55,989 nucleotides of DNA from a virus, in IMG/VR virus record IMGVR_UViG_3300020450_000029, positions 1-55,989 of that record. One strand, given 5' to 3'. A program made the translations under genes and the position numbers. How positions within the stretch are numbered: position 1 is the first letter of the stretch; each line of letters begins with the position of its first letter. Below the pieces are notes generated by a model, which searched no databases, was not told where the DNA came from, and worked only from the letters and a program-made list of their open reading frames with translations. Positions 1 through 55,989 of this stretch are shown here, piece by piece.

Positions 1-90
1 GCTGATGATTATGAGTTTTTTGATGCATACGAATATGAATGTAACGCCTATAACAAGGTGTTTGAAGAATTTAAACCCTTATTTGCTTAA
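1..90 (+). CDS. C-terminal end of an unidentified protein (partial)
   Basis: An open frame runs from base 1 to the TAA at 88-90 and gives 29 residues rich in Tyr, Phe and Glu, ending EEFKPLFA. The start lies outside the window, so no family can be assigned. It is followed by about 270 non-coding bases. Confidence 0.55.
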   Translation, partial: ADDYEFFDAYEYECNAYNKVFEEFKPLFA

Positions 91-360
91 ACCCTCAGCT
101 TAGAGGAGCCGGAGAAGATGTATTAGCATAACGTAACACCGCAAAAAGCACGAGTAGGTTCTCCCTTAAGAATTGAAAGTTATGGTGAAGCAAGGAGTTA
201 AGGGGCACTTCGGAGAAGTCCGGTCCGGAGTGACGGATGGGGAGATGCAACCTCAAATCGAGTCCATACTTAGAAGAAAATGGATAGACGACAAAGCCCG
301 GCAAAGAAGACCTCAGGCAGAATGGAACTATATGAACCGAGTGTAAGACCTGAGGTTAAC
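91..360 (+). ncRNA. Candidate structured RNA A (no known family)
   Basis: No convincing gene lies in these 270 bases, but several helices can be drawn: CCTC 93-96 with GAGG 103-106; CACTTCGGA 206-214 with TCCGGAGTG 224-232 (one G-U); TCCAT 263-267 with ATGGA 280-284; and ACCTCAGG 310-317 with CCTGAGGT 349-356. The stretch at 204-256 (hairpin, then ACGG, then GGGG with eight bases and CCTCAA) resembles 40722-40776. The block looks less AT-rich than neighbouring genes. It could also be a long structured leader of the gene at 379. Strand is inferred from the neighbours, and no promoter was seen. Confidence 0.5.
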
Positions 361-378
361 TTTAATTAAGGAGATATT

Positions 379-651
379 ATGATCACACCTGAAGAAATGA
401 AAATTGGTAAAGAATACACTTGTACCTTTACCCTCAAAAACATTCCGTTGGATGAATATAATCGTCCTGGCGGTATGATGAGCTTGGCAGATTTGCCTAT
501 AGTTAAATATGGTAACTACACTAGCACTGGAACTATTACAACTCGCGATTTGCATACTAAATTGTTCGAAGTTAAAGATTCAAAAGTTTCAGGTACTACT
601 AAGACTTATGTAGTTGAATTTGAAAATGTGGAGAATATTAATGGAGTATGA
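379..651 (+). CDS. Hypothetical protein, 90 aa
   Basis: Starts at an ATG preceded by AAGGAG with good spacing. The product is small, soluble and mixed in composition, with no motif I recognise. Its last codons overlap the start of the next gene at 641, so the two are probably translationally coupled. It heads a short run that ends with rpiB. Confidence 0.7.
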   Translation: MITPEEMKIGKEYTCTFTLKNIPLDEYNRPGGMMSLADLPIVKYGNYTSTGTITTRDLHTKLFEVKDSKVSGTTKTYVVEFENVENINGV

Positions 652-850
652 CACTAGACATGGTGGTCCTTACGACCGAGGTGGAGCAGATAGCTATTAC
701 CAAAGAGGATTTGATCCTCACTATTATACTGGTGCAAGCATGCAGTCAGAAAAAATACCAATGGCTCTTATGACACCAGCAGAAATAACTGCATATACCA
801 GAGGGTATAATGATAATGAAGAAGCTGGTGATTTTAAGGATTGGGGATGA
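641..850 (+). CDS. Hypothetical protein, 69 aa, Tyr/Gly-rich
   Basis: The frame is open from 614, but the ATG at 641 has GGAG nine bases upstream and is the better start. The product has an aromatic, glycine-rich N-terminal half (HGGPYDRGGADSYYQRG) and an acidic C terminus. It overlaps the stop of the gene before and its own TGA overlaps the rpiB ATG. Function not recognised. Confidence 0.65.
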   Translation: MEYDTRHGGPYDRGGADSYYQRGFDPHYYTGASMQSEKIPMALMTPAEITAYTRGYNDNEEAGDFKDWG

Positions 851-1269
851 TTATAGCGATAGCAAGTGACCATGGCGGTTACATTTTTAAAGATCAAATA
901 ACAAATTTTTTAGTTAGAAAAGAACACACTGTTAAAGACTTTGGTACTTATAGTATTACTAGTTGCGATTATCCTGATTATGCAAATGTTGTATGTGATG
1001 CAGTAGAAAAAAAAGAAGTAGAATATGGTATTCTTATTTGTGGCACTGGAATCGGAATGAGTATGGCGGCAAATAGAAATCCAGCAATAAGAGCTGGTTT
1101 ATGTAAAGATACAGAAACTGCATTGCTTACAAGACAACATAATAATGCAAATGTATTATGTTTAGGCGCAAGAGTCACTAATCCATCTTTAATTAATAAT
1201 ATTGTAGAAACTTTTATTAGCACCAAATTTGAAGGTGGAAGACACGAAAAAAGAATAAAAAAATTCTAA
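847..1269 (+). CDS. rpiB: Ribose-5-phosphate isomerase B (RpiB/LacAB family)
   Basis: A 140-residue protein of normal RpiB length. It has the N-terminal IASDHGG segment (residues 5-11), the active-site loop GILICGTGIGMSMAANR with Cys65, and RQHNNANVL with His98, matching the catalytic Cys and His of E. coli RpiB. The family interconverts ribose 5-phosphate and ribulose 5-phosphate in the cytoplasm. In a phage this would feed ribose 5-phosphate to PRPP and nucleotide synthesis (inference). The start is the ATG at 847, overlapping the previous TGA; the in-frame TTG at 841 is less likely. No other pentose-phosphate gene lies nearby. Confidence 0.92.
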   Translation: MIIAIASDHGGYIFKDQITNFLVRKEHTVKDFGTYSITSCDYPDYANVVCDAVEKKEVEYGILICGTGIGMSMAANRNPAIRAGLCKDTETALLTRQHNNANVLCLGARVTNPSLINNIVETFISTKFEGGRHEKRIKKF

Positions 1270-1287
1270 AAAAGATGCCGAAAAAGG

Positions 1288-1316
1288 TTGACAATAAGAC
1301 GTCTTGGCTATATTAT
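1288..1316 (+). promoter_or_regulatory. Sigma70-like early promoter with spacer palindrome
   Basis: TTGACA (1288-1293), 17-base spacer, TATTAT (1311-1316). The spacer holds AAGACGTCTT (1296-1305), a perfect palindrome. AAAAAGG precedes the -35 box. It drives the gene at 1352. Confidence 0.8.
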
Positions 1317-1351
1317 ATAAGAGTAAGTTAAAAAAACAGGAGTTTTAAAAC

Positions 1352-1747
1352 ATGGCATACATTTCCGCAGAAGACGTTAAAGCAATTAGACAAGAACTTA
1401 AAGCTACATTTCCGAAGTTTAAATTTGGTGTTAAAAAAATGAGTGGTGGTTCTAATGGTGTTGATGTAACTATCAAAGCTGGTCCTACAGACTTTAATGA
1501 TTGCTTTAGGGCTAATGATAATGGCCATGCACAAATTAATCACTATCATACACATATGTATGGTGAGCACAAAGACTTCTTTGATGCGATTCACAAAATT
1601 ATTAAAACTGCTCCTATTAAAGGAGAAGGTTATTGGAAGAACAAAGGCTGGTATGACAACAGTGATTCAATGATTGATTACTTTGACACTGCTTATTATA
1701 TTAGCATGAACGTTGGTAGTTGGAACGTACCTTACGTTCAGAAGTAA
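1352..1747 (+). CDS. LPD29-like domain protein, 131 aa
   Basis: An early gene directly behind the 1288 promoter. The N-terminal half (AIRQELKATFPKFKFGVKK, then a Ser/Gly-rich turn and VDVTIKAGPT) resembles the LPD29 domain of polyvalent phage and plasmid proteins. The second half is rich in His, Tyr and Trp. Function is unknown. The domain call is from memory of the family pattern and was not checked. Confidence 0.6.
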   Translation: MAYISAEDVKAIRQELKATFPKFKFGVKKMSGGSNGVDVTIKAGPTDFNDCFRANDNGHAQINHYHTHMYGEHKDFFDAIHKIIKTAPIKGEGYWKNKGWYDNSDSMIDYFDTAYYISMNVGSWNVPYVQK

Positions 1748-1856
1748 TTACTTGGTACCTACAAAGGCGGGCCGTGTCGCCCACATAAGGGTAGGCTAAG
1801 TTACTAGATTAAAACAGTTGCATGCCGAGATCTAGAAGCCAAACTAAAAAAAAATT
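1748..1856 (+). ncRNA. Structured untranslated RNA upstream of terminator
   Basis: No gene. CCTAC 1758-1762 pairs with GTAGG 1791-1795 around GGCG/CGCC (1766-1769, 1778-1781), and CTAGAT 1804-1809 pairs with ATCTAG 1830-1835. It is either the 3' end of the message from 1288 or a small RNA released by the terminator at 1857. Confidence 0.35.
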
Positions 1857-1880
1857 GGAAGGATAATTCCTTCCTTTTTT
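1857..1880 (+). terminator. Rho-independent terminator
   Basis: Stem GGAAGGA (1857-1863) with TCCTTCC (1868-1874), loop TAAT, followed by six T. An A tract precedes it. It ends the 1288 transcript just before the tRNAs. Confidence 0.85.
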
Positions 1881-1888
1881 ATATAAAC

Positions 1889-1965
1889 GGCTCCGTAGCT
1901 CAGTGGATAAGAGCAACGGTCTTCTAAACCGTAGGTCACAGGTTCGAATCCTGTCGGAGTCACCA
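1889..1965 (+). tRNA. tRNA-Arg (anticodon UCU)
   Basis: Full cloverleaf with encoded CCA. Acceptor GGCTCCG (1889-1895) pairs with CGGAGTC; anticodon stem ACGGT/ACCGT holds loop CTTCTAA; T arm contains GGTTCGAATCC. It reads AGA, which is common in this window. Confidence 0.95.
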
Positions 1966-1968
1966 ATG

Positions 1969-2053
1969 GCGGGTATGATGGAATGGTAGACATAACGGAC
2001 TTAAAATCCGTGGCCAATATGGCGTGAGGGTTCGAATCCCTTTGCCCGCACCA
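1969..2053 (+). tRNA. tRNA-Leu (anticodon UAA)
   Basis: A class II tRNA with a long variable arm and encoded CCA. Acceptor GCGGGTA pairs with TGCCCGC; anticodon stem ACGGA/TCCGT holds loop CTTAAAA; T arm GGGTTCGAATCCC. It reads TTA, a very frequent codon here. Confidence 0.95.
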
Positions 2054-2057
2054 TTGG

Positions 2058-2065
2058 TATAAATA
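2058..2065 (+). promoter_or_regulatory. T4-type late promoter
   Basis: Exact TATAAATA 28 bases before the ATG at 2093. Confidence 0.6.
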
Positions 2066-2092
2066 ATAAGCGGAAAAAACGAGGAGCAAAAT

Positions 2093-2512
2093 ATGAACAA
2101 TAAAAACAGTTATAAAGCATTTCCCCCGTTTGCAATAATTGAAGTTGCAAGAGAAGGATGGCGTAGTGTAATGACAATTGAACATTCACCATTACGTAAA
2201 CTTGACCCAAGAGTAGCACACATGGTATTTTCAATACTAGGATTTATGTGGAGTGCAATTTTTGGTATTATGATTATGGAAAGTATGACAGCTTTTACAG
2301 TAAGTGCTTTCGCACACATAGTACTGATTAGTGGTTGTGTCATAACATACTTTGTATTCAATGAAGCTGACAAAAGACCAGAAAGTCTTAATGATACAGT
2401 TTTTAGATTGAAAGATGGTTACCATAGTTTTCCAAGAGCAAGACAAAACATGTATGTAAATGGACAAAAAGTCCAACTGGATGCAAATGATCCAGGTGGC
2501 GAACACGAATAA
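2093..2512 (+). CDS. Small membrane protein with two TM segments, 139 aa
   Basis: Start ATG preceded by GAGGAG. After a soluble N terminus, two adjacent hydrophobic stretches (about residues 44-64 and 68-89) form a helical hairpin. The C-terminal 50 residues are polar and end in acidic residues. The late promoter upstream suggests late expression. No family recognised. Confidence 0.7.
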   Translation: MNNKNSYKAFPPFAIIEVAREGWRSVMTIEHSPLRKLDPRVAHMVFSILGFMWSAIFGIMIMESMTAFTVSAFAHIVLISGCVITYFVFNEADKRPESLNDTVFRLKDGYHSFPRARQNMYVNGQKVQLDANDPGGEHE

Positions 2513-2539
2513 AATATCAATTAAAAAATAGGAAAATAA

Positions 2540-2749
2540 ATGAAAGCTGGAGACGCATTAATAGAAGCCGCTAAAAAGCAAGCTGAAGGTGAAGTTGCCG
2601 TACACAGAGCAAACATTGAAGTCTACAAGACAATGCCAGCTGGCATCGGAGAACACTCCGATGTCACTGAGGCAGTTATTGCAGAGCTTGATAAATTAGC
2701 CGCCGCTAATGACCGACTTGAAATGATTGAGAAATTTTTTCAATCTTAG
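2540..2749 (+). CDS. Hypothetical protein, 69 aa, helical
   Basis: Ala/Glu-rich and predicted all-helical, with no membrane segment. A ribosome site (AGGAAAAT) precedes the ATG. Function unknown; it lies among small phage genes on the same strand. Confidence 0.65.
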   Translation: MKAGDALIEAAKKQAEGEVAVHRANIEVYKTMPAGIGEHSDVTEAVIAELDKLAAANDRLEMIEKFFQS

Positions 2750-2750
2750 T

Positions 2751-2756
2751 TAAATA
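2751..2756 (+). promoter_or_regulatory. Possible late promoter
   Basis: TAAATA core in the 62-base gap before the gene at 2812; the upstream bases GT differ from the best late sites. Confidence 0.3.
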
Positions 2757-2811
2757 ACATAATTAATATCCTTTTCTGGATACACTCAAATTCTGACAGG
2801 AGAAGCATACT

Positions 2812-3045
2812 ATGGCATTTTACAATGATTTCCAAAGCGAAACCAGACGTGCAGTTATTAATCTTATAGACAGTGAATTTTTACAATGTACTTTTTACGA
2901 ACATGATCAAATTATCGGAGCAATCGAATATCCTGACAAAAGTTATCATTATGTCAGAGATGCCGCTGAAAATTGGATAGAAGGTATAATGACTATTGAT
3001 ACTGTAAAAAATTATACAAAACAACTTGACTTATTCTCAAAATGA
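2812..3045 (+). CDS. Hypothetical protein, 77 aa
   Basis: Preceded by CAGGAGAAG with good spacing. The sequence has a YxEHDQIIGAIEYPDKSYHYV core and a helical C terminus. No family recognised. Confidence 0.65.
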   Translation: MAFYNDFQSETRRAVINLIDSEFLQCTFYEHDQIIGAIEYPDKSYHYVRDAAENWIEGIMTIDTVKNYTKQLDLFSK

Positions 3046-3076
3046 TGCATAATTAGTATTATAAAGGAGAAACCAA

Positions 3077-3274
3077 ATGGCATTAGGAATGTTTATATTC
3101 ATGGCGTTATGGTCAGTTGATAATAAAGAATTCTTAGAAACAGTTAATATTCAACGTGCAGATGGTTTTACTTGGCAACAAATCGAATGTAGAGAAGTCG
3201 ACCCAAAGTTGCCAGCTATAACCATCGACACTCCAACTGGTAAGAGTTTAGTATGCGCCAAACTGACGAATTAA
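3077..3274 (+). CDS. Hypothetical protein, 65 aa
   Basis: Starts behind AAAGGAGA. A short hydrophobic N terminus (MALGMFIFMALW) is followed by a soluble part with one Cys-Arg-Glu turn. It overlaps the start of the 54-aa gene at 3253. Function unknown. Confidence 0.6.
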   Translation: MALGMFIFMALWSVDNKEFLETVNIQRADGFTWQQIECREVDPKLPAITIDTPTGKSLVCAKLTN

Positions 3275-3417
3275 CAATAAAAGAAGCTGAAGAGGATTTG
3301 ATGCATCATTTCCTCTACAGCCAACCCACCCCAAAACAAAATCCTATCTTACGTTTTATAAACAGAGCAGGCTGGGCTTTTGTAATTTTTGTAATTATTC
3401 TTGCATTATTAGGTTGA
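3253..3417 (+). CDS. Small single-TM protein, 54 aa
   Basis: The ATG lies inside the end of the gene before. The protein has an acidic N terminus (MRQTDELTIKEAEEDLM) and a C-terminal hydrophobic helix (AGWAFVIFVIILALLG). Its TGA lies within the -35 box of the next promoter. Function unknown. Confidence 0.6.
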   Translation: MRQTDELTIKEAEEDLMHHFLYSQPTPKQNPILRFINRAGWAFVIFVIILALLG

Positions 3418-3442
3418 CAATAAGACATCTTGGTGTTATAGT
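3414..3442 (+). promoter_or_regulatory. Sigma70-like early promoter with spacer palindrome-like site
   Basis: TTGACA (3414-3419), 17-base spacer with AAGACATCTT, then TATAGT (3437-3442). Almost the same spacer as at 1288, 30787 and 50008. Confidence 0.8.
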
Positions 3443-3473
3443 CAATACATAAGCTAAAAAAGAGGACAAGAAT

Positions 3474-4169
3474 ATGAGTAGACAGAAACCACAATATAAT
3501 TCACGTCAAGTCTTAGAACTAGCTATTGAAGTAGACAAAGCTCAAGGTTTTGTAAAAAGCGGTTTTGGTTACTTTGATAGTATAAAAGATAAACGTATAG
3601 ACGATAACAAAACTTGTATTCTTAATTTTATGCAAGGTCTTCCTGAAGCTGAAGATATTGTTATCAGCAATGAATCCAAAGCTGAAGCTGACAAAATTAT
3701 AGACGAGTTCAAACAAGAATTGGTTGCCAAAAAACTAATGGGTACACTCAATGACTTTGAACAAAGTGTACTAAATGCAATTGGCAATGAAACTACTAAT
3801 AATTTTGGTGTTGCAGTTCTAGCAAGCCTTCCTAATAGTTTTAGAGTTTTACAAAAAAGACAAGGTTTAGATAACTTTTTTGAAGCAAATCGTAAGACAA
3901 GCGAATTTGTTGGAAAAGTTGGCGAACGTTTAAAATTTACAGTAGATGTAAAAGATGTGAAGTTTATTGCCAAATTTAATATTCATTTGGTGACCTGTAT
4001 TAATGATGATGGAAACATTGTTAAGTTTTTCTTCAATAGGGAACCAGATATTGCTGGTATTTTAGAAGGCAAAAGAGTTTTACTTACTGGAAAGGTTAAG
4101 ACACATGATGTCAGCAAATTCAGTAATTGTAAAGAAACTGTAATGAATTATGTCAAAATAGAACAATAA
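3474..4169 (+). CDS. Hypothetical early protein, 231 aa
   Basis: The first gene behind the 3414 promoter, with a clear GAGGA ribosome site. The N-terminal half is helical. The last 80 residues (KFIAKFNIHLVTCINDDGN to VLLTGKVKTHDVSKF) read as alternating beta strands, consistent with an OB-like fold, so a nucleic-acid role beside replication genes is possible but not shown. Confidence 0.65.
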   Translation: MSRQKPQYNSRQVLELAIEVDKAQGFVKSGFGYFDSIKDKRIDDNKTCILNFMQGLPEAEDIVISNESKAEADKIIDEFKQELVAKKLMGTLNDFEQSVLNAIGNETTNNFGVAVLASLPNSFRVLQKRQGLDNFFEANRKTSEFVGKVGERLKFTVDVKDVKFIAKFNIHLVTCINDDGNIVKFFFNREPDIAGILEGKRVLLTGKVKTHDVSKFSNCKETVMNYVKIEQ

Positions 4170-4174
4170 AAAGG

Positions 4175-4202
4175 TTGACATATCCGCAGTTGATGTTATC
4201 AT
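4175..4202 (+). promoter_or_regulatory. Sigma70-like promoter
   Basis: AAAAAGG then TTGACA (4175-4180), 16-base spacer, TATCAT (4197-4202). It lacks the AAGAYRTCTT spacer site of the sister promoters. It drives the AAA ATPase gene. Confidence 0.65.
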
Positions 4203-4239
4203 GTATATATAAGTTGTTAAAAATAGGAGTGAGAAACTA

Positions 4240-5259
4240 ATGCAGACAACAGAAAAACAAGTTCGTATTGCTAATGGTACGTATAGAAATATTAATGTAA
4301 AGGACGTTGTGTTTCCTTTAGTTAAAGATTACAAGCAAGGTAAAACAGGTAACTTCGTTACAGTTGATGGTAGTGCAGTGCCTGGATTCCCGGACCGATC
4401 CATTCGTGTAAAGGTAGTTGATAAAAGTGAGTTCGACTATATGGAAGACGGTGAGAATGTTGTGACTGGTGAAGCCGCCGAGCCAGAAACAGATGATCAG
4501 ATCATCGATAGGTTGCGGGAGCGATTTGAGATCCTAGAAGACATGACTTATGCTTCATGTGATGGGGTCGTTCGCGGTATGGTAGTTACTGGACCTCCAG
4601 GTGTTGGTAAATCGTTTGGAGTTGAGAAAGTACTCAAAGAAGCTGGCATTATGAAGAAGTTGAGCCAGGATAGCTTGCGAAGGTTTGGAGTTGAAAAAGG
4701 TGCGGCGACACCAATTGGACTTTACCAGTTGCTATATGATTACAGTGCTGATGGTAGTGTGCTAGTGTTAGATGACTGTGATAGTGTATTGTATGATGAA
4801 CTGAGTTTGAACTTGCTCAAGGCGGCACTAGATAGTAGCCCTAAGCGAACATTGAGCTGGAGGTCAGAAAGTAGAGCACTTGCTAATAATGGTGTTCCGG
4901 ATCAGTTCGAGTTTAAAGGTTCGATCATTTTTATTACCAACGTTAAGTTCGAAAGGACACGAGGTAAACTAAAAGATCACCTAGATGCGATAATGTCCAG
5001 ATGTCACTATTTGGATCTTACATTGGATACAATGCGAGACAAGTTTTTGAGATGTAAACAAATTGTAGCTGACGGTATGTTGAATACTTACAAGTTCAGT
5101 GAACAAGAACAGAAAGAACTTATGGATTACATCTACACTAACAAAAATAAACTTAGGGAGATGAGTTTGAGAATGGTGCTCAAAATTGCCGACCTTAAGA
5201 AAATGAATGCTAACAAGTGGAAGAGTTATGCAGAGTCCACTTGTATGAAAAGGCTTTAA
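4240..5259 (+). CDS. AAA-family ATPase, 339 aa
   Basis: Walker A GPPGVGKS at residues 118-125, Walker B VLVLDDCD near 174-181, and a sensor-1-like SIIFITN. The first 100 residues form a separate domain with no recognised match. The protein does not look like the gp44 clamp loader. Similar single-domain AAA proteins occur in T4-like marine phages, and a role in DNA replication or remodelling is likely from its place before uvsW (inference). It has its own promoter, and a structured RNA with a terminator follows it. Confidence 0.8.
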   Translation: MQTTEKQVRIANGTYRNINVKDVVFPLVKDYKQGKTGNFVTVDGSAVPGFPDRSIRVKVVDKSEFDYMEDGENVVTGEAAEPETDDQIIDRLRERFEILEDMTYASCDGVVRGMVVTGPPGVGKSFGVEKVLKEAGIMKKLSQDSLRRFGVEKGAATPIGLYQLLYDYSADGSVLVLDDCDSVLYDELSLNLLKAALDSSPKRTLSWRSESRALANNGVPDQFEFKGSIIFITNVKFERTRGKLKDHLDAIMSRCHYLDLTLDTMRDKFLRCKQIVADGMLNTYKFSEQEQKELMDYIYTNKNKLREMSLRMVLKIADLKKMNANKWKSYAESTCMKRL

Positions 5260-5265
5260 AGAATT

Positions 5266-5395
5266 CGATAACTGACGACTTACAATATTAAGTTATCGAT
5301 ACTAACTGGTGTACTCCTCTGTCTGCGTCACTCTCACTCACACCAGTTAGGACTTGGAGGGCTAGTAAGAAATCTTACTAGTCCTCTTATTTTAT
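5266..5395 (+). ncRNA. Three-hairpin RNA ending in a terminator
   Basis: Three tandem helices fill the gap: CGATAACT 5266-5273 with AGTTATCG 5291-5298; AACTGGTGT 5304-5312 with ACACCAGTT 5340-5348; and GGGCTAGTAAGA 5359-5370 with TCTTACTAGTCC 5373-5384. All are perfect or have one wobble. It may be a released small RNA or a stabilising 3' end of the AAA ATPase message. Confidence 0.55.
5359..5395 (+). terminator. Probable terminator hairpin
   Basis: A 12-bp stem with a two-base loop (effectively larger) followed by TCTTATTTTA. The U tract is interrupted, so strength is uncertain. Confidence 0.6.
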
Positions 5396-5411
5396 AAGTA
5401 GTACGAAGGGA

Positions 5412-5645
5412 ATGAAATTGACTCAGCCAAATACAACCTTTAAATTATCAATCAGAGATGTAGAAATTATAGAACACGCCTTGAGAGCAAAAGCAGGACG
5501 GAGAGGACTAGCCATAGCCCAAGGTGAAACATCAGCAGAACTTAGAAAAGAAATGCATGAAATACAAGAAGTATTAGGTAGAATATACGAGCAGAAAAAC
5601 TTTTATGCAAAGTTTCCTGATGGAAAAACTTATGTGAGTGGATAA
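5412..5645 (+). CDS. Hypothetical protein, 77 aa
   Basis: A small, charged, helical protein (RDVEIIEHALRAKAGRRGL region). Ribosome site GAAGGGA. It is followed without a gap by a coiled-coil gene at 5646. Function unknown. Confidence 0.6.
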   Translation: MKLTQPNTTFKLSIRDVEIIEHALRAKAGRRGLAIAQGETSAELRKEMHEIQEVLGRIYEQKNFYAKFPDGKTYVSG

Positions 5646-5813
5646 ATGAGCGGATATACAGAATACGGTTATAGAGGACTAGAAGAGTTAAAGCAAAAAG
5701 AAAGTGAAATAGAAAAACTTCGTGCTGAAATCTCAGAACTAAAGATGCAATTACAAGCTATGGAAAATAGATGTAATGACTTACAAGCAAAAGCTAGTGT
5801 ACCTCGCTATTGA
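5646..5813 (+). CDS. Small coiled-coil protein, 55 aa
   Basis: The ATG abuts the preceding TAA. Residues 12-45 form clear heptads (LEELKQKESEIEKLRAEISE and onward), so it probably dimerises. The stop overlaps the uvsW promoter. No family recognised. Confidence 0.65.
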   Translation: MSGYTEYGYRGLEELKQKESEIEKLRAEISELKMQLQAMENRCNDLQAKASVPRY

Positions 5814-5838
5814 CAGATTATAAAAACGAGCATATAAT
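5810..5838 (+). promoter_or_regulatory. Consensus sigma70 promoter for uvsW
   Basis: TTGACA (5810-5815), 17-base spacer, TATAAT (5833-5838): a perfect consensus. The ATG follows at 5845, so the leader is nearly absent. Confidence 0.8.
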
Positions 5839-5844
5839 CAACAT

Positions 5845-7299
5845 ATGAATACAAAACTAATCCTCAAAGATGAGGTCAATTGCAAGTTTGAAGGACTTGG
5901 GTTGTCTACTCGTCGCACTTTGGAAAAGAAATTAAAATTCTTTTTACCTTATGCATATCATGTACCGGCATACAAACTTGGTAGATGGGATGGGTGTGTA
6001 GGATATTTTACTATGGGTGGAGCAACATTTATAAACTGCTTGCCTATAATTTTGCCTATACTAGATGAGGAAAACTATAATATTGAAATAGAGGATAATA
6101 GACAGCCACATGATTTCCGTTTTGATTTGGTAACCGAAGATATGTTTAGTGATAAGGTTTGGCCTGAAAAACATCCTGCGTCAGGTAAACCAATTGTATT
6201 ACGAGATTATCAAGTGGAAGTAATTAACAAGTTTTTGCAAACGCCACAATGTTTGCAGGAGATTGCAACAGGTGCTGGTAAAACATTAATTACGGCGGCA
6301 CTGAGTTATAAGTGTGAACCTTATGGTCGAACGATCGTCATTGTCCCTAACAAGGATCTAGTTACGCAGACAGAAGCGGACTATATTAATTTGGGTCTTG
6401 ACGTAGGAGTCTATTTCGGTGACAGAAAAGAAGCGGGACGAACTCACACCATATGTACTTGGCAGAGTTTAAACATAATGGAAAAAAGATTCAGAGACGG
6501 ACTAAGCGATAGCGGGTTACACGATTTTGCAGAGGGTGTTGTTTGTGTTATGGTAGACGAAGTACACCAAGCTAAAGCAGACGTATTAAAGAAACTGCTA
6601 ACTGGTGCATTTAGTAATATCCCAATACGTTGGGGACTAACAGGAACAATACCCAAAGCAGAACATGAACGACTAAGTCTTGAAATATCATTGGGCGAAG
6701 TAACCAACAGTTTAAGTGCTCATGAACTTCAAGACTTGGGCGTACTAGCCAACTGTGAAGTAAATGTACTACAGTTGCAAGACACAGTAAGTTATGGTGA
6801 CTATCAGAGTGAACTTACATACCTAACTACAAATAAAGATAGATTAGATTACATGGCAGAGCTAATTGCAAAATTAGGCGAAGCAGGTAACACTCTAGTG
6901 CTAGTAGATAGAATTAAAGCAGGACAAGGATTACTTGAAAGACTAGGAGACGAAACAGTTTTTATTAGTGGTTCAATGAAAAGCAAAGATAGAAAAGATG
7001 AATATGACGAAGTTAGTGAAGCCAATAATAAAATTATTGTAGCAACATATGGTGTTGCGGCAGTTGGTATTAATATTCCACGTATTTTTAATCTTGTACT
7101 CGTAGAGCCAGGTAAAAGTTTTGTTAGGGTTATACAAAGTATTGGTAGAGGCATACGTAAAGCACAAGACAAGGATCATGTGCAGATATGGGATATAACA
7201 TCAAGTGCAAAATTTAGTAAGAGACATTTGACTGAGCGAAAGAAATTTTATCGAGAAGCCAAGTATCCCTTTCACATAGAGAAAGTTGAATACCGATGA
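5845..7299 (+). CDS. uvsW: UvsW-like superfamily 2 DNA helicase
   Basis: 484 residues, close to T4 UvsW (about 500). A phage-type N-terminal domain (1-110) precedes the helicase core: Q-motif region LRDYQ near 119, Walker A ATGAGKT 141-147, DEVH 238-241, LTGT near 265, and motif VI QSIGRGIRK near 434. UvsW unwinds R-loops and recombination intermediates and drives the switch from origin to recombination-dependent replication in T4. The gene has its own consensus promoter and overlaps the next gene by 4 bases. Confidence 0.93.
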   Translation: MNTKLILKDEVNCKFEGLGLSTRRTLEKKLKFFLPYAYHVPAYKLGRWDGCVGYFTMGGATFINCLPIILPILDEENYNIEIEDNRQPHDFRFDLVTEDMFSDKVWPEKHPASGKPIVLRDYQVEVINKFLQTPQCLQEIATGAGKTLITAALSYKCEPYGRTIVIVPNKDLVTQTEADYINLGLDVGVYFGDRKEAGRTHTICTWQSLNIMEKRFRDGLSDSGLHDFAEGVVCVMVDEVHQAKADVLKKLLTGAFSNIPIRWGLTGTIPKAEHERLSLEISLGEVTNSLSAHELQDLGVLANCEVNVLQLQDTVSYGDYQSELTYLTTNKDRLDYMAELIAKLGEAGNTLVLVDRIKAGQGLLERLGDETVFISGSMKSKDRKDEYDEVSEANNKIIVATYGVAAVGINIPRIFNLVLVEPGKSFVRVIQSIGRGIRKAQDKDHVQIWDITSSAKFSKRHLTERKKFYREAKYPFHIEKVEYR

Positions 7300-7799
7300 C
7301 AAAAATATTAACAGTAGACAATACTACATATGATTTAGATTTTGTTCCAGAAGAAATAGAAGATATCAGATATTGTGTATTAGATTACAGCAATCCTAAA
7401 GAAGCAGACTACATATTTGTTCCTTTAGTATTTTTAGAAAGTTTTAATAGTCCAGCCGCTGTTTTGAAAGTAGGACAAAAGCAAGTTAGGGTACCTTTAG
7501 ATTGGAGTTTGATAGTATGTGATCCAAGCATTGGCGATCCAGAAGTGTTGCCTGTTACAAGTTTAAATGATAGAGGCTTTGCGGCATTTGTATTCAATCC
7601 TATTACTGGATTTTTGCCCAGCTTTGAACAAATAGAAATAGTAAACATTTATCAAGAAGTAAAATGGTATTTTCCAAAACTAAAGTTTGGACATATTCTT
7701 GCAGTACCACTAGGACAAAAAGATAATAGTCCATGTGCATATTTTGTTAAGGATACAAATAAAATACCAGATGTATTAAGCACGGAGGATTTATGGTAG
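7296..7799 (+). CDS. Conserved-looking hypothetical protein, 167 aa
   Basis: Overlaps uvsW by 4 bases (ATGA). A beta-rich soluble protein with aromatic patches and no recognised motif. It is not similar to RegA. Its position between uvsW and the clamp-loader gene suggests a replication or expression role, but nothing in the sequence shows one. Confidence 0.65.
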   Translation: MTKILTVDNTTYDLDFVPEEIEDIRYCVLDYSNPKEADYIFVPLVFLESFNSPAAVLKVGQKQVRVPLDWSLIVCDPSIGDPEVLPVTSLNDRGFAAFVFNPITGFLPSFEQIEIVNIYQEVKWYFPKLKFGHILAVPLGQKDNSPCAYFVKDTNKIPDVLSTEDLW

Positions 7800-7978
7800 A
7801 AGTAATTGGATATATCTTAGTTGCAGTAAATTTAAGTCCAGCTGGAGATGTTGGTGGCACTGCAATTAATTATTACAACAGTAACGTTGAATGTTACACT
7901 GATGCAGTAATATTAGAACAAGAAGCAAATCCTGGAGTTGGATTTGTATGTTTAGAAGATTTTGTTGTAAAAGAATGA
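7793..7978 (+). CDS. Hypothetical protein, 61 aa
   Basis: Starts within the end of the previous gene behind GGAGG. A weakly hydrophobic N terminus and two Cys (ECYTD, FVCLED) are visible. Function unknown. Confidence 0.55.
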   Translation: MVEVIGYILVAVNLSPAGDVGGTAINYYNSNVECYTDAVILEQEANPGVGFVCLEDFVVKE

Positions 7979-8184
7979 GTGGTCAAAGGCGTTGGTTAAA
8001 ATTATGGAGTAGAACCGTTGGCATGCCAGTTGGTGTCAATGATGAGGACAAACCAGAGTTTTTACCTATTACACAAGATGATGTTCATAAAGCATTATGG
8101 TTCAGAACCTTCTGGATTGTCTTGCATATTTGCACTTGTGGCTTTATAATAGTAGGTAACGGAAGGGTGATGGGACTATGGTAG
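7975..8184 (+). CDS. Single-TM protein, 69 aa
   Basis: The frame is open from 7948, but the ATG at 7975 overlapping the previous TGA is the likely start (MSGQRRWLKLW). One hydrophobic helix lies near the C terminus (FRTFWIVLHICTCGFIIVG). Function unknown. Confidence 0.55.
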   Translation: MSGQRRWLKLWSRTVGMPVGVNDEDKPEFLPITQDDVHKALWFRTFWIVLHICTCGFIIVGNGRVMGLW

Positions 8185-8363
8185 AAGAAGATCCACTTAA
8201 ACCACAAGACACTTGCAGTATATGTAGTAGTGAATATGACGAAGATGCAGGTGGCATACAAGGCTACTTTGGTATATTACCAGTTACATTTTGTGAATGG
8301 TGTTACAGTAGTATATACGACATGATAGCACAAGACATAAAGAGAAATGAAGAGTATGAGTAA
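8178..8363 (+). CDS. Small zinc-ribbon-like protein, 61 aa
   Basis: Two Cys pairs, CSIC and CEWC, about 24 residues apart, suggest one bound zinc. The rest is acidic. It overlaps both neighbours. No family recognised. Confidence 0.6.
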   Translation: MVEEDPLKPQDTCSICSSEYDEDAGGIQGYFGILPVTFCEWCYSSIYDMIAQDIKRNEEYE

Positions 8364-8499
8364 AGACAAAAAAACCAAAGAAGATGCTAAAGCAATAAAA
8401 GAATGGCTAGAAAAAAACAAAGTTACGATTTGCCCTGAGGGAGAATATACAGACCCAGAAGAAATTATTTACATATACAAAGTAGGTAAACGTAAATGA
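8356..8499 (+). CDS. Hypothetical protein, 47 aa
   Basis: An ATG overlapping the preceding gene opens a Lys-rich frame (KDKKTKEDAKAIKEWLEKNK) that ends in a TGA overlapping the next ATG. Tight overlap on both sides supports it. Function unknown. Confidence 0.55.
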   Translation: MSKDKKTKEDAKAIKEWLEKNKVTICPEGEYTDPEEIIYIYKVGKRK

Positions 8500-8963
8500 A
8501 TAAACTAACAATAAAAGAAGAGATGCGAGCTATAGACCAACGTGATAGAAGTTGGTGGGATAGTTTGACTGAAGAAGAACAAAAGAAAGTTGGCATCTTT
8601 GTATTAATGCGATATACTAGTGCAGTACAAACTCGTAATACAGATATAGAACATCATTATCTTGCATTAACAAATGAGCTTGTAAACAAGCACTATAACA
8701 TCTTAAGACGTGAACCTCAACTGCAACATAAGTTGTTACAGTGCGTTGGGTTGGGTACTACACAATTCCATCCATGGATACCACCTAGCAAACAGCGAAA
8801 AGGTAAGTCTGGTAAACTAATTAAATGGTTGCAAGAATTGTATCCTATATATAATGACGATGAACTTGATTTGTTGGTAAGTACAAATGATGTCCTAAAC
8901 TTTAAAGACTTAGCTGAAGAAATGGGCATGGATAAAAAACAAATCAAAGAGTTATTTAAATGA
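8496..8963 (+). CDS. gp62-like clamp-loader small subunit
   Basis: 155 residues with the pattern I recall for gp62 of T4-like cyanophages: RDRSWWDSLTEEEQKK, then VLMRYTSAV, then NELVNKHY and PQLQHKLL, then HPWIPPSK. gp62 partners gp44 to load the gp45 sliding clamp. No gp44 or gp45 lies nearby in the window. The call rests on remembered family features and neighbourhood. Confidence 0.6.
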   Translation: MNKLTIKEEMRAIDQRDRSWWDSLTEEEQKKVGIFVLMRYTSAVQTRNTDIEHHYLALTNELVNKHYNILRREPQLQHKLLQCVGLGTTQFHPWIPPSKQRKGKSGKLIKWLQELYPIYNDDELDLLVSTNDVLNFKDLAEEMGMDKKQIKELFK

Positions 8964-9151
8964 AATGGTGGATATTATTATTAGTAACAGCTCATGCAGA
9001 CGGGAATATAACAGTGCAACCAGAAGATAGATTTAATTACAAGCCAAGTTGTCAAATGGCACAAGAAGCAAGACAAATGTATCTAAATGCGGCACATGAA
9101 TATCATAAAGGATATATCTGTTTAGCGGAGCCTAATGATGACAACAGCTGA
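8960..9151 (+). CDS. Small protein with hydrophobic N terminus, 63 aa
   Basis: Begins MKWWILLLVTAHADG, which may be a short signal peptide, followed by a polar part with two Cys. It overlaps both neighbours by a few bases. Function unknown; secretion is inferred only from the N terminus. Confidence 0.55.
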   Translation: MKWWILLLVTAHADGNITVQPEDRFNYKPSCQMAQEARQMYLNAAHEYHKGYICLAEPNDDNS

Positions 9152-9845
9152 ACAAATTGTAACACAAATAGGAACTATTGGTGTGAAAGTAGGCACATAC
9201 AAATGTGAATATTGTAAGAAAAGTTTTCAAAGAGAAAGCACACTCTTGGCTCACAGTTGTGAAAAGAAAAGACGTTGGCAAGCAAAAGATAATCAAGATG
9301 TCTTGGTAGGCTTTGCAAGTTATGATTTGTTTTATAGAATTGAAATGCAAAGCAAACCAAAAGAATACACAGACTTTGTAGACAGTCAATACTATACAGC
9401 CTTTGTAAAGTTTGGTGCATACTGTTTGAATATAAAAGTAATTGACCAAGAACAATTTACACGTTGGTTGATTAAAAACAAAGTTAAATTGAAAGATTGG
9501 CCCACTGACAGAATGTATCTGTTGTTTGTAAAAGATCATTGTAAACGTGAAAGTGTAGAACGTGCATTAGAGCGTTTTGTTGAAAATGCAAATACGACAG
9601 AATATTTCTCAGAATTTTGGGAACGTGCAAGTGGTTATCTTATTGCAGAGTGGATAGAAATGGGTAAGATATCACCTTGGATAATTATATCTAGTAAGCG
9701 AGCAGAAACAGCTATTGCAAACATGCCTGATGATTGTGTGACAAGAATTGCTAATAGTATTGATGCAGATTATTGGGCAAAGAAAAGACAACTTAATCCA
9801 CATGATGCATATTTTGTACAGGAGATGATAGATGGCACTACCTGA
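9135..9845 (+). CDS. C2H2-like zinc-finger phage protein, 236 aa
   Basis: A zinc-finger-like motif sits near the N terminus (CEYCKKSF, Cys24 and Cys27, then LLAHSCEKKRR with His40 and Cys42). The remaining 190 residues are helical with no catalytic motif. Similar proteins occur beside replication genes in T4-like cyanophages. DNA binding is likely but not shown. It overlaps the DnaE-like gene by 14 bases. Confidence 0.65.
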   Translation: MMTTAEQIVTQIGTIGVKVGTYKCEYCKKSFQRESTLLAHSCEKKRRWQAKDNQDVLVGFASYDLFYRIEMQSKPKEYTDFVDSQYYTAFVKFGAYCLNIKVIDQEQFTRWLIKNKVKLKDWPTDRMYLLFVKDHCKRESVERALERFVENANTTEYFSEFWERASGYLIAEWIEMGKISPWIIISSKRAETAIANMPDDCVTRIANSIDADYWAKKRQLNPHDAYFVQEMIDGTT

Positions 9846-10401
9846 TATTGATATAGATTTTGCAGATCGAAATGAAGCACTAAAACATTTTAAACATGTA
9901 CCAGCTAGGCTAAAGCAACGTAAACACAACACTGGTGTATATTTTCATAGAGTACCAAGCAATCCGTTTACAAACATTTGTACTGTTGAACACACAGATG
10001 CAGATGATATGGGATTTTTTAAATTAGATTTACTTAATCTTAGTATATACAAAGATGTTAAAGATGATGATCATTTAAACCATCTGATGGAAAAAGAACC
10101 AGTTTGGGAACTTTTAGAACACAAAGATTTTGTTGACAAAGTTTTTCATTTGAGTGGACATGATAGCTTGTTAAAACAATTGCAACCAACGTCTGTAGAA
10201 CAATTGGCGGCAACACTAGCAATAATCAGACCAGCAAAACGCCATCTACAGGACAAAGGGTGGCAAACTATAATGAAAGAAGTTTGGGTAAAACCCATAA
10301 ATGATAACAAGGCTTACTACTTTAAGAAAGCCCATGCAGTCAGTTATGCAATGGCAGTCATTGTGCATATAAATTTAATTTGTGAACAGTTAGGTTATTA
10401 G
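9832..10401 (+). CDS. Miniature DnaE-like (Pol III alpha palm) protein, 189 aa
   Basis: The sequence follows bacterial DnaE motifs in order but in only 189 residues (DnaE is about 1,150). LPDIDIDFADR (3-13) carries the paired catalytic Asp of the PDIDIDF motif. FFKLDLLNL (62-70, Asp66) matches the third Asp motif. VFHLSGHDSLLKQLQPTS then LAATLAIIRPA (104-135) matches the segment before the fingers. FKKAHAVSYAMAV (164-176) matches FNKSHAAAYA. PHP, most fingers, clamp- and tau-binding parts are absent. It may be a structural relic, a regulator or a minimal polymerase. Start ATG has GGAG upstream. Confidence 0.8.
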   Translation: MALPDIDIDFADRNEALKHFKHVPARLKQRKHNTGVYFHRVPSNPFTNICTVEHTDADDMGFFKLDLLNLSIYKDVKDDDHLNHLMEKEPVWELLEHKDFVDKVFHLSGHDSLLKQLQPTSVEQLAATLAIIRPAKRHLQDKGWQTIMKEVWVKPINDNKAYYFKKAHAVSYAMAVIVHINLICEQLGY

Positions 10402-10778
10402 ATTTTTCTAATCAATTGTATATTACGTCTTTTTACTCTTTTTTGCATTATATCACTAAGACTAATACAAGGTCCATGTAGTATTTCAAAATCTTTTATA
10501 CTAAAAGTGATTAAACTATTTCTATACTGTTCGAAAGCATTCTTAAAAATGATATTGATAGGAATCATACGATTAGTTCCCCACCACCATTCTTCGCCTA
10601 GTTCTAAGAACTCCATTTTAGCTTCTACATCTTTAATACTTTCGTAATTGTACATACTAACCAAATTGTTATCTTTATTTTGTATAATACCAACATATTC
10701 ATTGCCTCCGTACTTAACAAGGGTTAAAAATGGAAATTCATCTAATAAATCTTGATATTTTTTAGGAACGTTGTTCAT
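10398..10778 (-). CDS. Hypothetical protein, 126 aa
   Basis: Reverse-strand gene converging on the DnaE-like gene with a 4-base overlap of stops. A soluble mixed alpha/beta protein (LVKYGGNEYVGIIQNKDNN suggests a small beta-barrel N terminus). Function unknown. No clear promoter seen on its strand. Confidence 0.65.
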   Translation of the reverse strand: MNNVPKKYQDLLDEFPFLTLVKYGGNEYVGIIQNKDNNLVSMYNYESIKDVEAKMEFLELGEEWWWGTNRMIPINIIFKNAFEQYRNSLITFSIKDFEILHGPCISLSDIMQKRVKRRNIQLIRKI

Positions 10779-10796
10779 TGTTTTTACTTATCCAAA

Positions 10797-10802
10797 TAAA
10801 TA
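10797..10802 (+). promoter_or_regulatory. T4-type late promoter
   Basis: AATAAATAC context, 19 bases before the ATG of the virion protein at 10821. Confidence 0.6.
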
Positions 10803-10820
10803 CTTGTAAGGATTAGACAT

Positions 10821-11597
10821 ATGTACCAAGGAACACTTTACGATTACAATCAACGAGCAGAAATACTTATACCACAAAGACGTGGCACTACCTACTACGG
10901 GCCTGACAATCACAAATATCTTTGTGCATATAAAGGACTTAATGTTGACTTCGACTTTTTTGTTAAAAATACAGATGGTAAACCTCAATCGTTGCATAAT
11001 AAAACTTACACTGCAACTGTGCTTGATAGGACAACAAAATCAACTGTCCTTACTAAAAATTTAATCCCTGAAGATTATGATAAGGGATTACTTGTACTCA
11101 AGTTAGATCACGGTGAAACTGAAGCACTTGATGCTAAGTTATATGATCTTATAATTACTTATACCATTACAGGAGCCAGCGGAAGTTATGGTGGAACAAG
11201 TGATTTGAATCATCGAATGACCTTTGTGTTAGAAATTAAAGATGGTGCAATTGCAGAACTTAGACCAAGTGAAGCTGTAAGTAGTTTTAATCCTGTTGGT
11301 GATGATAGAGTAGGCGGTAGAATGACTGGACCTGCACAAAATAATAGTACAAGTGGTTTGAACACAGTTCAAGTATTTTTAACAAACTACACCGGTACGT
11401 ATAAAATGCAAGCAACATTAAGTTTACAACCAACAAGTGCTGATTTTTTTGATGTACCAGGACAAAGTTACACAGTGAGTAGTAGCACAATAGTTGATTA
11501 TCACACATTTATTGGTATGTACACCTTTGTTAGATTAGTACATACACCCGATGCAAGTAATTCAGGAACACTTGACAAAGTCATATATAGAAGTTAA
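10821..11597 (+). CDS. Virion structural protein, baseplate/fibre-like, 258 aa
   Basis: Beta-rich, Ser/Thr/Gly-rich sequence. The first 130 residues (FDFFVKNTDGKPQSL, then TATVLDRTTKST) resemble the N-terminal domain of phage upper-baseplate proteins. The C-terminal half is a second beta domain. The late promoter directly upstream supports a virion role. Its exact place in the particle is unknown. Confidence 0.7.
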   Translation: MYQGTLYDYNQRAEILIPQRRGTTYYGPDNHKYLCAYKGLNVDFDFFVKNTDGKPQSLHNKTYTATVLDRTTKSTVLTKNLIPEDYDKGLLVLKLDHGETEALDAKLYDLIITYTITGASGSYGGTSDLNHRMTFVLEIKDGAIAELRPSEAVSSFNPVGDDRVGGRMTGPAQNNSTSGLNTVQVFLTNYTGTYKMQATLSLQPTSADFFDVPGQSYTVSSSTIVDYHTFIGMYTFVRLVHTPDASNSGTLDKVIYRS

Positions 11598-11606
11598 TAT
11601 CATAAT

Positions 11607-12629
11607 ATGATTGTATTAGAATTTATTCGACAACACATGCCTGTTGGTTGGAAGCATACTCCAAGTGGGTGGATTAGTGGCAACTGTCCAATGTGTAGTC
11701 AGCGTGGTCATAGAGCAGATACCCGAGGACGTGGAGGTATTATGTTTAAAGATGATACATTTCAATACAATTGCTTTAATTGTGGATTTAAAACTGGATG
11801 GAGTGAAGACAGACGTATAGGTGGTAAACTTACAAGTTTGTTAAAAACATTTGGTGTTGATGAATCTGACATACAAAGAATTAATTTAGAATTGTTACGT
11901 GAACAAGACAGCAAAGATATCAGTAAACAATTTATAAAACAAGAAAAAGAAACAAAAACTAAAATAGATTGGCAGCCAATGGAATTGCCTCCAAACAGTT
12001 ATAAAATTGGAGCCTATCCTTTGGACATTTTAGATAAAAAACAACTAGAACAATTAGCACTGGCTTGTACATACACAATGAAACGTGGTTTGGACTTTCA
12101 TGAACATTGGTATTGGTCACCATTTATGCATTTTGCAAGTAGAGTAATACTGCCGTTTTTTTACAAAGGCGTTATAGTTGGATATACTGCACGTTGGGTA
12201 GGAGATGATAGACCTGATACAATGCCTAAATATTTTAATCAAATGCCAAAAAACTTTGTGTACAATTTAGATGCACAATCTAAACATGATAAAGTTATTG
12301 TAACTGAAGGTCAATTTGATGCTTTGCATGTTGGTGGTGTTGCACTTGCAGGAAATACTCCCAACAAGGTTCAGTGTGCTATTATAGAAGATTTAGGCAA
12401 AGATGTAATATTACTTCCTGATTTTGATAAAGCAGGTATAGATACAGTAAATATTGCAATTAAGCGAGGATGGAATGTAAGTTTTCCTCCTTGGGAACAT
12501 GATATAAAAGATGCAAGTGATGCAGTAGAAAGATATGGTCGCTTGTTTACAGTTAGGAGTATATTAGAAAGTGTACAAACCTCTCGGACAAAGATTAGGA
12601 TACTGGCAAAGTCAACCTGTAACAGATGA
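11607..12629 (+). CDS. DNA primase (gp61-like)
   Basis: 340 residues, the length of T4 gp61. An N-terminal zinc ribbon (Cys27, Cys30, then CFNC at 56-59) is followed by a TOPRIM domain with VTEGQFDAL (Glu234) and LLPDFDKAG (Asp272, Asp274). It makes RNA primers for lagging-strand synthesis and works with the gp41-like helicase encoded just downstream. The C terminus overlaps the start of a small gene at 12571. Confidence 0.92.
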   Translation: MIVLEFIRQHMPVGWKHTPSGWISGNCPMCSQRGHRADTRGRGGIMFKDDTFQYNCFNCGFKTGWSEDRRIGGKLTSLLKTFGVDESDIQRINLELLREQDSKDISKQFIKQEKETKTKIDWQPMELPPNSYKIGAYPLDILDKKQLEQLALACTYTMKRGLDFHEHWYWSPFMHFASRVILPFFYKGVIVGYTARWVGDDRPDTMPKYFNQMPKNFVYNLDAQSKHDKVIVTEGQFDALHVGGVALAGNTPNKVQCAIIEDLGKDVILLPDFDKAGIDTVNIAIKRGWNVSFPPWEHDIKDASDAVERYGRLFTVRSILESVQTSRTKIRILAKSTCNR

Positions 12630-12846
12630 ACAATGGATGTTGTGGAGAAAACAATTTACTAAACAAGTTAGATGGCATAAAAAATATGCATGGATACCAC
12701 ATTTGATTAACGGAAAGTTTGTTTGGTTCAATTATTTTTTCGAAAAACATAATAATCATTATGTAAACGGTAAACTTGACACTATTGGTATAGAATGTTA
12801 TACTATGGAAGATTATATAGAAAGAAAATTGATGGGTGAATTATGA
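12571..12846 (+). CDS. Hypothetical protein, 91 aa, between primase and helicase
   Basis: The only upstream start that keeps the aromatic N terminus is a GTG at 12571, 59 bases inside the primase gene; an ATG at 12637 is the alternative. Rich in Trp, Tyr and His (RWHKKYAWIPHLINGKFVWFNYFFEKHNNHY). It overlaps the helicase ATG by 4 bases. Unknown function, possibly a primosome accessory by position. Confidence 0.6.
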   Translation: MYKPLGQRLGYWQSQPVTDEQWMLWRKQFTKQVRWHKKYAWIPHLINGKFVWFNYFFEKHNNHYVNGKLDTIGIECYTMEDYIERKLMGEL

Positions 12847-14240
12847 GTGAAGACTACAGCGCCGATCTACAGAAACTTTATTTAGAGTTCTTGTTAGCTG
12901 ACAAGGACTTGTTTGTGCGTTGTAATGCTATTTTAAAAAGCAATTACTTTGATAGACAGTTTAGAGATACAGTAGAATTTATACAAAAGCATGTTGAAGA
13001 ATACAGTGATGTTCCTATGTTGGATCAAGTGCGGGCTGTGAGTGGTGTTGATGTTCAAGATGTAAAAGCAAGAGTAAATGATGAACATAGAAATTGGTTT
13101 ATGGATAATTTTGAACAGTTTTGTAGACACAAAGCATTAGAAGGTGCAATACTTGCAAGTGCAGATAAACTAGAACGCAAAGAGTATGGAACTGTAGAAG
13201 GACTAATAAAAGAAGCAGTTGAAATAGGACTAGCAAAAGATTTTGGTACAGACTATTGGGAAGACCCCGCAGGGCGTATACAAGCTATTAAAGATAGCAG
13301 AGGACAGAACACAACAGGTTGGGAAACATTTGATAGAGTATTGTATGGTGGATTCAACACAGGTGAACTGAATATATTTGCAGGTGGTTCGGGCAGTGGT
13401 AAAAGTTTGTTTATGCAAAATTTAGCATTGAACTGGGCATTGCAAGGCAAGAATGTTGTATATATAAGTTTGGAACTTAGTGAAGAACTGTGTGCTATGC
13501 GACTTGATGCTATGCTTACTGGTATGGGTACTAAAGACGTAATGAAAAATGCCAGTGATGTTGAGTTGCGAGTTAAAATGGCAAGTAAAAAAGCTGGTGG
13601 TTTACAGATTGTACAAATGAAAAATGGCTGTACAGTAAATGATATTAGAGCATACTTAAAAGAGTTTCAAATACAAAATGAAGTAAAAGTAGATGCGTTG
13701 TTGGTAGACTATTTGGATTTAATGATGCCAATAACTGTAAAAGTAAATCCAAGTGATCAGTTTATAAAAGACAAATTTGTTAGTGAAGAATTACGTAACT
13801 TAGCAATAGAATTAAATATTCTGTTTGTGACTGCTTCGCAGTTGAATAGAAGTGCAGTAGATGAAATAGAATTTGACCATAGCCATATTGCAGGAGGTAT
13901 TAGTAAAATTAATACAGCAGATAATTTAATTGGTATCTTTAGTAGTAGAGCAATGCGTGAGCGTGGTCGTGTACAAATTCAGTTTATGAAAACACGTAGT
14001 AGCAGTGGTGTTGGCAGTAAACTGGATCTCAAGTTCAACATGGATAGTTTAAGGATAGAAGACTTAGATGAAGATGAACAAGAGAATGATGGCGGAGTAA
14101 CCAGTATATATCAGAAGCTTAAAACAAAAAGCACAGTAGCACCAGCAGGTGAAACTGTAGCTGAAAACAATATGGATGCAGATCCACAAGTAAATGCAAC
14201 TGATAGATTAAAAAGTTTATTGAGGAAAAGCAGTGATTAG
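12843..14240 (+). CDS. Replicative DNA helicase (gp41/DnaB-like)
   Basis: 465 residues, matching T4 gp41 (475). An N-terminal helical domain is followed by a RecA-like core with Walker A GGSGSGKS (181-188), VVYISLELSEE, the Walker B region VDALLVDYLDLM, and ASQLNR (H3). It unwinds the fork 5' to 3' and binds the primase. The C-terminal 60 residues are acidic and low complexity. Confidence 0.93.
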   Translation: MSEDYSADLQKLYLEFLLADKDLFVRCNAILKSNYFDRQFRDTVEFIQKHVEEYSDVPMLDQVRAVSGVDVQDVKARVNDEHRNWFMDNFEQFCRHKALEGAILASADKLERKEYGTVEGLIKEAVEIGLAKDFGTDYWEDPAGRIQAIKDSRGQNTTGWETFDRVLYGGFNTGELNIFAGGSGSGKSLFMQNLALNWALQGKNVVYISLELSEELCAMRLDAMLTGMGTKDVMKNASDVELRVKMASKKAGGLQIVQMKNGCTVNDIRAYLKEFQIQNEVKVDALLVDYLDLMMPITVKVNPSDQFIKDKFVSEELRNLAIELNILFVTASQLNRSAVDEIEFDHSHIAGGISKINTADNLIGIFSSRAMRERGRVQIQFMKTRSSSGVGSKLDLKFNMDSLRIEDLDEDEQENDGGVTSIYQKLKTKSTVAPAGETVAENNMDADPQVNATDRLKSLLRKSSD

Positions 14241-14655
14241 ATTAGCAACTAAACAAGAGTTGGAACATATAGAAAAAGATCCAGTAAGACCCCACATAAG
14301 CAAAGAATGGCGCACAAGAAGTGGAAGAGAAGTTTATGTGTTAGAAAAAGATTCGCAAATTGCGGCAGTGATTTGTGTTGCATATACAGACGAAGTTCCA
14401 ACAAATGAAAATGATATGAAATGGGTAGGAATCAATACTGCTGTATTTTACACAGTATGGAGTTATCAACCTGGAGCAGGAAGGGAAATAGTAAATGGAG
14501 TAGCAGAGCGTATTAAAAATCAACGTCCTTGGGTAAAAAGATTTGTGACGTTAAGTCCACTAACAGAAATGGCAAGAAAGTTTCATTTAAAAAATGGAGC
14601 AAAATTGATTGCGAAACATGAAGATTGTCAAAACTTTGAATATGAAATGTGCTGA
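14233..14655 (+). CDS. GNAT-like acetyltransferase, 140 aa
   Basis: Starts at a GTG with GAGGA well placed upstream, overlapping the helicase stop. The order of strands and helices (EVYVLEKDSQIAAVICVAY, then AVFYTVWSY-GAGREIV, then FVTLSPLTEMARKFHLKNGAKLI) fits a GNAT fold. The acetyl-CoA loop is GAGRE rather than a classical Q/RxxGxG/A. Substrate unknown. Confidence 0.6.
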   Translation: MIRLATKQELEHIEKDPVRPHISKEWRTRSGREVYVLEKDSQIAAVICVAYTDEVPTNENDMKWVGINTAVFYTVWSYQPGAGREIVNGVAERIKNQRPWVKRFVTLSPLTEMARKFHLKNGAKLIAKHEDCQNFEYEMC

Positions 14656-14740
14656 AGCAAAGGTGCAGTGTACCTTATCTTTCTTTAACTATGATTCTGA
14701 ACTACAAGCACTGTATTTTAAAGTTGAGTCATTAATATGA
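14642..14740 (+). CDS. Possible tiny protein, 32 aa
   Basis: An ATG inside the end of the GNAT gene opens a 32-codon frame with two Cys and a soluble composition (MKCAEAKVQCTLSFFNYDSE). Coding is plausible only from overlap and composition; there is no strong ribosome site. Confidence 0.3.
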   Translation: MKCAEAKVQCTLSFFNYDSELQALYFKVESLI

Positions 14741-14742
14741 GC

Positions 14743-14841
14743 CTATTTTGAGCCTGTGTTTTGTGCTTGCATGCCATTGATGATGTTGCTCTTATTGTTA
14801 ACGGATCCTAAGTTGAGAATCAAAAAATACGCAAATGCCAT
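14743..14841 (-). CDS. Possible tiny membrane protein, 32 aa
   Basis: A reverse-strand frame begins MAFAYFLILNLGSVNNKSN and ends QAQNTGSK. The adjacent upstream frame encodes NIVAGALVTSTYG, so a one-base frameshift may have split a longer hydrophobic protein. A reverse late-promoter core lies at 14872-14877. The ribosome site is poor. Confidence 0.35.
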   Translation of the reverse strand: MAFAYFLILNLGSVNNKSNIINGMQAQNTGSK

Positions 14842-14871
14842 AAGTGCTAGTCACCAATGCTCCAGCAACAA

Positions 14872-14884
14872 TATTTACTAAATA
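14872..14884. promoter_or_regulatory. Bidirectional late promoter pair
   Basis: TATTTA (14872-14877, reverse TAAATA) and TAAATA (14879-14884, forward) are almost back to back, suggesting divergent late transcription. Confidence 0.45.
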
Positions 14885-14892
14885 CTACTAAG

Positions 14893-15159
14893 ATGAAGCG
14901 TAAAACGAGATCAATATTGGAAGAAATAAATGCTATGTCACCAAAACGTGACAAAAAGCATATTGTGGAATCAAATGGTCAGCAAATTATTGTGACAGCA
15001 ATAAATTTAATCAATATGATCAATGAAAGTTTTGATGTGGAAACTGCGGCTGATTTGAACAAGCGTTTAATAAATGCAATAAGAACCAAAGATCCACGTA
15101 AGTTTCAAAGAGGTATTGGTAAAGTCGATGAAGATAAAAGACATAATAAGCGGGACTAA
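14893..15159 (+). CDS. Conserved phage protein, 88 aa
   Basis: The frame is open from 14857, but the late promoter at 14879 lies inside that part, so the ATG at 14893 (MKRKTRSILEEINAM) is preferred. It is basic and helical and resembles a small protein I recall from T4-like cyanophage late regions. The N terminus contains ILE before an acidic residue, a possible prohead-protease site. Function unknown. Confidence 0.65.
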   Translation: MKRKTRSILEEINAMSPKRDKKHIVESNGQQIIVTAINLINMINESFDVETAADLNKRLINAIRTKDPRKFQRGIGKVDEDKRHNKRD

Positions 15160-15901
15160 GAAACGTAAAAAACGTGGCAGTCGAATAAAAAGAATCATAG
15201 GCGATAGCTTACATAAGCCAATACGTGAAGGCGGCAATATTTTTCCTGATAGTGTAAGTTTCGATCATAAAATTATTCCAAATTTAATGCAACAAATCAA
15301 TAGTGTACTAGCTAAGACCAACACCAAAGCAATTCCAATTGGTAGTGGTGCTACTCCAACTCCTGGTAAGATGAGTGGAGACTTAGATATGATTGTAGAC
15401 CTTGCTGATTTACAAAATGCATTTAACATGCAAGACCAAGAAGCAAAAGTAATAAGAAAAAAACTTAGACAACAATTTGACCTAGCAGGATTCAATACAG
15501 GACAAAGCGGTACAAGTGTACACGTAGAAGTTCCTATTGGTGATAACACACACCAAATTGATATTATGATAGTTGCAAATGCAGAAACTGCTAGTAAGTT
15601 TCATACACACAACATTCCACAAGGTAGTAAGTTTAAAGGTGTGAACAAAATGATTACTATAGCTAAGTTAGCTAAAGAGAAAGGTATGAAGTGGTCACCA
15701 TATAAAGGACTTGTTAACCGAGATACAAACGAATTAATTAGTAGTAATTTAGATGATATAGCCAAACGTTTGTTAGGCCCTAATGCCCGAGGACAAGATT
15801 TAGGCAGTGTAGAAAGTATTCTTTCAGCATTGGGTAAAGAAGCAGGAGATGCACTTTTGGCTGATCTTAGAGATGATCCAGGTTGGAAAGAGCTTGACTA
15901 A
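15128..15901 (+). CDS. Nucleotidyltransferase-fold late protein, 257 aa
   Basis: The ATG at 15128 is favoured over the in-frame TTG at 15116. Residues 72-91 carry the Pol-beta nucleotidyltransferase signature: Gly-Ser (72-73), then Asp85 and Asp87 in SGDLDMIVD, with a third acidic strand HQIDIMIV (Asp145). The N terminus is strongly basic. It belongs to a late cluster with an ADP-ribosyltransferase-like and a ligase-fold protein. A virion-carried nucleotidyl transfer activity is inferred; substrate unknown. Confidence 0.65.
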   Translation: MKIKDIISGTKKRKKRGSRIKRIIGDSLHKPIREGGNIFPDSVSFDHKIIPNLMQQINSVLAKTNTKAIPIGSGATPTPGKMSGDLDMIVDLADLQNAFNMQDQEAKVIRKKLRQQFDLAGFNTGQSGTSVHVEVPIGDNTHQIDIMIVANAETASKFHTHNIPQGSKFKGVNKMITIAKLAKEKGMKWSPYKGLVNRDTNELISSNLDDIAKRLLGPNARGQDLGSVESILSALGKEAGDALLADLRDDPGWKELD

Positions 15902-16320
15902 TGAGATTTCATCACTTAATTGAAAACCAAATGTGGGACAACTTGATGACAAAGAACAGCGGTGTTTTCTATCGTGGTACTGCCGGTGAAGGCAAGGGCA
16001 CTGGACTAGGAGCATTAGGCAACGGAGTTTACCTTACATGGACAGAAGGCATGGCAAAAGCATTCGCACAACATGTCGGTGGTGAAGTAAAAAAGTATAA
16101 AGTAAAACCAGGACTTAAAATGGCAGACGCTCAAGGACCAGAAGTAATTGCAATTAAAAAAGAAATGGGTTTTGAGCCTTGGGAATACAGCAACGATGCG
16201 ATGTATGGTGGCATGATGACTATGGGACTCAAAGACCTAGGGTTTGACGGAGCAGTAAGTGATAAGCCAGCAGACGGTATTGTAATTTTTGATCCAAGTA
16301 ACATCGAGGAAGTAGAGTAA
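15901..16320 (+). CDS. ADP-ribosyltransferase-like protein, 139 aa
   Basis: The pattern matches small ADP-ribosyltransferase folds: VFYRGT (22-27, Arg25), GNGVYLTWTEGMAKAFA (40-56), VKKYKVKPG (63-71), and the terminal DGIVIFDPSNIEEV. The usual catalytic Glu cannot be placed with confidence, so activity is uncertain. The N terminus MRFHHLIEN resembles a T4 capsid-targeting peptide. T4 carries ADP-ribosyltransferases such as Alt inside its head, so injection is a reasonable inference. Confidence 0.6.
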   Translation: MRFHHLIENQMWDNLMTKNSGVFYRGTAGEGKGTGLGALGNGVYLTWTEGMAKAFAQHVGGEVKKYKVKPGLKMADAQGPEVIAIKKEMGFEPWEYSNDAMYGGMMTMGLKDLGFDGAVSDKPADGIVIFDPSNIEEVE

Positions 16321-17393
16321 TGCGGGCTCGTGAACTTCTAACAGAAGCTACTGATAAAGGTAGAGAATACAATCATTTAGAAGATCTAGTTACGTTTGAA
16401 GGTAGCAAAGGCGCACTAAAAGCCGCAGAGATACTTACACGACTAGGACAAGATTCAAAAGACGTTAGCATCAAGTGGGACGGCAATCCAACTATATTTT
16501 GGGGAAGAGAACCAAACGGTCAATTTGTAATGACTGGCAAAAATGGTTGGGGTAGACAAAAGACAACCAGTAGTGGACAACTACAAGATTTTATTATGAA
16601 CACAGGCAAAGGTGAGGATTGGCGTAAAGACTTTGCTGGAGAAATGGCAGGAGTGTTTGAGATACTAGAAGCCAACACACCCACTGACATGAAAGGATAT
16701 GTATACGGAGATTTACTGTATACTCCACGTAAGCCAGTAACAAGTTCACAAGCAGGCTTACAATTTACACCTAACAAAGTTACATACACTGTTGACCCCA
16801 ACAGTGCGTTAGGCAAGCGTATAGCAGGCAGTCAAGTAGGTGTAGTGGTACACACATACCATGATGCATTTGGAGATAAGACAGGCACTCCGATCAAAGA
16901 CACCAACAGTATCAATAGTAATGCAGTAGTTGTACTAGGACAAACATATGTAACACATCAACCTAAAGTTGATACAAGTGCAGTTCAGGATATAGTTAGT
17001 ACGGCAAATGCGAACGCACAAATAATAAACAATTGGTTAGCGCCGGAGCAGGGACTGAGTAGAAAAGATGCAATACTCTATAACTATGTTAACCAAATGA
17101 CCAAGCAAGGTAAGTTAGACCAACTCAGGACAGGATTTTTCGATTGGCTAAAAACCAGCAAGGTCAGTGCAGGACAGCAAGCAAAACTTATGGCAGGTGA
17201 CGACAAAGGACTAGGTGCTATATTGGATCTTGTTGTAAAAATACAAACAATTAAAAACAATATTATTGACCAATTGGACAACGCAGGTGCTGACGTTACA
17301 GCAAGTACAGATGGTCAATCAGGTGGTGAAGGTTATGTAGCCACCAGAGATAAAATTAAACTGGTTCCCCGTCATAAGTGGACACCAAATTAG
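16320..17393 (+). CDS. Ligase/nucleotidyltransferase-fold late protein, 357 aa
   Basis: The N terminus MRARELLTEA looks like a capsid-targeting peptide with an LTE-A cleavage site. The body contains IKWDGNPTIFWG (Lys52, Asp54, Gly55), which fits motif I of ATP-dependent ligases, followed by TGKNGWG and YVYGDLLYTP near 127-136, like motif IIIa. A C-terminal helical domain follows. It is distinct from the true DNA ligase at 50062. Unknown substrate; similar proteins are present in cyanophages. Confidence 0.6.
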   Translation: MRARELLTEATDKGREYNHLEDLVTFEGSKGALKAAEILTRLGQDSKDVSIKWDGNPTIFWGREPNGQFVMTGKNGWGRQKTTSSGQLQDFIMNTGKGEDWRKDFAGEMAGVFEILEANTPTDMKGYVYGDLLYTPRKPVTSSQAGLQFTPNKVTYTVDPNSALGKRIAGSQVGVVVHTYHDAFGDKTGTPIKDTNSINSNAVVVLGQTYVTHQPKVDTSAVQDIVSTANANAQIINNWLAPEQGLSRKDAILYNYVNQMTKQGKLDQLRTGFFDWLKTSKVSAGQQAKLMAGDDKGLGAILDLVVKIQTIKNNIIDQLDNAGADVTASTDGQSGGEGYVATRDKIKLVPRHKWTPN

Positions 17394-17394
17394 G

Positions 17395-17400
17395 TAAATA
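17395..17400 (+). promoter_or_regulatory. T4-type late promoter
   Basis: GGTAAATATT, 6 bases before the ATG at 17406; very short leader. Confidence 0.45.
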
Positions 17401-17405
17401 TTAGT

Positions 17406-18158
17406 ATGACAAAACAATATGAATTTATAAGCTCATTAAATGAAAGTAAGATGTTTAGATCACGTAATCGTGTCGAAGGTACAAATGCACGTGATATGGC
17501 AGACCTAGCATTTATGAATATGATAACAATGTACATACTGTACAATGAATATGACTTTGCTGTAGCCGCAAAAAGCTATGCACAAAGAACAATGAAATAT
17601 GGCGGACAGTTTAGATATATGCAAGGTGGCACAGATTTACATGTTGCATTAGCCGCACTAAAAAATGGTATGACTGATGCAGGAGAAAAAAACGAACTGC
17701 AACTGAGTAGATTTAATATACCTGAACAGCAAATTAAACAATTTTTAAATTTCATGCGCCAAGGAAGAAAAATTATATCACCGGAAACATTTTTCTTAAA
17801 ACTAGAGCGTGGATTGGATATTCAAAACAGCAACTACAGAAGTATTAGAAGACTAGCACAAAACTGGCCCAGACTGAACAGTATGCAAAAACAATTGGTA
17901 ATCACAAGACTTTTACAATTCTATAGAACAAAAGCATTAAGAAGTGAAATGTATAGCTATGTACGTGATATTAGTAGAAGTCAAGGACTAGAAATCCGTA
18001 ATGCACACAATGCCGAAACTCCTAAGATGCGTGGCAGTGACACACTAGCGGCATTAGCTACTGCTGGTGCAACATTAGCAGGTTCATACTATTTAGGTAA
18101 ACAATTAATGAAGGGCACTGTAATGGGCGGTGTCGATGACATAGGTAAATCCTTCTAG
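17406..18158 (+). CDS. Probable virion-internal protein, 250 aa
   Basis: Basic and helical, with no enzymatic motif. The N terminus (TKQYEFISSLNES) resembles the T4 internal-protein peptide MKTYQEFIAEA and contains LNE before Ser. Near the C terminus a Gly/Ala-rich hydrophobic stretch (LAALATAGATLAGSYYLG) could insert in a membrane. Late promoter upstream. Function inferred as head-internal. Confidence 0.55.
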   Translation: MTKQYEFISSLNESKMFRSRNRVEGTNARDMADLAFMNMITMYILYNEYDFAVAAKSYAQRTMKYGGQFRYMQGGTDLHVALAALKNGMTDAGEKNELQLSRFNIPEQQIKQFLNFMRQGRKIISPETFFLKLERGLDIQNSNYRSIRRLAQNWPRLNSMQKQLVITRLLQFYRTKALRSEMYSYVRDISRSQGLEIRNAHNAETPKMRGSDTLAALATAGATLAGSYYLGKQLMKGTVMGGVDDIGKSF

Positions 18159-18580
18159 TGTTTTATTACAGTGCTTATACACTAATCGATATAACAAACA
18201 CAAACGTTAATCAATACAAAGATCAGATTATGCAATCTAATCAACAGCAAAACTTGAACACATTAATACAAAGTATAGGATTACGTAGTCAACCTATTGA
18301 ACCAGAGGTATCTATGCTTATGGCACAAGATATAGCTGAATATGGGTTTGGATCTGCATATCAAGGACTACATACAGTATGGAAATTAAACTTTAGTACA
18401 GAGCATAATGATGTGTACAACAAAAAGGGTAAAAAAACGTTTCATTTATTAAATGACTGTGATGGTGTTGCTGTGTATACAAATTTAGAAGAAACAGCAG
18501 AACTAAGGACTAAAAGTTTTGAAACATTCAATAACAAATTAATAAACTTGTATTTTAAATATAACCACCAGGTAGAATAA
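18158..18580 (+). CDS. Conserved phage protein, 140 aa
   Basis: Starts at a GTG overlapping the preceding stop. It begins FYYSAYTLIDITNT and includes NQQQNLNTLIQSIGLRSQP, a pattern I recall from T4-like cyanophage proteins of unknown function. No catalytic motif. It lies in the late block, so it is probably structural or assembly-related. Confidence 0.65.
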   Translation: MFYYSAYTLIDITNTNVNQYKDQIMQSNQQQNLNTLIQSIGLRSQPIEPEVSMLMAQDIAEYGFGSAYQGLHTVWKLNFSTEHNDVYNKKGKKTFHLLNDCDGVAVYTNLEETAELRTKSFETFNNKLINLYFKYNHQVE

Positions 18581-18583
18581 ATA
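18578..18583 (+). promoter_or_regulatory. T4-type late promoter
   Basis: AATAAATATT overlapping the stop of the previous gene, about 90 bases before the gene at 18675. That gap holds no other feature I can see. Confidence 0.5.
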
Positions 18584-18674
18584 TTACGTAGGCACAATTT
18601 AGGCAAAAAATCAGGCAAACATAAAATAGAAGCAAAGTAATAAGCTCACGAGTAGCAAAACAAAAAGCTGAACT

Positions 18675-18923
18675 ATGTCAACCACGGATTTAGAACGTAC
18701 AAATTTAGAAGCTCATGTAGATCTTTGTGCAGAAAGGTACAAGGGATTGGAAACACGTCTGGAAAATGTAGAAAAAGCAGTTAAAGACCTTCACGCTGAA
18801 ATGCGTAGAATGCATGACGAAAACGTAAAAAATCATCAATCAACCAACAAAATCATGTTGGGTGCCGCCGCCACTGTGGTCGCAGGGATCCTTTCAACAA
18901 TAGTCGTATTGTTGATGTCTTAA
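18675..18923 (+). CDS. Coiled-coil protein with C-terminal TM, XhlA-like, 82 aa
   Basis: Residues 5-55 are a charged coiled coil (RYKGLETRLENVEKAVKDL) and residues 60-82 a single membrane helix. This is the layout of XhlA-type phage lysis-accessory proteins, but the same layout has other uses. Late-expressed by position. Confidence 0.6.
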   Translation: MSTTDLERTNLEAHVDLCAERYKGLETRLENVEKAVKDLHAEMRRMHDENVKNHQSTNKIMLGAAATVVAGILSTIVVLLMS

Positions 18924-18930
18924 TTTCACA

Positions 18931-18936
18931 TAAATA
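18931..18936 (+). promoter_or_regulatory. T4-type late promoter
   Basis: CATAAATACTTTT just before the ATG at 18942. Confidence 0.55.
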
Positions 18937-18941
18937 CTTTT

Positions 18942-19238
18942 ATGAATCTAAATGAACTGGATATTACTAATGTGATTGAATCACAGTTAGTTTGGGCACG
19001 AAAAGGTCAAAATCTTACTCGTAAGTACCGCTGTACAGTTGGTCAAAGAGCAGGAAGACTTGTAAGCAAGCCCGGACAATGTGGTGCCCCAATTGATATT
19101 AAAAAACGTCTAACACTTAGAAAGACTAAAAATAAGATGGGCAAGCGTATGGCTCGTAAAGCACAGCGTACCAAAAAGTTTAATCCAGCTAGTAGAGCAT
19201 TAAAAAGATTGAACAAGCCTCTGAGGAGAAAAAGATGA
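18942..19238 (+). CDS. Very basic late protein, 98 aa
   Basis: About a third of residues are Lys or Arg, concentrated in the C-terminal half (RMARKAQRTKKFNPASRALK). Two Cys flank a Pro-Gly turn. The N terminus MNLNELDITNVIESQL contains VIE before Ser, a possible prohead cleavage site. It probably binds DNA inside the capsid (inference); similar proteins occur in cyanophages. Confidence 0.6.
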   Translation: MNLNELDITNVIESQLVWARKGQNLTRKYRCTVGQRAGRLVSKPGQCGAPIDIKKRLTLRKTKNKMGKRMARKAQRTKKFNPASRALKRLNKPLRRKR

Positions 19239-19873
19239 AGATAATGGACATTCTTCCAACCAAGTATACAAAATATAAAACTTGGGAAAAAGACGGAGTG
19301 CTGATGTGCAGTAAAGAATGTTGTGGTGCACCTGTAAGTGAATGTACATGTGATAATACATGTAAACATTGTAATTGTTATGATCTCAAAGAATCAGCAT
19401 ACAGTAATAAACCACTACACACCCAAGGTGATGGACTTAAAAAGAAAAAAGTATCTGAAAAAGGTTGTGGGTGCGGTAGCAAAGATGTAGTAGAAGCAAT
19501 TCCTAAATCTACAATGTACGGACTAGTGATAGATGGCAAGTATGTTGCCAAAGGTTCAAAAGAATCCATGAGAAGAATGCAAAAAGAAAAAGGCGGCACA
19601 ATCTATAATGCCCCTGGAAAAAAAGTAGGTGATAGTGCAGGCACTGTCAAAGAAAGATATGGAATGAGACCAGGTGGTGCCTTAGGAAGAGATCAGCAAG
19701 ATGATTATGCAAATATGAACAAAAGATTTCAAAATCGTAGCCAAGATCAAAACAGAGAAATGCAAATTAAACAAGCAAGTCAAATGCGTAGGCAACAAAG
19801 ACTTGCACGTAAAATGGCTACAGGTATTCCTCAGAGAATACTGAATCCACAACCCGCAGGAAATCAACAATGA
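19235..19873 (+). CDS. Cys-rich basic late protein, 212 aa
   Basis: Residues 24-50 contain nine Cys (CSKECCGAP, CTCDNTCKHCNC) and a further CGCG lies near 80, suggesting metal binding. The C-terminal half is Gln/Arg-rich. No family recognised. The start overlaps the previous stop. Its position and charge suggest a virion-internal protein, but that is inference. Confidence 0.55.
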   Translation: MKIMDILPTKYTKYKTWEKDGVLMCSKECCGAPVSECTCDNTCKHCNCYDLKESAYSNKPLHTQGDGLKKKKVSEKGCGCGSKDVVEAIPKSTMYGLVIDGKYVAKGSKESMRRMQKEKGGTIYNAPGKKVGDSAGTVKERYGMRPGGALGRDQQDDYANMNKRFQNRSQDQNREMQIKQASQMRRQQRLARKMATGIPQRILNPQPAGNQQ

Positions 19874-20094
19874 AAACAGTAGTGACCAAAGGCGGTATAA
19901 TGACATGGTTAAATACCAGAGAAAATAAATTTATAGACGAACATTTCAAGGACAACACAATACTTGAACAAAAAGATCTATCAGAACGTGAGACTTATAT
20001 AGCAAGTAATCTTGTAACTAGAGGAATTTTGGATAAAGACATAAACCAAAAACAAGTGACGTATAAACTTAATATGAACAATATGGTGAGGTAG
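19870..20094 (+). CDS. Hypothetical protein, 74 aa
   Basis: Overlaps the preceding gene by 4 bases. Mostly helical (FIDEHFKDNTILEQKDLSERE), with a short C-terminal beta part. Function unknown. Confidence 0.6.
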   Translation: MKTVVTKGGIMTWLNTRENKFIDEHFKDNTILEQKDLSERETYIASNLVTRGILDKDINQKQVTYKLNMNNMVR

Positions 20095-20096
20095 TC

Positions 20097-20576
20097 ATGG
20101 ACGAACAAACAAAAGCAATGCACAACATATTATCAAAACTACAAGGTGTAGATAAAACTACAAAACTTGTAGCAGAACGTGCAGAAAAAGATGTTGATTT
20201 AAATATTGCAATAAATCAAAAAATTACTGAAAACAGTGTAAGTGTACAGAATTATCGTATTGATATAGTACTACAAAGGTTTGCTGATAAACAAAAAAGA
20301 TTTTACAATATATGTGAAGATAAAAAAATCATACACAAAGACATTGCACTTTTTGAAACAGCAATGGGTATTGTAAAGAATCTTATGCTTAACAAGCATA
20401 AAAAAGTTGAGGATTTAATTTCAGCAGACCTTAATTATAATAATGCATTGTATGAAGTTTATATGTATAAAACAAAAGCCAAAAAGTCTATAAATGAAGA
20501 TGTGATGCTGGCAAAGATGAGTGCGGCACAGAATAGATTGCAAAATGCAAAACAACAAATATTGCAAAAACTATAA
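20097..20576 (+). CDS. Helical late-region protein, 159 aa
   Basis: Starts two bases after the previous stop. All-helical, Lys-rich, with Asn repeats and no membrane segment. The stop lies inside the TATAAATA promoter for the next gene. Function unknown; possible scaffold or assembly helper. Confidence 0.6.
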   Translation: MDEQTKAMHNILSKLQGVDKTTKLVAERAEKDVDLNIAINQKITENSVSVQNYRIDIVLQRFADKQKRFYNICEDKKIIHKDIALFETAMGIVKNLMLNKHKKVEDLISADLNYNNALYEVYMYKTKAKKSINEDVMLAKMSAAQNRLQNAKQQILQKL

Positions 20577-20579
20577 ATA
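20572..20579 (+). promoter_or_regulatory. Strong T4-type late promoter
   Basis: Exact TATAAATA followed by C, 33 bases before the ATG at 20605. Confidence 0.7.
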
Positions 20580-20604
20580 CAATATAAGGAACGGGAATAG
20601 AAAC

Positions 20605-21687
20605 ATGTATCTAAATGATTTAAACTCAGCACAGCATAATATAAAGAAGTTGAATCGTGTTCTTGCTGATACTTTCAAACACGAAGTTGATTTATCAGAA
20701 ATGAGTACAGATTCGCTTAATAGAATGTTGTCAACAACAAATGCTAAAATGATAGCAATAAAAGAAAGTGATTTAAAGTATTGGGAAAATCCACAATACA
20801 ACAAATTAGGATTAATAGCACATCAAATTAAAACATATTTGAGTGAAATTGCACCTGCTAGAGCAGATGGCAAGCGTATGAAAACCAAAGAAAGCGTTTT
20901 AATGGAAGACGACTTAGAGCAAGCGGAAGTAATGCTAGCCGCTCAAGAGTTAGTGGACGAATTACAAGGTATGGTAGAAGATGTAGCTGAAATGCAAGTA
21001 CAAAAACTAATGCCAATTGTAGATGCTATGAAAGAGCAAGTTGGTTTTGAACAAGCAGAAGCATACAACAATGCCGCAGATGGTGCACTTGCACAGTTAC
21101 TTGATGCAATGAAAACTGCAAAAGGTGCAGTAGAAAATGCAACATTAACAGCAAGAGGAGAAGCTCCTCAAGAAGCTATGCCAACTGATATGGGTATGGA
21201 TGCACCTGCAGATGATATGGGCGATGAAGCACCAGCTGAACTAGCTGATATAGAAGGTGATGATGAATTTGGTGCTGACGATGCCGCGGCAGGTGAAGAC
21301 AATCCAGTAGGCAGAGAACTAAAAGGTGAAAGTGCTCTAGCAGATATGGAGGGCAAAGCACTATCCGAAAAAAAGTTTCTAGAGAGTAAAGACAGGCTCT
21401 TTAAAATGGTTGAGAGTGGCCAAATGTCTCAGACTGATTTTATAAATGTTATTAGTGAACTAGACATGAAAAGACGTAAGTTACCAGGCGCAGATCCTGC
21501 TGATCCAATGGTACCACCAGTGCCAATGGATGTTCCACAGCGAGGTAAGAGCAAACCAGCTAGAACTAAAGCACCTATTATGTTAACTCCTGGCACTGGT
21601 AATCCGGGGGCTCCAAGTGCTCCACAGAGTGATCCACAATTGCCAATACATAAGCGAGCTCGTAAGCCTAGAGGTGTAATGGCATAA
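20605..21687 (+). CDS. Acidic head-core-like protein, 360 aa
   Basis: The frame is open from 20521, but the late promoter at 20572 makes the ATG at 20605 (MYLNDLNSAQHN) the start. A helical N-terminal 200 residues are followed by a Met/Asp/Ala/Glu-rich acidic stretch (about 205-250) and a Pro-rich basic tail ending KRARKPRGVMA. The composition is like T4 prohead core components. Function inferred, no enzymatic motif. Confidence 0.55.
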   Translation: MYLNDLNSAQHNIKKLNRVLADTFKHEVDLSEMSTDSLNRMLSTTNAKMIAIKESDLKYWENPQYNKLGLIAHQIKTYLSEIAPARADGKRMKTKESVLMEDDLEQAEVMLAAQELVDELQGMVEDVAEMQVQKLMPIVDAMKEQVGFEQAEAYNNAADGALAQLLDAMKTAKGAVENATLTARGEAPQEAMPTDMGMDAPADDMGDEAPAELADIEGDDEFGADDAAAGEDNPVGRELKGESALADMEGKALSEKKFLESKDRLFKMVESGQMSQTDFINVISELDMKRRKLPGADPADPMVPPVPMDVPQRGKSKPARTKAPIMLTPGTGNPGAPSAPQSDPQLPIHKRARKPRGVMA

Positions 21688-22001
21688 TGCTTATAAACGA
21701 AGTTTTAATTGAGGATCAAAGCGATATTTTAAATGACCTAGAAGAATTAATCACTAGGGCAAAAGCCAATGGCAAAGTTAAAATACCAACAAACATGATA
21801 CTTACAAAACTTCGTGCTATGGGCCATAGTATTAGCATACAAAGTCTACTTGATATGTTACCAACAATTACTAGTGTAGGTACTAGCAATAAAAAAGATG
21901 TTACACTGGATACAGCATTACCCCGTTCTGATGCTGGTCCAGAAGACAAAACTGTAGCAAACATGGCTAAGAAACAAATACAAAAGGATGATAAACTGTG
22001 A
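21687..22001 (+). CDS. Hypothetical late protein, 104 aa
   Basis: Begins MLINEVLIEDQSD, with LIE before Asp as in a T4 prohead-protease site. The rest is a small helical domain with an unstructured tail. It overlaps both neighbours. Function unknown. Confidence 0.55.
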   Translation: MLINEVLIEDQSDILNDLEELITRAKANGKVKIPTNMILTKLRAMGHSISIQSLLDMLPTITSVGTSNKKDVTLDTALPRSDAGPEDKTVANMAKKQIQKDDKL

Positions 22002-22618
22002 CATACTTTATTAACAAGACATCAGCAAGAACAATTGCTAGAGCAGACCTAACAATTTTTAACGAAACTCAAGCATTAATGAAACAGGTTATCACGGATG
22101 CAGGCAATGGATTGTATGAAACTACAATAACAGATGGTACAACAATGACTGAATCAACACCCACAATTACTATTACAGGTAGTGCGGCGGCACCAACTAT
22201 TACAGGTACACCAACACTAATAATTGCTGGAGTTACAATTACATTAGGCACAAGTGGTCTAAACTTAAATGCAGTCATTTCGGATATCAATGATGCGGCT
22301 GTATCAGGACTAGTAGCCAGTAAGAACGCCGCCAATAATCTTGTACTTACATATACTGCACCAGCGGCAACTGCATGGACAGTTGTAATAGGAGCAGGCA
22401 CAGCAAATACAGCATTAGGACTTACTGCTCAAACATATACAGCAAGTAATCCAGATAGTGTTGCATATTATAATGTATGGTCAGGTACTGTAGCAGATAG
22501 AGCAAAGTCAGATCAAATGAATCAAGTAATAAACTATTTTGAAAACCTAGGATACACAATCGAAAGATTGAAAAATACAACTACCAATAAAAATTTTAAA
22601 TGGGTGATAACATATTAA
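21998..22618 (+). CDS. Virion structural protein, Thr/Ala-rich, 206 aa
   Basis: GTG start overlapping the preceding stop. Residues 45-150 are Thr/Ala/Gly-rich beta repeats. The C terminus (FENLGYTIERLKNTTTNKNFKW) is typical of proteins seen in T4-like marine phage virion genes. Probably a baseplate or fibre-associated protein. Confidence 0.6.
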   Translation: MTYFINKTSARTIARADLTIFNETQALMKQVITDAGNGLYETTITDGTTMTESTPTITITGSAAAPTITGTPTLIIAGVTITLGTSGLNLNAVISDINDAAVSGLVASKNAANNLVLTYTAPAATAWTVVIGAGTANTALGLTAQTYTASNPDSVAYYNVWSGTVADRAKSDQMNQVINYFENLGYTIERLKNTTTNKNFKWVITY

Positions 22619-22730
22619 ATTTGTACTATGGTGGAACTCACTTAGTGGGAACCAACAAGCTACAATTATTTGTATCATACTCTCAATAATTTTAGCTTAT
22701 TTTGACCCAAGATGGCAAAGTTGGCATTGA
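22614..22730 (+). CDS. Possible 38-aa membrane protein with AUU start
   Basis: A frame with no ATG, GTG or TTG encodes a clean single membrane helix (ATIICIILSIILAYF) flanked by Trp-rich ends (FVLWWNSL, DPRWQSWH). The only plausible start is ATT at 22614, about 10 bases after GGGTG. The stop overlaps the next promoter. Confidence 0.4.
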   Translation: MKFVLWWNSLSGNQQATIICIILSIILAYFDPRWQSWH

Positions 22731-22755
22731 CAACTAATCGTGCTGGTGCTATAGT
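22727..22755 (+). promoter_or_regulatory. Sigma70-like promoter
   Basis: TTGACA (22727-22732), 17-base spacer ending CTGGTGC, TATAGT (22750-22755). The TGC before -10 matches the other early promoters. ATG follows at 22762. Confidence 0.75.
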
Positions 22756-22761
22756 AACACT

Positions 22762-23436
22762 ATGTTAAAAATTACTACACCCTATCCTTATAAAGAATTT
22801 AAAAGAAAGAGCATAAATGGTAAACGTCTCTATGAAAATCCCTATGGTGAACCTGTACCTAGTGTTACAACTATATTGGATAAGACCAAACCCAAAGAAA
22901 AAAGAGAAGCCCTCAATCGTTGGAAGAAACGGGTTGGCGAAGAAAATGCTCAAAGAATAGTTACCGAAGCCGCTAATGTTGGCACAATAATGCATAACAT
23001 ATTGGAGCATTGGGTAAAGAACGAAGAGTATGAAGGCGACAGTATCCTACAAGCAAAGATGATGGCTGATACTGTCAAGCAAAACATAGAAGCAGATATA
23101 GACGAAGTATGGGGTAGTGAGGTAAACTTGTGTTATCCACAATTGTATGCAGGCACAACTGATTTGGTTGGTGTATACAAAGGTGAACCGCACATTATGG
23201 ATTTTAAACAAACAAACAAACCTAAGAAACGTGAATGGATTGATGACTACTTTATGCAAGCCGCGGCATATGGTATGGCACACAACGAAGTATTTGAAAC
23301 AAAAATTAACAGAGCGGCAATTTTTATGTGTAGTAGAGAATGTCAATTTCAATTGTTCGAAGTTGGCCCAGAAGAATTCGAATCTTGGACAGAAAAATGG
23401 GCTAAACGTGTAGAAGAGTTTTATAACTTGTCATAA
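22762..23436 (+). CDS. RecB/Cas4-like PD-(D/E)XK exonuclease, 224 aa
   Basis: The C-terminal core has the nuclease pattern: a helix with GTIMHNILEHWV (His77 region), then YAGTTDLVGVY, then PHIMDFKQTNK (Asp-x-Lys), then a Gln-containing helix YFMQAAAYGMA, which is the RecB-family motif. It probably processes DNA ends during phage recombination or host DNA breakdown. It has its own early promoter, unlike the late genes around it. Confidence 0.8.
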   Translation: MLKITTPYPYKEFKRKSINGKRLYENPYGEPVPSVTTILDKTKPKEKREALNRWKKRVGEENAQRIVTEAANVGTIMHNILEHWVKNEEYEGDSILQAKMMADTVKQNIEADIDEVWGSEVNLCYPQLYAGTTDLVGVYKGEPHIMDFKQTNKPKKREWIDDYFMQAAAYGMAHNEVFETKINRAAIFMCSRECQFQLFEVGPEEFESWTEKWAKRVEEFYNLS

Positions 23437-23439
23437 ATA
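23434..23439 (+). promoter_or_regulatory. T4-type late promoter
   Basis: CATAAATACTG overlapping the nuclease stop, 19 bases before the ATG at 23458. Confidence 0.6.
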
Positions 23440-23457
23440 CTGTATCAGGAGTAAACA

Positions 23458-24117
23458 ATGGCGACAACAAGAATAAGCAAAATAAGAATTAGACAGGGTA
23501 ACTTTTCTGATCTGCCTTTATTAGGTCCGGGTGAGATGGGTTATGCTAAAGATGTAAGACGTCTTTTTATTGGTAATGATAGTGTTAGTATCGGTACAGG
23601 TAATGGTGTATTGACACAGTTTACTATTCCTTTATCATTAAGCAAACCAAATATCACTGCAATCTTTGTCGCAGGTACACAACAAAATGCTTCTACATAT
23701 ACTCTAAGCGGAACAACAATTACATTTGGTAGTGCTCCAACAGGTGCTATTACTGCAAGATTCAATAGTGAAATTGAAATAGACAGTGACGTAACACTTC
23801 CTAGCAGTGTTGAACTCGCCGCCAATGGCAGTTCAGCTGATACTGGATTTCAAGTTGATACAACTTTGTATAATGCAGTAATCATGGACTATAGTTTAGA
23901 AAGCACAAGTGGAGTAAGAATGGGTCAACTAAGATTTGCAACTGATACAAGTGCAAGCACTAGTACAATTGATGACAACTTTACTGAAACTGCCGCAGTA
24001 GGAATAACCTTTGGCGTCGATATTGCAACAGCAAACACAATGAAGTTACAATATACTGATGCTGACAACAAAATCTGTAAATTTAAATATACGTATCAAC
24101 TTTGGAACAGCAATTAA
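23458..24117 (+). CDS. Tail fibre/virion protein, 219 aa
   Basis: The N terminus (RIRQGNFSDLPLLGPGEMGY, then RRLFIGN) is the attachment-type repeat common at the start of phage fibre proteins. The rest is beta-rich Ser/Thr sequence. AGGAG ribosome site and a late promoter upstream support a virion role. Confidence 0.7.
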   Translation: MATTRISKIRIRQGNFSDLPLLGPGEMGYAKDVRRLFIGNDSVSIGTGNGVLTQFTIPLSLSKPNITAIFVAGTQQNASTYTLSGTTITFGSAPTGAITARFNSEIEIDSDVTLPSSVELAANGSSADTGFQVDTTLYNAVIMDYSLESTSGVRMGQLRFATDTSASTSTIDDNFTETAAVGITFGVDIATANTMKLQYTDADNKICKFKYTYQLWNSN

Positions 24118-24554
24118 TAAATGGTGCTTGGTACGAAGCACCAAGTATTCGGCTGAGCAAGTGGAGAAAATTTAGAAAAGGTTTGGACACTAACAATACT
24201 TTAGCGGTGTGTCAAACTGTAGTGGATTGGTGGAAGATGGCACCTTTAAGTAGCATGACCATAGATCCTGTAGATAATAAAACATGGCCCACACCTTGGG
24301 AAATGATACACAGTGGAGATTTTTGTGAAAATAGTTTAGCTTTAGGTATGAGCTATACTATTTTCTATGCAAATGAAAACATACCTAATGAATTAATCTT
24401 TATTACATGTAGGGAGAATAGTACACAAAAATTATGTTCATGGATTGACAATAAGTATCTGCTTAATTATGAACACGGAGGTATAAGTACACTACCAACC
24501 GAAAATATATCAATAAGTTTTCAGAAGAAGATTGCAGATGTAATAGTATCTTGA
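24102..24554 (+). CDS. Conserved phage protein, 150 aa
   Basis: Only a TTG at 24102 gives the full N terminus (EQQLINGAWYEAPSIRLSKW); it overlaps the previous gene by 16 bases. Rich in Trp and Cys (VCQTVVDWWKMAPLSSMTID). I recall similar proteins in cyanophages but no function. Confidence 0.6.
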   Translation: MEQQLINGAWYEAPSIRLSKWRKFRKGLDTNNTLAVCQTVVDWWKMAPLSSMTIDPVDNKTWPTPWEMIHSGDFCENSLALGMSYTIFYANENIPNELIFITCRENSTQKLCSWIDNKYLLNYEHGGISTLPTENISISFQKKIADVIVS

Positions 24555-24593
24555 TAAATTTTTTTGTGGCTTCGCTTATTAAAAACACGAAGG

Positions 24594-24599
24594 TAAATA
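24594..24599 (+). promoter_or_regulatory. Possible late promoter
   Basis: GGTAAATAATG, 81 bases before the RNR start. The gap to 24675 otherwise holds only a 19-codon frame. Confidence 0.4.
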
Positions 24600-24674
24600 A
24601 TGAGCGAAAAACATACACCAGACATCCTCGTCTATAACTCGGAAAATTATGCAAAATAAAAACAAGGAGAGAGC

Positions 24675-26597
24675 ATGGCTAGATTAAACAATCACTTACC
24701 AACTTTATATCAAGAGTTTATCCACCTTAGTAGATATTCTAGATGGCTAGAAGACAAAGGCAGAAGAGAAACTTGGGGAGAAACAATTGATAGATACTTC
24801 AATTTTTTTGAAGAGCATCTAATGGAGATGCATGAATATAAATTAGATTCTAAATTGCGTAGAAGATTAGAAGAAGCAGTTTTAGAATGTAAAATTATGC
24901 CTTCAATGCGTTGTCTAATGACAGCAGGTGAAGCATTAAAAAGAGAAAATATAGCAGGATACAATTGTTCGTATGTTGCAGTCAACCGAGTACAAGCATT
25001 TGACGAAATACTATATGTATTAATGAATGGAACTGGTGTAGGCTTTAGTGTAGAAAGACAAGAAGTAGCACAACTTCCTGTAGTAGCTGAAGAATTTTTC
25101 CATAGTGATACATGCATACAAGTAGCAGATAGTAAACTAGGATGGGCAAAAGCACTTAAAGAACTAATAGCCATGCTTTATAGTGGACAAATACCAAGTT
25201 GGGATCTAAGCAAAGTAAGACCAGCAGGCGCACCGTTGAAAACATTTGGTGGTAGAGCATCTGGCCCAGATCCACTTGATAGCTTGTTTAAATTTGTTGT
25301 AGCAACATTTCAAAGTTCAAACGGAAGAAAACTTTCATCATTGGAATGCCACGATATTGTCTGTAAAATTGCAGAAATCGTAGTAGTTGGTGGTGTAAGA
25401 AGATCAGCTTTGATCTCACTATCAAATTTGTCTGACGACAGAATGAGACATGCAAAAGCTGGTCAGTGGTGGGAGCAAAACGCACAGCGAGCTCTAGCTA
25501 ACAATTCAGCCGCATATACAGAAAAACCAGACATTGGTATCTTTATGGACGAATGGAAAGCATTGTATGATTCAAAGTCTGGCGAAAGAGGTATCTTTAA
25601 CAGAGAATCTGCAACTGTACAAGCCAAGAGAAATGGACGCAGAGACACTGAAGGTCAATCTTTTGGAACTAATCCATGTAGTGAAATTATTTTGCGTGAT
25701 AGAGAATTCTGTAACCTATCAGAAGTTGTGATCCGTGAAAATGATACAGAAGACACACTACTGGAAAAAGTAGAACTAGCAACTATACTAGGCACACTAC
25801 AATCTACACTTGTAAACTTTAAATATCTAAGCAAGCATTGGAAAGCCAATTGTTCGGAAGAAAGATTGTTGGGTGTTAGTTTGACTGGTATTATGGATTC
25901 TCCATTGACCAGCAACAAAAACAAAAACTTAGAAAGTTTGCTTGTGAAGCTGAAAGAAAAAGCAGTAGCAACAAATGAAAAACTTGCTAAGAAGATTGGC
26001 ATTCCTGTAAGTGCCGCGATTACTTGTGTAAAGCCAAGTGGTACAGTATCTCAGCTTACAGATGCCGCAAGTGGTATTCATGCTAGACACAACGAGTACT
26101 ATATTAGAACTGTACGTGGTGACAAAAAAGATCCACTTACAATGTATATGCAGGAAGCTGGATTTCCAATTGAAGATGATGTAATGAATCCTAATCATAC
26201 CAGTGTGTTTAGTTTCCCAATGAAAGTTGATAAAAAAGCAACATTTAGAACTGACATGACTGCTATAGAGCAACTAGAACATTGGTTAGCATATCAAAAG
26301 CATTGGTGTGAACACAAACCATCTGTAACTATTTCTGTAAAAGAAAATGAATGGATGGAAGTTGGAGCATGGGTATATGCAAACTTTGATTGGATGTCAG
26401 GAGTAAGCTTCTTACCATTCAGTGAGCATACATACAAGCAAGCACCTTATCAGGATTGTACAGAAAACGAGTACAAAGATCTAAAAGCAAAAATGCCGAT
26501 TGAAGTAGATTGGAGTTTACTTGCAAAATATGAAACACAAGATATGACTGTTGGTTCACAAGAACTAGCATGTGTAGCAGGTGGATGCGAAATATGA
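24675..26597 (+). CDS. nrdJ: Class II (B12-dependent) ribonucleotide reductase
   Basis: 640 residues, monomeric RTPR-like size. Redox Cys98 (GYNCSY), radical-site segment NPCSEI with Cys335 and Glu337, partner Cys346 (EFCNLSE), and a C-terminal shuttle pair CVAGGC (633, 638). No small subunit gene is present, as expected for a class II enzyme using adenosylcobalamin. It makes deoxyribonucleotides for phage replication. Ribosome site AGGAGAG. A glutaredoxin gene overlaps its stop and is the likely reductant. Confidence 0.88.
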   Translation: MARLNNHLPTLYQEFIHLSRYSRWLEDKGRRETWGETIDRYFNFFEEHLMEMHEYKLDSKLRRRLEEAVLECKIMPSMRCLMTAGEALKRENIAGYNCSYVAVNRVQAFDEILYVLMNGTGVGFSVERQEVAQLPVVAEEFFHSDTCIQVADSKLGWAKALKELIAMLYSGQIPSWDLSKVRPAGAPLKTFGGRASGPDPLDSLFKFVVATFQSSNGRKLSSLECHDIVCKIAEIVVVGGVRRSALISLSNLSDDRMRHAKAGQWWEQNAQRALANNSAAYTEKPDIGIFMDEWKALYDSKSGERGIFNRESATVQAKRNGRRDTEGQSFGTNPCSEIILRDREFCNLSEVVIRENDTEDTLLEKVELATILGTLQSTLVNFKYLSKHWKANCSEERLLGVSLTGIMDSPLTSNKNKNLESLLVKLKEKAVATNEKLAKKIGIPVSAAITCVKPSGTVSQLTDAASGIHARHNEYYIRTVRGDKKDPLTMYMQEAGFPIEDDVMNPNHTSVFSFPMKVDKKATFRTDMTAIEQLEHWLAYQKHWCEHKPSVTISVKENEWMEVGAWVYANFDWMSGVSFLPFSEHTYKQAPYQDCTENEYKDLKAKMPIEVDWSLLAKYETQDMTVGSQELACVAGGCEI

Positions 26598-26869
26598 TAA
26601 CAGTTTATAGTAAGCCATTGTGCGGTTATTGTGATATGGCTAAACAATGGCTTACTAAACATGAAATTGAATTTGAAGAAATTAGAGTGGATACTAATCA
26701 AGAAGCCAGACAATTTCTTTTAGATCAGGGTCATAAAATGATTCCTCAAATTTATTTCAATGGTAAATTACTAGTAGAGGGCGGCGGGCAAGCACTTGTC
26801 CGCATGGACCCTAACCAAATAAAAAAACTCGTAGGAGAAATTAAAGATGTTGATAACATCCAATTATAA
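26594..26869 (+). CDS. Glutaredoxin
   Basis: 91 residues from the ATG overlapping the RNR TGA. Active site CGYC near residues 10-13, then the cis-Pro loop MIPQIYFNG and VEGGGQAL, all standard for glutaredoxin. It would re-reduce the phage ribonucleotide reductase. The longer frame from 26570 uses a poorer start. Confidence 0.9.
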   Translation: MITVYSKPLCGYCDMAKQWLTKHEIEFEEIRVDTNQEARQFLLDQGHKMIPQIYFNGKLLVEGGGQALVRMDPNQIKKLVGEIKDVDNIQL

Positions 26870-27194
26870 AAAAGGCGATACTGTTTGCGTAAAAGTAAGC
26901 ACAGGTGAAGAAATAGTAGCAAGATTTGAATCTAGCGAACCAGCAAATATTAGCGGTGATATGGGAGATATACAAGTTGTAAAACCCTGTGTAATTACCC
27001 TTAATCCACAAAACGGACAAGCAATGCTTATCCCATGGCTAATGAGTATAGATACAGCTAGCAGTGACCCAATTACAATAAAAAAAGAACACGTGGTCAC
27101 AACAAATAAACCAAATAAAAGCCTATCAGATGCATATTTACAAAGCACTACAGGCATTGCACCAGCATCAGCAAACACCAATTTTAAACTATAA
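26847..27194 (+). CDS. Hypothetical protein with KOW/Sm-like N terminus, 115 aa
   Basis: The N terminus (KKGDTVCVKVSTGEEIVARFES) reads as a small beta-barrel. The tail is Ala/Ser-rich. It overlaps the glutaredoxin end by 23 bases. Function unknown. Confidence 0.6.
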   Translation: MLITSNYKKGDTVCVKVSTGEEIVARFESSEPANISGDMGDIQVVKPCVITLNPQNGQAMLIPWLMSIDTASSDPITIKKEHVVTTNKPNKSLSDAYLQSTTGIAPASANTNFKL

Positions 27195-27197
27195 ATA
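27190..27197 (+). promoter_or_regulatory. Strong T4-type late promoter
   Basis: Exact TATAAATA overlapping the previous stop, 6 bases before the PAAR gene ATG. Confidence 0.65.
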
Positions 27198-27202
27198 GTT
27201 GT

Positions 27203-27505
27203 ATGACAGCTTTTGTACACAGACAAGGCGATAGCCGTAGTTGTGGTGCCAGTACAGTAACAAAAATAGCAAACGTTAGAGTTAACAATAGAGCTATAAG
27301 TACTGATGGCGATACTAATACTCATGGCGGAGGCGGACTTAAAGCAAGTGAAACAGTAGGCAGTGTAAGAGCAGGAGGCATTCCAATCATACTAAATGGT
27401 GACAGTGCAAATCCTGATGCACTATGTCCTATACCAGGAGGAGCTCATTGTGCCCCAAATGCAAGTAGTGCTAGTCCAAATGTACGTGCAGGATCAAATA
27501 GATGA
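27203..27505 (+). CDS. PAAR-repeat spike-tip protein
   Basis: 100 residues, Gly/Ala/Ser-rich with Cys at SCGAS and the LCPIPGGAHCAP end, and the repeated short strands of PAAR proteins. T4 gp5.4 of this family caps the gp5 needle and helps pierce the outer membrane. Directly followed by the fibre gene (4-base overlap). Confidence 0.75.
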   Translation: MTAFVHRQGDSRSCGASTVTKIANVRVNNRAISTDGDTNTHGGGGLKASETVGSVRAGGIPIILNGDSANPDALCPIPGGAHCAPNASSASPNVRAGSNR

Positions 27506-30042
27506 GCTTTAAAGATTTTCCAAATGGACTAAATGATATCAATGAGTACTTAGATGCTAGACATCATATAAGTGGTACCAACGCCGCTGGATCTGAGAAT
27601 CTTAAAATCGTAGCTAGTGCTGAGTACAGTTTTACTTTGCGTGAATTATTATGTGGTATGCTAAGTGGTAATGGGTTAAAGTTACCTAATATACAACTTT
27701 GTATGCACAGTAACATCAATGCACTACTAAACATTCCAGGTCTACAAGGTGAACTAAAAGATGCTTTGAACGAATTACAATCTGGTATGGAATCATTTAT
27801 GGATCATACCAAACTTGATGAAGTACTAGGTCGACTAAATGGTGTACTAGCAGAAGCACAAAATGTTGCAAATCTAATTAATTTTTGTGCAACTCCTGTA
27901 GATCCAATTGCAATTCCAAATATGTTAGAACGTGCAATGGGTAGTTTCTTAGGAGCAGGTAAACAACTTATAGATAATATAGGTAGTATTGCTCCAGGAC
28001 AAACCTGTGCTTGTATTAGTGCAACTGGTGGATTTAATGCTAGTGTGTTTAATGGAGGAATATTAGGCACTATAGCAAATAACTTTAGTGCAATTAATGC
28101 TGGTAATTTAGGTCAAAGTGTAATTGACAGTATTAGAACAGATATTAATAGTGTAACAGGATCTATTTCAAGTTTAATTGATTTTGAGAACAATATATCA
28201 GGAAGTTACAGCCAAGGCGGTAGTCAGTTTGGTACACCTGACAGTGGTTGTAATACAGAAATGGGAGTGTTACACAACCCTAACAGTGGTGGAGTTGCAG
28301 GTAATGCAAGAATGGTTGCCCAACTTAAAGGTCTATATGATAGACTAAGTGGTTATCCAGTACAGTATAGTTTAGGCACAGGTGCTGATGGACATCAATA
28401 TGATTCAAACGGCAACCGTATATTACAAGGTGAAATAATTGAATACAGTAATATTTTTCAATTATTGCTTGAACAAAGTCTATTAGATATTATTGCAAGG
28501 GATGATGATCCTACACCTGACATAAACAATCAGATACCTGTATATGATTATTGTGGGAATGTCATTGGTTATACTGCAAATTTTGAACAAAAAACTACTG
28601 GAAAAAGTGCAGGATCCAGTCCAACAACACCTAGTAGTCCAGGATATAATGCCGGAGGACTTACTACTGATGTAAGTAATATTGCTGGTTCAAGTGGAAC
28701 AACAGGTAGCACAACGGTAATAAACAACTTTAATAATACAGGTAATAATTTATTTGTAGTAAACAGTGAAGCAGGTATGCTTAGTATAAATGCTTCAACA
28801 GACGATATTGTTGTTCGTACAGATATACTTACAATTTTTACACGTAAAGACACAACTACTAATAATACAGGAACAGTAACTGACTTTCAACAAGCTACAA
28901 GCACACTGTTTAACTTTTTAAACAATTTAAATGTTGAATCAGGAAGTGGAATAGTTGTAAAAGACAGTGGTGTTAGTAGAGCAAGAAAAGTTGTTGGCGG
29001 AACAGGTCAGATTTCAGTTACCAATGGAGATGGTGCTGGTGGAGATATACAAATTGATCTTGCCTCTAATCCTAGATTTCCAGGTACTGCGGCTATAAAA
29101 ATACCAGCAGGTACTACTGCACAAAGACCAAATACAGAAGTTGGTGAAATAAGATACAACACAGATACACATGCTATTGAAGGTTACTTTGGAGATGTAA
29201 ACAATTGGAAGCAATTGATTACACAAACTGGTAATACTGGTACACTTACAAGTTCAATAAACTTAGGTACTGGTCAACAAGTATTCAAGCAGTTAAACGG
29301 ATCAGAATTACAGTTTAGAACATTAACAAATACTGGTGGTATAGCCCTTACCTCTAGTGGTACAGAAATACAAATTAGTGATAGTCTAACCAGTTCAAAT
29401 GTTGGTTCAGGTAGTCAAGTATTCAAACAACGTAGTACAAATACATTTCAATTTAGAACTATTACAAGTGCTGATAATAGTGTTACAGTTACACAAGGTA
29501 CTGATACTATAGATTTGAGCAGTGATCCAGATGTGTTAGTTAGTGGAAGCACACAAACTACAGACGGTACTGCCCTTGCAGTACAATTTAATAGTGCATA
29601 TCCTGAACCAGCCGCAAATAAAACTTGGTTTTTTGAGATGCGAGCATTAGGTGTTGCTACATCTGGTGAAAAACAAGCATTCAAAGTTGAAGGTGTAGTA
29701 ACTGACAGTAGTGGTACAAAGAGTATAGTAGGAACAAACAGTAAAGTAGATTATCAACGCAGTGGCACCGCAGATTTAGCACAAACTCCATGGGATCCGA
29801 TGTCAAGCTATAATGCAAATGATGTAGTAGAATTTGATCTTAATACATATACTGCAAATAATGCTATAAATGCAACGGGTAATAACTTAGATCCAGCACA
29901 AGATACAACAAATTGGACTGTCACATATACAGGTTGGAACGTAAGTGCTGAAGTAATTGCAAATGCATTTAGGGTCCGAGTAAAAGGTCAAACTGGTAAA
30001 ACAGTAAATTGGAAAGTAAGAATTACAAAAATTGAAGTATAA
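27502..30042 (+). CDS. Large tail/baseplate fibre protein, 846 aa
   Basis: A helical N-terminal 250 residues (LRELLCGMLSGNGLKLPNIQL) precede a Ser/Gly/Thr linker (about 360-410) and long beta-rich repeats. The strand VFKQLNGSELQFRTLTNTGG recurs in altered form about 50 residues later as VFKQRSTNTFQFRTITSADN. The C-terminal 130 residues form a separate beta domain. Together with the PAAR gene this is a tail-tip module. Exact virion position unknown. Confidence 0.75.
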   Translation: MSFKDFPNGLNDINEYLDARHHISGTNAAGSENLKIVASAEYSFTLRELLCGMLSGNGLKLPNIQLCMHSNINALLNIPGLQGELKDALNELQSGMESFMDHTKLDEVLGRLNGVLAEAQNVANLINFCATPVDPIAIPNMLERAMGSFLGAGKQLIDNIGSIAPGQTCACISATGGFNASVFNGGILGTIANNFSAINAGNLGQSVIDSIRTDINSVTGSISSLIDFENNISGSYSQGGSQFGTPDSGCNTEMGVLHNPNSGGVAGNARMVAQLKGLYDRLSGYPVQYSLGTGADGHQYDSNGNRILQGEIIEYSNIFQLLLEQSLLDIIARDDDPTPDINNQIPVYDYCGNVIGYTANFEQKTTGKSAGSSPTTPSSPGYNAGGLTTDVSNIAGSSGTTGSTTVINNFNNTGNNLFVVNSEAGMLSINASTDDIVVRTDILTIFTRKDTTTNNTGTVTDFQQATSTLFNFLNNLNVESGSGIVVKDSGVSRARKVVGGTGQISVTNGDGAGGDIQIDLASNPRFPGTAAIKIPAGTTAQRPNTEVGEIRYNTDTHAIEGYFGDVNNWKQLITQTGNTGTLTSSINLGTGQQVFKQLNGSELQFRTLTNTGGIALTSSGTEIQISDSLTSSNVGSGSQVFKQRSTNTFQFRTITSADNSVTVTQGTDTIDLSSDPDVLVSGSTQTTDGTALAVQFNSAYPEPAANKTWFFEMRALGVATSGEKQAFKVEGVVTDSSGTKSIVGTNSKVDYQRSGTADLAQTPWDPMSSYNANDVVEFDLNTYTANNAINATGNNLDPAQDTTNWTVTYTGWNVSAEVIANAFRVRVKGQTGKTVNWKVRITKIEV

Positions 30043-30045
30043 ATA
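30038..30045 (+). promoter_or_regulatory. T4-type late promoter motif
   Basis: Exact TATAAATA overlapping the fibre stop. It is 135 bases from the next gene, which also has a sigma70 promoter. Confidence 0.4.
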
Positions 30046-30073
30046 ATAAGTCAGAAAAAAGTAAATTTTTTTC

Positions 30074-30102
30074 TTGACATTCGAGTCATCTTGCCATAAA
30101 CT
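30074..30102 (+). promoter_or_regulatory. Sigma70-like promoter
   Basis: TTGACA (30074-30079), 17-base spacer containing GTCATCTTG, TAAACT (30097-30102). It carries half of the AAGAYRTCTT element. It leads to the gene at 30180. Confidence 0.65.
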
Positions 30103-30179
30103 CTTACTTATATGTAAGAACTAATGGAGAGATGTCATGGCACATCTATTAGAAGTATAGGCAAAAGAAAGGCAAAACA

Positions 30180-30470
30180 ATGAGGTCAAAAGACACTGGC
30201 AATGGTAGAAGAATATTAGCAAAGGTAGAAGTACCGCTGAGTGTAGATGATATTGCGATATATGCATTAAGATATCTAGACGAAACAGGAGATGATGATC
30301 CTAAAGATACTTTAATCAATGCTAATAAAAGACAAATATTTAATATGGCGAAAAATGCCATATACAGATGGGGTACTGAAGAACCTAAAGAATATGTTAC
30401 AGAACATATGAATGGCCATCTACAACCAATTCAAGCATTAGTAAAGCATAAATTTCCGGAGTGTGATTAA
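30180..30470 (+). CDS. Hypothetical protein, 96 aa
   Basis: A soluble acidic protein with a helix-rich core (VDDIAIYALRYLDETGDDD). It starts behind GAAAGGC and abuts the next gene by one base. Function unknown. Confidence 0.65.
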   Translation: MRSKDTGNGRRILAKVEVPLSVDDIAIYALRYLDETGDDDPKDTLINANKRQIFNMAKNAIYRWGTEEPKEYVTEHMNGHLQPIQALVKHKFPECD

Positions 30471-30781
30471 TGGAAAATGTAATCGACTTTGCACTAGAGC
30501 GAGCAAAACGTAAAAGTGGCATAAAAGATACTGCTTTACTAAAAGACATTATAGATGAAGGATTTGATCCTTGTAACAGTATTGATTGTACTAATTATTT
30601 TGAATGGAAGAAGTTTCAAAGTATTATTGTAGAAGATGAAGATATTCAACACAACTGGACAGATGAAGCAATCGACCGGCTGTGGAACGACTTAAAAACG
30701 TTTGATGAAAAACAAACAGTTACAATTGAATTCGACGAACTTTTTCCAAAAGACTTAGATTTAACAAAAAAACCTGAATAA
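30470..30781 (+). CDS. Hypothetical protein, 103 aa
   Basis: An acidic protein with two Cys (DPCNSIDCTNYF) and an amphipathic C terminus. Co-transcribed with the 30180 gene. Function unknown. Confidence 0.65.
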   Translation: MENVIDFALERAKRKSGIKDTALLKDIIDEGFDPCNSIDCTNYFEWKKFQSIIVEDEDIQHNWTDEAIDRLWNDLKTFDEKQTVTIEFDELFPKDLDLTKKPE

Positions 30782-30786
30782 AAAGG

Positions 30787-30815
30787 TTGACAGTAAGACA
30801 TCTTGATGCTATACT
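30787..30815 (+). promoter_or_regulatory. Sigma70-like early promoter with spacer palindrome-like site
   Basis: AAAAGG, TTGACA (30787-30792), 17-base spacer with AAGACATCTT, TATACT (30810-30815). Confidence 0.8.
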
Positions 30816-30843
30816 GTTTATAGTTAATAAGGAGTCGTAGACA

Positions 30844-31191
30844 ATGAAATTCAAATTATATCAAATACATCTTACAGATGCAGAAGTTGACAAAGTAAAT
30901 GCTGAAGGACATAACAGTGTTCCTAAGCATATGACCAAGTTGGATATGTCTTTCGCTAAAGACGAAGTAGGTTCATTAGCTAAAAAGGCAATGGATAACA
31001 ATTGGTACACACACGTATCAAACATCACTGCTAATGATATTAATCATGTATTTGAAGTAGGTAACATTGGCCCAGAAGAAAACATTGAACGATTGGCTCC
31101 TATGTATTCTGTTAGTGTTAGTGATGTAGTTGAAAATGAAAATGGTGACCAATTTGTGTGTGCAAGTGTTGGTTGGAAGGAAGTTGCTTAA
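30844..31191 (+). CDS. Conserved phage protein, YodL-like, 115 aa
   Basis: Pattern KFKLYQIHLTDAEVDKVN, then ITANDINHVFEVGNIGP, then YSVSVSDVVENENGDQFVCA and GW resembles YodL-like and polyvalent-protein domains found in phages. It sits behind an early promoter with a GGAG ribosome site. Function unknown; family call from memory. Confidence 0.6.
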   Translation: MKFKLYQIHLTDAEVDKVNAEGHNSVPKHMTKLDMSFAKDEVGSLAKKAMDNNWYTHVSNITANDINHVFEVGNIGPEENIERLAPMYSVSVSDVVENENGDQFVCASVGWKEVA

Positions 31192-31364
31192 TGTCAGTAC
31201 AAGATACATTAGAAGCCATTGATAGTAAACTAGATGAAGTTGATGCACTCGTAATGAGTATGCCACTTCAAGATAGTGTAAAACGTGATTTAGTCAAGCA
31301 TATCTATACAATGTATGCTGAATTAGAAGAAGCCGTTGAGCTTCGCCCTGCAGACTTTAATTAG
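31191..31364 (+). CDS. Hypothetical helical protein, 57 aa
   Basis: The ATG overlaps the preceding TAA. Acidic helical protein (QDTLEAIDSKLDEVDALV). Function unknown. Confidence 0.6.
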   Translation: MSVQDTLEAIDSKLDEVDALVMSMPLQDSVKRDLVKHIYTMYAELEEAVELRPADFN

Positions 31365-31372
31365 GAGGCATT

Positions 31373-31552
31373 ATGAACGATCTATTACAGGATATCGAAA
31401 CACTTGAAAGTGCAATCATTAACTTGACAGAAGGTGCAAGTGATGAGAAGCGAATGGCAGTTTATTCGCTAGAGCATATGATTGAACAAAAGAAAGCAAT
31501 AGTAGAAAAGTTTGAGGCAGAAAATGCTCCTCAGACTCTTGACAATCAGTAA
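31373..31552 (+). CDS. Hypothetical coiled-coil protein, 59 aa
   Basis: Good ribosome site TAGGAGG. Acidic helical sequence (DIETLESAIINLTEGAS, then EHMIEQKKAIVEKFEAE). The end overlaps the promoter for the next gene. Function unknown. Confidence 0.65.
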   Translation: MNDLLQDIETLESAIINLTEGASDEKRMAVYSLEHMIEQKKAIVEKFEAENAPQTLDNQ

Positions 31553-31567
31553 AAGAAGTACTATATT
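31539..31567 (+). promoter_or_regulatory. Sigma70-like promoter
   Basis: TTGACA (31539-31544), 17-base spacer, TATATT (31562-31567), inside the end of the previous gene. Confidence 0.65.
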
Positions 31568-31589
31568 GTATACAAAGAAAGGCATCAAT

Positions 31590-31814
31590 ATGAGTACTTA
31601 CGAAGTTGAAACTGTATTTTATAATAATCATGGTGGAATACAAACCAAAAACTATGATCTATTCAGCAATAAAAAACAGGCTGTAAAGCACATGAATAGT
31701 ATAGTTAGACAAAGATTTAATTTAATTCCACGTGGCAAAATCAAAGACGGAAGTGTTCAATTAGTTGACGAAAATGGTCGAATAAAGGAACAAATCAGTC
31801 TTGGCGAATTGTAA
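31590..31814 (+). CDS. Hypothetical protein, 74 aa
   Basis: The ATG at 31590 follows AAAGG; the upstream part of the open frame lies across the promoter and is not expected to be translated. Mixed alpha/beta, basic. Function unknown. Confidence 0.65.
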   Translation: MSTYEVETVFYNNHGGIQTKNYDLFSNKKQAVKHMNSIVRQRFNLIPRGKIKDGSVQLVDENGRIKEQISLGEL

Positions 31815-31817
31815 ATA
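31812..31817 (+). promoter_or_regulatory. Possible late promoter
   Basis: TGTAAATAAC overlapping the stop of the previous gene, 15 bases before the endolysin ATG. Confidence 0.4.
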
Positions 31818-31831
31818 ACTAAGAGGCAGAC

Positions 31832-32488
31832 ATGTTAAAATTTATCGGCACAGGACTTACGTTATTGTTTAATGGCGTAATTGTAATGACTATTGTGTTT
31901 TTAGGACAAACAAGTTCAATAGCACAAAGTGAAACAAATTATATAGAACCTGAATTACTTAAAGTACAAGTGGTTGCAGTAGATGAAAACAGTATTGAAT
32001 TTGATGTTTATCCTGATTTAATTGAAAGTGCAGAAGCACATTGTTTAGCACTAAATGTATATTATGAAACAAGAAGCGATAACCTTGCAGGTATGTATGC
32101 AGTTAGTGATGTTGTACTCAATAGAGTAAGAGATGATAGATATCCAGATACTATTTGTGAAGTAGTATATCAAGGACCTGTCAGAGAAAGTTGGAAAACA
32201 AAGCAAGATCCAGATTTACCTGACGAAGAAAGAAAATATAATCCTATTAGACACTTGTGCCAATTCAGTTGGTACTGTGATGGCAAAGATGATATACCAG
32301 ATGACGAAACTGGTTGGGCAACTGCTCAGTATGTAGCAGGTAGCATTTTGTATGCCAACAAACACAGAGGTATAACTGAAGGTGCAACACACTATCATGC
32401 AAGTTATGTCAAACCTAGATGGACCAGAGATAGAGGTATGAACCATATAGGTAGAATTGGTGCCCATATATTCTACAGATGGGATTAG
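31832..32488 (+). CDS. SleB/CwlJ-type cell-wall hydrolase (endolysin), 218 aa
   Basis: An N-terminal hydrophobic helix (residues 8-28) could be a signal-anchor or cleavable signal. The catalytic domain has LALNVYYETRSDNLAGM (about 74-90, with the conserved Glu), VVLNRVRDDRYPDTICEVVYQ, CQFSWYCDG, and the ending THYHASYVKPRW then IGAHIFYRW, all typical of the Hydrolase_2 family. It likely cuts host peptidoglycan during lysis. The signal segment suggests export by the host Sec route. Confidence 0.85.
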   Translation: MLKFIGTGLTLLFNGVIVMTIVFLGQTSSIAQSETNYIEPELLKVQVVAVDENSIEFDVYPDLIESAEAHCLALNVYYETRSDNLAGMYAVSDVVLNRVRDDRYPDTICEVVYQGPVRESWKTKQDPDLPDEERKYNPIRHLCQFSWYCDGKDDIPDDETGWATAQYVAGSILYANKHRGITEGATHYHASYVKPRWTRDRGMNHIGRIGAHIFYRWD

Positions 32489-32500
32489 TATAAAATAGCA

Positions 32501-32506
32501 TAAATA
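32501..32506 (+). promoter_or_regulatory. T4-type late promoter
   Basis: CATAAATACAC, six bases before the ATG at 32512. Confidence 0.55.
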
Positions 32507-32511
32507 CACTT

Positions 32512-33234
32512 ATGCTAGTAAAAGAAGTAATATCAAACTACAATTTAGCTGAGGGTCCAAACGATCCTCATATTTTTAAAGCCATTTTCTTAGCTGGAGG
32601 CCCTGGCTCAGGAAAGGGCTTTGTTGTGGATAGTATGATGGGTGCAGACGCAACTGGTTTAAAAATAGTAAACAGTGATGATGTATATGAAAAACTTGCC
32701 AGTTTAGCAAAACCAAAACCACTAGATCTAAGTGACCCAGAAGTTGTTGCAAGTCCACAAGGACAAGAAGCTAGAGAAAAAGCAAAACGTTTAACCAAAG
32801 CAAAACAAGGGAACTATATTGATGGTAGACTTGGTTTAATAATTGACGGCACAGCCAAAGATGTTGCAAAAACAGCAGATCAAAAACGAAAGCTAGAGCA
32901 ACTAGGTTATGACACAATGATGGTATTTGTAAACACAAATTTAGATATGGCTCAAAAAAGAAATAAAATGCGACCACGTCAATTACCTGAAGAGATGATT
33001 GAAAAGATGTGGCATGCAGTGCAGGATAACATGATGAAGTTTCAGCAGTTATTTGGTAATGCTAATTTTTACATAGTAGACAATAGCGGAGGTTTGGAAG
33101 ATCCAGACCGTAAGGAAAATTTTGTGGCGGTCGAAAAAAACATAAGAAAATTTGTAACTGAACCACCACGTAGACCACAAGCAAAATCCTGGCTTGCAGA
33201 TCAGCAACAGTCTAGGGCAAATTCCGATAAATAG
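32512..33234 (+). CDS. P-loop (zeta-toxin/kinase-like) late protein, 240 aa
   Basis: Walker A LAGGPGSGKG at 28-36 follows a 20-residue N-terminal extension MLVKEVISNYNLAEG, which ends in LAE-G like a prohead-protease site. The rest (KIVNSDDVYE, GRLGLIIDGTAKD, VFVNTNLDMAQKRN) fits small P-loop kinases near the zeta-toxin/polynucleotide kinase group. The late promoter and N terminus suggest it is carried in the head. Substrate unknown. Confidence 0.7.
   Translation: MLVKEVISNYNLAEGPNDPHIFKAIFLAGGPGSGKGFVVDSMMGADATGLKIVNSDDVYEKLASLAKPKPLDLSDPEVVASPQGQEAREKAKRLTKAKQGNYIDGRLGLIIDGTAKDVAKTADQKRKLEQLGYDTMMVFVNTNLDMAQKRNKMRPRQLPEEMIEKMWHAVQDNMMKFQQLFGNANFYIVDNSGGLEDPDRKENFVAVEKNIRKFVTEPPRRPQAKSWLADQQQSRANSDK
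33228..33233 (+). promoter_or_regulatory. T4-type late promoter
   Basis: GATAAATAGT overlapping the previous stop, 25 bases before the ATG at 33258. Confidence 0.5.
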
Positions 33235-33257
33235 TATAAACGGATAAAGGATTTTGC

Positions 33258-33605
33258 ATGTATACATATCAATGCAATACAATTAGAGTGATAGACGGAA
33301 ACACAGTTGATGCAGTCATCGACTTAGGTTTCAATGTAACTATCAGACAGAGAATAAAATTATACGGAGTTAATGTAGATGATATCCGGTCAACAGATGA
33401 AGACAAAAAGAGTAATGCTATTGTAGCAAAAAATAAACTTACTGAATTACTAGGTCAAGAATTCATCTGTGAAACAATTATGAATAAACGAGGTAAAGCT
33501 GGCAGAATAATGGGGAAACTTTTTACATTAGATGCAAGCAAGAGCAAAACAGATGTTAATCAGAAAATGATAGAAGACGGCTATGCCGAAAAGTTTGGAG
33601 ATTAA
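33258..33605 (+). CDS. Staphylococcal-nuclease-fold protein, 115 aa
   Basis: Aligns by eye with thermonuclease: RVIDGNTVDAVIDLGFNVTIRQRIKLYGVNVDD, then a Lys-rich helix and GRIMGKLF. Three active-site positions appear changed: DGDT is DGNT, the second Ca-ligand Asp is Asn (GVN), and the Glu of the PE motif is Asp. The Arg residues remain. It may be inactive or use another metal geometry. It lies between late genes. Confidence 0.75.
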   Translation: MYTYQCNTIRVIDGNTVDAVIDLGFNVTIRQRIKLYGVNVDDIRSTDEDKKSNAIVAKNKLTELLGQEFICETIMNKRGKAGRIMGKLFTLDASKSKTDVNQKMIEDGYAEKFGD

Positions 33606-33607
33606 AT

Positions 33608-35467
33608 TTGTTTTTAGGACTATTAGTTTTTATAACAGCCCTTTGTATTAGTGCAGTAGCAATATATTATAGTATAGCAGGATTGGTAGCTATTTTTGCC
33701 GCCGCGGCTATACCTATAATGATTATGGGCGGAGCATTAGAAGTTGGTAAACTTGTAACCGCAGTATGGTTACACAAACACTGGCGTCGAGCTAAATGGT
33801 GGCTTAGGTACTATCTAGCACTCGCAGTAGTTGTGCTAATGTTTATTACCAGTATGGGTATATTTGGTTTTCTTAGTAAAGCACACATAGAGCAGACCAG
33901 TGCTAGTATTGAAAGTGTAGAACAAGTAGCACGTATAGAAACTGAGCTAGCAAGACAACAAGCAATAATAGATCGAGCTGAAATAAAAATACGTGAAGCT
34001 GAAAACAGTACTGGTAATCGTAATGATGATATCAATGCACAAATAGAAAAAGAACAACAACGTATTGATAGTGCATACGAACGTATCAAACCTGCAATAG
34101 AAGAACAACAAAAAATTATATCAGATGCTAGAGATAGTGATGCAGATAGAACCAAACCATATGAAGACCAATTAACCAAAATTACAGATGAACTAGTACG
34201 GTTAGATAACAATGCTAAAGAATACGAAGCAACTATTGCAGATTTAGATGTTGATAACAGTGCTATAGATCCAATACAAGCACAAATTGCAACTATAAAA
34301 AATACTATAGCAAAAGTTGAAGGACAAATTGCTAGTGGTGAAAGCGAACAAATTAAACAAGCACAACTTACTATTGGTTCAAATGCAGACGGACAAGCAG
34401 GACCAAACACAAGGCGTAGTGCAAATACATGGATTGGATTACAAAAAGAACGTATTAGTGAATTGCAAGAACAAATCTCACAATTAAGAATAGAAGCAAA
34501 AACTACAGTAGACAATGAACGTACACGACTTAGTACTATAGTAAGTGATATACGTAATGTACAAATACCTGCATTGAAAGACAGAGAAGTGCAGATGCTT
34601 GCTAAAATAGATGAAGTTCGTGCAACTGAATCTCCAATAGTAACTACTGCTAGAGACGAAATTGCTAGGATAAGAGCAAGTGCAGATGAACAAGTTAATG
34701 CAAGTCAAACATTAATTCAACAGTTAAGGGAAAAAATTACAGTAGATAGTGGTGCAGATATTGATGCAATTATAGATGCACAAAGTCTACGTATTACAGA
34801 TGCTAACAAATTAATAGATGAACTAACAGAAGAAAAATATACAATTGAAGCAGAGTATAGAAAATTAGAAGCTGAAGTAGGTCCGATTAAATACATTGCT
34901 GAATTTATATATGAAGAAGCAGATAGAGATATACTAGAACAAGCAGTAAGGTGGGTTATCATTACAATCATATTTGTATTCGATCCACTAGCAGTTTTAC
35001 TGTTAATAGCAAGTCAATATACTTTTGAATGGAGAAGCCAAAATGACAACCAAATACGCAGAACAATTGTACAAAATGAACCCGATCCAGAGCCCCAGTC
35101 AACCACTGAGCCAGAAGAGCCAGTCTACGAAGATGTGGACCAAGAAATCATCGATAATGAATTTGCTGAAGAAAAAGTAGAAGATGAAGATGAACTAAAG
35201 TTCATGTTAGAAAAAGCTGACCCAGAAGTTTTGGAAGAAGTAGCAAAAGAACTTGAAATAGAAAAACCGGTTGACAAAGAACCATATGACCCTTATACTG
35301 ATAACAGAGCTGATGAAGAACTTACTAACGATGAATTGGCTCAGAGACAAAACAGAAAACTATATTCACCGGATGGTAGATTAGCGGCTATGCCAAAGAG
35401 AATAAAAAGCATTAAAATAAAAAGTATAGCTGAAAAAGCAGAGGATAATAAAAAAGAGGATGATTAG
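33608..35467 (+). CDS. Large membrane-anchored coiled-coil protein, 619 aa
   Basis: TTG start three bases after the previous stop. N-terminal hydrophobic segments (about 2-25, 27-45, 68-90) are followed by a coiled coil of about 320 residues (EQVARIETELARQQAIID onward), another membrane helix near 440-465 (WVIITIIFVFDPLAVLLLIA), and a Glu/Asp-rich cytoplasmic tail with a basic end. No enzymatic motif. Candidates are a tail tape-like, lysis-timing or membrane-remodelling role, none shown. Confidence 0.65.
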   Translation: MFLGLLVFITALCISAVAIYYSIAGLVAIFAAAAIPIMIMGGALEVGKLVTAVWLHKHWRRAKWWLRYYLALAVVVLMFITSMGIFGFLSKAHIEQTSASIESVEQVARIETELARQQAIIDRAEIKIREAENSTGNRNDDINAQIEKEQQRIDSAYERIKPAIEEQQKIISDARDSDADRTKPYEDQLTKITDELVRLDNNAKEYEATIADLDVDNSAIDPIQAQIATIKNTIAKVEGQIASGESEQIKQAQLTIGSNADGQAGPNTRRSANTWIGLQKERISELQEQISQLRIEAKTTVDNERTRLSTIVSDIRNVQIPALKDREVQMLAKIDEVRATESPIVTTARDEIARIRASADEQVNASQTLIQQLREKITVDSGADIDAIIDAQSLRITDANKLIDELTEEKYTIEAEYRKLEAEVGPIKYIAEFIYEEADRDILEQAVRWVIITIIFVFDPLAVLLLIASQYTFEWRSQNDNQIRRTIVQNEPDPEPQSTTEPEEPVYEDVDQEIIDNEFAEEKVEDEDELKFMLEKADPEVLEEVAKELEIEKPVDKEPYDPYTDNRADEELTNDELAQRQNRKLYSPDGRLAAMPKRIKSIKIKSIAEKAEDNKKEDD

Positions 35468-35473
35468 AATTAT

Positions 35474-35899
35474 ATGAGGGAGAATCCCATTTATACTATT
35501 ACTCCTCCTGACATGCATTTACCCGAAGCAGGACCAGTAATCACGGTGTTAAGCAGTGATCCAAATTTTGTAAAAGATATTGAACTGTTGTATAATGATT
35601 TTTTTAAAACAGTACCTATATCATTGTATCATACAAACGGACCAATAGAAGATAATAATTCTGTTTGGATAATTAGTATGATGAGATTTAGCGATACAAT
35701 ATTTGTTGATTTAGACAATATTACAGAACTTGGACTTTTCTGTGCATTACAAGCAAAGAAAAAATCTACAATATATTTTAATCGAAAAAACAAAAGGAAA
35801 AGCATAGTGAAAATTTTAAATACAGTTAATACTTGTGCAGTCTATGATAGTGTTGACGATTATGCAGAAGCGATGTTGCATGGCGTTGAAACACTTTAA
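35474..35899 (+). CDS. Hypothetical protein, 141 aa
   Basis: A Rossmann-like alternation of strands and helices (VITVLSSDPNFVKDIELLY, then SVWIISMMRFSDTIFVDL, then STIYFNRKNKRKS). No nucleotide-binding motif is clear. It overlaps the IF-3 gene by 20 bases and is probably in the same message. Confidence 0.65.
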   Translation: MRENPIYTITPPDMHLPEAGPVITVLSSDPNFVKDIELLYNDFFKTVPISLYHTNGPIEDNNSVWIISMMRFSDTIFVDLDNITELGLFCALQAKKKSTIYFNRKNKRKSIVKILNTVNTCAVYDSVDDYAEAMLHGVETL

Positions 35900-36416
35900 G
35901 AAACACAGAGTACCTGTAAAGCAGGTCAACGAGTTTATTACACATAATACTTTACGTGTGATTGACGACAACGGGCAGATAGGAATATTATCAAAGAATG
36001 ATGCATTAAATTTATCAGTAAAACGTAACATAGATTTAGTTGTAATAAATGAAAAGAGTGAACCTCCGGTTGCAAAATTATTGAATGCAGGAAAATATTT
36101 CTATGAACAAAAACGCAGAGAAAAAGAAGCGGCAAAAAAACAAAGAGAAAATCAAATTGTTGTTAAAGAAATGCAATTCAGACTAGGTATTGACCAACAT
36201 GATTTTGATACAAAGTGTAAAAGTATAATTAAATTTTTAGAGAAAAATAATAAAGTAAAATGTGTGATACGATATAAAGGCAGAGAAAACAGTAACAAAC
36301 AGGTAGGTTTTGGTATCATGGATCGTATCATGGAATTAGTACAAACTGCAACATGGGACACAAAACCAGCCATTAACGGAAACCGAATGATTGGTATCCT
36401 AATGAGGAAAGAATGA
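35880..36416 (+). CDS. infC: Translation initiation factor IF-3 homologue
   Basis: 178 residues, full IF-3 length. N domain (15-80): VNEFITHNTLRVIDDNGQIG, then IDLVVINEKSEPPVAKLLNAGKY. Lysine-rich linker (75-95). C domain (95-178): VVKEMQFRLGIDQHDFDTK, FLEKNNKVKCVIRYKGRE. IF-3 binds the 30S subunit, blocks 50S joining and checks start-codon pairing. The ATG lies inside the previous gene. It overlaps the bS21 gene by 4 bases, so initiation factor and ribosomal protein are coupled. Confidence 0.92.
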   Translation: MALKHFKKHRVPVKQVNEFITHNTLRVIDDNGQIGILSKNDALNLSVKRNIDLVVINEKSEPPVAKLLNAGKYFYEQKRREKEAAKKQRENQIVVKEMQFRLGIDQHDFDTKCKSIIKFLEKNNKVKCVIRYKGRENSNKQVGFGIMDRIMELVQTATWDTKPAINGNRMIGILMRKE

Positions 36417-36664
36417 ATAAAAGATTTAAACCAATGAGTTCAGATATTAACGACAGATCAGGCTTGTATGTTGAGGTAAGAAACAACGACGTAAACAGAG
36501 CATTGAGACGTTTAAAAAAATTAATGAATCAAGAAGGCATGGTTAAAGACATGCGTAAAAAAGAATTCTATGAAAAACCAAGTGTTATTAAAAAACGTGA
36601 AAAAGCACAAGCACGTAAACGTTGGTTAAAAACACAAGAAAAAAATAAAGAAAATTGGCAATAA
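36413..36664 (+). CDS. rpsU: Ribosomal protein bS21 homologue
   Basis: 83 residues with the bS21 pattern: VEVRNNDVNRALRRLKKLM, then KKEFYEKPSVIKKREKAQAR and RKRWLK. bS21 sits on the 30S platform next to the anti-Shine-Dalgarno end of 16S rRNA and affects initiation. bS21 is known in some pelagiphages and other phages (established). Overlap with IF-3 suggests joint remodelling of initiation (inference). Confidence 0.92.
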   Translation: MNKRFKPMSSDINDRSGLYVEVRNNDVNRALRRLKKLMNQEGMVKDMRKKEFYEKPSVIKKREKAQARKRWLKTQEKNKENWQ

Positions 36665-36668
36665 AAGG

Positions 36669-36697
36669 TTGACAAATGGGTCAACAAGTATTATATT
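36669..36697 (+). promoter_or_regulatory. Sigma70-like promoter for structured RNA
   Basis: AAAAGG, TTGACA (36669-36674), 17-base spacer, TATATT (36692-36697). No gene follows for over 400 bases, so the product is an RNA or a very long leader. Confidence 0.75.
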
Positions 36698-36702
36698 AAG
36701 TA

Positions 36703-37056
36703 TTAATAAGGCGACGGTCTTGTTAGAGTAGTGCAAGGAAACGCACATTTACCAGAGTGTGTAACTTGGCTAGTTAGGGGTGGTACCCAGGCATGGTTGC
36801 AGAAATGCGTTGTGCCACATCGCTCTCCCGAGCGGAACTAGGCTACCTGGCTTTGAGAATGGTATCTCGGTCGACGGTTTGGAGGTATACCCGAATCCTC
36901 CCTACTCACATATATCCTTAGTTGGAACTTGACAGTAATTGGATTACAGTCAGACAGATGCGATAAGAAATGGAATGCGTCTAGAGATATGAAAAACACA
37001 AACAAGAAAGGTTGGCACCGTAATATGCCCGCGAGAAGCCAAGGTTAGCTTCTCAC
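36703..37056 (+). ncRNA. Structured RNA C, about 350 nt, own promoter (no known family)
   Basis: No credible gene. Helices: GAGTA 36726-36730 with TACTC 36903-36907 closing a multibranch domain; GTGC/GCAC 36731-36746; TGCA-GAAA-TGCG 36798-36809 inside GGCA/TGCC; CGCTC/GAGCG 36821-36834; GAGA/TCTC 36855-36868; GGAGG/CCTCC 36881-36901. CTAGTT 36770-36775 with AACTAG 36836-36841 and CCAGG 36787-36791 with CCTGG 36846-36850 would cross as a pseudoknot. Further hairpins lie at 36930-36952 (broken by one A-A), 36957-36981 and 37033-37054. It lacks RNase P and SRP landmarks that I know. Confidence 0.65.
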
Positions 37057-37060
37057 ATGA

Positions 37061-37066
37061 TAAATA
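37061..37066 (+). promoter_or_regulatory. T4-type late promoter
   Basis: GATAAATAAAAG directly after the last hairpin of RNA C, 64 bases before the Hsp20 ATG. Confidence 0.5.
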
Positions 37067-37129
37067 AAAGTGTAGATGCCAAGTATGGGTCTACTTAACA
37101 TTAATCTTGCTTAATAAAGGAGATAGCAA

Positions 37130-37561
37130 ATGAATAGATTAACAACCCTCGACATTAATAAATTAACCCCCTATGCAGTAGGATTCGATAGAGTATTTGA
37201 CGACATGTTTAGATATATCGAACACAATACTAATAGCACAGGTTACCCTCCCTACAACATTATCAGAGATGGTGAAAAGTTTCAAATCGAAATTGCACTA
37301 GCAGGTGTAGACAAAAAAGATTTGGAAATCACAGTTGCTGATGGTGTGCTTACCATTGCACACAATCCAGAAGGTGAAGTAGAAACCGGTAAATGGGATT
37401 GGATTCACAAAGGTATTGCACAGAGAAGCTTCAAACGAAACTTCACATTAAGTGATGATATTGTTGTACAAGGTTCGAGAATGGAAAATGGTATGCTTTA
37501 TATCGAACTAGAGCGAATCATTCCAGAGGAAAAGAAACCAAAAACAATCGCTATCAAATAA
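37130..37561 (+). CDS. Small heat-shock protein Hsp20 (IbpA-like)
   Basis: 143 residues. The alpha-crystallin domain runs from about 45 to 130: YPPYNIIRDGEKFQIEIALAG, KKDLEITVADGVLTI, then GIAQRSFKRNFTL and ENGMLYIELER. The short C-terminal tail ends TIAIK, carrying an IxI motif for oligomer contacts. Hsp20 holds unfolded proteins; T4-like cyanophages often carry it. AAAGGAGA ribosome site. Confidence 0.92.
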   Translation: MNRLTTLDINKLTPYAVGFDRVFDDMFRYIEHNTNSTGYPPYNIIRDGEKFQIEIALAGVDKKDLEITVADGVLTIAHNPEGEVETGKWDWIHKGIAQRSFKRNFTLSDDIVVQGSRMENGMLYIELERIIPEEKKPKTIAIK

Positions 37562-37568
37562 AATAAAG

Positions 37569-37588
37569 TGGGGGTAGAAATACCCCCA
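37569..37588 (+). other. GC-rich hairpin between hsp20 and clpS
   Basis: TGGGGGTA with TACCCCCA around a GAAA tetraloop. There is no U tract, so it is more likely an mRNA stabiliser or processing site than a terminator. Confidence 0.55.
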
Positions 37589-37598
37589 TGAACCACGG

Positions 37599-37604
37599 TA
37601 AATA
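37599..37604 (+). promoter_or_regulatory. T4-type late promoter
   Basis: GGTAAATAGTG, six bases before the ClpS ATG. Confidence 0.45.
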
Positions 37605-37609
37605 GTGTT

Positions 37610-37909
37610 ATGGACACAGAAGTAAAAGACAAAACAACTAGTGAAATAGACTTTAAAAAGCCCAACCGTTATCAGGTGATACTGTATAATGATGATAAAA
37701 CACCTATGGAATTTGTGATTGAATTGTTAAAAAATGTTTTCACAAAAACTGATGAACAGGCAGAAAATATTACACTGTCAGTACACAATGATGGCAAAGG
37801 TGTAGCTGGCGTATATTACTATGAAGTAGCTGAGCAAAAAGTCCACGAAAGTATTTTAGTTAGTCGCAGTGCAGGTTTTCCGTTGACACTGGACATAGAA
37901 GAACTCTAA
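37610..37909 (+). CDS. clpS: ClpS-like adaptor protein
   Basis: 99 residues. The ClpS core is clear: [20 protein letters not shown], then [24 protein letters not shown]. The NDD-x-TPM pocket and the conserved His of SVHNDGKG, which bind N-degrons, are kept. ClpS steers ClpA toward N-end-rule substrates and away from ssrA-tagged ones. The N-terminal 18 residues are charged and flexible, as needed for ClpA engagement. With the phage tmRNA at 45.6 kb this suggests control of tagged-protein turnover (inference). Confidence 0.9.
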
Positions 37910-37922
37910 GAGAGAGGTTCCA

Positions 37923-39068
37923 ATGCGAATAGAAGATGACATCAAGTTAGACTATTCTGACGTGCTGATAAGACCAAAAAGAAGCACATTAGGTAGTCGA
38001 AAAGAAGTGCGAATGAAACGTAAGTTTACATTTCGCAATTATCATTCAGACATACCAGATACAATTAATTATGATTACGAAGGCATACCAATTATGGCAA
38101 GTAATATGGATGGCGTAGGCACATTCGAAATGGCTGATAGATTAGGTGAACTTAACACTTTTACATGTTTGGTGAAAACCTATAGTGTTGGTGAATTAGT
38201 AGGTTTTTTTGACGAGCAAGATGCACCTGCATGGAGACGTGATCATGTAGCAATGAGTATAGGTATTAAAGACGAAGATCAACAAAAATTTGCCAGTGTA
38301 TATGAACAAGTAGGAGATAATCTAAAATATGTATGTATTGATGTTGCAAACGGATACAGTCAAAGATTTATAGAATATGTTGCAGAATTTAGATTACGTT
38401 TTCCTAGAATAGTTATTATTGCAGGTAATGTTGTTACCGCAGATCAAACACAGGAGTTAATACTAAATGGAGCAGACATCGTCAAAGTCGGAATCGGACC
38501 AGGGTCGGTTTGTACGACTCGCATACAGACTGGGGTGGGCTATCCCCAACTTAGTGCGGTTATTGAGTGCGCCGATGCGGCGCATGGATTGGGTGGACAT
38601 ATCATTGCTGATGGTGGCTGTACTTGCCCTGGTGATGTGGCAAAGGCTTTTGCAGGTGGTGCCGACTATGTAATGTTAGGTGGAATGTTATCTGGACATG
38701 ATGAAGGTGGTGGTGAAATTGTTACCAAACATATTGCCACAGGTGGAGCATACAAAACACCCGAAGGAACATTTATTCCTTATTTTGAAGAACAACAATT
38801 TATACAGTTTTATGGTATGAGCAGTAGAACAGCAAATGATAAACATTTTGAAGGTCTAAAAGATTACCGTAGCAGTGAAGGACGTACAGTACTGGTACCA
38901 TACAGAGGACCAGTAATTACAACATTACAAGACGTATTAGGTGGAGTTAGAAGCACACTGACTTACGTTGGTGCTAACAAACTTAAACAACTTAGTAAAT
39001 GCACTACATTCATACGAGTCAACAATCAATTCAATCGAACATATGAAACTACAACTATTGGTAACTGA
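37923..39068 (+). CDS. guaC: GMP reductase
   Basis: 381 residues with a TIM-barrel IMPDH/GMPR signature. [20 protein letters not shown] (189-208, catalytic Cys197) and [24 protein letters not shown] match GMP reductase rather than IMP dehydrogenase, and no CBS domains are present. GMPR converts GMP to IMP with NADPH, recycling guanine nucleotides toward adenine. That suits an AT-rich phage genome (inference). Ribosome site GAGAGG. Confidence 0.92.
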
Positions 39069-39074
39069 TAAATA
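39069..39074 (+). promoter_or_regulatory. T4-type late promoter
   Basis: GATAAATAAT overlapping the guaC stop, 26 bases before the ATG at 39095. Confidence 0.5.
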
Positions 39075-39094
39075 ATTGTAACAAGGAAATAGCT

Positions 39095-39337
39095 ATGAGT
39101 GACTTAGATGTATTAAAACGTAATGCTGGCATAAATGAAGAAGCACAGATGATTCAAGTTAAAGTGATCAATAGTGGTTACGGAACTGACATGGGCATGA
39201 AAGATGCAGAAATTATTAGTCAAGAACTAGATGGTAACATGAAACCCATCTTAAAAGTTAGAATCAAAGACTTTAATATGGGCGACCCAGTTATTGCAGA
39301 ATGGCGCAATGACATGTGGACGGTGGACATGGACTGA
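39095..39337 (+). CDS. Hypothetical late protein, 80 aa
   Basis: AAGGAA ribosome site. Beta-rich C-terminal half (ILKVRIKDFNMGDPVIAEW). The stop overlaps the next ATG. Function unknown. Confidence 0.6.
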   Translation: MSDLDVLKRNAGINEEAQMIQVKVINSGYGTDMGMKDAEIISQELDGNMKPILKVRIKDFNMGDPVIAEWRNDMWTVDMD

Positions 39338-40599
39338 TGCGAGCTACGCAGTTTATAAAAGAAGCAGATCCTGGACAAGAAGCAAAAAAACTTCTTAACA
39401 TGATAAACACGCCTGAGATTATTGCAAAGGTAAAAGACTACCTTATGAAACTAGTGCCTAAAAAACAACCACAACAACAAGCTGAGCCAGTTGCAGAAGA
39501 TTTATCAGCAGACAAAGCCTTTGCAATGCAAGCAATTGATGAGATTACAAAAAGCGGTGATACACAACAACTGAATGCTGTTATTAGTTTCCTTAAAAGC
39601 TCTGAGATAATGGAAGAAGCCAAAAAGGCAGTGCTTGCTAATATAAGTCAAGGCGACAAAGGCGGATTTAGTCAAAAATTAGGACAAATGATACAGAACC
39701 TAAATGCTCCGTTTGAACAAAAGGTTGCATTTTTTAATCAAATGCAAAAAGGATTTTGGGACGGTTCTGATCTACTAAACAATCCAAGCGGAAATATATA
39801 CCAAAAATTACAAGCAGATCCTATTATGTCACAACTTGCTAAGCCAATGGCTTTACAATTTAGAGGTGCAATGGGATATGGTCCAGACCAAGGACCTGGT
39901 GAATTTTTACTCGCACTAACAGGAAAAGGTGTAGACCTAGCAGATAAAAGTGACTTAGTTATTGTAGATGGTGTTGGTGTTGAAGTAAAAGCTGACGGTA
40001 CTGCAAAAAGTCCAACAACAGGTAAAGCAAGTCGCAGTGGCGGAAGATTGTATTCAACTAGTGGATATGGAAATGCAAGTAGTGCAAGAATGGCAATGTA
40101 CAAAGCAATGGTTGACAGTGGTATTCCATCAGAAGAACTAAAACAATATGGTTGGCCCACTAGAGAAAAAGGCACCAAGTATGCTAATTTAAATTTTAAT
40201 GCGGCAGGTGTAGACAACATGAATGCACTGTTTTCAAAGTATACAGATAGAACAGGCGTACAAAGAATTATGTCTGCAATGATAAATTCATTGTATATAG
40301 AATTACCAAAAGGTATGGCAGACAAATTTATCAACAGTGTAGGTGCTGATGGTAGTATAAATTACAAATCAATGATGGATGAACTTATAGTATTAGCTCA
40401 TATGTATTATAAGCATCAAGAAGGACATGATAAAATTATGGTGTTCAATACTGCAAACGGAGATTACGTAATGATGGGCGACGAAGAGCAAACACGTAAA
40501 CTTATGCAGACAAACAAAATCAGAACAAACAGCGGACTTGACTTCTTTGATGATAGAAGTAAAGGCACTCCACAATTACTTACTGGTCAACTAACTTAG
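39337..40599 (+). CDS. PD-(D/E)XK-like late protein with capsid-targeting N terminus, 420 aa
   Basis: The ATG at 39337, overlapping the previous TGA, gives MRATQFIKEADPG, close to the T4 internal-protein peptide with IKE before Ala. A helical, Gln/Lys-rich segment follows. The nuclease-like core has Glu189 (GPGEFLLAL), Asp206 (KSDLVIVDG) and GVEVKAD with Glu216-Val-Lys218, the order E-D-ExK of restriction-type folds. A head-carried nuclease is inferred; cleavage is not shown. Confidence 0.6.
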   Translation: MRATQFIKEADPGQEAKKLLNMINTPEIIAKVKDYLMKLVPKKQPQQQAEPVAEDLSADKAFAMQAIDEITKSGDTQQLNAVISFLKSSEIMEEAKKAVLANISQGDKGGFSQKLGQMIQNLNAPFEQKVAFFNQMQKGFWDGSDLLNNPSGNIYQKLQADPIMSQLAKPMALQFRGAMGYGPDQGPGEFLLALTGKGVDLADKSDLVIVDGVGVEVKADGTAKSPTTGKASRSGGRLYSTSGYGNASSARMAMYKAMVDSGIPSEELKQYGWPTREKGTKYANLNFNAAGVDNMNALFSKYTDRTGVQRIMSAMINSLYIELPKGMADKFINSVGADGSINYKSMMDELIVLAHMYYKHQEGHDKIMVFNTANGDYVMMGDEEQTRKLMQTNKIRTNSGLDFFDDRSKGTPQLLTGQLT

Positions 40600-40609
40600 G
40601 TGTGCAAAT

Positions 40610-40790
40610 ATAACGCATACGTCATGCACTAAAAGCATGGCTTAGGTCATCCTTACTGCACTAAATATCAGTGAACAGTTCTGTTCACATACAGAGCGAC
40701 CTCAGCTCAGAAAAAATGAGTGGCACTTGGAAAGACAAGTGACGCCGGAAACAGACCGGGGTATTGCTTCCCTCAAGCATCCAAACAATA
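40610..40790 (+). ncRNA. Candidate structured RNA B, related to RNA A
   Basis: Helices: CATGC/GCATG 40623-40639; GTGAACA/TGTTCAC 40671-40688; CTCA/TGAG 40706-40720; CACTTG 40724-40729 with CAAGTG 40736-40741; CCGG/CCGG 40745-40759. The stretch GGCACTT, hairpin, ACG, GGGG, eight bases with GC, then CCTCAA matches 204-256 of RNA A in order. It may be free or the leader of the gene at 40808. Confidence 0.5.
40662..40667 (+). promoter_or_regulatory. Possible late promoter within RNA B
   Basis: ACTAAATATC; would start an RNA near 40675, at the GTGAACA hairpin. Confidence 0.35.
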
Positions 40791-40807
40791 TTAAAAGGAG
40801 ACAAGGT

Positions 40808-40978
40808 ATGACTAACTTAGTCAATGCACTTGTGAGCATGTTTGGTTCTTACAGTGCTAGAAACGCAGAACTAGAAATACTCACATACTGTAAAACAGAA
40901 TTTAAAAATAATTGGAAACACGAATACAATAGGCTCGTGAATGAATTTAGGCAAAAAGGAACATGGAAAATAAGATGA
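40808..40978 (+). CDS. Hypothetical protein, 56 aa
   Basis: The ATG at 40808 follows AAAGGAGACAAGGT; the open frame upstream overlaps RNA B and is unlikely to be coding. Helical, aromatic, ends KGTWKIR. Overlaps the next gene by 4 bases. Confidence 0.6.
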   Translation: MTNLVNALVSMFGSYSARNAELEILTYCKTEFKNNWKHEYNRLVNEFRQKGTWKIR

Positions 40979-41136
40979 TTAAAAAATTTTTTAAAAAACT
41001 ATTCACATTTGGTTGGGAACACCAAACCCCACAAGAATACTATTTGAGTCAAGCAACAGACTTGGTTGACTTAGAAAGAAGACAAAAAGAACTTGTATAT
41101 GGACATGTAAATCCAAACCTCAAAGGCTGGATATAA
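40975..41136 (+). CDS. Small protein resembling DUF3563, 53 aa
   Basis: Basic amphipathic start (MIKKFFKKLFTFGW) followed by YYLSQATDLVDLERRQKELV, the pattern of DUF3563 proteins in proteobacteria. Function unknown. Overlaps both neighbours. Confidence 0.55.
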   Translation: MIKKFFKKLFTFGWEHQTPQEYYLSQATDLVDLERRQKELVYGHVNPNLKGWI

Positions 41137-41327
41137 TGGCAACATTAGCGATGGAATATATAGTAAGTCCCCTTGGGGGATTCTTAATGGATTTTGCAAA
41201 CGGCTTTAGAACGCTATTCGAGGTCGTTAGTAAAAGTAGAGCCGCGGCTCAAATGACACAATTAGGCTATCACGAAGAGGCTAAAAGATTAATGATGGAA
41301 ATTAAAGAACTTAAAGGTGAAAAATGA
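41136..41327 (+). CDS. Hypothetical protein, 63 aa
   Basis: A mildly hydrophobic N terminus (EYIVSPLGGFLMDFANGF) and a charged helical end (EEAKRLMMEIKELKG). ATG overlaps the previous TAA. Function unknown. Confidence 0.55.
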   Translation: MATLAMEYIVSPLGGFLMDFANGFRTLFEVVSKSRAAAQMTQLGYHEEAKRLMMEIKELKGEK

Positions 41328-41779
41328 CTAAAGATCTTAAAAAACTTAAAATTACAGCTCTGTTTATTACACTTCTAATGGCAGTATTAGTAGCACCAAG
41401 TGTATATGCAGAAGACATGAATATCGACATGTTAAACAAAAGAGACGATGGTGCAAAAATGGTATACAGTGTAGATATTGCACGTATTGATGTAGGTGAT
41501 ACAATTACTTGGTTACCAACATCAAAAGGACATAATGTCCATTTCCTAGCAGGTCCAGATGGATGGGATATACCAAAAAAATCCAAACAAAACAAAGAAG
41601 TGGCATTGACATTTGATGTTCCGGGTGTATACTTGTATCAGTGTACTCCACATGCAACAATGGGTATGATTGCTTTGGTGGTAGTTGGAGATGATATGTC
41701 CAATCTAGATGCCATTAAGAAAATGAAGATCCGTGGTAAAAGCAAAAAAGTTTTCAAGAAACTACTTGGAGAACTATAA
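41324..41779 (+). CDS. Pseudoazurin (type 1 blue copper protein)
   Basis: 151 residues. Signal peptide (KITALFITLLMAVLVAPSVYA) with cleavage after residue 29. The cupredoxin domain has all four copper ligands: His70 (KGHNV), Cys107, His110 and Met115 in YQCTPHATMGM. The C-terminal extension is Lys-rich, as in pseudoazurins. These periplasmic proteins carry electrons to nitrite reductase or cytochrome oxidases. In a phage it would be an auxiliary redox gene (inference). Overlaps both neighbours, so it is in a small-gene operon. Confidence 0.9.
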   Translation: MTKDLKKLKITALFITLLMAVLVAPSVYAEDMNIDMLNKRDDGAKMVYSVDIARIDVGDTITWLPTSKGHNVHFLAGPDGWDIPKKSKQNKEVALTFDVPGVYLYQCTPHATMGMIALVVVGDDMSNLDAIKKMKIRGKSKKVFKKLLGEL

Positions 41780-41841
41780 TGTGGCCATACACAGATGAAG
41801 AATGGGAGGCAATCAGCCTCCCAAAACAAACGGAGAAATAA
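41779..41841 (+). CDS. Tiny protein, 20 aa
   Basis: ATG and TAA overlap the neighbouring genes by one base each. Peptide begins MWPYTDEEWEAIS. Short proteins beginning MWPYT(E/D)EE occur in alphaproteobacteria as I recall. Function unknown. Confidence 0.45.
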   Translation: MWPYTDEEWEAISLPKQTEK

Positions 41842-42257
41842 TGTTAAAAAAGTTACTTACAGTGGGTGACCGACTGCCTGAGTTTTGTCTCAGTCATTGG
41901 TTACTGAGAATACCATTAGCAATAGTGTTTTTACAACAAGGTTTGAGTAAATTTCCTGTGACAGTTGAAGGTGCAGAAAGTTTTGATTTACCTTACATTG
42001 TTTGGTGGTTTGCCAGCTATGGTGAAGTAGGCGGAGGAATTGGTCTAATAGTTGGTGGTTTACTTATTAAATGGTGGGAAGATATTGGCGACATAATTAC
42101 ACGATTCAGTGGTATTACAATTTGTAGTATAATGACTGGTGTAATTTGGGTTGGTGAACCTGCTAGCTTGTGGGATGTCATACTTTATGATAATCTGCAT
42201 GTGTTTCTATGGGTAGGCGGTTTGATATTTGCACTAAGAGGTAACAGATTAACATGA
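41841..42257 (+). CDS. DoxX-like membrane protein, 138 aa
   Basis: Four hydrophobic segments. LLRIPLAIVFLQQGLSKFP and EVGGGIGLIVGGLLI fit the DoxX pattern of small quinone- or redox-linked membrane proteins. The ATG at 41841 overlaps the previous TAA. Next to pseudoazurin, a link to respiratory electron flow is possible but not shown. Confidence 0.65.
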   Translation: MLKKLLTVGDRLPEFCLSHWLLRIPLAIVFLQQGLSKFPVTVEGAESFDLPYIVWWFASYGEVGGGIGLIVGGLLIKWWEDIGDIITRFSGITICSIMTGVIWVGEPASLWDVILYDNLHVFLWVGGLIFALRGNRLT

Positions 42258-42385
42258 TTAAAATAGTTGGATATTTTAGAGATAGAGTTGTATCACGTAT
42301 ATTTGACAATGAATGGGATGCCATGGATTATAGAGATATGCTAGATGCTCACTATGTTGGTAAAATAGATTGGATACAACTATGA
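42254..42385 (+). CDS. Hypothetical protein, 43 aa
   Basis: Overlaps both neighbours by 4 bases. Soluble, Asp- and Tyr-rich, ends KIDWIQL. Function unknown. Confidence 0.55.
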   Translation: MIKIVGYFRDRVVSRIFDNEWDAMDYRDMLDAHYVGKIDWIQL

Positions 42386-42552
42386 GTGATAACTACTGTA
42401 CAACTAAAGGTTTAGGCTGGGCATTCCTGATACTGTTTATTATGATATTGGGAGTGCCTATGGCTATGACCTATCTCAGTGTAGGACATAAAGAATATGC
42501 AAGATATTGTAAAATGACACCTATACTATTTTGTTTTGGAGTAACTGAATGA
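42382..42552 (+). CDS. Single-TM protein, 56 aa
   Basis: ATG overlapping the previous stop (MSDNYCTTKG). One membrane helix (WAFLILFIMILGVPMAMTYL) and Cys in the tail. Function unknown. Confidence 0.6.
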   Translation: MSDNYCTTKGLGWAFLILFIMILGVPMAMTYLSVGHKEYARYCKMTPILFCFGVTE

Positions 42553-42725
42553 CCTATAATATTTTTAATAGTGAAAATGGTTCAGCATGGGAAATGTTTT
42601 TTGACAATGAATGCCAACTCAAAAGATGGCTAGACGGAAATCCTGCATTTGTAAATTTAGGCAAAAATGAATACACATTACCTACAAGACATGTTAGAAT
42701 GAAAAACAAGGAAGGTAACAAGTAA
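42549..42725 (+). CDS. Hypothetical protein, 58 aa
   Basis: ATGA overlap upstream, one-base overlap downstream. Soluble, aromatic N-terminal half and basic C terminus. Function unknown. Confidence 0.55.
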   Translation: MTYNIFNSENGSAWEMFFDNECQLKRWLDGNPAFVNLGKNEYTLPTRHVRMKNKEGNK

Positions 42726-42889
42726 TGAACAAATATTTTACTGTAATTTTTTGGACAATGTTAATTGTTGCAGGTGTGCTAACGTTTATAGCGACAGATC
42801 AACTTGAGAATAGACTTGAAAAAATGGAAACACAAATTGACCAAATGAATATTATGCTCAAGGAGATGACAAATGGACCTAAATCCTAG
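42725..42889 (+). CDS. Small membrane-anchored coiled coil, 54 aa
   Basis: N-terminal membrane helix (FTVIFWTMLIVAGVLTFIA) followed by a short coiled coil (LENRLEKMETQIDQMNIML). Overlaps the next gene by 17 bases. Could act with other small membrane proteins here. Confidence 0.6.
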   Translation: MNKYFTVIFWTMLIVAGVLTFIATDQLENRLEKMETQIDQMNIMLKEMTNGPKS

Positions 42890-43073
42890 AGAACAAGCAC
42901 AACTGGAAGCAGAAGTAACATTTGAAAAGTTTATAAATTATTCAAAAAGAGGATTAGTATGGATATTAATTTTTCTTTGCGTTGTTGTGTTTGCTTGTAA
43001 TAATGGTGTAGAAACAGGCCCTAATGCAACTGGTAGTAAATATGATGGCTCAGTGTACGAACCTACAATCTAA
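42873..43073 (+). CDS. Single-TM protein, 66 aa
   Basis: Acidic N terminus (REQAQLEAEVTFEKF), one membrane helix ending in Cys (VWILIFLCVVVFAC), then an Asn/Gly/Thr tail. The layout recalls small oxidase-associated subunits, but a lipoprotein-like end is also possible. Convergent with the lipase gene. Confidence 0.55.
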   Translation: MDLNPREQAQLEAEVTFEKFINYSKRGLVWILIFLCVVVFACNNGVETGPNATGSKYDGSVYEPTI

Positions 43074-43837
43074 AGAATAATCATATTATCTGTTTGATTT
43101 TTAATGCGTTTAATATAGTTGGGCATGCCGTGGTCGTATATGCTGTCAAACCATTGACGTTTTCTAAAAGCGGCCCTGTATCCTCTAAATCTATCTTTGA
43201 TACGTTGCCAAGCACTGGCATTTCTAATTTTTCCATATGTATTAATATAGTGTAATTCACCTGCGTGTTTGTACCACATGAATGCAAACGGAACTCTTGG
43301 AACTATATCATTGTTGTTTACAAATCTATACAATGAAAATCTACTATTGAACTCCTTTACCCAACCGGGTGTACCAACTCTAGGCGATCCATAATTGTAA
43401 CAAACTGTACCTTCTGGTAGTCTACTACAAGCAATGGTGCTCATTGCACCACCTAAACTGTGTCCGCAGGTATAGGCTTGTGTAAACTTACGTTTGGTTA
43501 TCCATGCTTCTATTTGTTCCCAAATATCATCTACTTCACGTTTGAATCCTTTGTGTACTCTACCCGCACCTAATTCATTGCGAACATGAAGTGCATTTAA
43601 GTCTGCTTTTATATCATTAAACTGTGTAGGTTCCGTACCCCTAAACGCCAACACAATGTAATCATCTTTTGCCATACCATATGCTTGGGCACCATCAACA
43701 TTAAAATATTTGATATTCTTATATCCCATAGCAGAGGCAGTTTTTTTGAATTGTTTTTCTTCTTGGTATGCTAGATTACTAAGTTCTGCAAAATGTTCTG
43801 CTGTTCTATAACTAAACTCTTTTTTTACGTTTACCAT
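43070..43837 (-). CDS. Class 3 lipase-like protein, 255 aa
   Basis: Starts at MVNVKKEF. Alpha/beta-hydrolase features of the lipase-3 family: LAFRGTEP (64-70, oxyanion region), DxxA-type segment DIKADLNAL, GHSLGGA (Ser127), NNNDIVPRVP (Asp177) and DHGMPNYI (His236). It should cleave acylglycerols or phospholipids; a role in lysis or in membrane use for phage assembly is inferred. No signal peptide is seen. It overlaps the upstream MscS-like gene. Confidence 0.85.
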   Translation of the reverse strand: MVNVKKEFSYRTAEHFAELSNLAYQEEKQFKKTASAMGYKNIKYFNVDGAQAYGMAKDDYIVLAFRGTEPTQFNDIKADLNALHVRNELGAGRVHKGFKREVDDIWEQIEAWITKRKFTQAYTCGHSLGGAMSTIACSRLPEGTVCYNYGSPRVGTPGWVKEFNSRFSLYRFVNNNDIVPRVPFAFMWYKHAGELHYINTYGKIRNASAWQRIKDRFRGYRAAFRKRQWFDSIYDHGMPNYIKRIKNQTDNMIIL

Positions 43838-44273
43838 TTTTGATCTCCTCAATAGCGTCCTTATTAGCACTTATTTTTACATCTTGATTTCTGTCAATCA
43901 ATCCTTGTAGTTTTTCAGCTTTCTCTTGTTCAGTATCTAAGTGGAGATCTTTGTTAATAACTTTCTCTAATTTTAACATAGGAATACGTTCGTTTGGAAC
44001 ATAACGCCAAGTATATCCTTTTTCACTGTATACACCAAATACAGTTTCACTTAATCCTATTTTTACAATAAGTGCATCTTGTCCATCTAGTATTACTGTG
44101 TCGCCTTCGTTAAAACTTTTGTTCATTTTGAAAGCCATACCTTTTGCTATCTTAGTAGCAAAGTCTTTAAACCATAATGTAATGACAAGAAGTAGCAATG
44201 CACTGATAAAGGGCATTAGCAAATTGGTGATCTCTAAGCCCACACCAGAGGCACTCATTATTTCTGTTTCCAT
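43812..44273 (-). CDS. MscS-like beta-domain membrane protein, 153 aa
   Basis: One long hydrophobic helix (LLMPFISALLLLVITLWF) is followed by NEGDTVILDGQDALIVKIGLS and VPNERIPML, the pore-lining/beta-domain region of MscS channels. The C terminus is Lys-rich. It is a minimal version (E. coli MscS is 286 residues). It may alter ion balance or bind host channels. Late reverse promoter at 44292. Confidence 0.65.
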   Translation of the reverse strand: METEIMSASGVGLEITNLLMPFISALLLLVITLWFKDFATKIAKGMAFKMNKSFNEGDTVILDGQDALIVKIGLSETVFGVYSEKGYTWRYVPNERIPMLKLEKVINKDLHLDTEQEKAEKLQGLIDRNQDVKISANKDAIEEIKNGKRKKRV

Positions 44274-44291
44274 TCACTCTCTCCGTGCAAG

Positions 44292-44297
44292 TATTTA
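44292..44297 (-). promoter_or_regulatory. T4-type late promoter, reverse strand
   Basis: Reads CAATAAATACTTG on the reverse strand, 19 bases before the MscS-like ATG. It is adjacent to a forward sigma70 promoter. Confidence 0.6.
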
Positions 44298-44326
44298 TTG
44301 ACATTAGAGTTAAATACGTGTACAAT
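44298..44326 (+). promoter_or_regulatory. Sigma70-like promoter
   Basis: TTGACA (44298-44303), 17-base spacer, TACAAT (44321-44326). Confidence 0.7.
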
Positions 44327-44352
44327 ATTGAAAAGATTAGATGGATATTATT

Positions 44353-44556
44353 ATGAGTCATAGTGTTGAAGAATATTATAAGAGATGTGCAGTGCTACAT
44401 GAAAAGGCATTACAACTTCATAGAGAACGCTTCAAAAAGACTGGCGAATTTGATAGTGTAAGATGTAATTTTTTACTTGATGATATTAAAGCATTGGCAC
44501 GCTCGCTAGCACATAGTGATGTTAATATGGATATTGATTTTGGAAAACAAAAATGA
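44353..44556 (+). CDS. Hypothetical protein, 67 aa
   Basis: Two in-frame ATGs are possible (44341 and 44353); 44353 leaves room for a leader after the 44298 promoter. Helical, His/Arg-rich (YYKRCAVLHEKALQLHRERF). Overlaps algH by 4 bases. Function unknown. Confidence 0.6.
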   Translation: MSHSVEEYYKRCAVLHEKALQLHRERFKKTGEFDSVRCNFLLDDIKALARSLAHSDVNMDIDFGKQK

Positions 44557-45098
44557 ATATGAAGAAACAATTTTTATGTAGCTTGCCAACACTTGGAGAT
44601 TCAAATTTCAATCAAAGTGTAATATATGTAGAGAATCATGACGGCGATGGTGCTAAAGGTTGGATCATTAATAAAAAATTAGACAACCGAGTTTCAGTAA
44701 GATTGCGTAAAAGTATACAATTAGGCATTCAAGCTGATATCTATTATGGCGGACCAGTGGAAACAAATCAATGTTATGTATTGCACACAAGAGATATTAT
44801 GCTTGCTCAGAGTACAAAGATAAATGAAAATTTATGTGTCACTAGAGATAAGGCAATTATTACTACATTGAACGAAAATAGATTTCCGCAATACTACAGA
44901 ATTATTATTGGTAGTTCAAGTTGGGGAGCTGGACAGTTAGAAAGTGAATTATTGGGTAGTAGAACAAACGGTGCTAGTAGTTGGTGCAACTTTCCATACA
45001 CAGAAGAATTTATGTGGAAGATAAATCCTGAGCAACAATGGAATACTGGTATCGATCGGAGTGCAAAAAGTAAAGTAACGAATTACTTAAACTTTTAA
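44553..45098 (+). CDS. YqgE/AlgH family protein
   Basis: 181 residues. FLCSLPTLGDSNFNQSVIYV, GAKGWIINKKL, YYGGPVETNQCYVLH, and GSSSWGAGQLESEL are the hallmark blocks of AlgH/YqgE (UPF0301). The family's biochemical function is not settled; it is linked to transcription control in some bacteria. A phage copy is unusual. Upstream of tRNA-Trp on the same transcript. Confidence 0.88.
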   Translation: MNMKKQFLCSLPTLGDSNFNQSVIYVENHDGDGAKGWIINKKLDNRVSVRLRKSIQLGIQADIYYGGPVETNQCYVLHTRDIMLAQSTKINENLCVTRDKAIITTLNENRFPQYYRIIIGSSSWGAGQLESELLGSRTNGASSWCNFPYTEEFMWKINPEQQWNTGIDRSAKSKVTNYLNF

Positions 45099-45102
45099 TT
45101 TT

Positions 45103-45176
45103 ATGGGTGTAGTGTAATGGTAACACGTCAGTCTCCAAAACTGAAGACGGGGGTTCGATTCCTCCCACCTGTGCCA
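45103..45176 (+). tRNA. tRNA-Trp (anticodon CCA)
   Basis: Acceptor ATGGGTG pairs with CACCTGT (G-U pairs included), D stem GTGT/ACAC, anticodon stem TCAGT/ACTGA with loop CTCCAAA, T arm GGGGG-TTCGATT-CCTCC, encoded CCA. Confidence 0.9.
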
Positions 45177-45192
45177 ATTAGAATTAATAACA

Positions 45193-45381
45193 ATGAATAT
45201 AGATTTTAAAGAAGCATGCAGAATATTTTGGTTAACCAAAGGACATTTATATAATGTAAGTGATGAAACAATTCTTTCCTGTTATGATAGATACTTCAGA
45301 AGATTATGGGGTAACAATGAAAGAACAGTATATGGAATTGATGGCTTCGAAGAAGCATATCAAAAAAGAATTGAAAAGTGA
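45193..45381 (+). CDS. Hypothetical protein, 62 aa
   Basis: A small aromatic, charged protein (KEACRIFWLTKGHLYNVSDE). No clear ribosome site; it may be read through from the tRNA-Trp transcript. Stop overlaps the next GTG. Function unknown. Confidence 0.5.
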   Translation: MNIDFKEACRIFWLTKGHLYNVSDETILSCYDRYFRRLWGNNERTVYGIDGFEEAYQKRIEK

Positions 45382-45536
45382 TAGTTGAATGTGCAAAATG
45401 TGAAACATCATATGATAATCAAACATATTATTCATGTCCAAAATGTCAGCAAGAATTTGATTTTGAATTTGGATTGCAAAATGCAAAAGAACAAAAACAA
45501 TACAGAGAACAAATAAAAGTTGACATTATCAAATAA
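45378..45536 (+). CDS. Small zinc-ribbon protein, 52 aa
   Basis: GTG start overlapping the previous TGA. Two knuckles, CAKC and CPKC, separated by 14 residues, then a charged helix. The end overlaps the tmRNA promoter. Function unknown. Confidence 0.6.
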   Translation: MIVECAKCETSYDNQTYYSCPKCQQEFDFEFGLQNAKEQKQYREQIKVDIIK

Positions 45537-45550
45537 TACTGTTATAAATA
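45520..45550 (+). promoter_or_regulatory. Overlapping sigma70 and late promoters for tmRNA
   Basis: TTGACA (45520-45525), 17-base spacer, TATAAA (45543-45548). The -10 lies within TATAAATA (45543-45550), an exact T4 late promoter, so the tmRNA could be made early and late. Confidence 0.65.
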
Positions 45551-45553
45551 TTT

Positions 45554-45616
45554 CGTAAACGTTGAAGCAACGTGAACACATACTGGACCCGGGGGCGGTA
45601 CCCGGCGCCTCCACCA
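45554..45616 (+). ncRNA. ssrA: tmRNA acceptor piece (circularly permuted)
   Basis: This upstream part has ACGTTG/CAACGT, then a T arm GGACCCGGGGGCGGTACCCGG read as CCGG around the loop, and the acceptor strand CGCCTCC (45606-45612), A, and CCA (45614-45616). CGCCTCC pairs with GGGGGCG at 45655-45661. The order acceptor before coding piece is the alphaproteobacterial two-piece layout. Bases 45617-45654 (hairpin AGAC-GAGA-GTCT) would be removed. Confidence 0.88.
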
Positions 45617-45654
45617 AAACACTTTTAGACGAGAGTCTTTTTATGGGGGCGAAA

Positions 45655-45822
45655 TAGGATCGACAGGTGTACTAGTGAAGTGGAGTTTACCGGATGACTG
45701 CGTAATAGGTCATTTAAACTAAATGCAAACGATAACTTTGCACCTTCAGATTACGCCTTAGCGGCATAATGCTGTCGGGTTGGCAACTGACCTAGGAACA
45801 GAATAGTTGCACAAAAACCACA
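45655..45822 (+). ncRNA. ssrA: tmRNA coding piece with ssrA tag
   Basis: Starts GGGGGCGAAATAGGATCGAC, the usual tmRNA 5' consensus. The resume codon GCA is at 45725 and the tag frame ends with TAA at 45767-45769, giving ANDNFAPSDYALAA after the charged Ala. The ALAA end should be a ClpXP/ClpAP degron; the ANDNFA start is typical of alphaproteobacterial tags. tmRNA with SmpB frees stalled ribosomes. No smpB is seen in the window. Confidence 0.92.
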
Positions 45823-45826
45823 AATT

Positions 45827-45916
45827 AGTATAATCTATATAATATGTGGTCGATAATAAGGAAAATAAAGTAAATACAGCAGACAACCTCGTAGATAGCG
45901 TTTGGTTGTTTTTTTA
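45827..45916 (+). terminator. tmRNA transcript end: hairpin plus rho-independent terminator
   Basis: ACCACA 45827-45832 with TGTGGT 45845-45850 is a first hairpin. ACAACC 45883-45888 with GGTTGT 45904-45909, followed by seven T, is the terminator. A late-type TAAATA core lies between them at 45871. Confidence 0.7.
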
Positions 45917-45933
45917 TATACAAGGAAATTATT

Positions 45934-46704
45934 ATGACTCGTTTACTAGCTATTCTATTAGCTACAGCTTTTAGCACTATGGCTGTTGCAGAAACAACTG
46001 CACCTGTTGGCCCAACTGTTGGAGGAAAAGTAGAAGTAGAAATTAAAGAAAATGCATCAGACGACTGGGGTGCAAAAACAACATTTGGTATAGGAATTAA
46101 CCACAATGACATAGCTTTCGGAGGAATTTCATTGGAAGCAATTGATAGTGATACGTTAACAGTTAACGAATGGCAAATGGGTACTAGTTTTGGTGAAACA
46201 ACTGTTTCAGTTGGAGACCAGGGCGATATTTGGATTGGCGCCGAAGGCGAACACACTATTGCAAATCCAAAAATGGACGAAAGTGTTATCGTTAGTATGG
46301 GCAATGCCGCAGTTGCAGTAGAATTCGGCGACTGGAAAAATGACGTAAGTGATATCGAAGCTATTGCAGGATCATATTCAACTGATGTGGGTGAATTTGG
46401 TATGACAGTAGCAGGTGACTATGATAGAGTTACTGAAAAATACACACTGGGTGGTCGAGTAGATATGTCTGGTGCAGGCATGGCTGTAACATATTCAGAA
46501 TCAACTGAAAAACTTGCTTATGAATTAGATAGTTCAAGTGGAGCAATATCAGCATACTTAAACGGTGACGAAGACGACATGCTCAAAAATGCTGGCGGTG
46601 GATACACATGGGATATCAATGGCATGGATGTAGAAGCTGGTGCAAACTACGATATCGACTTAGGAGATATTTCACCAAAATTAACTATGAGTTTTAGCTT
46701 CTAA
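45934..46704 (+). CDS. Outer-membrane porin-like protein, 256 aa
   Basis: Clear signal peptide (RLLAILLATAFSTMAVAE, cleaved near residue 19). The mature part alternates beta strands with Gly/Asp turns and ends in SPKLTMSFSF, with the terminal Phe that marks BAM-assembled beta barrels. It resembles small alphaproteobacterial porins in style. A phage-borne porin could change nutrient uptake or mask the receptor against other phages (inference). A late core lies at 45871 and AAGGAAA precedes the ATG. Confidence 0.75.
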   Translation: MTRLLAILLATAFSTMAVAETTAPVGPTVGGKVEVEIKENASDDWGAKTTFGIGINHNDIAFGGISLEAIDSDTLTVNEWQMGTSFGETTVSVGDQGDIWIGAEGEHTIANPKMDESVIVSMGNAAVAVEFGDWKNDVSDIEAIAGSYSTDVGEFGMTVAGDYDRVTEKYTLGGRVDMSGAGMAVTYSESTEKLAYELDSSSGAISAYLNGDEDDMLKNAGGGYTWDINGMDVEAGANYDIDLGDISPKLTMSFSF

Positions 46705-46708
46705 GCTC

Positions 46709-46737
46709 TTGACTTTTTACTATAAGTATACTATATT
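46709..46737 (+). promoter_or_regulatory. Sigma70-like promoter
   Basis: TTGACT (46709-46714), 17-base spacer, TATATT (46732-46737), leading to the gene at 46766. Confidence 0.6.
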
Positions 46738-46765
46738 AAGTATATAACAAAAATAGGAGTTAGCA

Positions 46766-46954
46766 ATGTTTGCAGGTTATGAAGGTCATATCGCAGTTGC
46801 AATATGTTTATTTTGTACATGGCTAGGATATAGACAAGGAAAAATGAACGGAATTGCATCTACACTGGACAGTATGATTGAATTAAAATTGCTTAAAATT
46901 CTCAATAATGGAGAAATAGTTGCTGGCCCAAAACTTAAACAAAACAGTGATTAG
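46766..46954 (+). CDS. Single-TM protein, 62 aa
   Basis: AGGAG ribosome site. N-terminal membrane helix (HIAVAICLFCTWLGY), then a helical soluble part. Bracketed by a promoter and a terminator, so it is a one-gene unit. Function unknown. Confidence 0.65.
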   Translation: MFAGYEGHIAVAICLFCTWLGYRQGKMNGIASTLDSMIELKLLKILNNGEIVAGPKLKQNSD

Positions 46955-46994
46955 ACAAGAATATACTGACAAGATCATATAAGTAATATAAAGC

Positions 46995-47020
46995 AAAACC
47001 TCCCAAGTGGAGGTTTTGTG
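46995..47020 (+). terminator. Terminator hairpin
   Basis: AAAACCTCC 46995-47003 with GGAGGTTTT 47009-47017, loop CAAGT, then GTGTT. The second arm contains GGAGG placed to act as ribosome site for the GTG at 47018. Confidence 0.65.
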
Positions 47021-47551
47021 TTATATAAGGAAAAAAGTATATATAAATTAATTGTTTGTTGCTTGTTAACCCTATTGCTACTTAGTTGTGAAACAATAAT
47101 TGTAGACGGTGAAGCAGTTAAAAATCCCCCAAAACATATACATCAAGCAGTAGAATATATTGGACTCAATGAATACCAAAATAGAACTGTACTTAAAAAA
47201 TATGTAGGAGTCGACCCACGTTGGACAGAATGGTGTGCGGCATTTGTAAATGCAGTATTAAAAGAAAGTGATATGGAAAATCTACATGATATCAATCATG
47301 ATGCCCCACTAATGGCTAGAAGTTTTTTAAATTGGGGAATCCAAGTAGATATACCAATGGCAGGAGATTTGGTTATATTTCCGAGAGGCAACAGTGACTG
47401 GAAAGGACATGTTGGTTTCTATCTAAGTTCAATTCAAAAAGATGGTAAAGAATACTATCGTATATTAGGTGGTAACCAAAACAATGCTGTCAGTATTGAT
47501 TTATATCCAGCAAAAAAAGCCCTAGGCGTAAGAAGAGCAAATAAATATTAA
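47018..47551 (+). CDS. Lipoprotein cell-wall amidohydrolase (CHAP/NlpC-like), 177 aa
   Basis: Lipobox LLLLSC after a short basic N terminus indicates a lipid-anchored protein. The enzyme core has EWCAAFVNAVL (catalytic Cys), HVGFYLS (His) and GGNQNNAV, as in the TIGR02594/CHAP group of peptidoglycan amidases. The start could be GTG 47018, with GGAGG inside the terminator stem, or ATA 47039 after AAGGA. It may be a second lysin or act at entry. Confidence 0.75.
   Translation: MLYKEKSIYKLIVCCLLTLLLLSCETIIVDGEAVKNPPKHIHQAVEYIGLNEYQNRTVLKKYVGVDPRWTEWCAAFVNAVLKESDMENLHDINHDAPLMARSFLNWGIQVDIPMAGDLVIFPRGNSDWKGHVGFYLSSIQKDGKEYYRILGGNQNNAVSIDLYPAKKALGVRRANKY
47542..47547 (+). promoter_or_regulatory. 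T4-type late promoter
   Basis: AATAAATATT overlapping the previous stop, just before the ATG at 47553. Confidence 0.45.
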
Positions 47552-47552
47552 T

Positions 47553-47963
47553 ATGCTAGCATGTATCAATAAAATGATTACACCACCTAGAACTGACTGG
47601 AGTGAAATAGATAGACTGGAACAGCGAATACGTGATCTTCGACGACGGATCAGAGAAGCGAAAAGTACACAGGAAAGACTTTTTCCCACACAAGGGATTC
47701 ACGATAAAAAACCATTCAACCTCTTCCCAGACAAAGGTAATGACCCCACAACAGGCATACGAGAAGGATCAACGTTATCGCAAAGCCAACGAAATGATGA
47801 ACGAGAAGACAATGAAAAAGCAAAAGCAAGAGCCAAAGAAATGAGTGATCTAAGAGCTAAAATGAAACCCAAAGTTGATCCCATACAAGAAGAACTGCAA
47901 AGACAGGATCAAGAATTAGCAGATGCTATAGAACAGGCATTAGCTAAGAAGAAGAATAAATAG
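47553..47963 (+). CDS. Charged helical protein, 136 aa
   Basis: Rich in Arg, Glu and Gln with two coiled-coil stretches (IDRLEQRIRDLRRRIREA and the last 40 residues). ATG at 47553 or 47574. Late promoter upstream. Likely a virion or assembly protein; function unknown. Confidence 0.6.
   Translation: MLACINKMITPPRTDWSEIDRLEQRIRDLRRRIREAKSTQERLFPTQGIHDKKPFNLFPDKGNDPTTGIREGSTLSQSQRNDEREDNEKAKARAKEMSDLRAKMKPKVDPIQEELQRQDQELADAIEQALAKKKNK
47957..47962 (+). promoter_or_regulatory. T4-type late promoter
   Basis: AATAAATAGTTG, six bases before the ATG at 47968. Confidence 0.5.
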
Positions 47964-47967
47964 TTGT

Positions 47968-48540
47968 ATGGGAACACTCAGTGAAACACTTACACAACCA
48001 GTCACTCCTAGAGATGCAAACGGCATAGCTAGAAGCACACCTAAAGCAGATAGACCTGCGGCGAAAGCGGCATGGGCTACTTGGGTATCAAATTGGAAAA
48101 GCTATACATATGCATCAGGCAGTAATCCAGGTAAATTTGATCATACAGGATTCACATACTCAGATGAAGGCGGAGGTGGTGGATTCAGTGGTACAACCTA
48201 TACAGTCACAGTTGCTACTGGTACAAACGGATACGGTACTGGTAACAAGTATTATATTGCTGGATTGTCAGGTGCTAGTCCAACACTTACACTAAACGAA
48301 GGTTCAAGTTACAGATTTGACCAAAGTGACGGTTCAAACAGTAACCACCCATTTAGGTTTAGCACTACTGCAAACGGTACACATGGTGGTGGCAGTGAAT
48401 ATACAACGGGTGTTACTTACAATGGCACACCAGGAAATGCGGGTGCTTATACACAGATCACAGTTGCTAGTGGTGCGCCTACTTTATATTACTATTGTGC
48501 TTTCCACAGTGGTATGGGCGGACAAGCTAATACACCATAA
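47968..48540 (+). CDS. Virion protein with cupredoxin-like C-terminal domain, 190 aa
   Basis: A helical N-terminal 50 residues, a Gly-rich hinge (GGGGGFSG), then a beta domain ending NHPFRFST and YYYCAFHSGMGG. The His, Cys, His, Met order is that of a type 1 copper site. Similar ends occur in cyanophage structural proteins. Whether copper is bound is unknown. Confidence 0.65.
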   Translation: MGTLSETLTQPVTPRDANGIARSTPKADRPAAKAAWATWVSNWKSYTYASGSNPGKFDHTGFTYSDEGGGGGFSGTTYTVTVATGTNGYGTGNKYYIAGLSGASPTLTLNEGSSYRFDQSDGSNSNHPFRFSTTANGTHGGGSEYTTGVTYNGTPGNAGAYTQITVASGAPTLYYYCAFHSGMGGQANTP

Positions 48541-48910
48541 TTACATATAAAAGATAACAACTAAAATGTGCTATTTGATCTATGGCTTGTATTTTCCAAA
48601 ACTTATTTTGATTATGATTTATTTTATATTTTAAAGTGTATATGCGTTTTGAATAGTCTATAATACTGTGCAACACAAAATCTAAAATAGCAATTAAAAC
48701 TGCCCAATACAAACCTGCAAAGATTAATGTAATACCAGCAGTGAGAACAGCATGATCCAAACTATGCAACCATAACTTGGGCTTGAATAATTGTTCTTTT
48801 TCACCATATTGAGGTTTATTATTAAATCTACTTTGTAGCCATAGATCTGCTATTGCATGTTTTACAAGTAACAAATAAAAATAAAAGATCAACGTTTTCC
48901 ACCTCTCCAA
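48527..48910 (-). CDS. DUF3307-like membrane protein, 127 aa
   Basis: Reverse-strand gene with three or four hydrophobic helices and the LLVKHAIADLWLQ block near the N terminus, then HSLDHAVLT, as in DUF3307 proteins. Function unknown. It overlaps the gene upstream by 22 bases. Confidence 0.65.
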   Translation of the reverse strand: MERWKTLIFYFYLLLVKHAIADLWLQSRFNNKPQYGEKEQLFKPKLWLHSLDHAVLTAGITLIFAGLYWAVLIAILDFVLHSIIDYSKRIYTLKYKINHNQNKFWKIQAIDQIAHFSCYLLYVIMVY

Positions 48911-49128
48911 ACTGTATGAGCTGGTACCCTTATAAAAGGTTTATTAGTTTCATTTTTATTTGGATTGGCGATTGTTAGCATTACATTTTTGCCTGCATTG
49001 AATGCAATTAATTGATTTATTATTCTTTGACTTTCATAACCTTCTTCAAAGTGTCTAAGTCTACTACGCATAGGACTACCAACTATTCCTTTACTGGTGT
49101 ATTGCGTTCTTGATTTTTTCTTTCCCAT
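48889..49128 (-). CDS. Basic hypothetical protein, 79 aa
   Basis: Lys/Arg-rich N terminus (MGKKKSRTQYTSKGIVGSP) and a beta-type end. Abuts the gene upstream on the reverse strand with no gap. Function unknown. Confidence 0.6.
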   Translation of the reverse strand: MGKKKSRTQYTSKGIVGSPMRSRLRHFEEGYESQRIINQLIAFNAGKNVMLTIANPNKNETNKPFIRVPAHTVWRGGKR

Positions 49129-49320
49129 TTAATTCCCCATCATGTTAATAAGTGGAGGTCCGTATGTTCCACCTGCCCAAGCAAGTGCTACTATAGTGAT
49201 TACACCATATACTAACCATTTCATTTTGAAGTCATCTACTTCCATTTTTAGTGCTACTAGTTCATTTCCCAAAATACGAACTGCAACCTCTAATTTACCT
49301 TTATCATCTGGTTGTGCCAT
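49129..49320 (-). CDS. Small protein with C-terminal TM, 63 aa
   Basis: Coiled coil (VRILGNELVALKMEVDDF) followed by one membrane helix (VYGVITIVALAWAGG). GGAG ribosome site upstream. First gene of the reverse trio; the layout is like lysis-accessory proteins. Confidence 0.65.
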   Translation of the reverse strand: MAQPDDKGKLEVAVRILGNELVALKMEVDDFKMKWLVYGVITIVALAWAGGTYGPPLINMMGN

Positions 49321-49372
49321 GTCTATCTCCTTTGAGTTTGACTATACTTATGTATGTATATATCTATACCAG

Positions 49373-49378
49373 TATTTA
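49373..49378 (-). promoter_or_regulatory. T4-type late promoter, reverse strand
   Basis: Reads GGTAAATACTGG on the reverse strand, about 53 bases before the ATG at 49320. Confidence 0.45.
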
Positions 49379-49382
49379 CCAT

Positions 49383-49388
49383 TAAATA
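49383..49388 (+). promoter_or_regulatory. T4-type late promoter, forward
   Basis: ATTAAATAAT, back to back with the reverse site at 49373, before the small genes at 49393. Confidence 0.4.
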
Positions 49389-49392
49389 ATAT

Positions 49393-49479
49393 GTGAATTA
49401 CGAAGATCAATTATTATGGCAATCTGAATGGGTTGATGACCCTTGTGACGATTGTACACATTGGATAGGATACATATGA
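49393..49479 (+). CDS. Possible tiny protein, 28 aa
   Basis: GTG start. Acidic, Trp-rich peptide with CDDC (WVDDPCDDCTHW), suggesting metal binding. Overlaps the next gene by 4 bases, which supports it. Confidence 0.4.
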   Translation: MNYEDQLLWQSEWVDDPCDDCTHWIGYI

Positions 49480-49616
49480 AAAAATTTGTTGAATGGCAAA
49501 AGTCAAAAATAAGATGGTGGCAAGAACAATATAATCTTAGTGCATATCAATTGCTTTGGATATCATTTTTCAAAGGTATTATACTAACAGTTTTATTTTA
49601 TACAATTTTTCTCTAA
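49476..49616 (+). CDS. Single-TM protein, 46 aa
   Basis: Basic, Trp-rich start (KKFVEWQKSKIRWWQEQ) and a C-terminal membrane helix (GIILTVLFYTIFL). ATGA overlap with the gene before. Function unknown. Confidence 0.55.
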   Translation: MKKFVEWQKSKIRWWQEQYNLSAYQLLWISFFKGIILTVLFYTIFL

Positions 49617-49622
49617 AAAAGG

Positions 49623-49650
49623 TTGACAAGCACTTATAATAATGTATACT
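49623..49650 (+). promoter_or_regulatory. Sigma70-like promoter
   Basis: AAAAAAGG, TTGACA (49623-49628), 16-base spacer, TATACT (49645-49650). No AAGAYRTCTT element. Confidence 0.75.
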
Positions 49651-49701
49651 GTGTTTATTGCTTAGGAGTAAGTTCTAAGCACAACTTAACTGGAGGCATA
49701 T

Positions 49702-49947
49702 ATGGCTTTTACTACAATTAAAACTAACCAGAAGACTTTCTTGGAAAATTATCTAAGAGGTACTGGCAAAACTCTTACTGCGAAAGACGCTAAAGCAAGA
49801 TTTGGCATTCAGCAACTTCCTGCTAGAATTAGCGAAATGAAATCAGCTGGACTTAATGTAAAGACTGATGTCGCAACTACTGGTGCAACACGATATGGCA
49901 TTACTGCCCGTGATGTAAACGGTTCAAGAGCTAAAATGTTTGCATAA
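49702..49947 (+). CDS. Helix-turn-helix DNA-binding protein, 81 aa
   Basis: GGAGG ribosome site. TAKDAKARFGIQQLPARISEMKSAG reads as a winged helix-turn-helix, followed by a short beta wing (TRYGITARDVNG). A one-gene unit with its own promoter and terminator, so it is probably strongly made. It is a candidate regulator, perhaps of the early promoters, though no operator link is shown. Confidence 0.7.
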   Translation: MAFTTIKTNQKTFLENYLRGTGKTLTAKDAKARFGIQQLPARISEMKSAGLNVKTDVATTGATRYGITARDVNGSRAKMFA

Positions 49948-49964
49948 TAGCAAATATATAAATC

Positions 49965-49995
49965 AAAAATAGGGTCCTAGTGGCCCTATTTTTTT
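49965..49995 (+). terminator. Rho-independent terminator
   Basis: AAAAATAGGG 49965-49974 with CCCTATTTTT 49984-49993 and a run of T. Confidence 0.88.
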
Positions 49996-50007
49996 GGATG
50001 AAAAAGG

Positions 50008-50036
50008 TTGACAATAAGATATCTTGGTGCTATACT
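50008..50036 (+). promoter_or_regulatory. Sigma70-like early promoter with spacer palindrome
   Basis: AAAAAGG, TTGACA (50008-50013), 17-base spacer with AAGATATCTT (perfect palindrome), TATACT (50031-50036). Confidence 0.82.
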
Positions 50037-50061
50037 GTATATAACAATTAAGGAGTGATAT

Positions 50062-51195
50062 ATGCAGAATATAGTTAGTTTAGACCCGTTATACAAAAGA
50101 GATAGCAAAGGCAAAGTCCGTGTTTGGATGATGGAAGTTGGCTTTAACAACGACAACGAAGCGGGTATAAGAACTATATCAGGACTAGTTGATGGTCAGA
50201 AAGTGACCTCAGCATGGAACTTTACAGAAGCTAAAAACGTTGGCAGAAGCAATGCTACTACTGCTAAAACACAAGCAGAGTTTGAAGCACAAGCTGAATG
50301 GACTAAAAACGTTGACAAAGACTATTTTGTGGATGCAAATGACATTGATAGCTATACTGCTTTCAAGCCAATGCTAGCACATGATTTTACAAAGACTCCT
50401 GTAACAAGTGGTATTACACAGCCTAAACTAGATGGTATTAGAATGGTTGTTAATACAAGAGGCTTGTACAGTAGAAGCAATAAAGAGATTGTTGCAGTGC
50501 CTCATATAGCTGAAGCACTAGCAGACTTTGTTAAAGACCACCCAACAGTAACATTAGATGGTGAACTTTACAATCATGAACTTAAAGATAACTTTCAAAA
50601 GATAACAAGTTTAGTAAGAAAAACTGTTAACTTAGGTGCTGATGAATTAGCAGAAAGCAAAGAGCTTGTACAGTATCACATATATGATATGTTTGACAGT
50701 GCTAATCCAAACATGACTTTTATGCAGAGATACAACTGGATACAAAAGAATGTACATCTTGTAAACAAAAAAGCAGTTGGCATTCATTTGGTTGCTTCAG
50801 CAATATGTGAAACAACTGAAGAAATAGATGTTATGTATGGTGAGTATACAACTGCTGGCTATGAAGGTCAAATGGTTAGACAGGACACAGTGTATGAAAA
50901 CAAAAGAAGCAAAGGCTTGTTGAAGAGAAAAGAGTTCATAACTGAAGAATATGAAGTTGTACAAGTACACGAAGGGCAAGGTAATTGGGCAGGATATGCT
51001 AAAAGACTTACTCTTAAGATGGCAGACGGTACTACATTTAGTAGTGGTATTAGAGGCTCGCAAGCTAAGTTAAAGGAACTGTTAGAAAACCCAAATATAG
51101 ACTGGGCAACTTGTAGATATTTTGAATTAAGCAATGATGGTGTTCCTAGGTTTCCTGTAACTATTGATTATGGCACAGGTAAAAGGGACGATTAA
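50062..51195 (+). CDS. ATP-dependent DNA ligase
   Basis: 377 residues. An N-terminal WGR-like domain (VRVWMMEVGF, KNVGRSNATT; 1-95) precedes the ligase core: motif I TQPKLDGIR (Lys122), motif III LDGELY, IIIa YHIYDMFD, IV YEGQMVR, V LLKRKEF, then an OB part. It seals nicks during phage replication. Early promoter with palindrome and GGAG ribosome site. Confidence 0.92.
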   Translation: MQNIVSLDPLYKRDSKGKVRVWMMEVGFNNDNEAGIRTISGLVDGQKVTSAWNFTEAKNVGRSNATTAKTQAEFEAQAEWTKNVDKDYFVDANDIDSYTAFKPMLAHDFTKTPVTSGITQPKLDGIRMVVNTRGLYSRSNKEIVAVPHIAEALADFVKDHPTVTLDGELYNHELKDNFQKITSLVRKTVNLGADELAESKELVQYHIYDMFDSANPNMTFMQRYNWIQKNVHLVNKKAVGIHLVASAICETTEEIDVMYGEYTTAGYEGQMVRQDTVYENKRSKGLLKRKEFITEEYEVVQVHEGQGNWAGYAKRLTLKMADGTTFSSGIRGSQAKLKELLENPNIDWATCRYFELSNDGVPRFPVTIDYGTGKRDD

Positions 51196-51200
51196 TAAGG

Positions 51201-51229
51201 TTGACATTAAATACAATTAGTGTTAACTT
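51201..51229 (+). promoter_or_regulatory. Sigma70-like promoter
   Basis: TAAGG, TTGACA (51201-51206), 17-base spacer, TAACTT (51224-51229); -10 is weak. Confidence 0.5.
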
Positions 51230-51250
51230 ATAGTAAAATTAGGTTTGATT

Positions 51251-51421
51251 ATGACGTACGAAGAAGCTAAAGATACTATTATTTTTTGGGATGATTATTA
51301 TGATAATCAAAAGGAGAGATTTGACTGGAAAGACGTAGAAGTCACTCCTGAACAATTTTTTCAATTATGGCTAAGAAAGGATGAAGAAGCATGCAATTTT
51401 TTGAAAAAGCCTTCCATGTAA
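51251..51421 (+). CDS. Hypothetical acidic protein, 56 aa
   Basis: Acidic and aromatic (FWDDYYDNQKERFDW). Overlaps the next gene by 31 bases. Function unknown. Confidence 0.6.
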   Translation: MTYEEAKDTIIFWDDYYDNQKERFDWKDVEVTPEQFFQLWLRKDEEACNFLKKPSM

Positions 51422-51945
51422 CTGTATTAGTAGCAGTGCTTGGATTTTTGAGCAGTTTAGCTCATGCAGGTAATATTACCACAACAGGTGAATTAATTAG
51501 AATAGAACCTATATATACAAAAGTAACTTCAAGAAAACCGCAACAAGTTTGTGGTACTGTAGAGGTTCCTGTGTACGGCACAGTGCAAAATGGACAAAGT
51601 GGTGCAACAGGTGGAGATGTATTAGCAGGTGCTATCATAGGTGGAATTCTAGGCAAAGCCATTACAGGAAAAGATAATGGTGCAGGATTTGGTGCATTGG
51701 TCGGAGCAATGACTAGTGCTGAAAAGAAGAAAGGCAATAGCAGTCAACAAATTGTAGGCTATAGGTCAGAATATCGTTGCACAACTCAATATCAGAATGT
51801 ACAATCAAACATAGTTAATGAATATCGTTTGACTTATAATGTAAATGGTCATCATCTTGCAGTTGTTGTAAACAGTGCAGTTGGTCAAAATTCTTATATA
51901 GGTCAAAGAAAACAATTTCGAATTCGTTATCAATTACTAAACTAA
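51391..51945 (+). CDS. Glycine-zipper envelope protein (17-kDa-antigen/SlyB-like), 184 aa
   Basis: Signal peptide (HVTVLVAVLGFLSSLAHA) with no lipobox. Residues 74-110 form a glycine zipper (GGDVLAGAIIGGILGKAI, then GFGALVGAM), the 2TM motif of Rick_17kDa/SlyB proteins, followed by a beta-rich domain with Cys. These proteins span the outer membrane or envelope. Role in the phage is unknown; envelope stabilisation or lysis is possible. Confidence 0.75.
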   Translation: MQFFEKAFHVTVLVAVLGFLSSLAHAGNITTTGELIRIEPIYTKVTSRKPQQVCGTVEVPVYGTVQNGQSGATGGDVLAGAIIGGILGKAITGKDNGAGFGALVGAMTSAEKKKGNSSQQIVGYRSEYRCTTQYQNVQSNIVNEYRLTYNVNGHHLAVVVNSAVGQNSYIGQRKQFRIRYQLLN

Positions 51946-51958
51946 AGAGGTAATTATT

Positions 51959-52348
51959 ATGAGTATGCACTTGGTTGGTCCGTATATGACCACAACTAGC
52001 TATAAGAAACGTAAAGCTAAAAACAAAACAAAAAAGATGTTAGAAGCTGAAGCCAAACATGATAAGTGGTTACGTAAAATGAATGCTCATCCAGAGCAGA
52101 TAGCTAAAAACAAGGAAAAAAATGCTAACGTTTCTATTTTATCTAAGCCTGATTATAGCACTAATAGGACAGGTTTGCCTACTAGCGATATTATACCTGG
52201 AGGAAGTACAGGACCCAAAGAACGACAGGTTTACTCGGGCGAGAGACAATTATTGGGAATAGCTACAATGCACAAAAGCAATATGGTTCCTGTGTTTGCA
52301 GACAAAAAAGAAGATGCAGTTGATATTGCAAAAATGAGGAGAGGATAA
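51959..52348 (+). CDS. Conserved phage protein, 129 aa
   Basis: GAGG ribosome site. The start MSMHLVGPYMTTTSYKKRK and the end LLGIATMHKSNMVPVFADKK are blocks I recall from many phage proteins of unknown function. Very basic N-terminal half. Confidence 0.7.
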   Translation: MSMHLVGPYMTTTSYKKRKAKNKTKKMLEAEAKHDKWLRKMNAHPEQIAKNKEKNANVSILSKPDYSTNRTGLPTSDIIPGGSTGPKERQVYSGERQLLGIATMHKSNMVPVFADKKEDAVDIAKMRRG

Positions 52349-52581
52349 TGAGTTTTGAATGGCACAGAATGCACAAACACGAAGAGCAAATTGAAAATGA
52401 TGTATATGATCGTGTACAAACACAGATCCTAGAACACTATGAAATTGAAGATCTTTCAGAACTTACAGAAGCACAGTGGGAAGAAATTCACAAATGGCAA
52501 GAAGAAAATGTAAGTGAGTACTCTCCAATGAACATGGGATTTTCAGATTGTTATAATCAATGGGAAAATGAAAATGAATGA
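52348..52581 (+). CDS. Hypothetical acidic protein, 77 aa
   Basis: ATG overlaps the preceding TAA. Glu- and Trp-rich helical protein (LTEAQWEEIHKWQEENVSEY). Function unknown. Confidence 0.65.
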   Translation: MSFEWHRMHKHEEQIENDVYDRVQTQILEHYEIEDLSELTEAQWEEIHKWQEENVSEYSPMNMGFSDCYNQWENENE

Positions 52582-52699
52582 ACAAGACGCAATGTGGGAG
52601 ACATTTGACACACTAGTACCTAAAGAAAGTTGGATACCAAGTGTTGAAGAAAAATGGTTAATTGATAAAATAGCAAAAGTTTTAAAAGAGTTAGCATGA
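52574..52699 (+). CDS. Hypothetical protein, 41 aa
   Basis: Overlaps the genes on both sides. Acidic helical peptide (WETFDTLVPKESWIPSVEEK). Function unknown. Confidence 0.5.
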   Translation: MNEQDAMWETFDTLVPKESWIPSVEEKWLIDKIAKVLKELA

Positions 52700-53259
52700 C
52701 AATACACGCAATGATAGATTTGGAAACGTTTGATACGTGTCCACAAGCCACAGTCACTACAATTGGTGGTGTAAAGTTTGATCCTTACAGTGACAAAGAA
52801 CCTCACAGTGATTTTTACTTTAAATTAAATATTGATGAACAGGATCGTCTTGGTAGAACTGTAAACCAAGATACATTGAATTGGTGGGCTAAACAAGACC
52901 CCCACATAAGGGAAGAAGCCTTTGGAGAAGAAGATAGAGTCGGGCTGGTACACTTTCTAAACCACTTGACCAAGTGGATGGTAGGTGTTGATGTATTATG
53001 GGGTCATGGATATGGTTTTGATGTTACTATGGTTGAAGACCTGTATCGTCAAATGGCTACACCAATTCCTTGGAACTTTTGGCAAGTAAGAGATGGAAGA
53101 ACACTTATTAGTTTACTTTCTAGAGATCCTAGAAAAGATATGCAAACAGATTTGCACAATGCATTGAAAGATAGCTATTACCAAGCCAAAGCAATTCAGG
53201 TTGCATATTCTCAAATTTATGCTAATATGAATACAAATGATAGGAGGATATATGCCTAA
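52696..53259 (+). CDS. DexA-like DEDD 3'-5' exonuclease, 187 aa
   Basis: Exo I HAMIDLETFDT (Asp8, Glu10), a middle motif VLWGHGYGFDVTMVEDL with Asp, and Exo III HNALKDSYYQA (His and Asp), together the DEDDh set. Length and pattern match T4 DexA-type nucleases. It could degrade host DNA or RNA. Overlaps neighbours by a few bases. Confidence 0.82.
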   Translation: MTIHAMIDLETFDTCPQATVTTIGGVKFDPYSDKEPHSDFYFKLNIDEQDRLGRTVNQDTLNWWAKQDPHIREEAFGEEDRVGLVHFLNHLTKWMVGVDVLWGHGYGFDVTMVEDLYRQMATPIPWNFWQVRDGRTLISLLSRDPRKDMQTDLHNALKDSYYQAKAIQVAYSQIYANMNTNDRRIYA

Positions 53260-53701
53260 ATATTTTAGTACAAAAACATATGGACACAATATAGGTCTTA
53301 GTGCTTGTTTTAGACAACCAAATGCACACAGTCATTGTAAATTTTTACATGGTTATAGTTTACAATTTAAATTTACATTTGGTTGCGAACATTTAGATGA
53401 ACGCAATTGGGTTGTAGACTTTGGTGGACTAAAGCCACTCAAAGCATGGTTAGAAGACAGTTTCGATCATAAAATTGTTTTAGATCAAACTGATCCGCAC
53501 ATGGATACATTTAAAGATTTAGAAGAAAAAGGGCTAGCTGAACTAACTGTTTTAGATGGTGTTGGAGTAGAAAAGTTTGCAGAACACGCCTGCAAGTTTG
53601 CTGACAAGCTAGTAAAAGATATGACTGACAATAGATGTTTTGTTGTTAGTTGCGAATGTGCAGAACATGGAGCAAACAGTGCCATCTATCACAACGCATG
53701 A
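53252..53701 (+). CDS. queD: 6-carboxytetrahydropterin synthase family (QueD-like), 149 aa
   Basis: The ATG at 53252 has GGAGG upstream. HSHCKFLHGYSLQF (26-39) carries the family Cys29 and His33, but the usual second zinc ligand in HGH is Tyr35 here. EHGANSAIYH ends the protein with the conserved Glu-His. QueD makes 6-carboxytetrahydropterin for preQ0; phages use this path to modify their DNA. No other preQ0 gene is visible in the window. Confidence 0.82.
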   Translation: MPKYFSTKTYGHNIGLSACFRQPNAHSHCKFLHGYSLQFKFTFGCEHLDERNWVVDFGGLKPLKAWLEDSFDHKIVLDQTDPHMDTFKDLEEKGLAELTVLDGVGVEKFAEHACKFADKLVKDMTDNRCFVVSCECAEHGANSAIYHNA

Positions 53702-53936
53702 TTTAGAATGGTGTGCAAATTGGACACAAAACGACAGATACTATTGCACAGTTTTTATTAAAAGCAGTAGATACAAAAAACCAAATGGATTTCATAGATT
53801 TTTAGAAGAACTGTTTGGTAGTAAGTATGGTGGATTTCGTTACGACCAATATCGAAATGGATATGAATGTTGGTTTAGAAGTCAAGAAGACATGCTTACT
53901 TTTAAATTAGTGGCATGTAATGGAAACAAAAGATAA
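53667..53936 (+). CDS. Conserved-looking hypothetical protein, 89 aa
   Basis: ATG inside the end of queD. Aromatic, basic protein (RYKKPNGFHRFLEELFGSKYGGFRYDQYRNG). Function unknown. Overlaps the sufT-like gene. Confidence 0.6.
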   Translation: MEQTVPSITTHDLEWCANWTQNDRYYCTVFIKSSRYKKPNGFHRFLEELFGSKYGGFRYDQYRNGYECWFRSQEDMLTFKLVACNGNKR

Positions 53937-54225
53937 AATAATAGAAAATCTTAAGGATGTTTACGATCCTGAAATAAGTATAAATGTATTTGACTTAGGA
54001 CTTATATATGATGTAAACATTGAACATTTACCAAAAGTTACAGTTACACATACTTTAACCAGTGCATTTTGTCCAGCGGCAGATGATATTGTCAAAGATA
54101 TACATGACGCTACAATTGCCGTTGAAGAAGTAGAATCAGTTGATGTAATAACTACATTTGATCCACCTTTTGGACCATGGAATATGAGTGAAGAAGCTAA
54201 AATGATATTAGGAGTATTTGAATGA
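53920..54225 (+). CDS. SufT/MIP18-like Fe-S assembly protein, 101 aa
   Basis: DUF59/MIP18 pattern: LKDVYDPEISINVFDLGLIYDV, then THTLTSAFCPAADDIV with the conserved Cys, then TFDPPFGPWNMSEEAKMILG. These proteins help deliver Fe-S clusters. FdxA and SufB genes follow within 600 bases, making a Fe-S module. Confidence 0.88.
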   Translation: METKDKIIENLKDVYDPEISINVFDLGLIYDVNIEHLPKVTVTHTLTSAFCPAADDIVKDIHDATIAVEEVESVDVITTFDPPFGPWNMSEEAKMILGVFE

Positions 54226-54446
54226 ATGACGTGTTTAAAGATGCCACACCCACTAGCACATTAGTAATAAAACCACAAAATAATATAGTGGACATAAAAA
54301 AACTTGATAATAAAAATTTACAAAAGTTAACAAAAAATGATCTAGTAGAATTAGCAGAAGAAAAATTTGGAATAGAATTAGACAGAAGGTTCACTAAAAA
54401 TAAAATGATTGAAATGATACTAACTGATGACATACATAGTAGGTGA
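54222..54446 (+). CDS. Hypothetical protein, SAP/Rho-N-like C terminus, 74 aa
   Basis: The second half ([20 protein letters not shown] and onward to MIEMIL) looks like a helix-extended-helix SAP/Rho-N domain that binds nucleic acids. ATGA overlap with the gene before. Function unknown. Confidence 0.6.
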
Positions 54447-54780
54447 TGCATGTGTTAAATGCAAATATACCGACTGTGTTGCTGTTTGTCCTGTAGATTG
54501 TTTTTACGAAGGAGAAAATACTCTTGTTATTAAGCCAGACGAATGTATCGACTGTGGTGTGTGTGAGCCAGAATGCCCTGCTGGAGCAATATTTCCTGAT
54601 ACAGAAATGACTCCATATTTAGAGGAATGGTTAGCATTAAACACAGAATTATCAGAGCAATGGCCTAATATTACAGAACAAAAAGATCCTTTGCCGGATG
54701 CAGATAGTTTCAATCCAGAAATGGGATATGAAGGAAAAAAAGGAGATTTTTTAAGTAGAGAACCAGGAGAAGGCGATTGA
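54427..54780 (+). CDS. fdxA: 7Fe ferredoxin FdxA
   Basis: 117 residues. [22 protein letters not shown] and [20 protein letters not shown] give the Cys set for one 3Fe-4S and one 4Fe-4S cluster. The acidic C-terminal tail is of FdxA length. It could supply electrons for Fe-S assembly or other phage enzymes. Overlaps the gene before by 20 bases. Confidence 0.92.
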
Positions 54781-54793
54781 TAAGTACTAAGCA

Positions 54794-55989
54794 ATGAGTC
54801 AACAAGCATTAGACGAACATCTATCCAAAAAATATGAACAAGGTTTTATTACAGAAGTAGAAGCCTTTACCCTGCCACCTGGATTGAATGAAGATGTGAT
54901 AACAAAAATATCACAGTTTAAAAAAGAACCACAGTGGTTACTTGATTGGAGATTGAAAGCCTATCGTAAATGGCTTACAATGGAAGAGCCAGACTGGCAT
55001 CAACTTGATATACAGCCAATTGATTATCAAGCTATATCATATTACTCAGCACCTAAACCAAAACTTAAATCAATGGACGAGGTTGATCCTGAAGTTATTG
55101 CTACTTTTGAAAAGTTAGGCATACCAACAAAAGAGCAGGCGGCACTAGCAGGTGTAGCAGTAGATGCAGTATTTGATAGTGTATCAGTTGCAACAACATT
55201 TAAAAAAGACTTAGAAAAAGTAGGAGTCATATTTTCATCATTTGGTGAAGCAGTGCAAGAACATCCTGAACTTGTGAAAAAGTATTTAGGATCGGTAATC
55301 CCGCCAGGCGACAATTATTTTGCTTGTTTGAATTCAGCGGTATTTACAGACGGAAGTTTTTGTTATATTCCAAAAGGGGTAAGATGCCCAATGGAACTTT
55401 CAACATACTTTAGAATAAATCAAGCAAACACAGGACAATTTGAAAGAACATTGATTGTATGTGAGGATGATGCATATGTAAGTTACTTAGAAGGTTGCAC
55501 CGCACCAGCAAGAGATGAAAACCAATTGCATGCCGCTTGTGTAGAGATTGTTGCTAAAGAAAGAGCTGAAGTAAAATATTCAACAGTGCAAAACTGGTAT
55601 CCTGGAGATCCTGTAACAGGCAAAGGTGGAGTATATAATTTTGTAACAAAAAGAGGAATGTGCAAAGGATTTAGAAGTAAAATTACATGGACTCAAGTTG
55701 AAACAGGATCAGCACTAACATGGAAGTATCCTAGTTGCATATTAAAAGGTGATGAAAGCCAAGGAGAATTTTACAGTGTAGCAGTTAGCACAGGTAGACA
55801 GCAAGCTGACACAGGAACAAAAATGATCCACTTGGGTAAAAATACTACTTCAACTATTGTTTCAAAAGGTATTAGTGCAAAACAAGGAAAACAAACATAC
55901 AGAGGGCTTGTTAAAATGAACAGTCGTGCTGGAAACAGTCAATCTAAAAACTTTACACAATGTGATAGTATGCTAATTGGAGATAAATG
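54794..55989 (+). CDS. sufB: SufB Fe-S cluster scaffold (3' end outside window)
   Basis: From the ATG at 54794 the frame stays open to the window edge (398 codons). Blocks match Suf[88 protein letters not shown], then [18 protein letters not shown] and [17 protein letters not shown]. SufB with SufC and SufD builds Fe-S clusters. Whether sufC or sufD follows cannot be seen. The C-terminal part, with the last conserved His/Glu, is missing only because the window ends. Confidence 0.93.

Follow-up and report, generated by a model that had tools for sequence, protein, structure and literature searches.

Does the viral contig analysed here carry a working tmRNA gene of the permuted, two-piece kind, and what is the meaning of the intervening segment (IVS) between its two pieces? 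The window, by which we mean the whole stretch of 55,989 bases, is an IMG/VR viral record. Identity of the locus was examined with covariance models. In Rfam, the alphaproteobacterial model (alpha_tmRNA, RF01849) matched positions 45516–45813 with 134 bits against a gathering score of 50 (E 1.9e-36), and the general model tmRNA_permuted matched 45555–45769 with 119.6 bits (E 7.9e-23). Both matches are far above chance, and an outcome with no match or with a one-piece form only is excluded. The alpha model scores above the general permuted model, in agreement with the alphaproteobacterial layout proposed in the initial annotation. ARAGORN likewise predicts the permuted form (tmRNA*) at 45520–45860 with the tag ANDNFAPSDYALAA, so that the two-piece permuted structure and the tag suggested earlier are both borne out. 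The location in a phage also stands, as helicases, a primase, a ligase and a ribonucleotide reductase are encoded on the same IMG/VR contig.

All parts of the gene lie on the plus strand, and the acceptor piece precedes the coding piece, as had been read from the letters. The acceptor piece (45556–45616, its 5' end placed from the promoter) comprises a 5' hairpin, one P2 strand, the T arm, the acceptor strand CGCCTCC and ACCA, with CGCCTCCACCA at 45606–45616. The coding piece starts with GGGGGCGAAA at 45645 and extends to about 45811 (the model ends at 45813); it contains the acceptor strand GGGGGCG, the D region, the other P2 strand, the tag and the 3' pseudoknot. In the predicted fold, GGGGGCG and CGCCUCC form an acceptor stem of 7 bp with a G-U at the third pair, followed by ACCA. 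The tag frame with its TAA occupies 45725–45769 and exhibits a resume codon and a hydrophobic end in -LAA. The pseudoknot (45777–45810) consists of GGGUU (45777–45781) with GACCU (45789–45793) and of GCAACU (45783–45788) with AGUUGC (45805–45810). Between the pieces lies an IVS of 28 nt (45617–45644), a hairpin with a GAGA loop and no ORF, which is predicted to stack on the acceptor stem. The removable insert had been given as 38 bases and the start of the coding piece as 45655, which is 10 nt off.

The outer limits of the gene also had to be revised. What begins at position 45520 is a TTGACA −35 box and not the RNA, and the stretch 45814–45916 lies beyond the tmRNA: a spacer is followed there by a hairpin that resembles a terminator and has a U tract (45881–45913, −10.1 kcal/mol, z −2.4). 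The promoter TTGACA-N17-TATAAATA (45520–45550) is the single match of this pattern in the window, against 0.06 expected, and transcription should therefore start near 45556. Its −10 element is at the same time the T4-late-type TATAAATA. A scan for consensus promoters and terminators picked up neither signal, the promoter because the scan accepts only T as the last base of the −10 box, the hairpin because of its loop size. Five matches of TATAAATA occur in the window (2058, 20572, 27190, 30038 and 45543), all on the plus strand and at or near gene ends, as expected of T4-type late promoters, with a count that is not above chance. Upstream of the tmRNA lie a tRNA-Trp(CCA) at 45103–45176 (ARAGORN, Rfam), an ORF of 62 aa at 45193–45381 (family FamA, see below) and a small CxxC...CxxC ORF of 52 aa read from the sequence (45378–45536), whose GTG start overlaps the FamA stop and whose 3' end contains the −35 box of the tmRNA promoter.

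A 32-nt acceptor core (45585–45616) is identical in 109 viral contigs of IMG/VR. Since phage-borne permuted tmRNAs are this common and one from the phage Melnitz has been published, the tmRNA of the window is intact but ordinary, belongs to a kind already described and has its slot empty. Taken by itself, it extends the list of phage tmRNAs by one, and more weight falls on the comparison with its relatives. From 188 parsed viral loci 130 distinct IVS of 8–388 nt were obtained, and 47 of these contain a cargo ORF, called either as a member of a recognisable family or as a near-full-length frame. The window, lacking a selected ORF in its IVS, falls outside this class of tmRNAs with a coding IVS. 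In a sample collected by the acceptor sequence only, and thus not chosen for the IVS, cargo was present in 22 of 98 contigs, or in 17 of 61 IVS when each distinct one is counted once, about a quarter. Of 111 viral tmRNA loci sharing the acceptor sequence, 43 were not called by ARAGORN; in most of these the IVS is long or the locus is truncated at the end of a contig. The escape of loci with a long IVS explains how tools miss such genes.

In all 47 cargo-bearing tmRNAs the T stem and each of the seven pairs of the acceptor stem are intact, and a complete tag is found in at least 40 of them. Of 20 cargo ORFs tested, 14 have a motif resembling a ribosome-binding site ahead of the start. One IVS (L205) holds two ORFs, and the 142-nt IVS of Melnitz contains a frame of 54 aa, beginning MFKWLSKTRLVV, which is not annotated as a gene. 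The encoded proteins gave almost nothing with Pfam, PHROGs and PADLOC; FamJ reached DUF2061 with E 1.8e-4, just under the cut-off. We consider it very probable, judging from these comparisons, that the IVS of permuted tmRNAs in marine phages serves as a cargo slot for small protein genes of at least 11 families, some of them almost confined to it and one (FamH) behaving as a cassette that recurs in different tmRNA backbones and also at other locations, and that the proteins are expressed from the precursor before or during cutting. A stable non-coding RNA gene would then double as a gene carrier in phages.

Cargo ORFs overlap the mature RNA, and control by its processing may be possible. In several families the stop is a TAG at nucleotides 11–13 of the mature coding piece, and for such ORFs cleavage by RNase P would leave a nonstop message. 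The ORF could accordingly be regulatory, its product being tagged by the mature tmRNA and the protein accumulating only when maturation or trans-translation lags. The use of this TAG by families B, C, G, H, I and part of A speaks for the idea, as does the arfA gene of E. coli, described in PMC10107115 as a nonstop message targeted by tmRNA. Families D, E, F, J, K and the ORF of L073, on the other hand, stop inside the IVS, and ending at whichever stop comes first may be incidental. We regard such regulation as unlikely.

Far less probable is that the frames arise by chance in a non-coding spacer or from assembly artefacts. Some observations would suit this explanation: the long IVS of L050, L164 and L183 are clearly without ORF, lone short ORFs are not significant by themselves, and a clear start codon is missing from the FamA member L158. 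However, pN is well below pS in divergent pairs of all 11 testable families, with pS 0.58–0.71 and pN 0.08–0.11 for FamK, 0.69–0.86 and 0.28–0.42 for FamA (dN/dS about 0.2), and 0.84 and 0.15 for FamF. Changes between divergent pairs fall mostly at third positions. The Melnitz ORF is identical in four genome records, FamG was recovered from separate metagenomes in an IVS each time, FamI matches phrog_16066, and homologues of FamI and of the Zn-finger family of L204 are adjacent genes in HMO-2011. Coding of the IVS ORFs in the relatives is thus strongly supported by their pattern of substitution and recurrence.

The cargo families differ in how closely they are tied to the slot. FamG occurs in a tmRNA IVS in 13 of 13 cases and, on inspection, FamK in 26 of 32 and FamH in 37 of 43. 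FamA is a common phage gene, with two of its best 80 matches inside an IVS; the free-standing ORF of the window shares 43–53% identity with the IVS ORFs of L072, L105 and L073. An AlphaFold model of FamA is all-helical (pLDDT 79) and gave no match in the PDB, and an AbiEi hit of the window ORF (E 0.012) was taken as chance. The two HMO-2011 ORFs mentioned above (NC_021864, L251; 1336–1653) are unannotated and lie between the ribonucleotide reductase gene and N386_gp19. Copies of FamH are about 80–90% alike in nucleotides, while the tmRNA backbones or flanks around them can be unrelated, and the family also occurs at sites without tmRNA (L418, L422, L436 and L452). This pattern looks like cassette exchange. 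In L446 and L450, the FamH cassette stands directly before further IVS sequence within one tmRNA gene; in L453 and L454, it follows an acceptor-like sequence and no coding piece lies behind it; the next elements are a tmRNA promoter and an acceptor piece separate from these.

Bacterial IVS were sampled as well. Of 289 alphaproteobacterial genomes, 270 contain a permuted tmRNA; only two of the matches listed exceed 300 nt. The sampled bacterial IVS mostly measure 10–67 nt and none is coding (the long case L361 lay outside the parse); L362, with 165 nt, has no convincing ORF. Within a collection of 84,980 species CGCCTCCACCATAAACAC is present in 17 contigs, one of them with a cargo ORF. In this contig, L230 (PBDU01000009.1, from 1478 onwards), which belongs to a MAG labelled Euryarchaeota, the IVS of a permuted tmRNA holds a FamK ORF. 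L230 is probably a misbinned phage contig, and misbinning of this type may be the source of some nominally archaeal tmRNAs in PMC11915505. Within this sampling, the cargo habit looks viral.

To return to the window, selection on the tmRNA itself is suggested by comparison with its viral relatives. The second pseudoknot helix (GCAACU/AGUUGC) covaries, with 62 distinct helices in 121 viral tmRNAs and an average of 6.8 bp compared to 5.0 with partners swapped. TATAAATA is found upstream in 106 of 143 viral tmRNAs, compared to 2% in shuffles. The ends of the IVS also pair (UAAACAC/GUGUUUA and variants, atop the acceptor stem), on average with 9.7 bp versus 6.7 when swapped. The covarying pseudoknot and conserved promoter, together with intact stems and tag, argue for a selected gene. 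We put the probability at roughly 93% that the window contains a working phage ssrA of the alphaproteobacterial permuted form which uses host processing, charging and SmpB, the IVS being a variable slot across related viruses. That it is a passenger or a decaying host-derived copy with no function for the phage is very improbable, since phages can indeed pick up tmRNA genes but here every stem, the tag and the pseudoknot are intact, the phage-type promoter is conserved and the tmRNA is retained across widely diverged viruses.

Starting from the gene structure, tag, conserved stems and pseudoknot and conserved promoter established here, we infer the following course for a working phage tmRNA. 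The RNA would be transcribed from its own promoter, and pairing of the IVS ends on the acceptor stem would yield a tRNA-like precursor. Host tRNA-processing enzymes would then remove the 28-nt IVS, RNase P cutting before 45645 and a 3' processing nuclease after the CCA at 45616; these cuts, after CCA and before GGGGG, are assigned from known tRNA processing. Acceptor and coding pieces would remain paired after removal of the IVS. The acceptor would presumably be charged by the host AlaRS, host SmpB would bring the charged tmRNA to ribosomes stalled during infection, and (A)ANDNFAPSDYALAA would be added to the stalled products, leading to proteolysis. The slot, empty in the window, would elsewhere hold small protein genes under purifying selection.

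SmpB was found neither in the window record nor in the 43 records behind related loci, nearly all of which are fragments, a result that fits the use of host SmpB. A ClpS adaptor is encoded at 37610–37909 (Pfam, E 5e-28); of 24 related viral records with a tmRNA, 4 encode one too. ClpS steers ClpAP away from SsrA-tagged substrates, and the phage protein may for this reason have a bearing on the fate of tagged proteins. Other genes of the window include an IF-3-like protein (35835–36416) and, at 37130–42257 and 43070–43870, HSP20, an IMPDH/GMP reductase domain, a plastocyanin-type copper protein, DoxX and a class 3 lipase; a manA RNA motif (Rfam, 75.6 bits) lies at 36704–36911.

The window is probably one piece of a large genome, because jumbo phages (PA5oct group, Phosso, Atu_ph07) have the closest counterparts of its UvsW-like and DnaB-like helicases. 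AlgH (44553), used as a probe, returned no relatives. Among the tmRNAs found, the nearest to that of the window are L094, with 86% over 267 nt, and L064, with 90% over 216 nt. The host lineage, which the initial annotation had taken from the layout, is only weakly indicated by it: Melnitz, a phage of OM43, has a permuted tmRNA of the alpha type (PMC9004378), which makes host assignment by tmRNA type unsafe. Neither is the tag ANDNFAPSDYALAA a host signature, as exact copies recur in two other viral tmRNAs (L034 and L209).

Phage-borne permuted tmRNA is thus already known, and we did not find the coding IVS of its relatives described; a literature search that covered few subscription journals brought up no account of IVS-borne protein genes in permuted tmRNAs. 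A phage set of 2021 comprised 53 two-piece tmRNAs, 50 of them aquatic (PMC9004378). The closest published case is that of the Methylophilales phage Melnitz (MZ577097), whose ssrA, similar to that of the window, is phage-borne, permuted, alpha-type and marine, with a host, OM43, that is not among the Alphaproteobacteria (PMC9004378). Its 142-nt IVS with an unannotated ORF contrasts with the 28 nt found here, and as a cultured phage with a coding IVS it makes the cargo slot directly testable. A glutamine riboswitch was reported with the Melnitz ssrA (PMC9004378), whereas none scored near the tmRNA of the window, where the Rfam matches within 44900–46800 at E ≤ 5 are tmRNA and tRNA only. Melnitz is furthermore T4-like (Kyanoviridae), unlike the jumbo phages nearest to the window helicases. 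With the alphaproteobacterial ssrA of the Caulobacter type (RF01849) the window shares piece order, acceptor stem, T-loop consensus, the ANDN start of the tag and the 3' pseudoknot; it differs in being viral and in its phage-type promoter with TATAAATA. Extra content in the IVS of permuted tmRNAs has a parallel in PMC11915505, where one IVS holds a tRNA-Ala gene and another a repeat; for permuted forms, the text as searched mentions no IVS with a protein gene. The same paper reports homing-endonuclease genes within group I introns of tmRNA. The IVS proteins matched no homing endonuclease among the Pfam and PHROGs families searched. Similar to these introns, the cargo-bearing IVS places a protein gene in a segment removed from the pre-tmRNA; unlike them, it is no intron, and its removal would proceed by tRNA-type processing.
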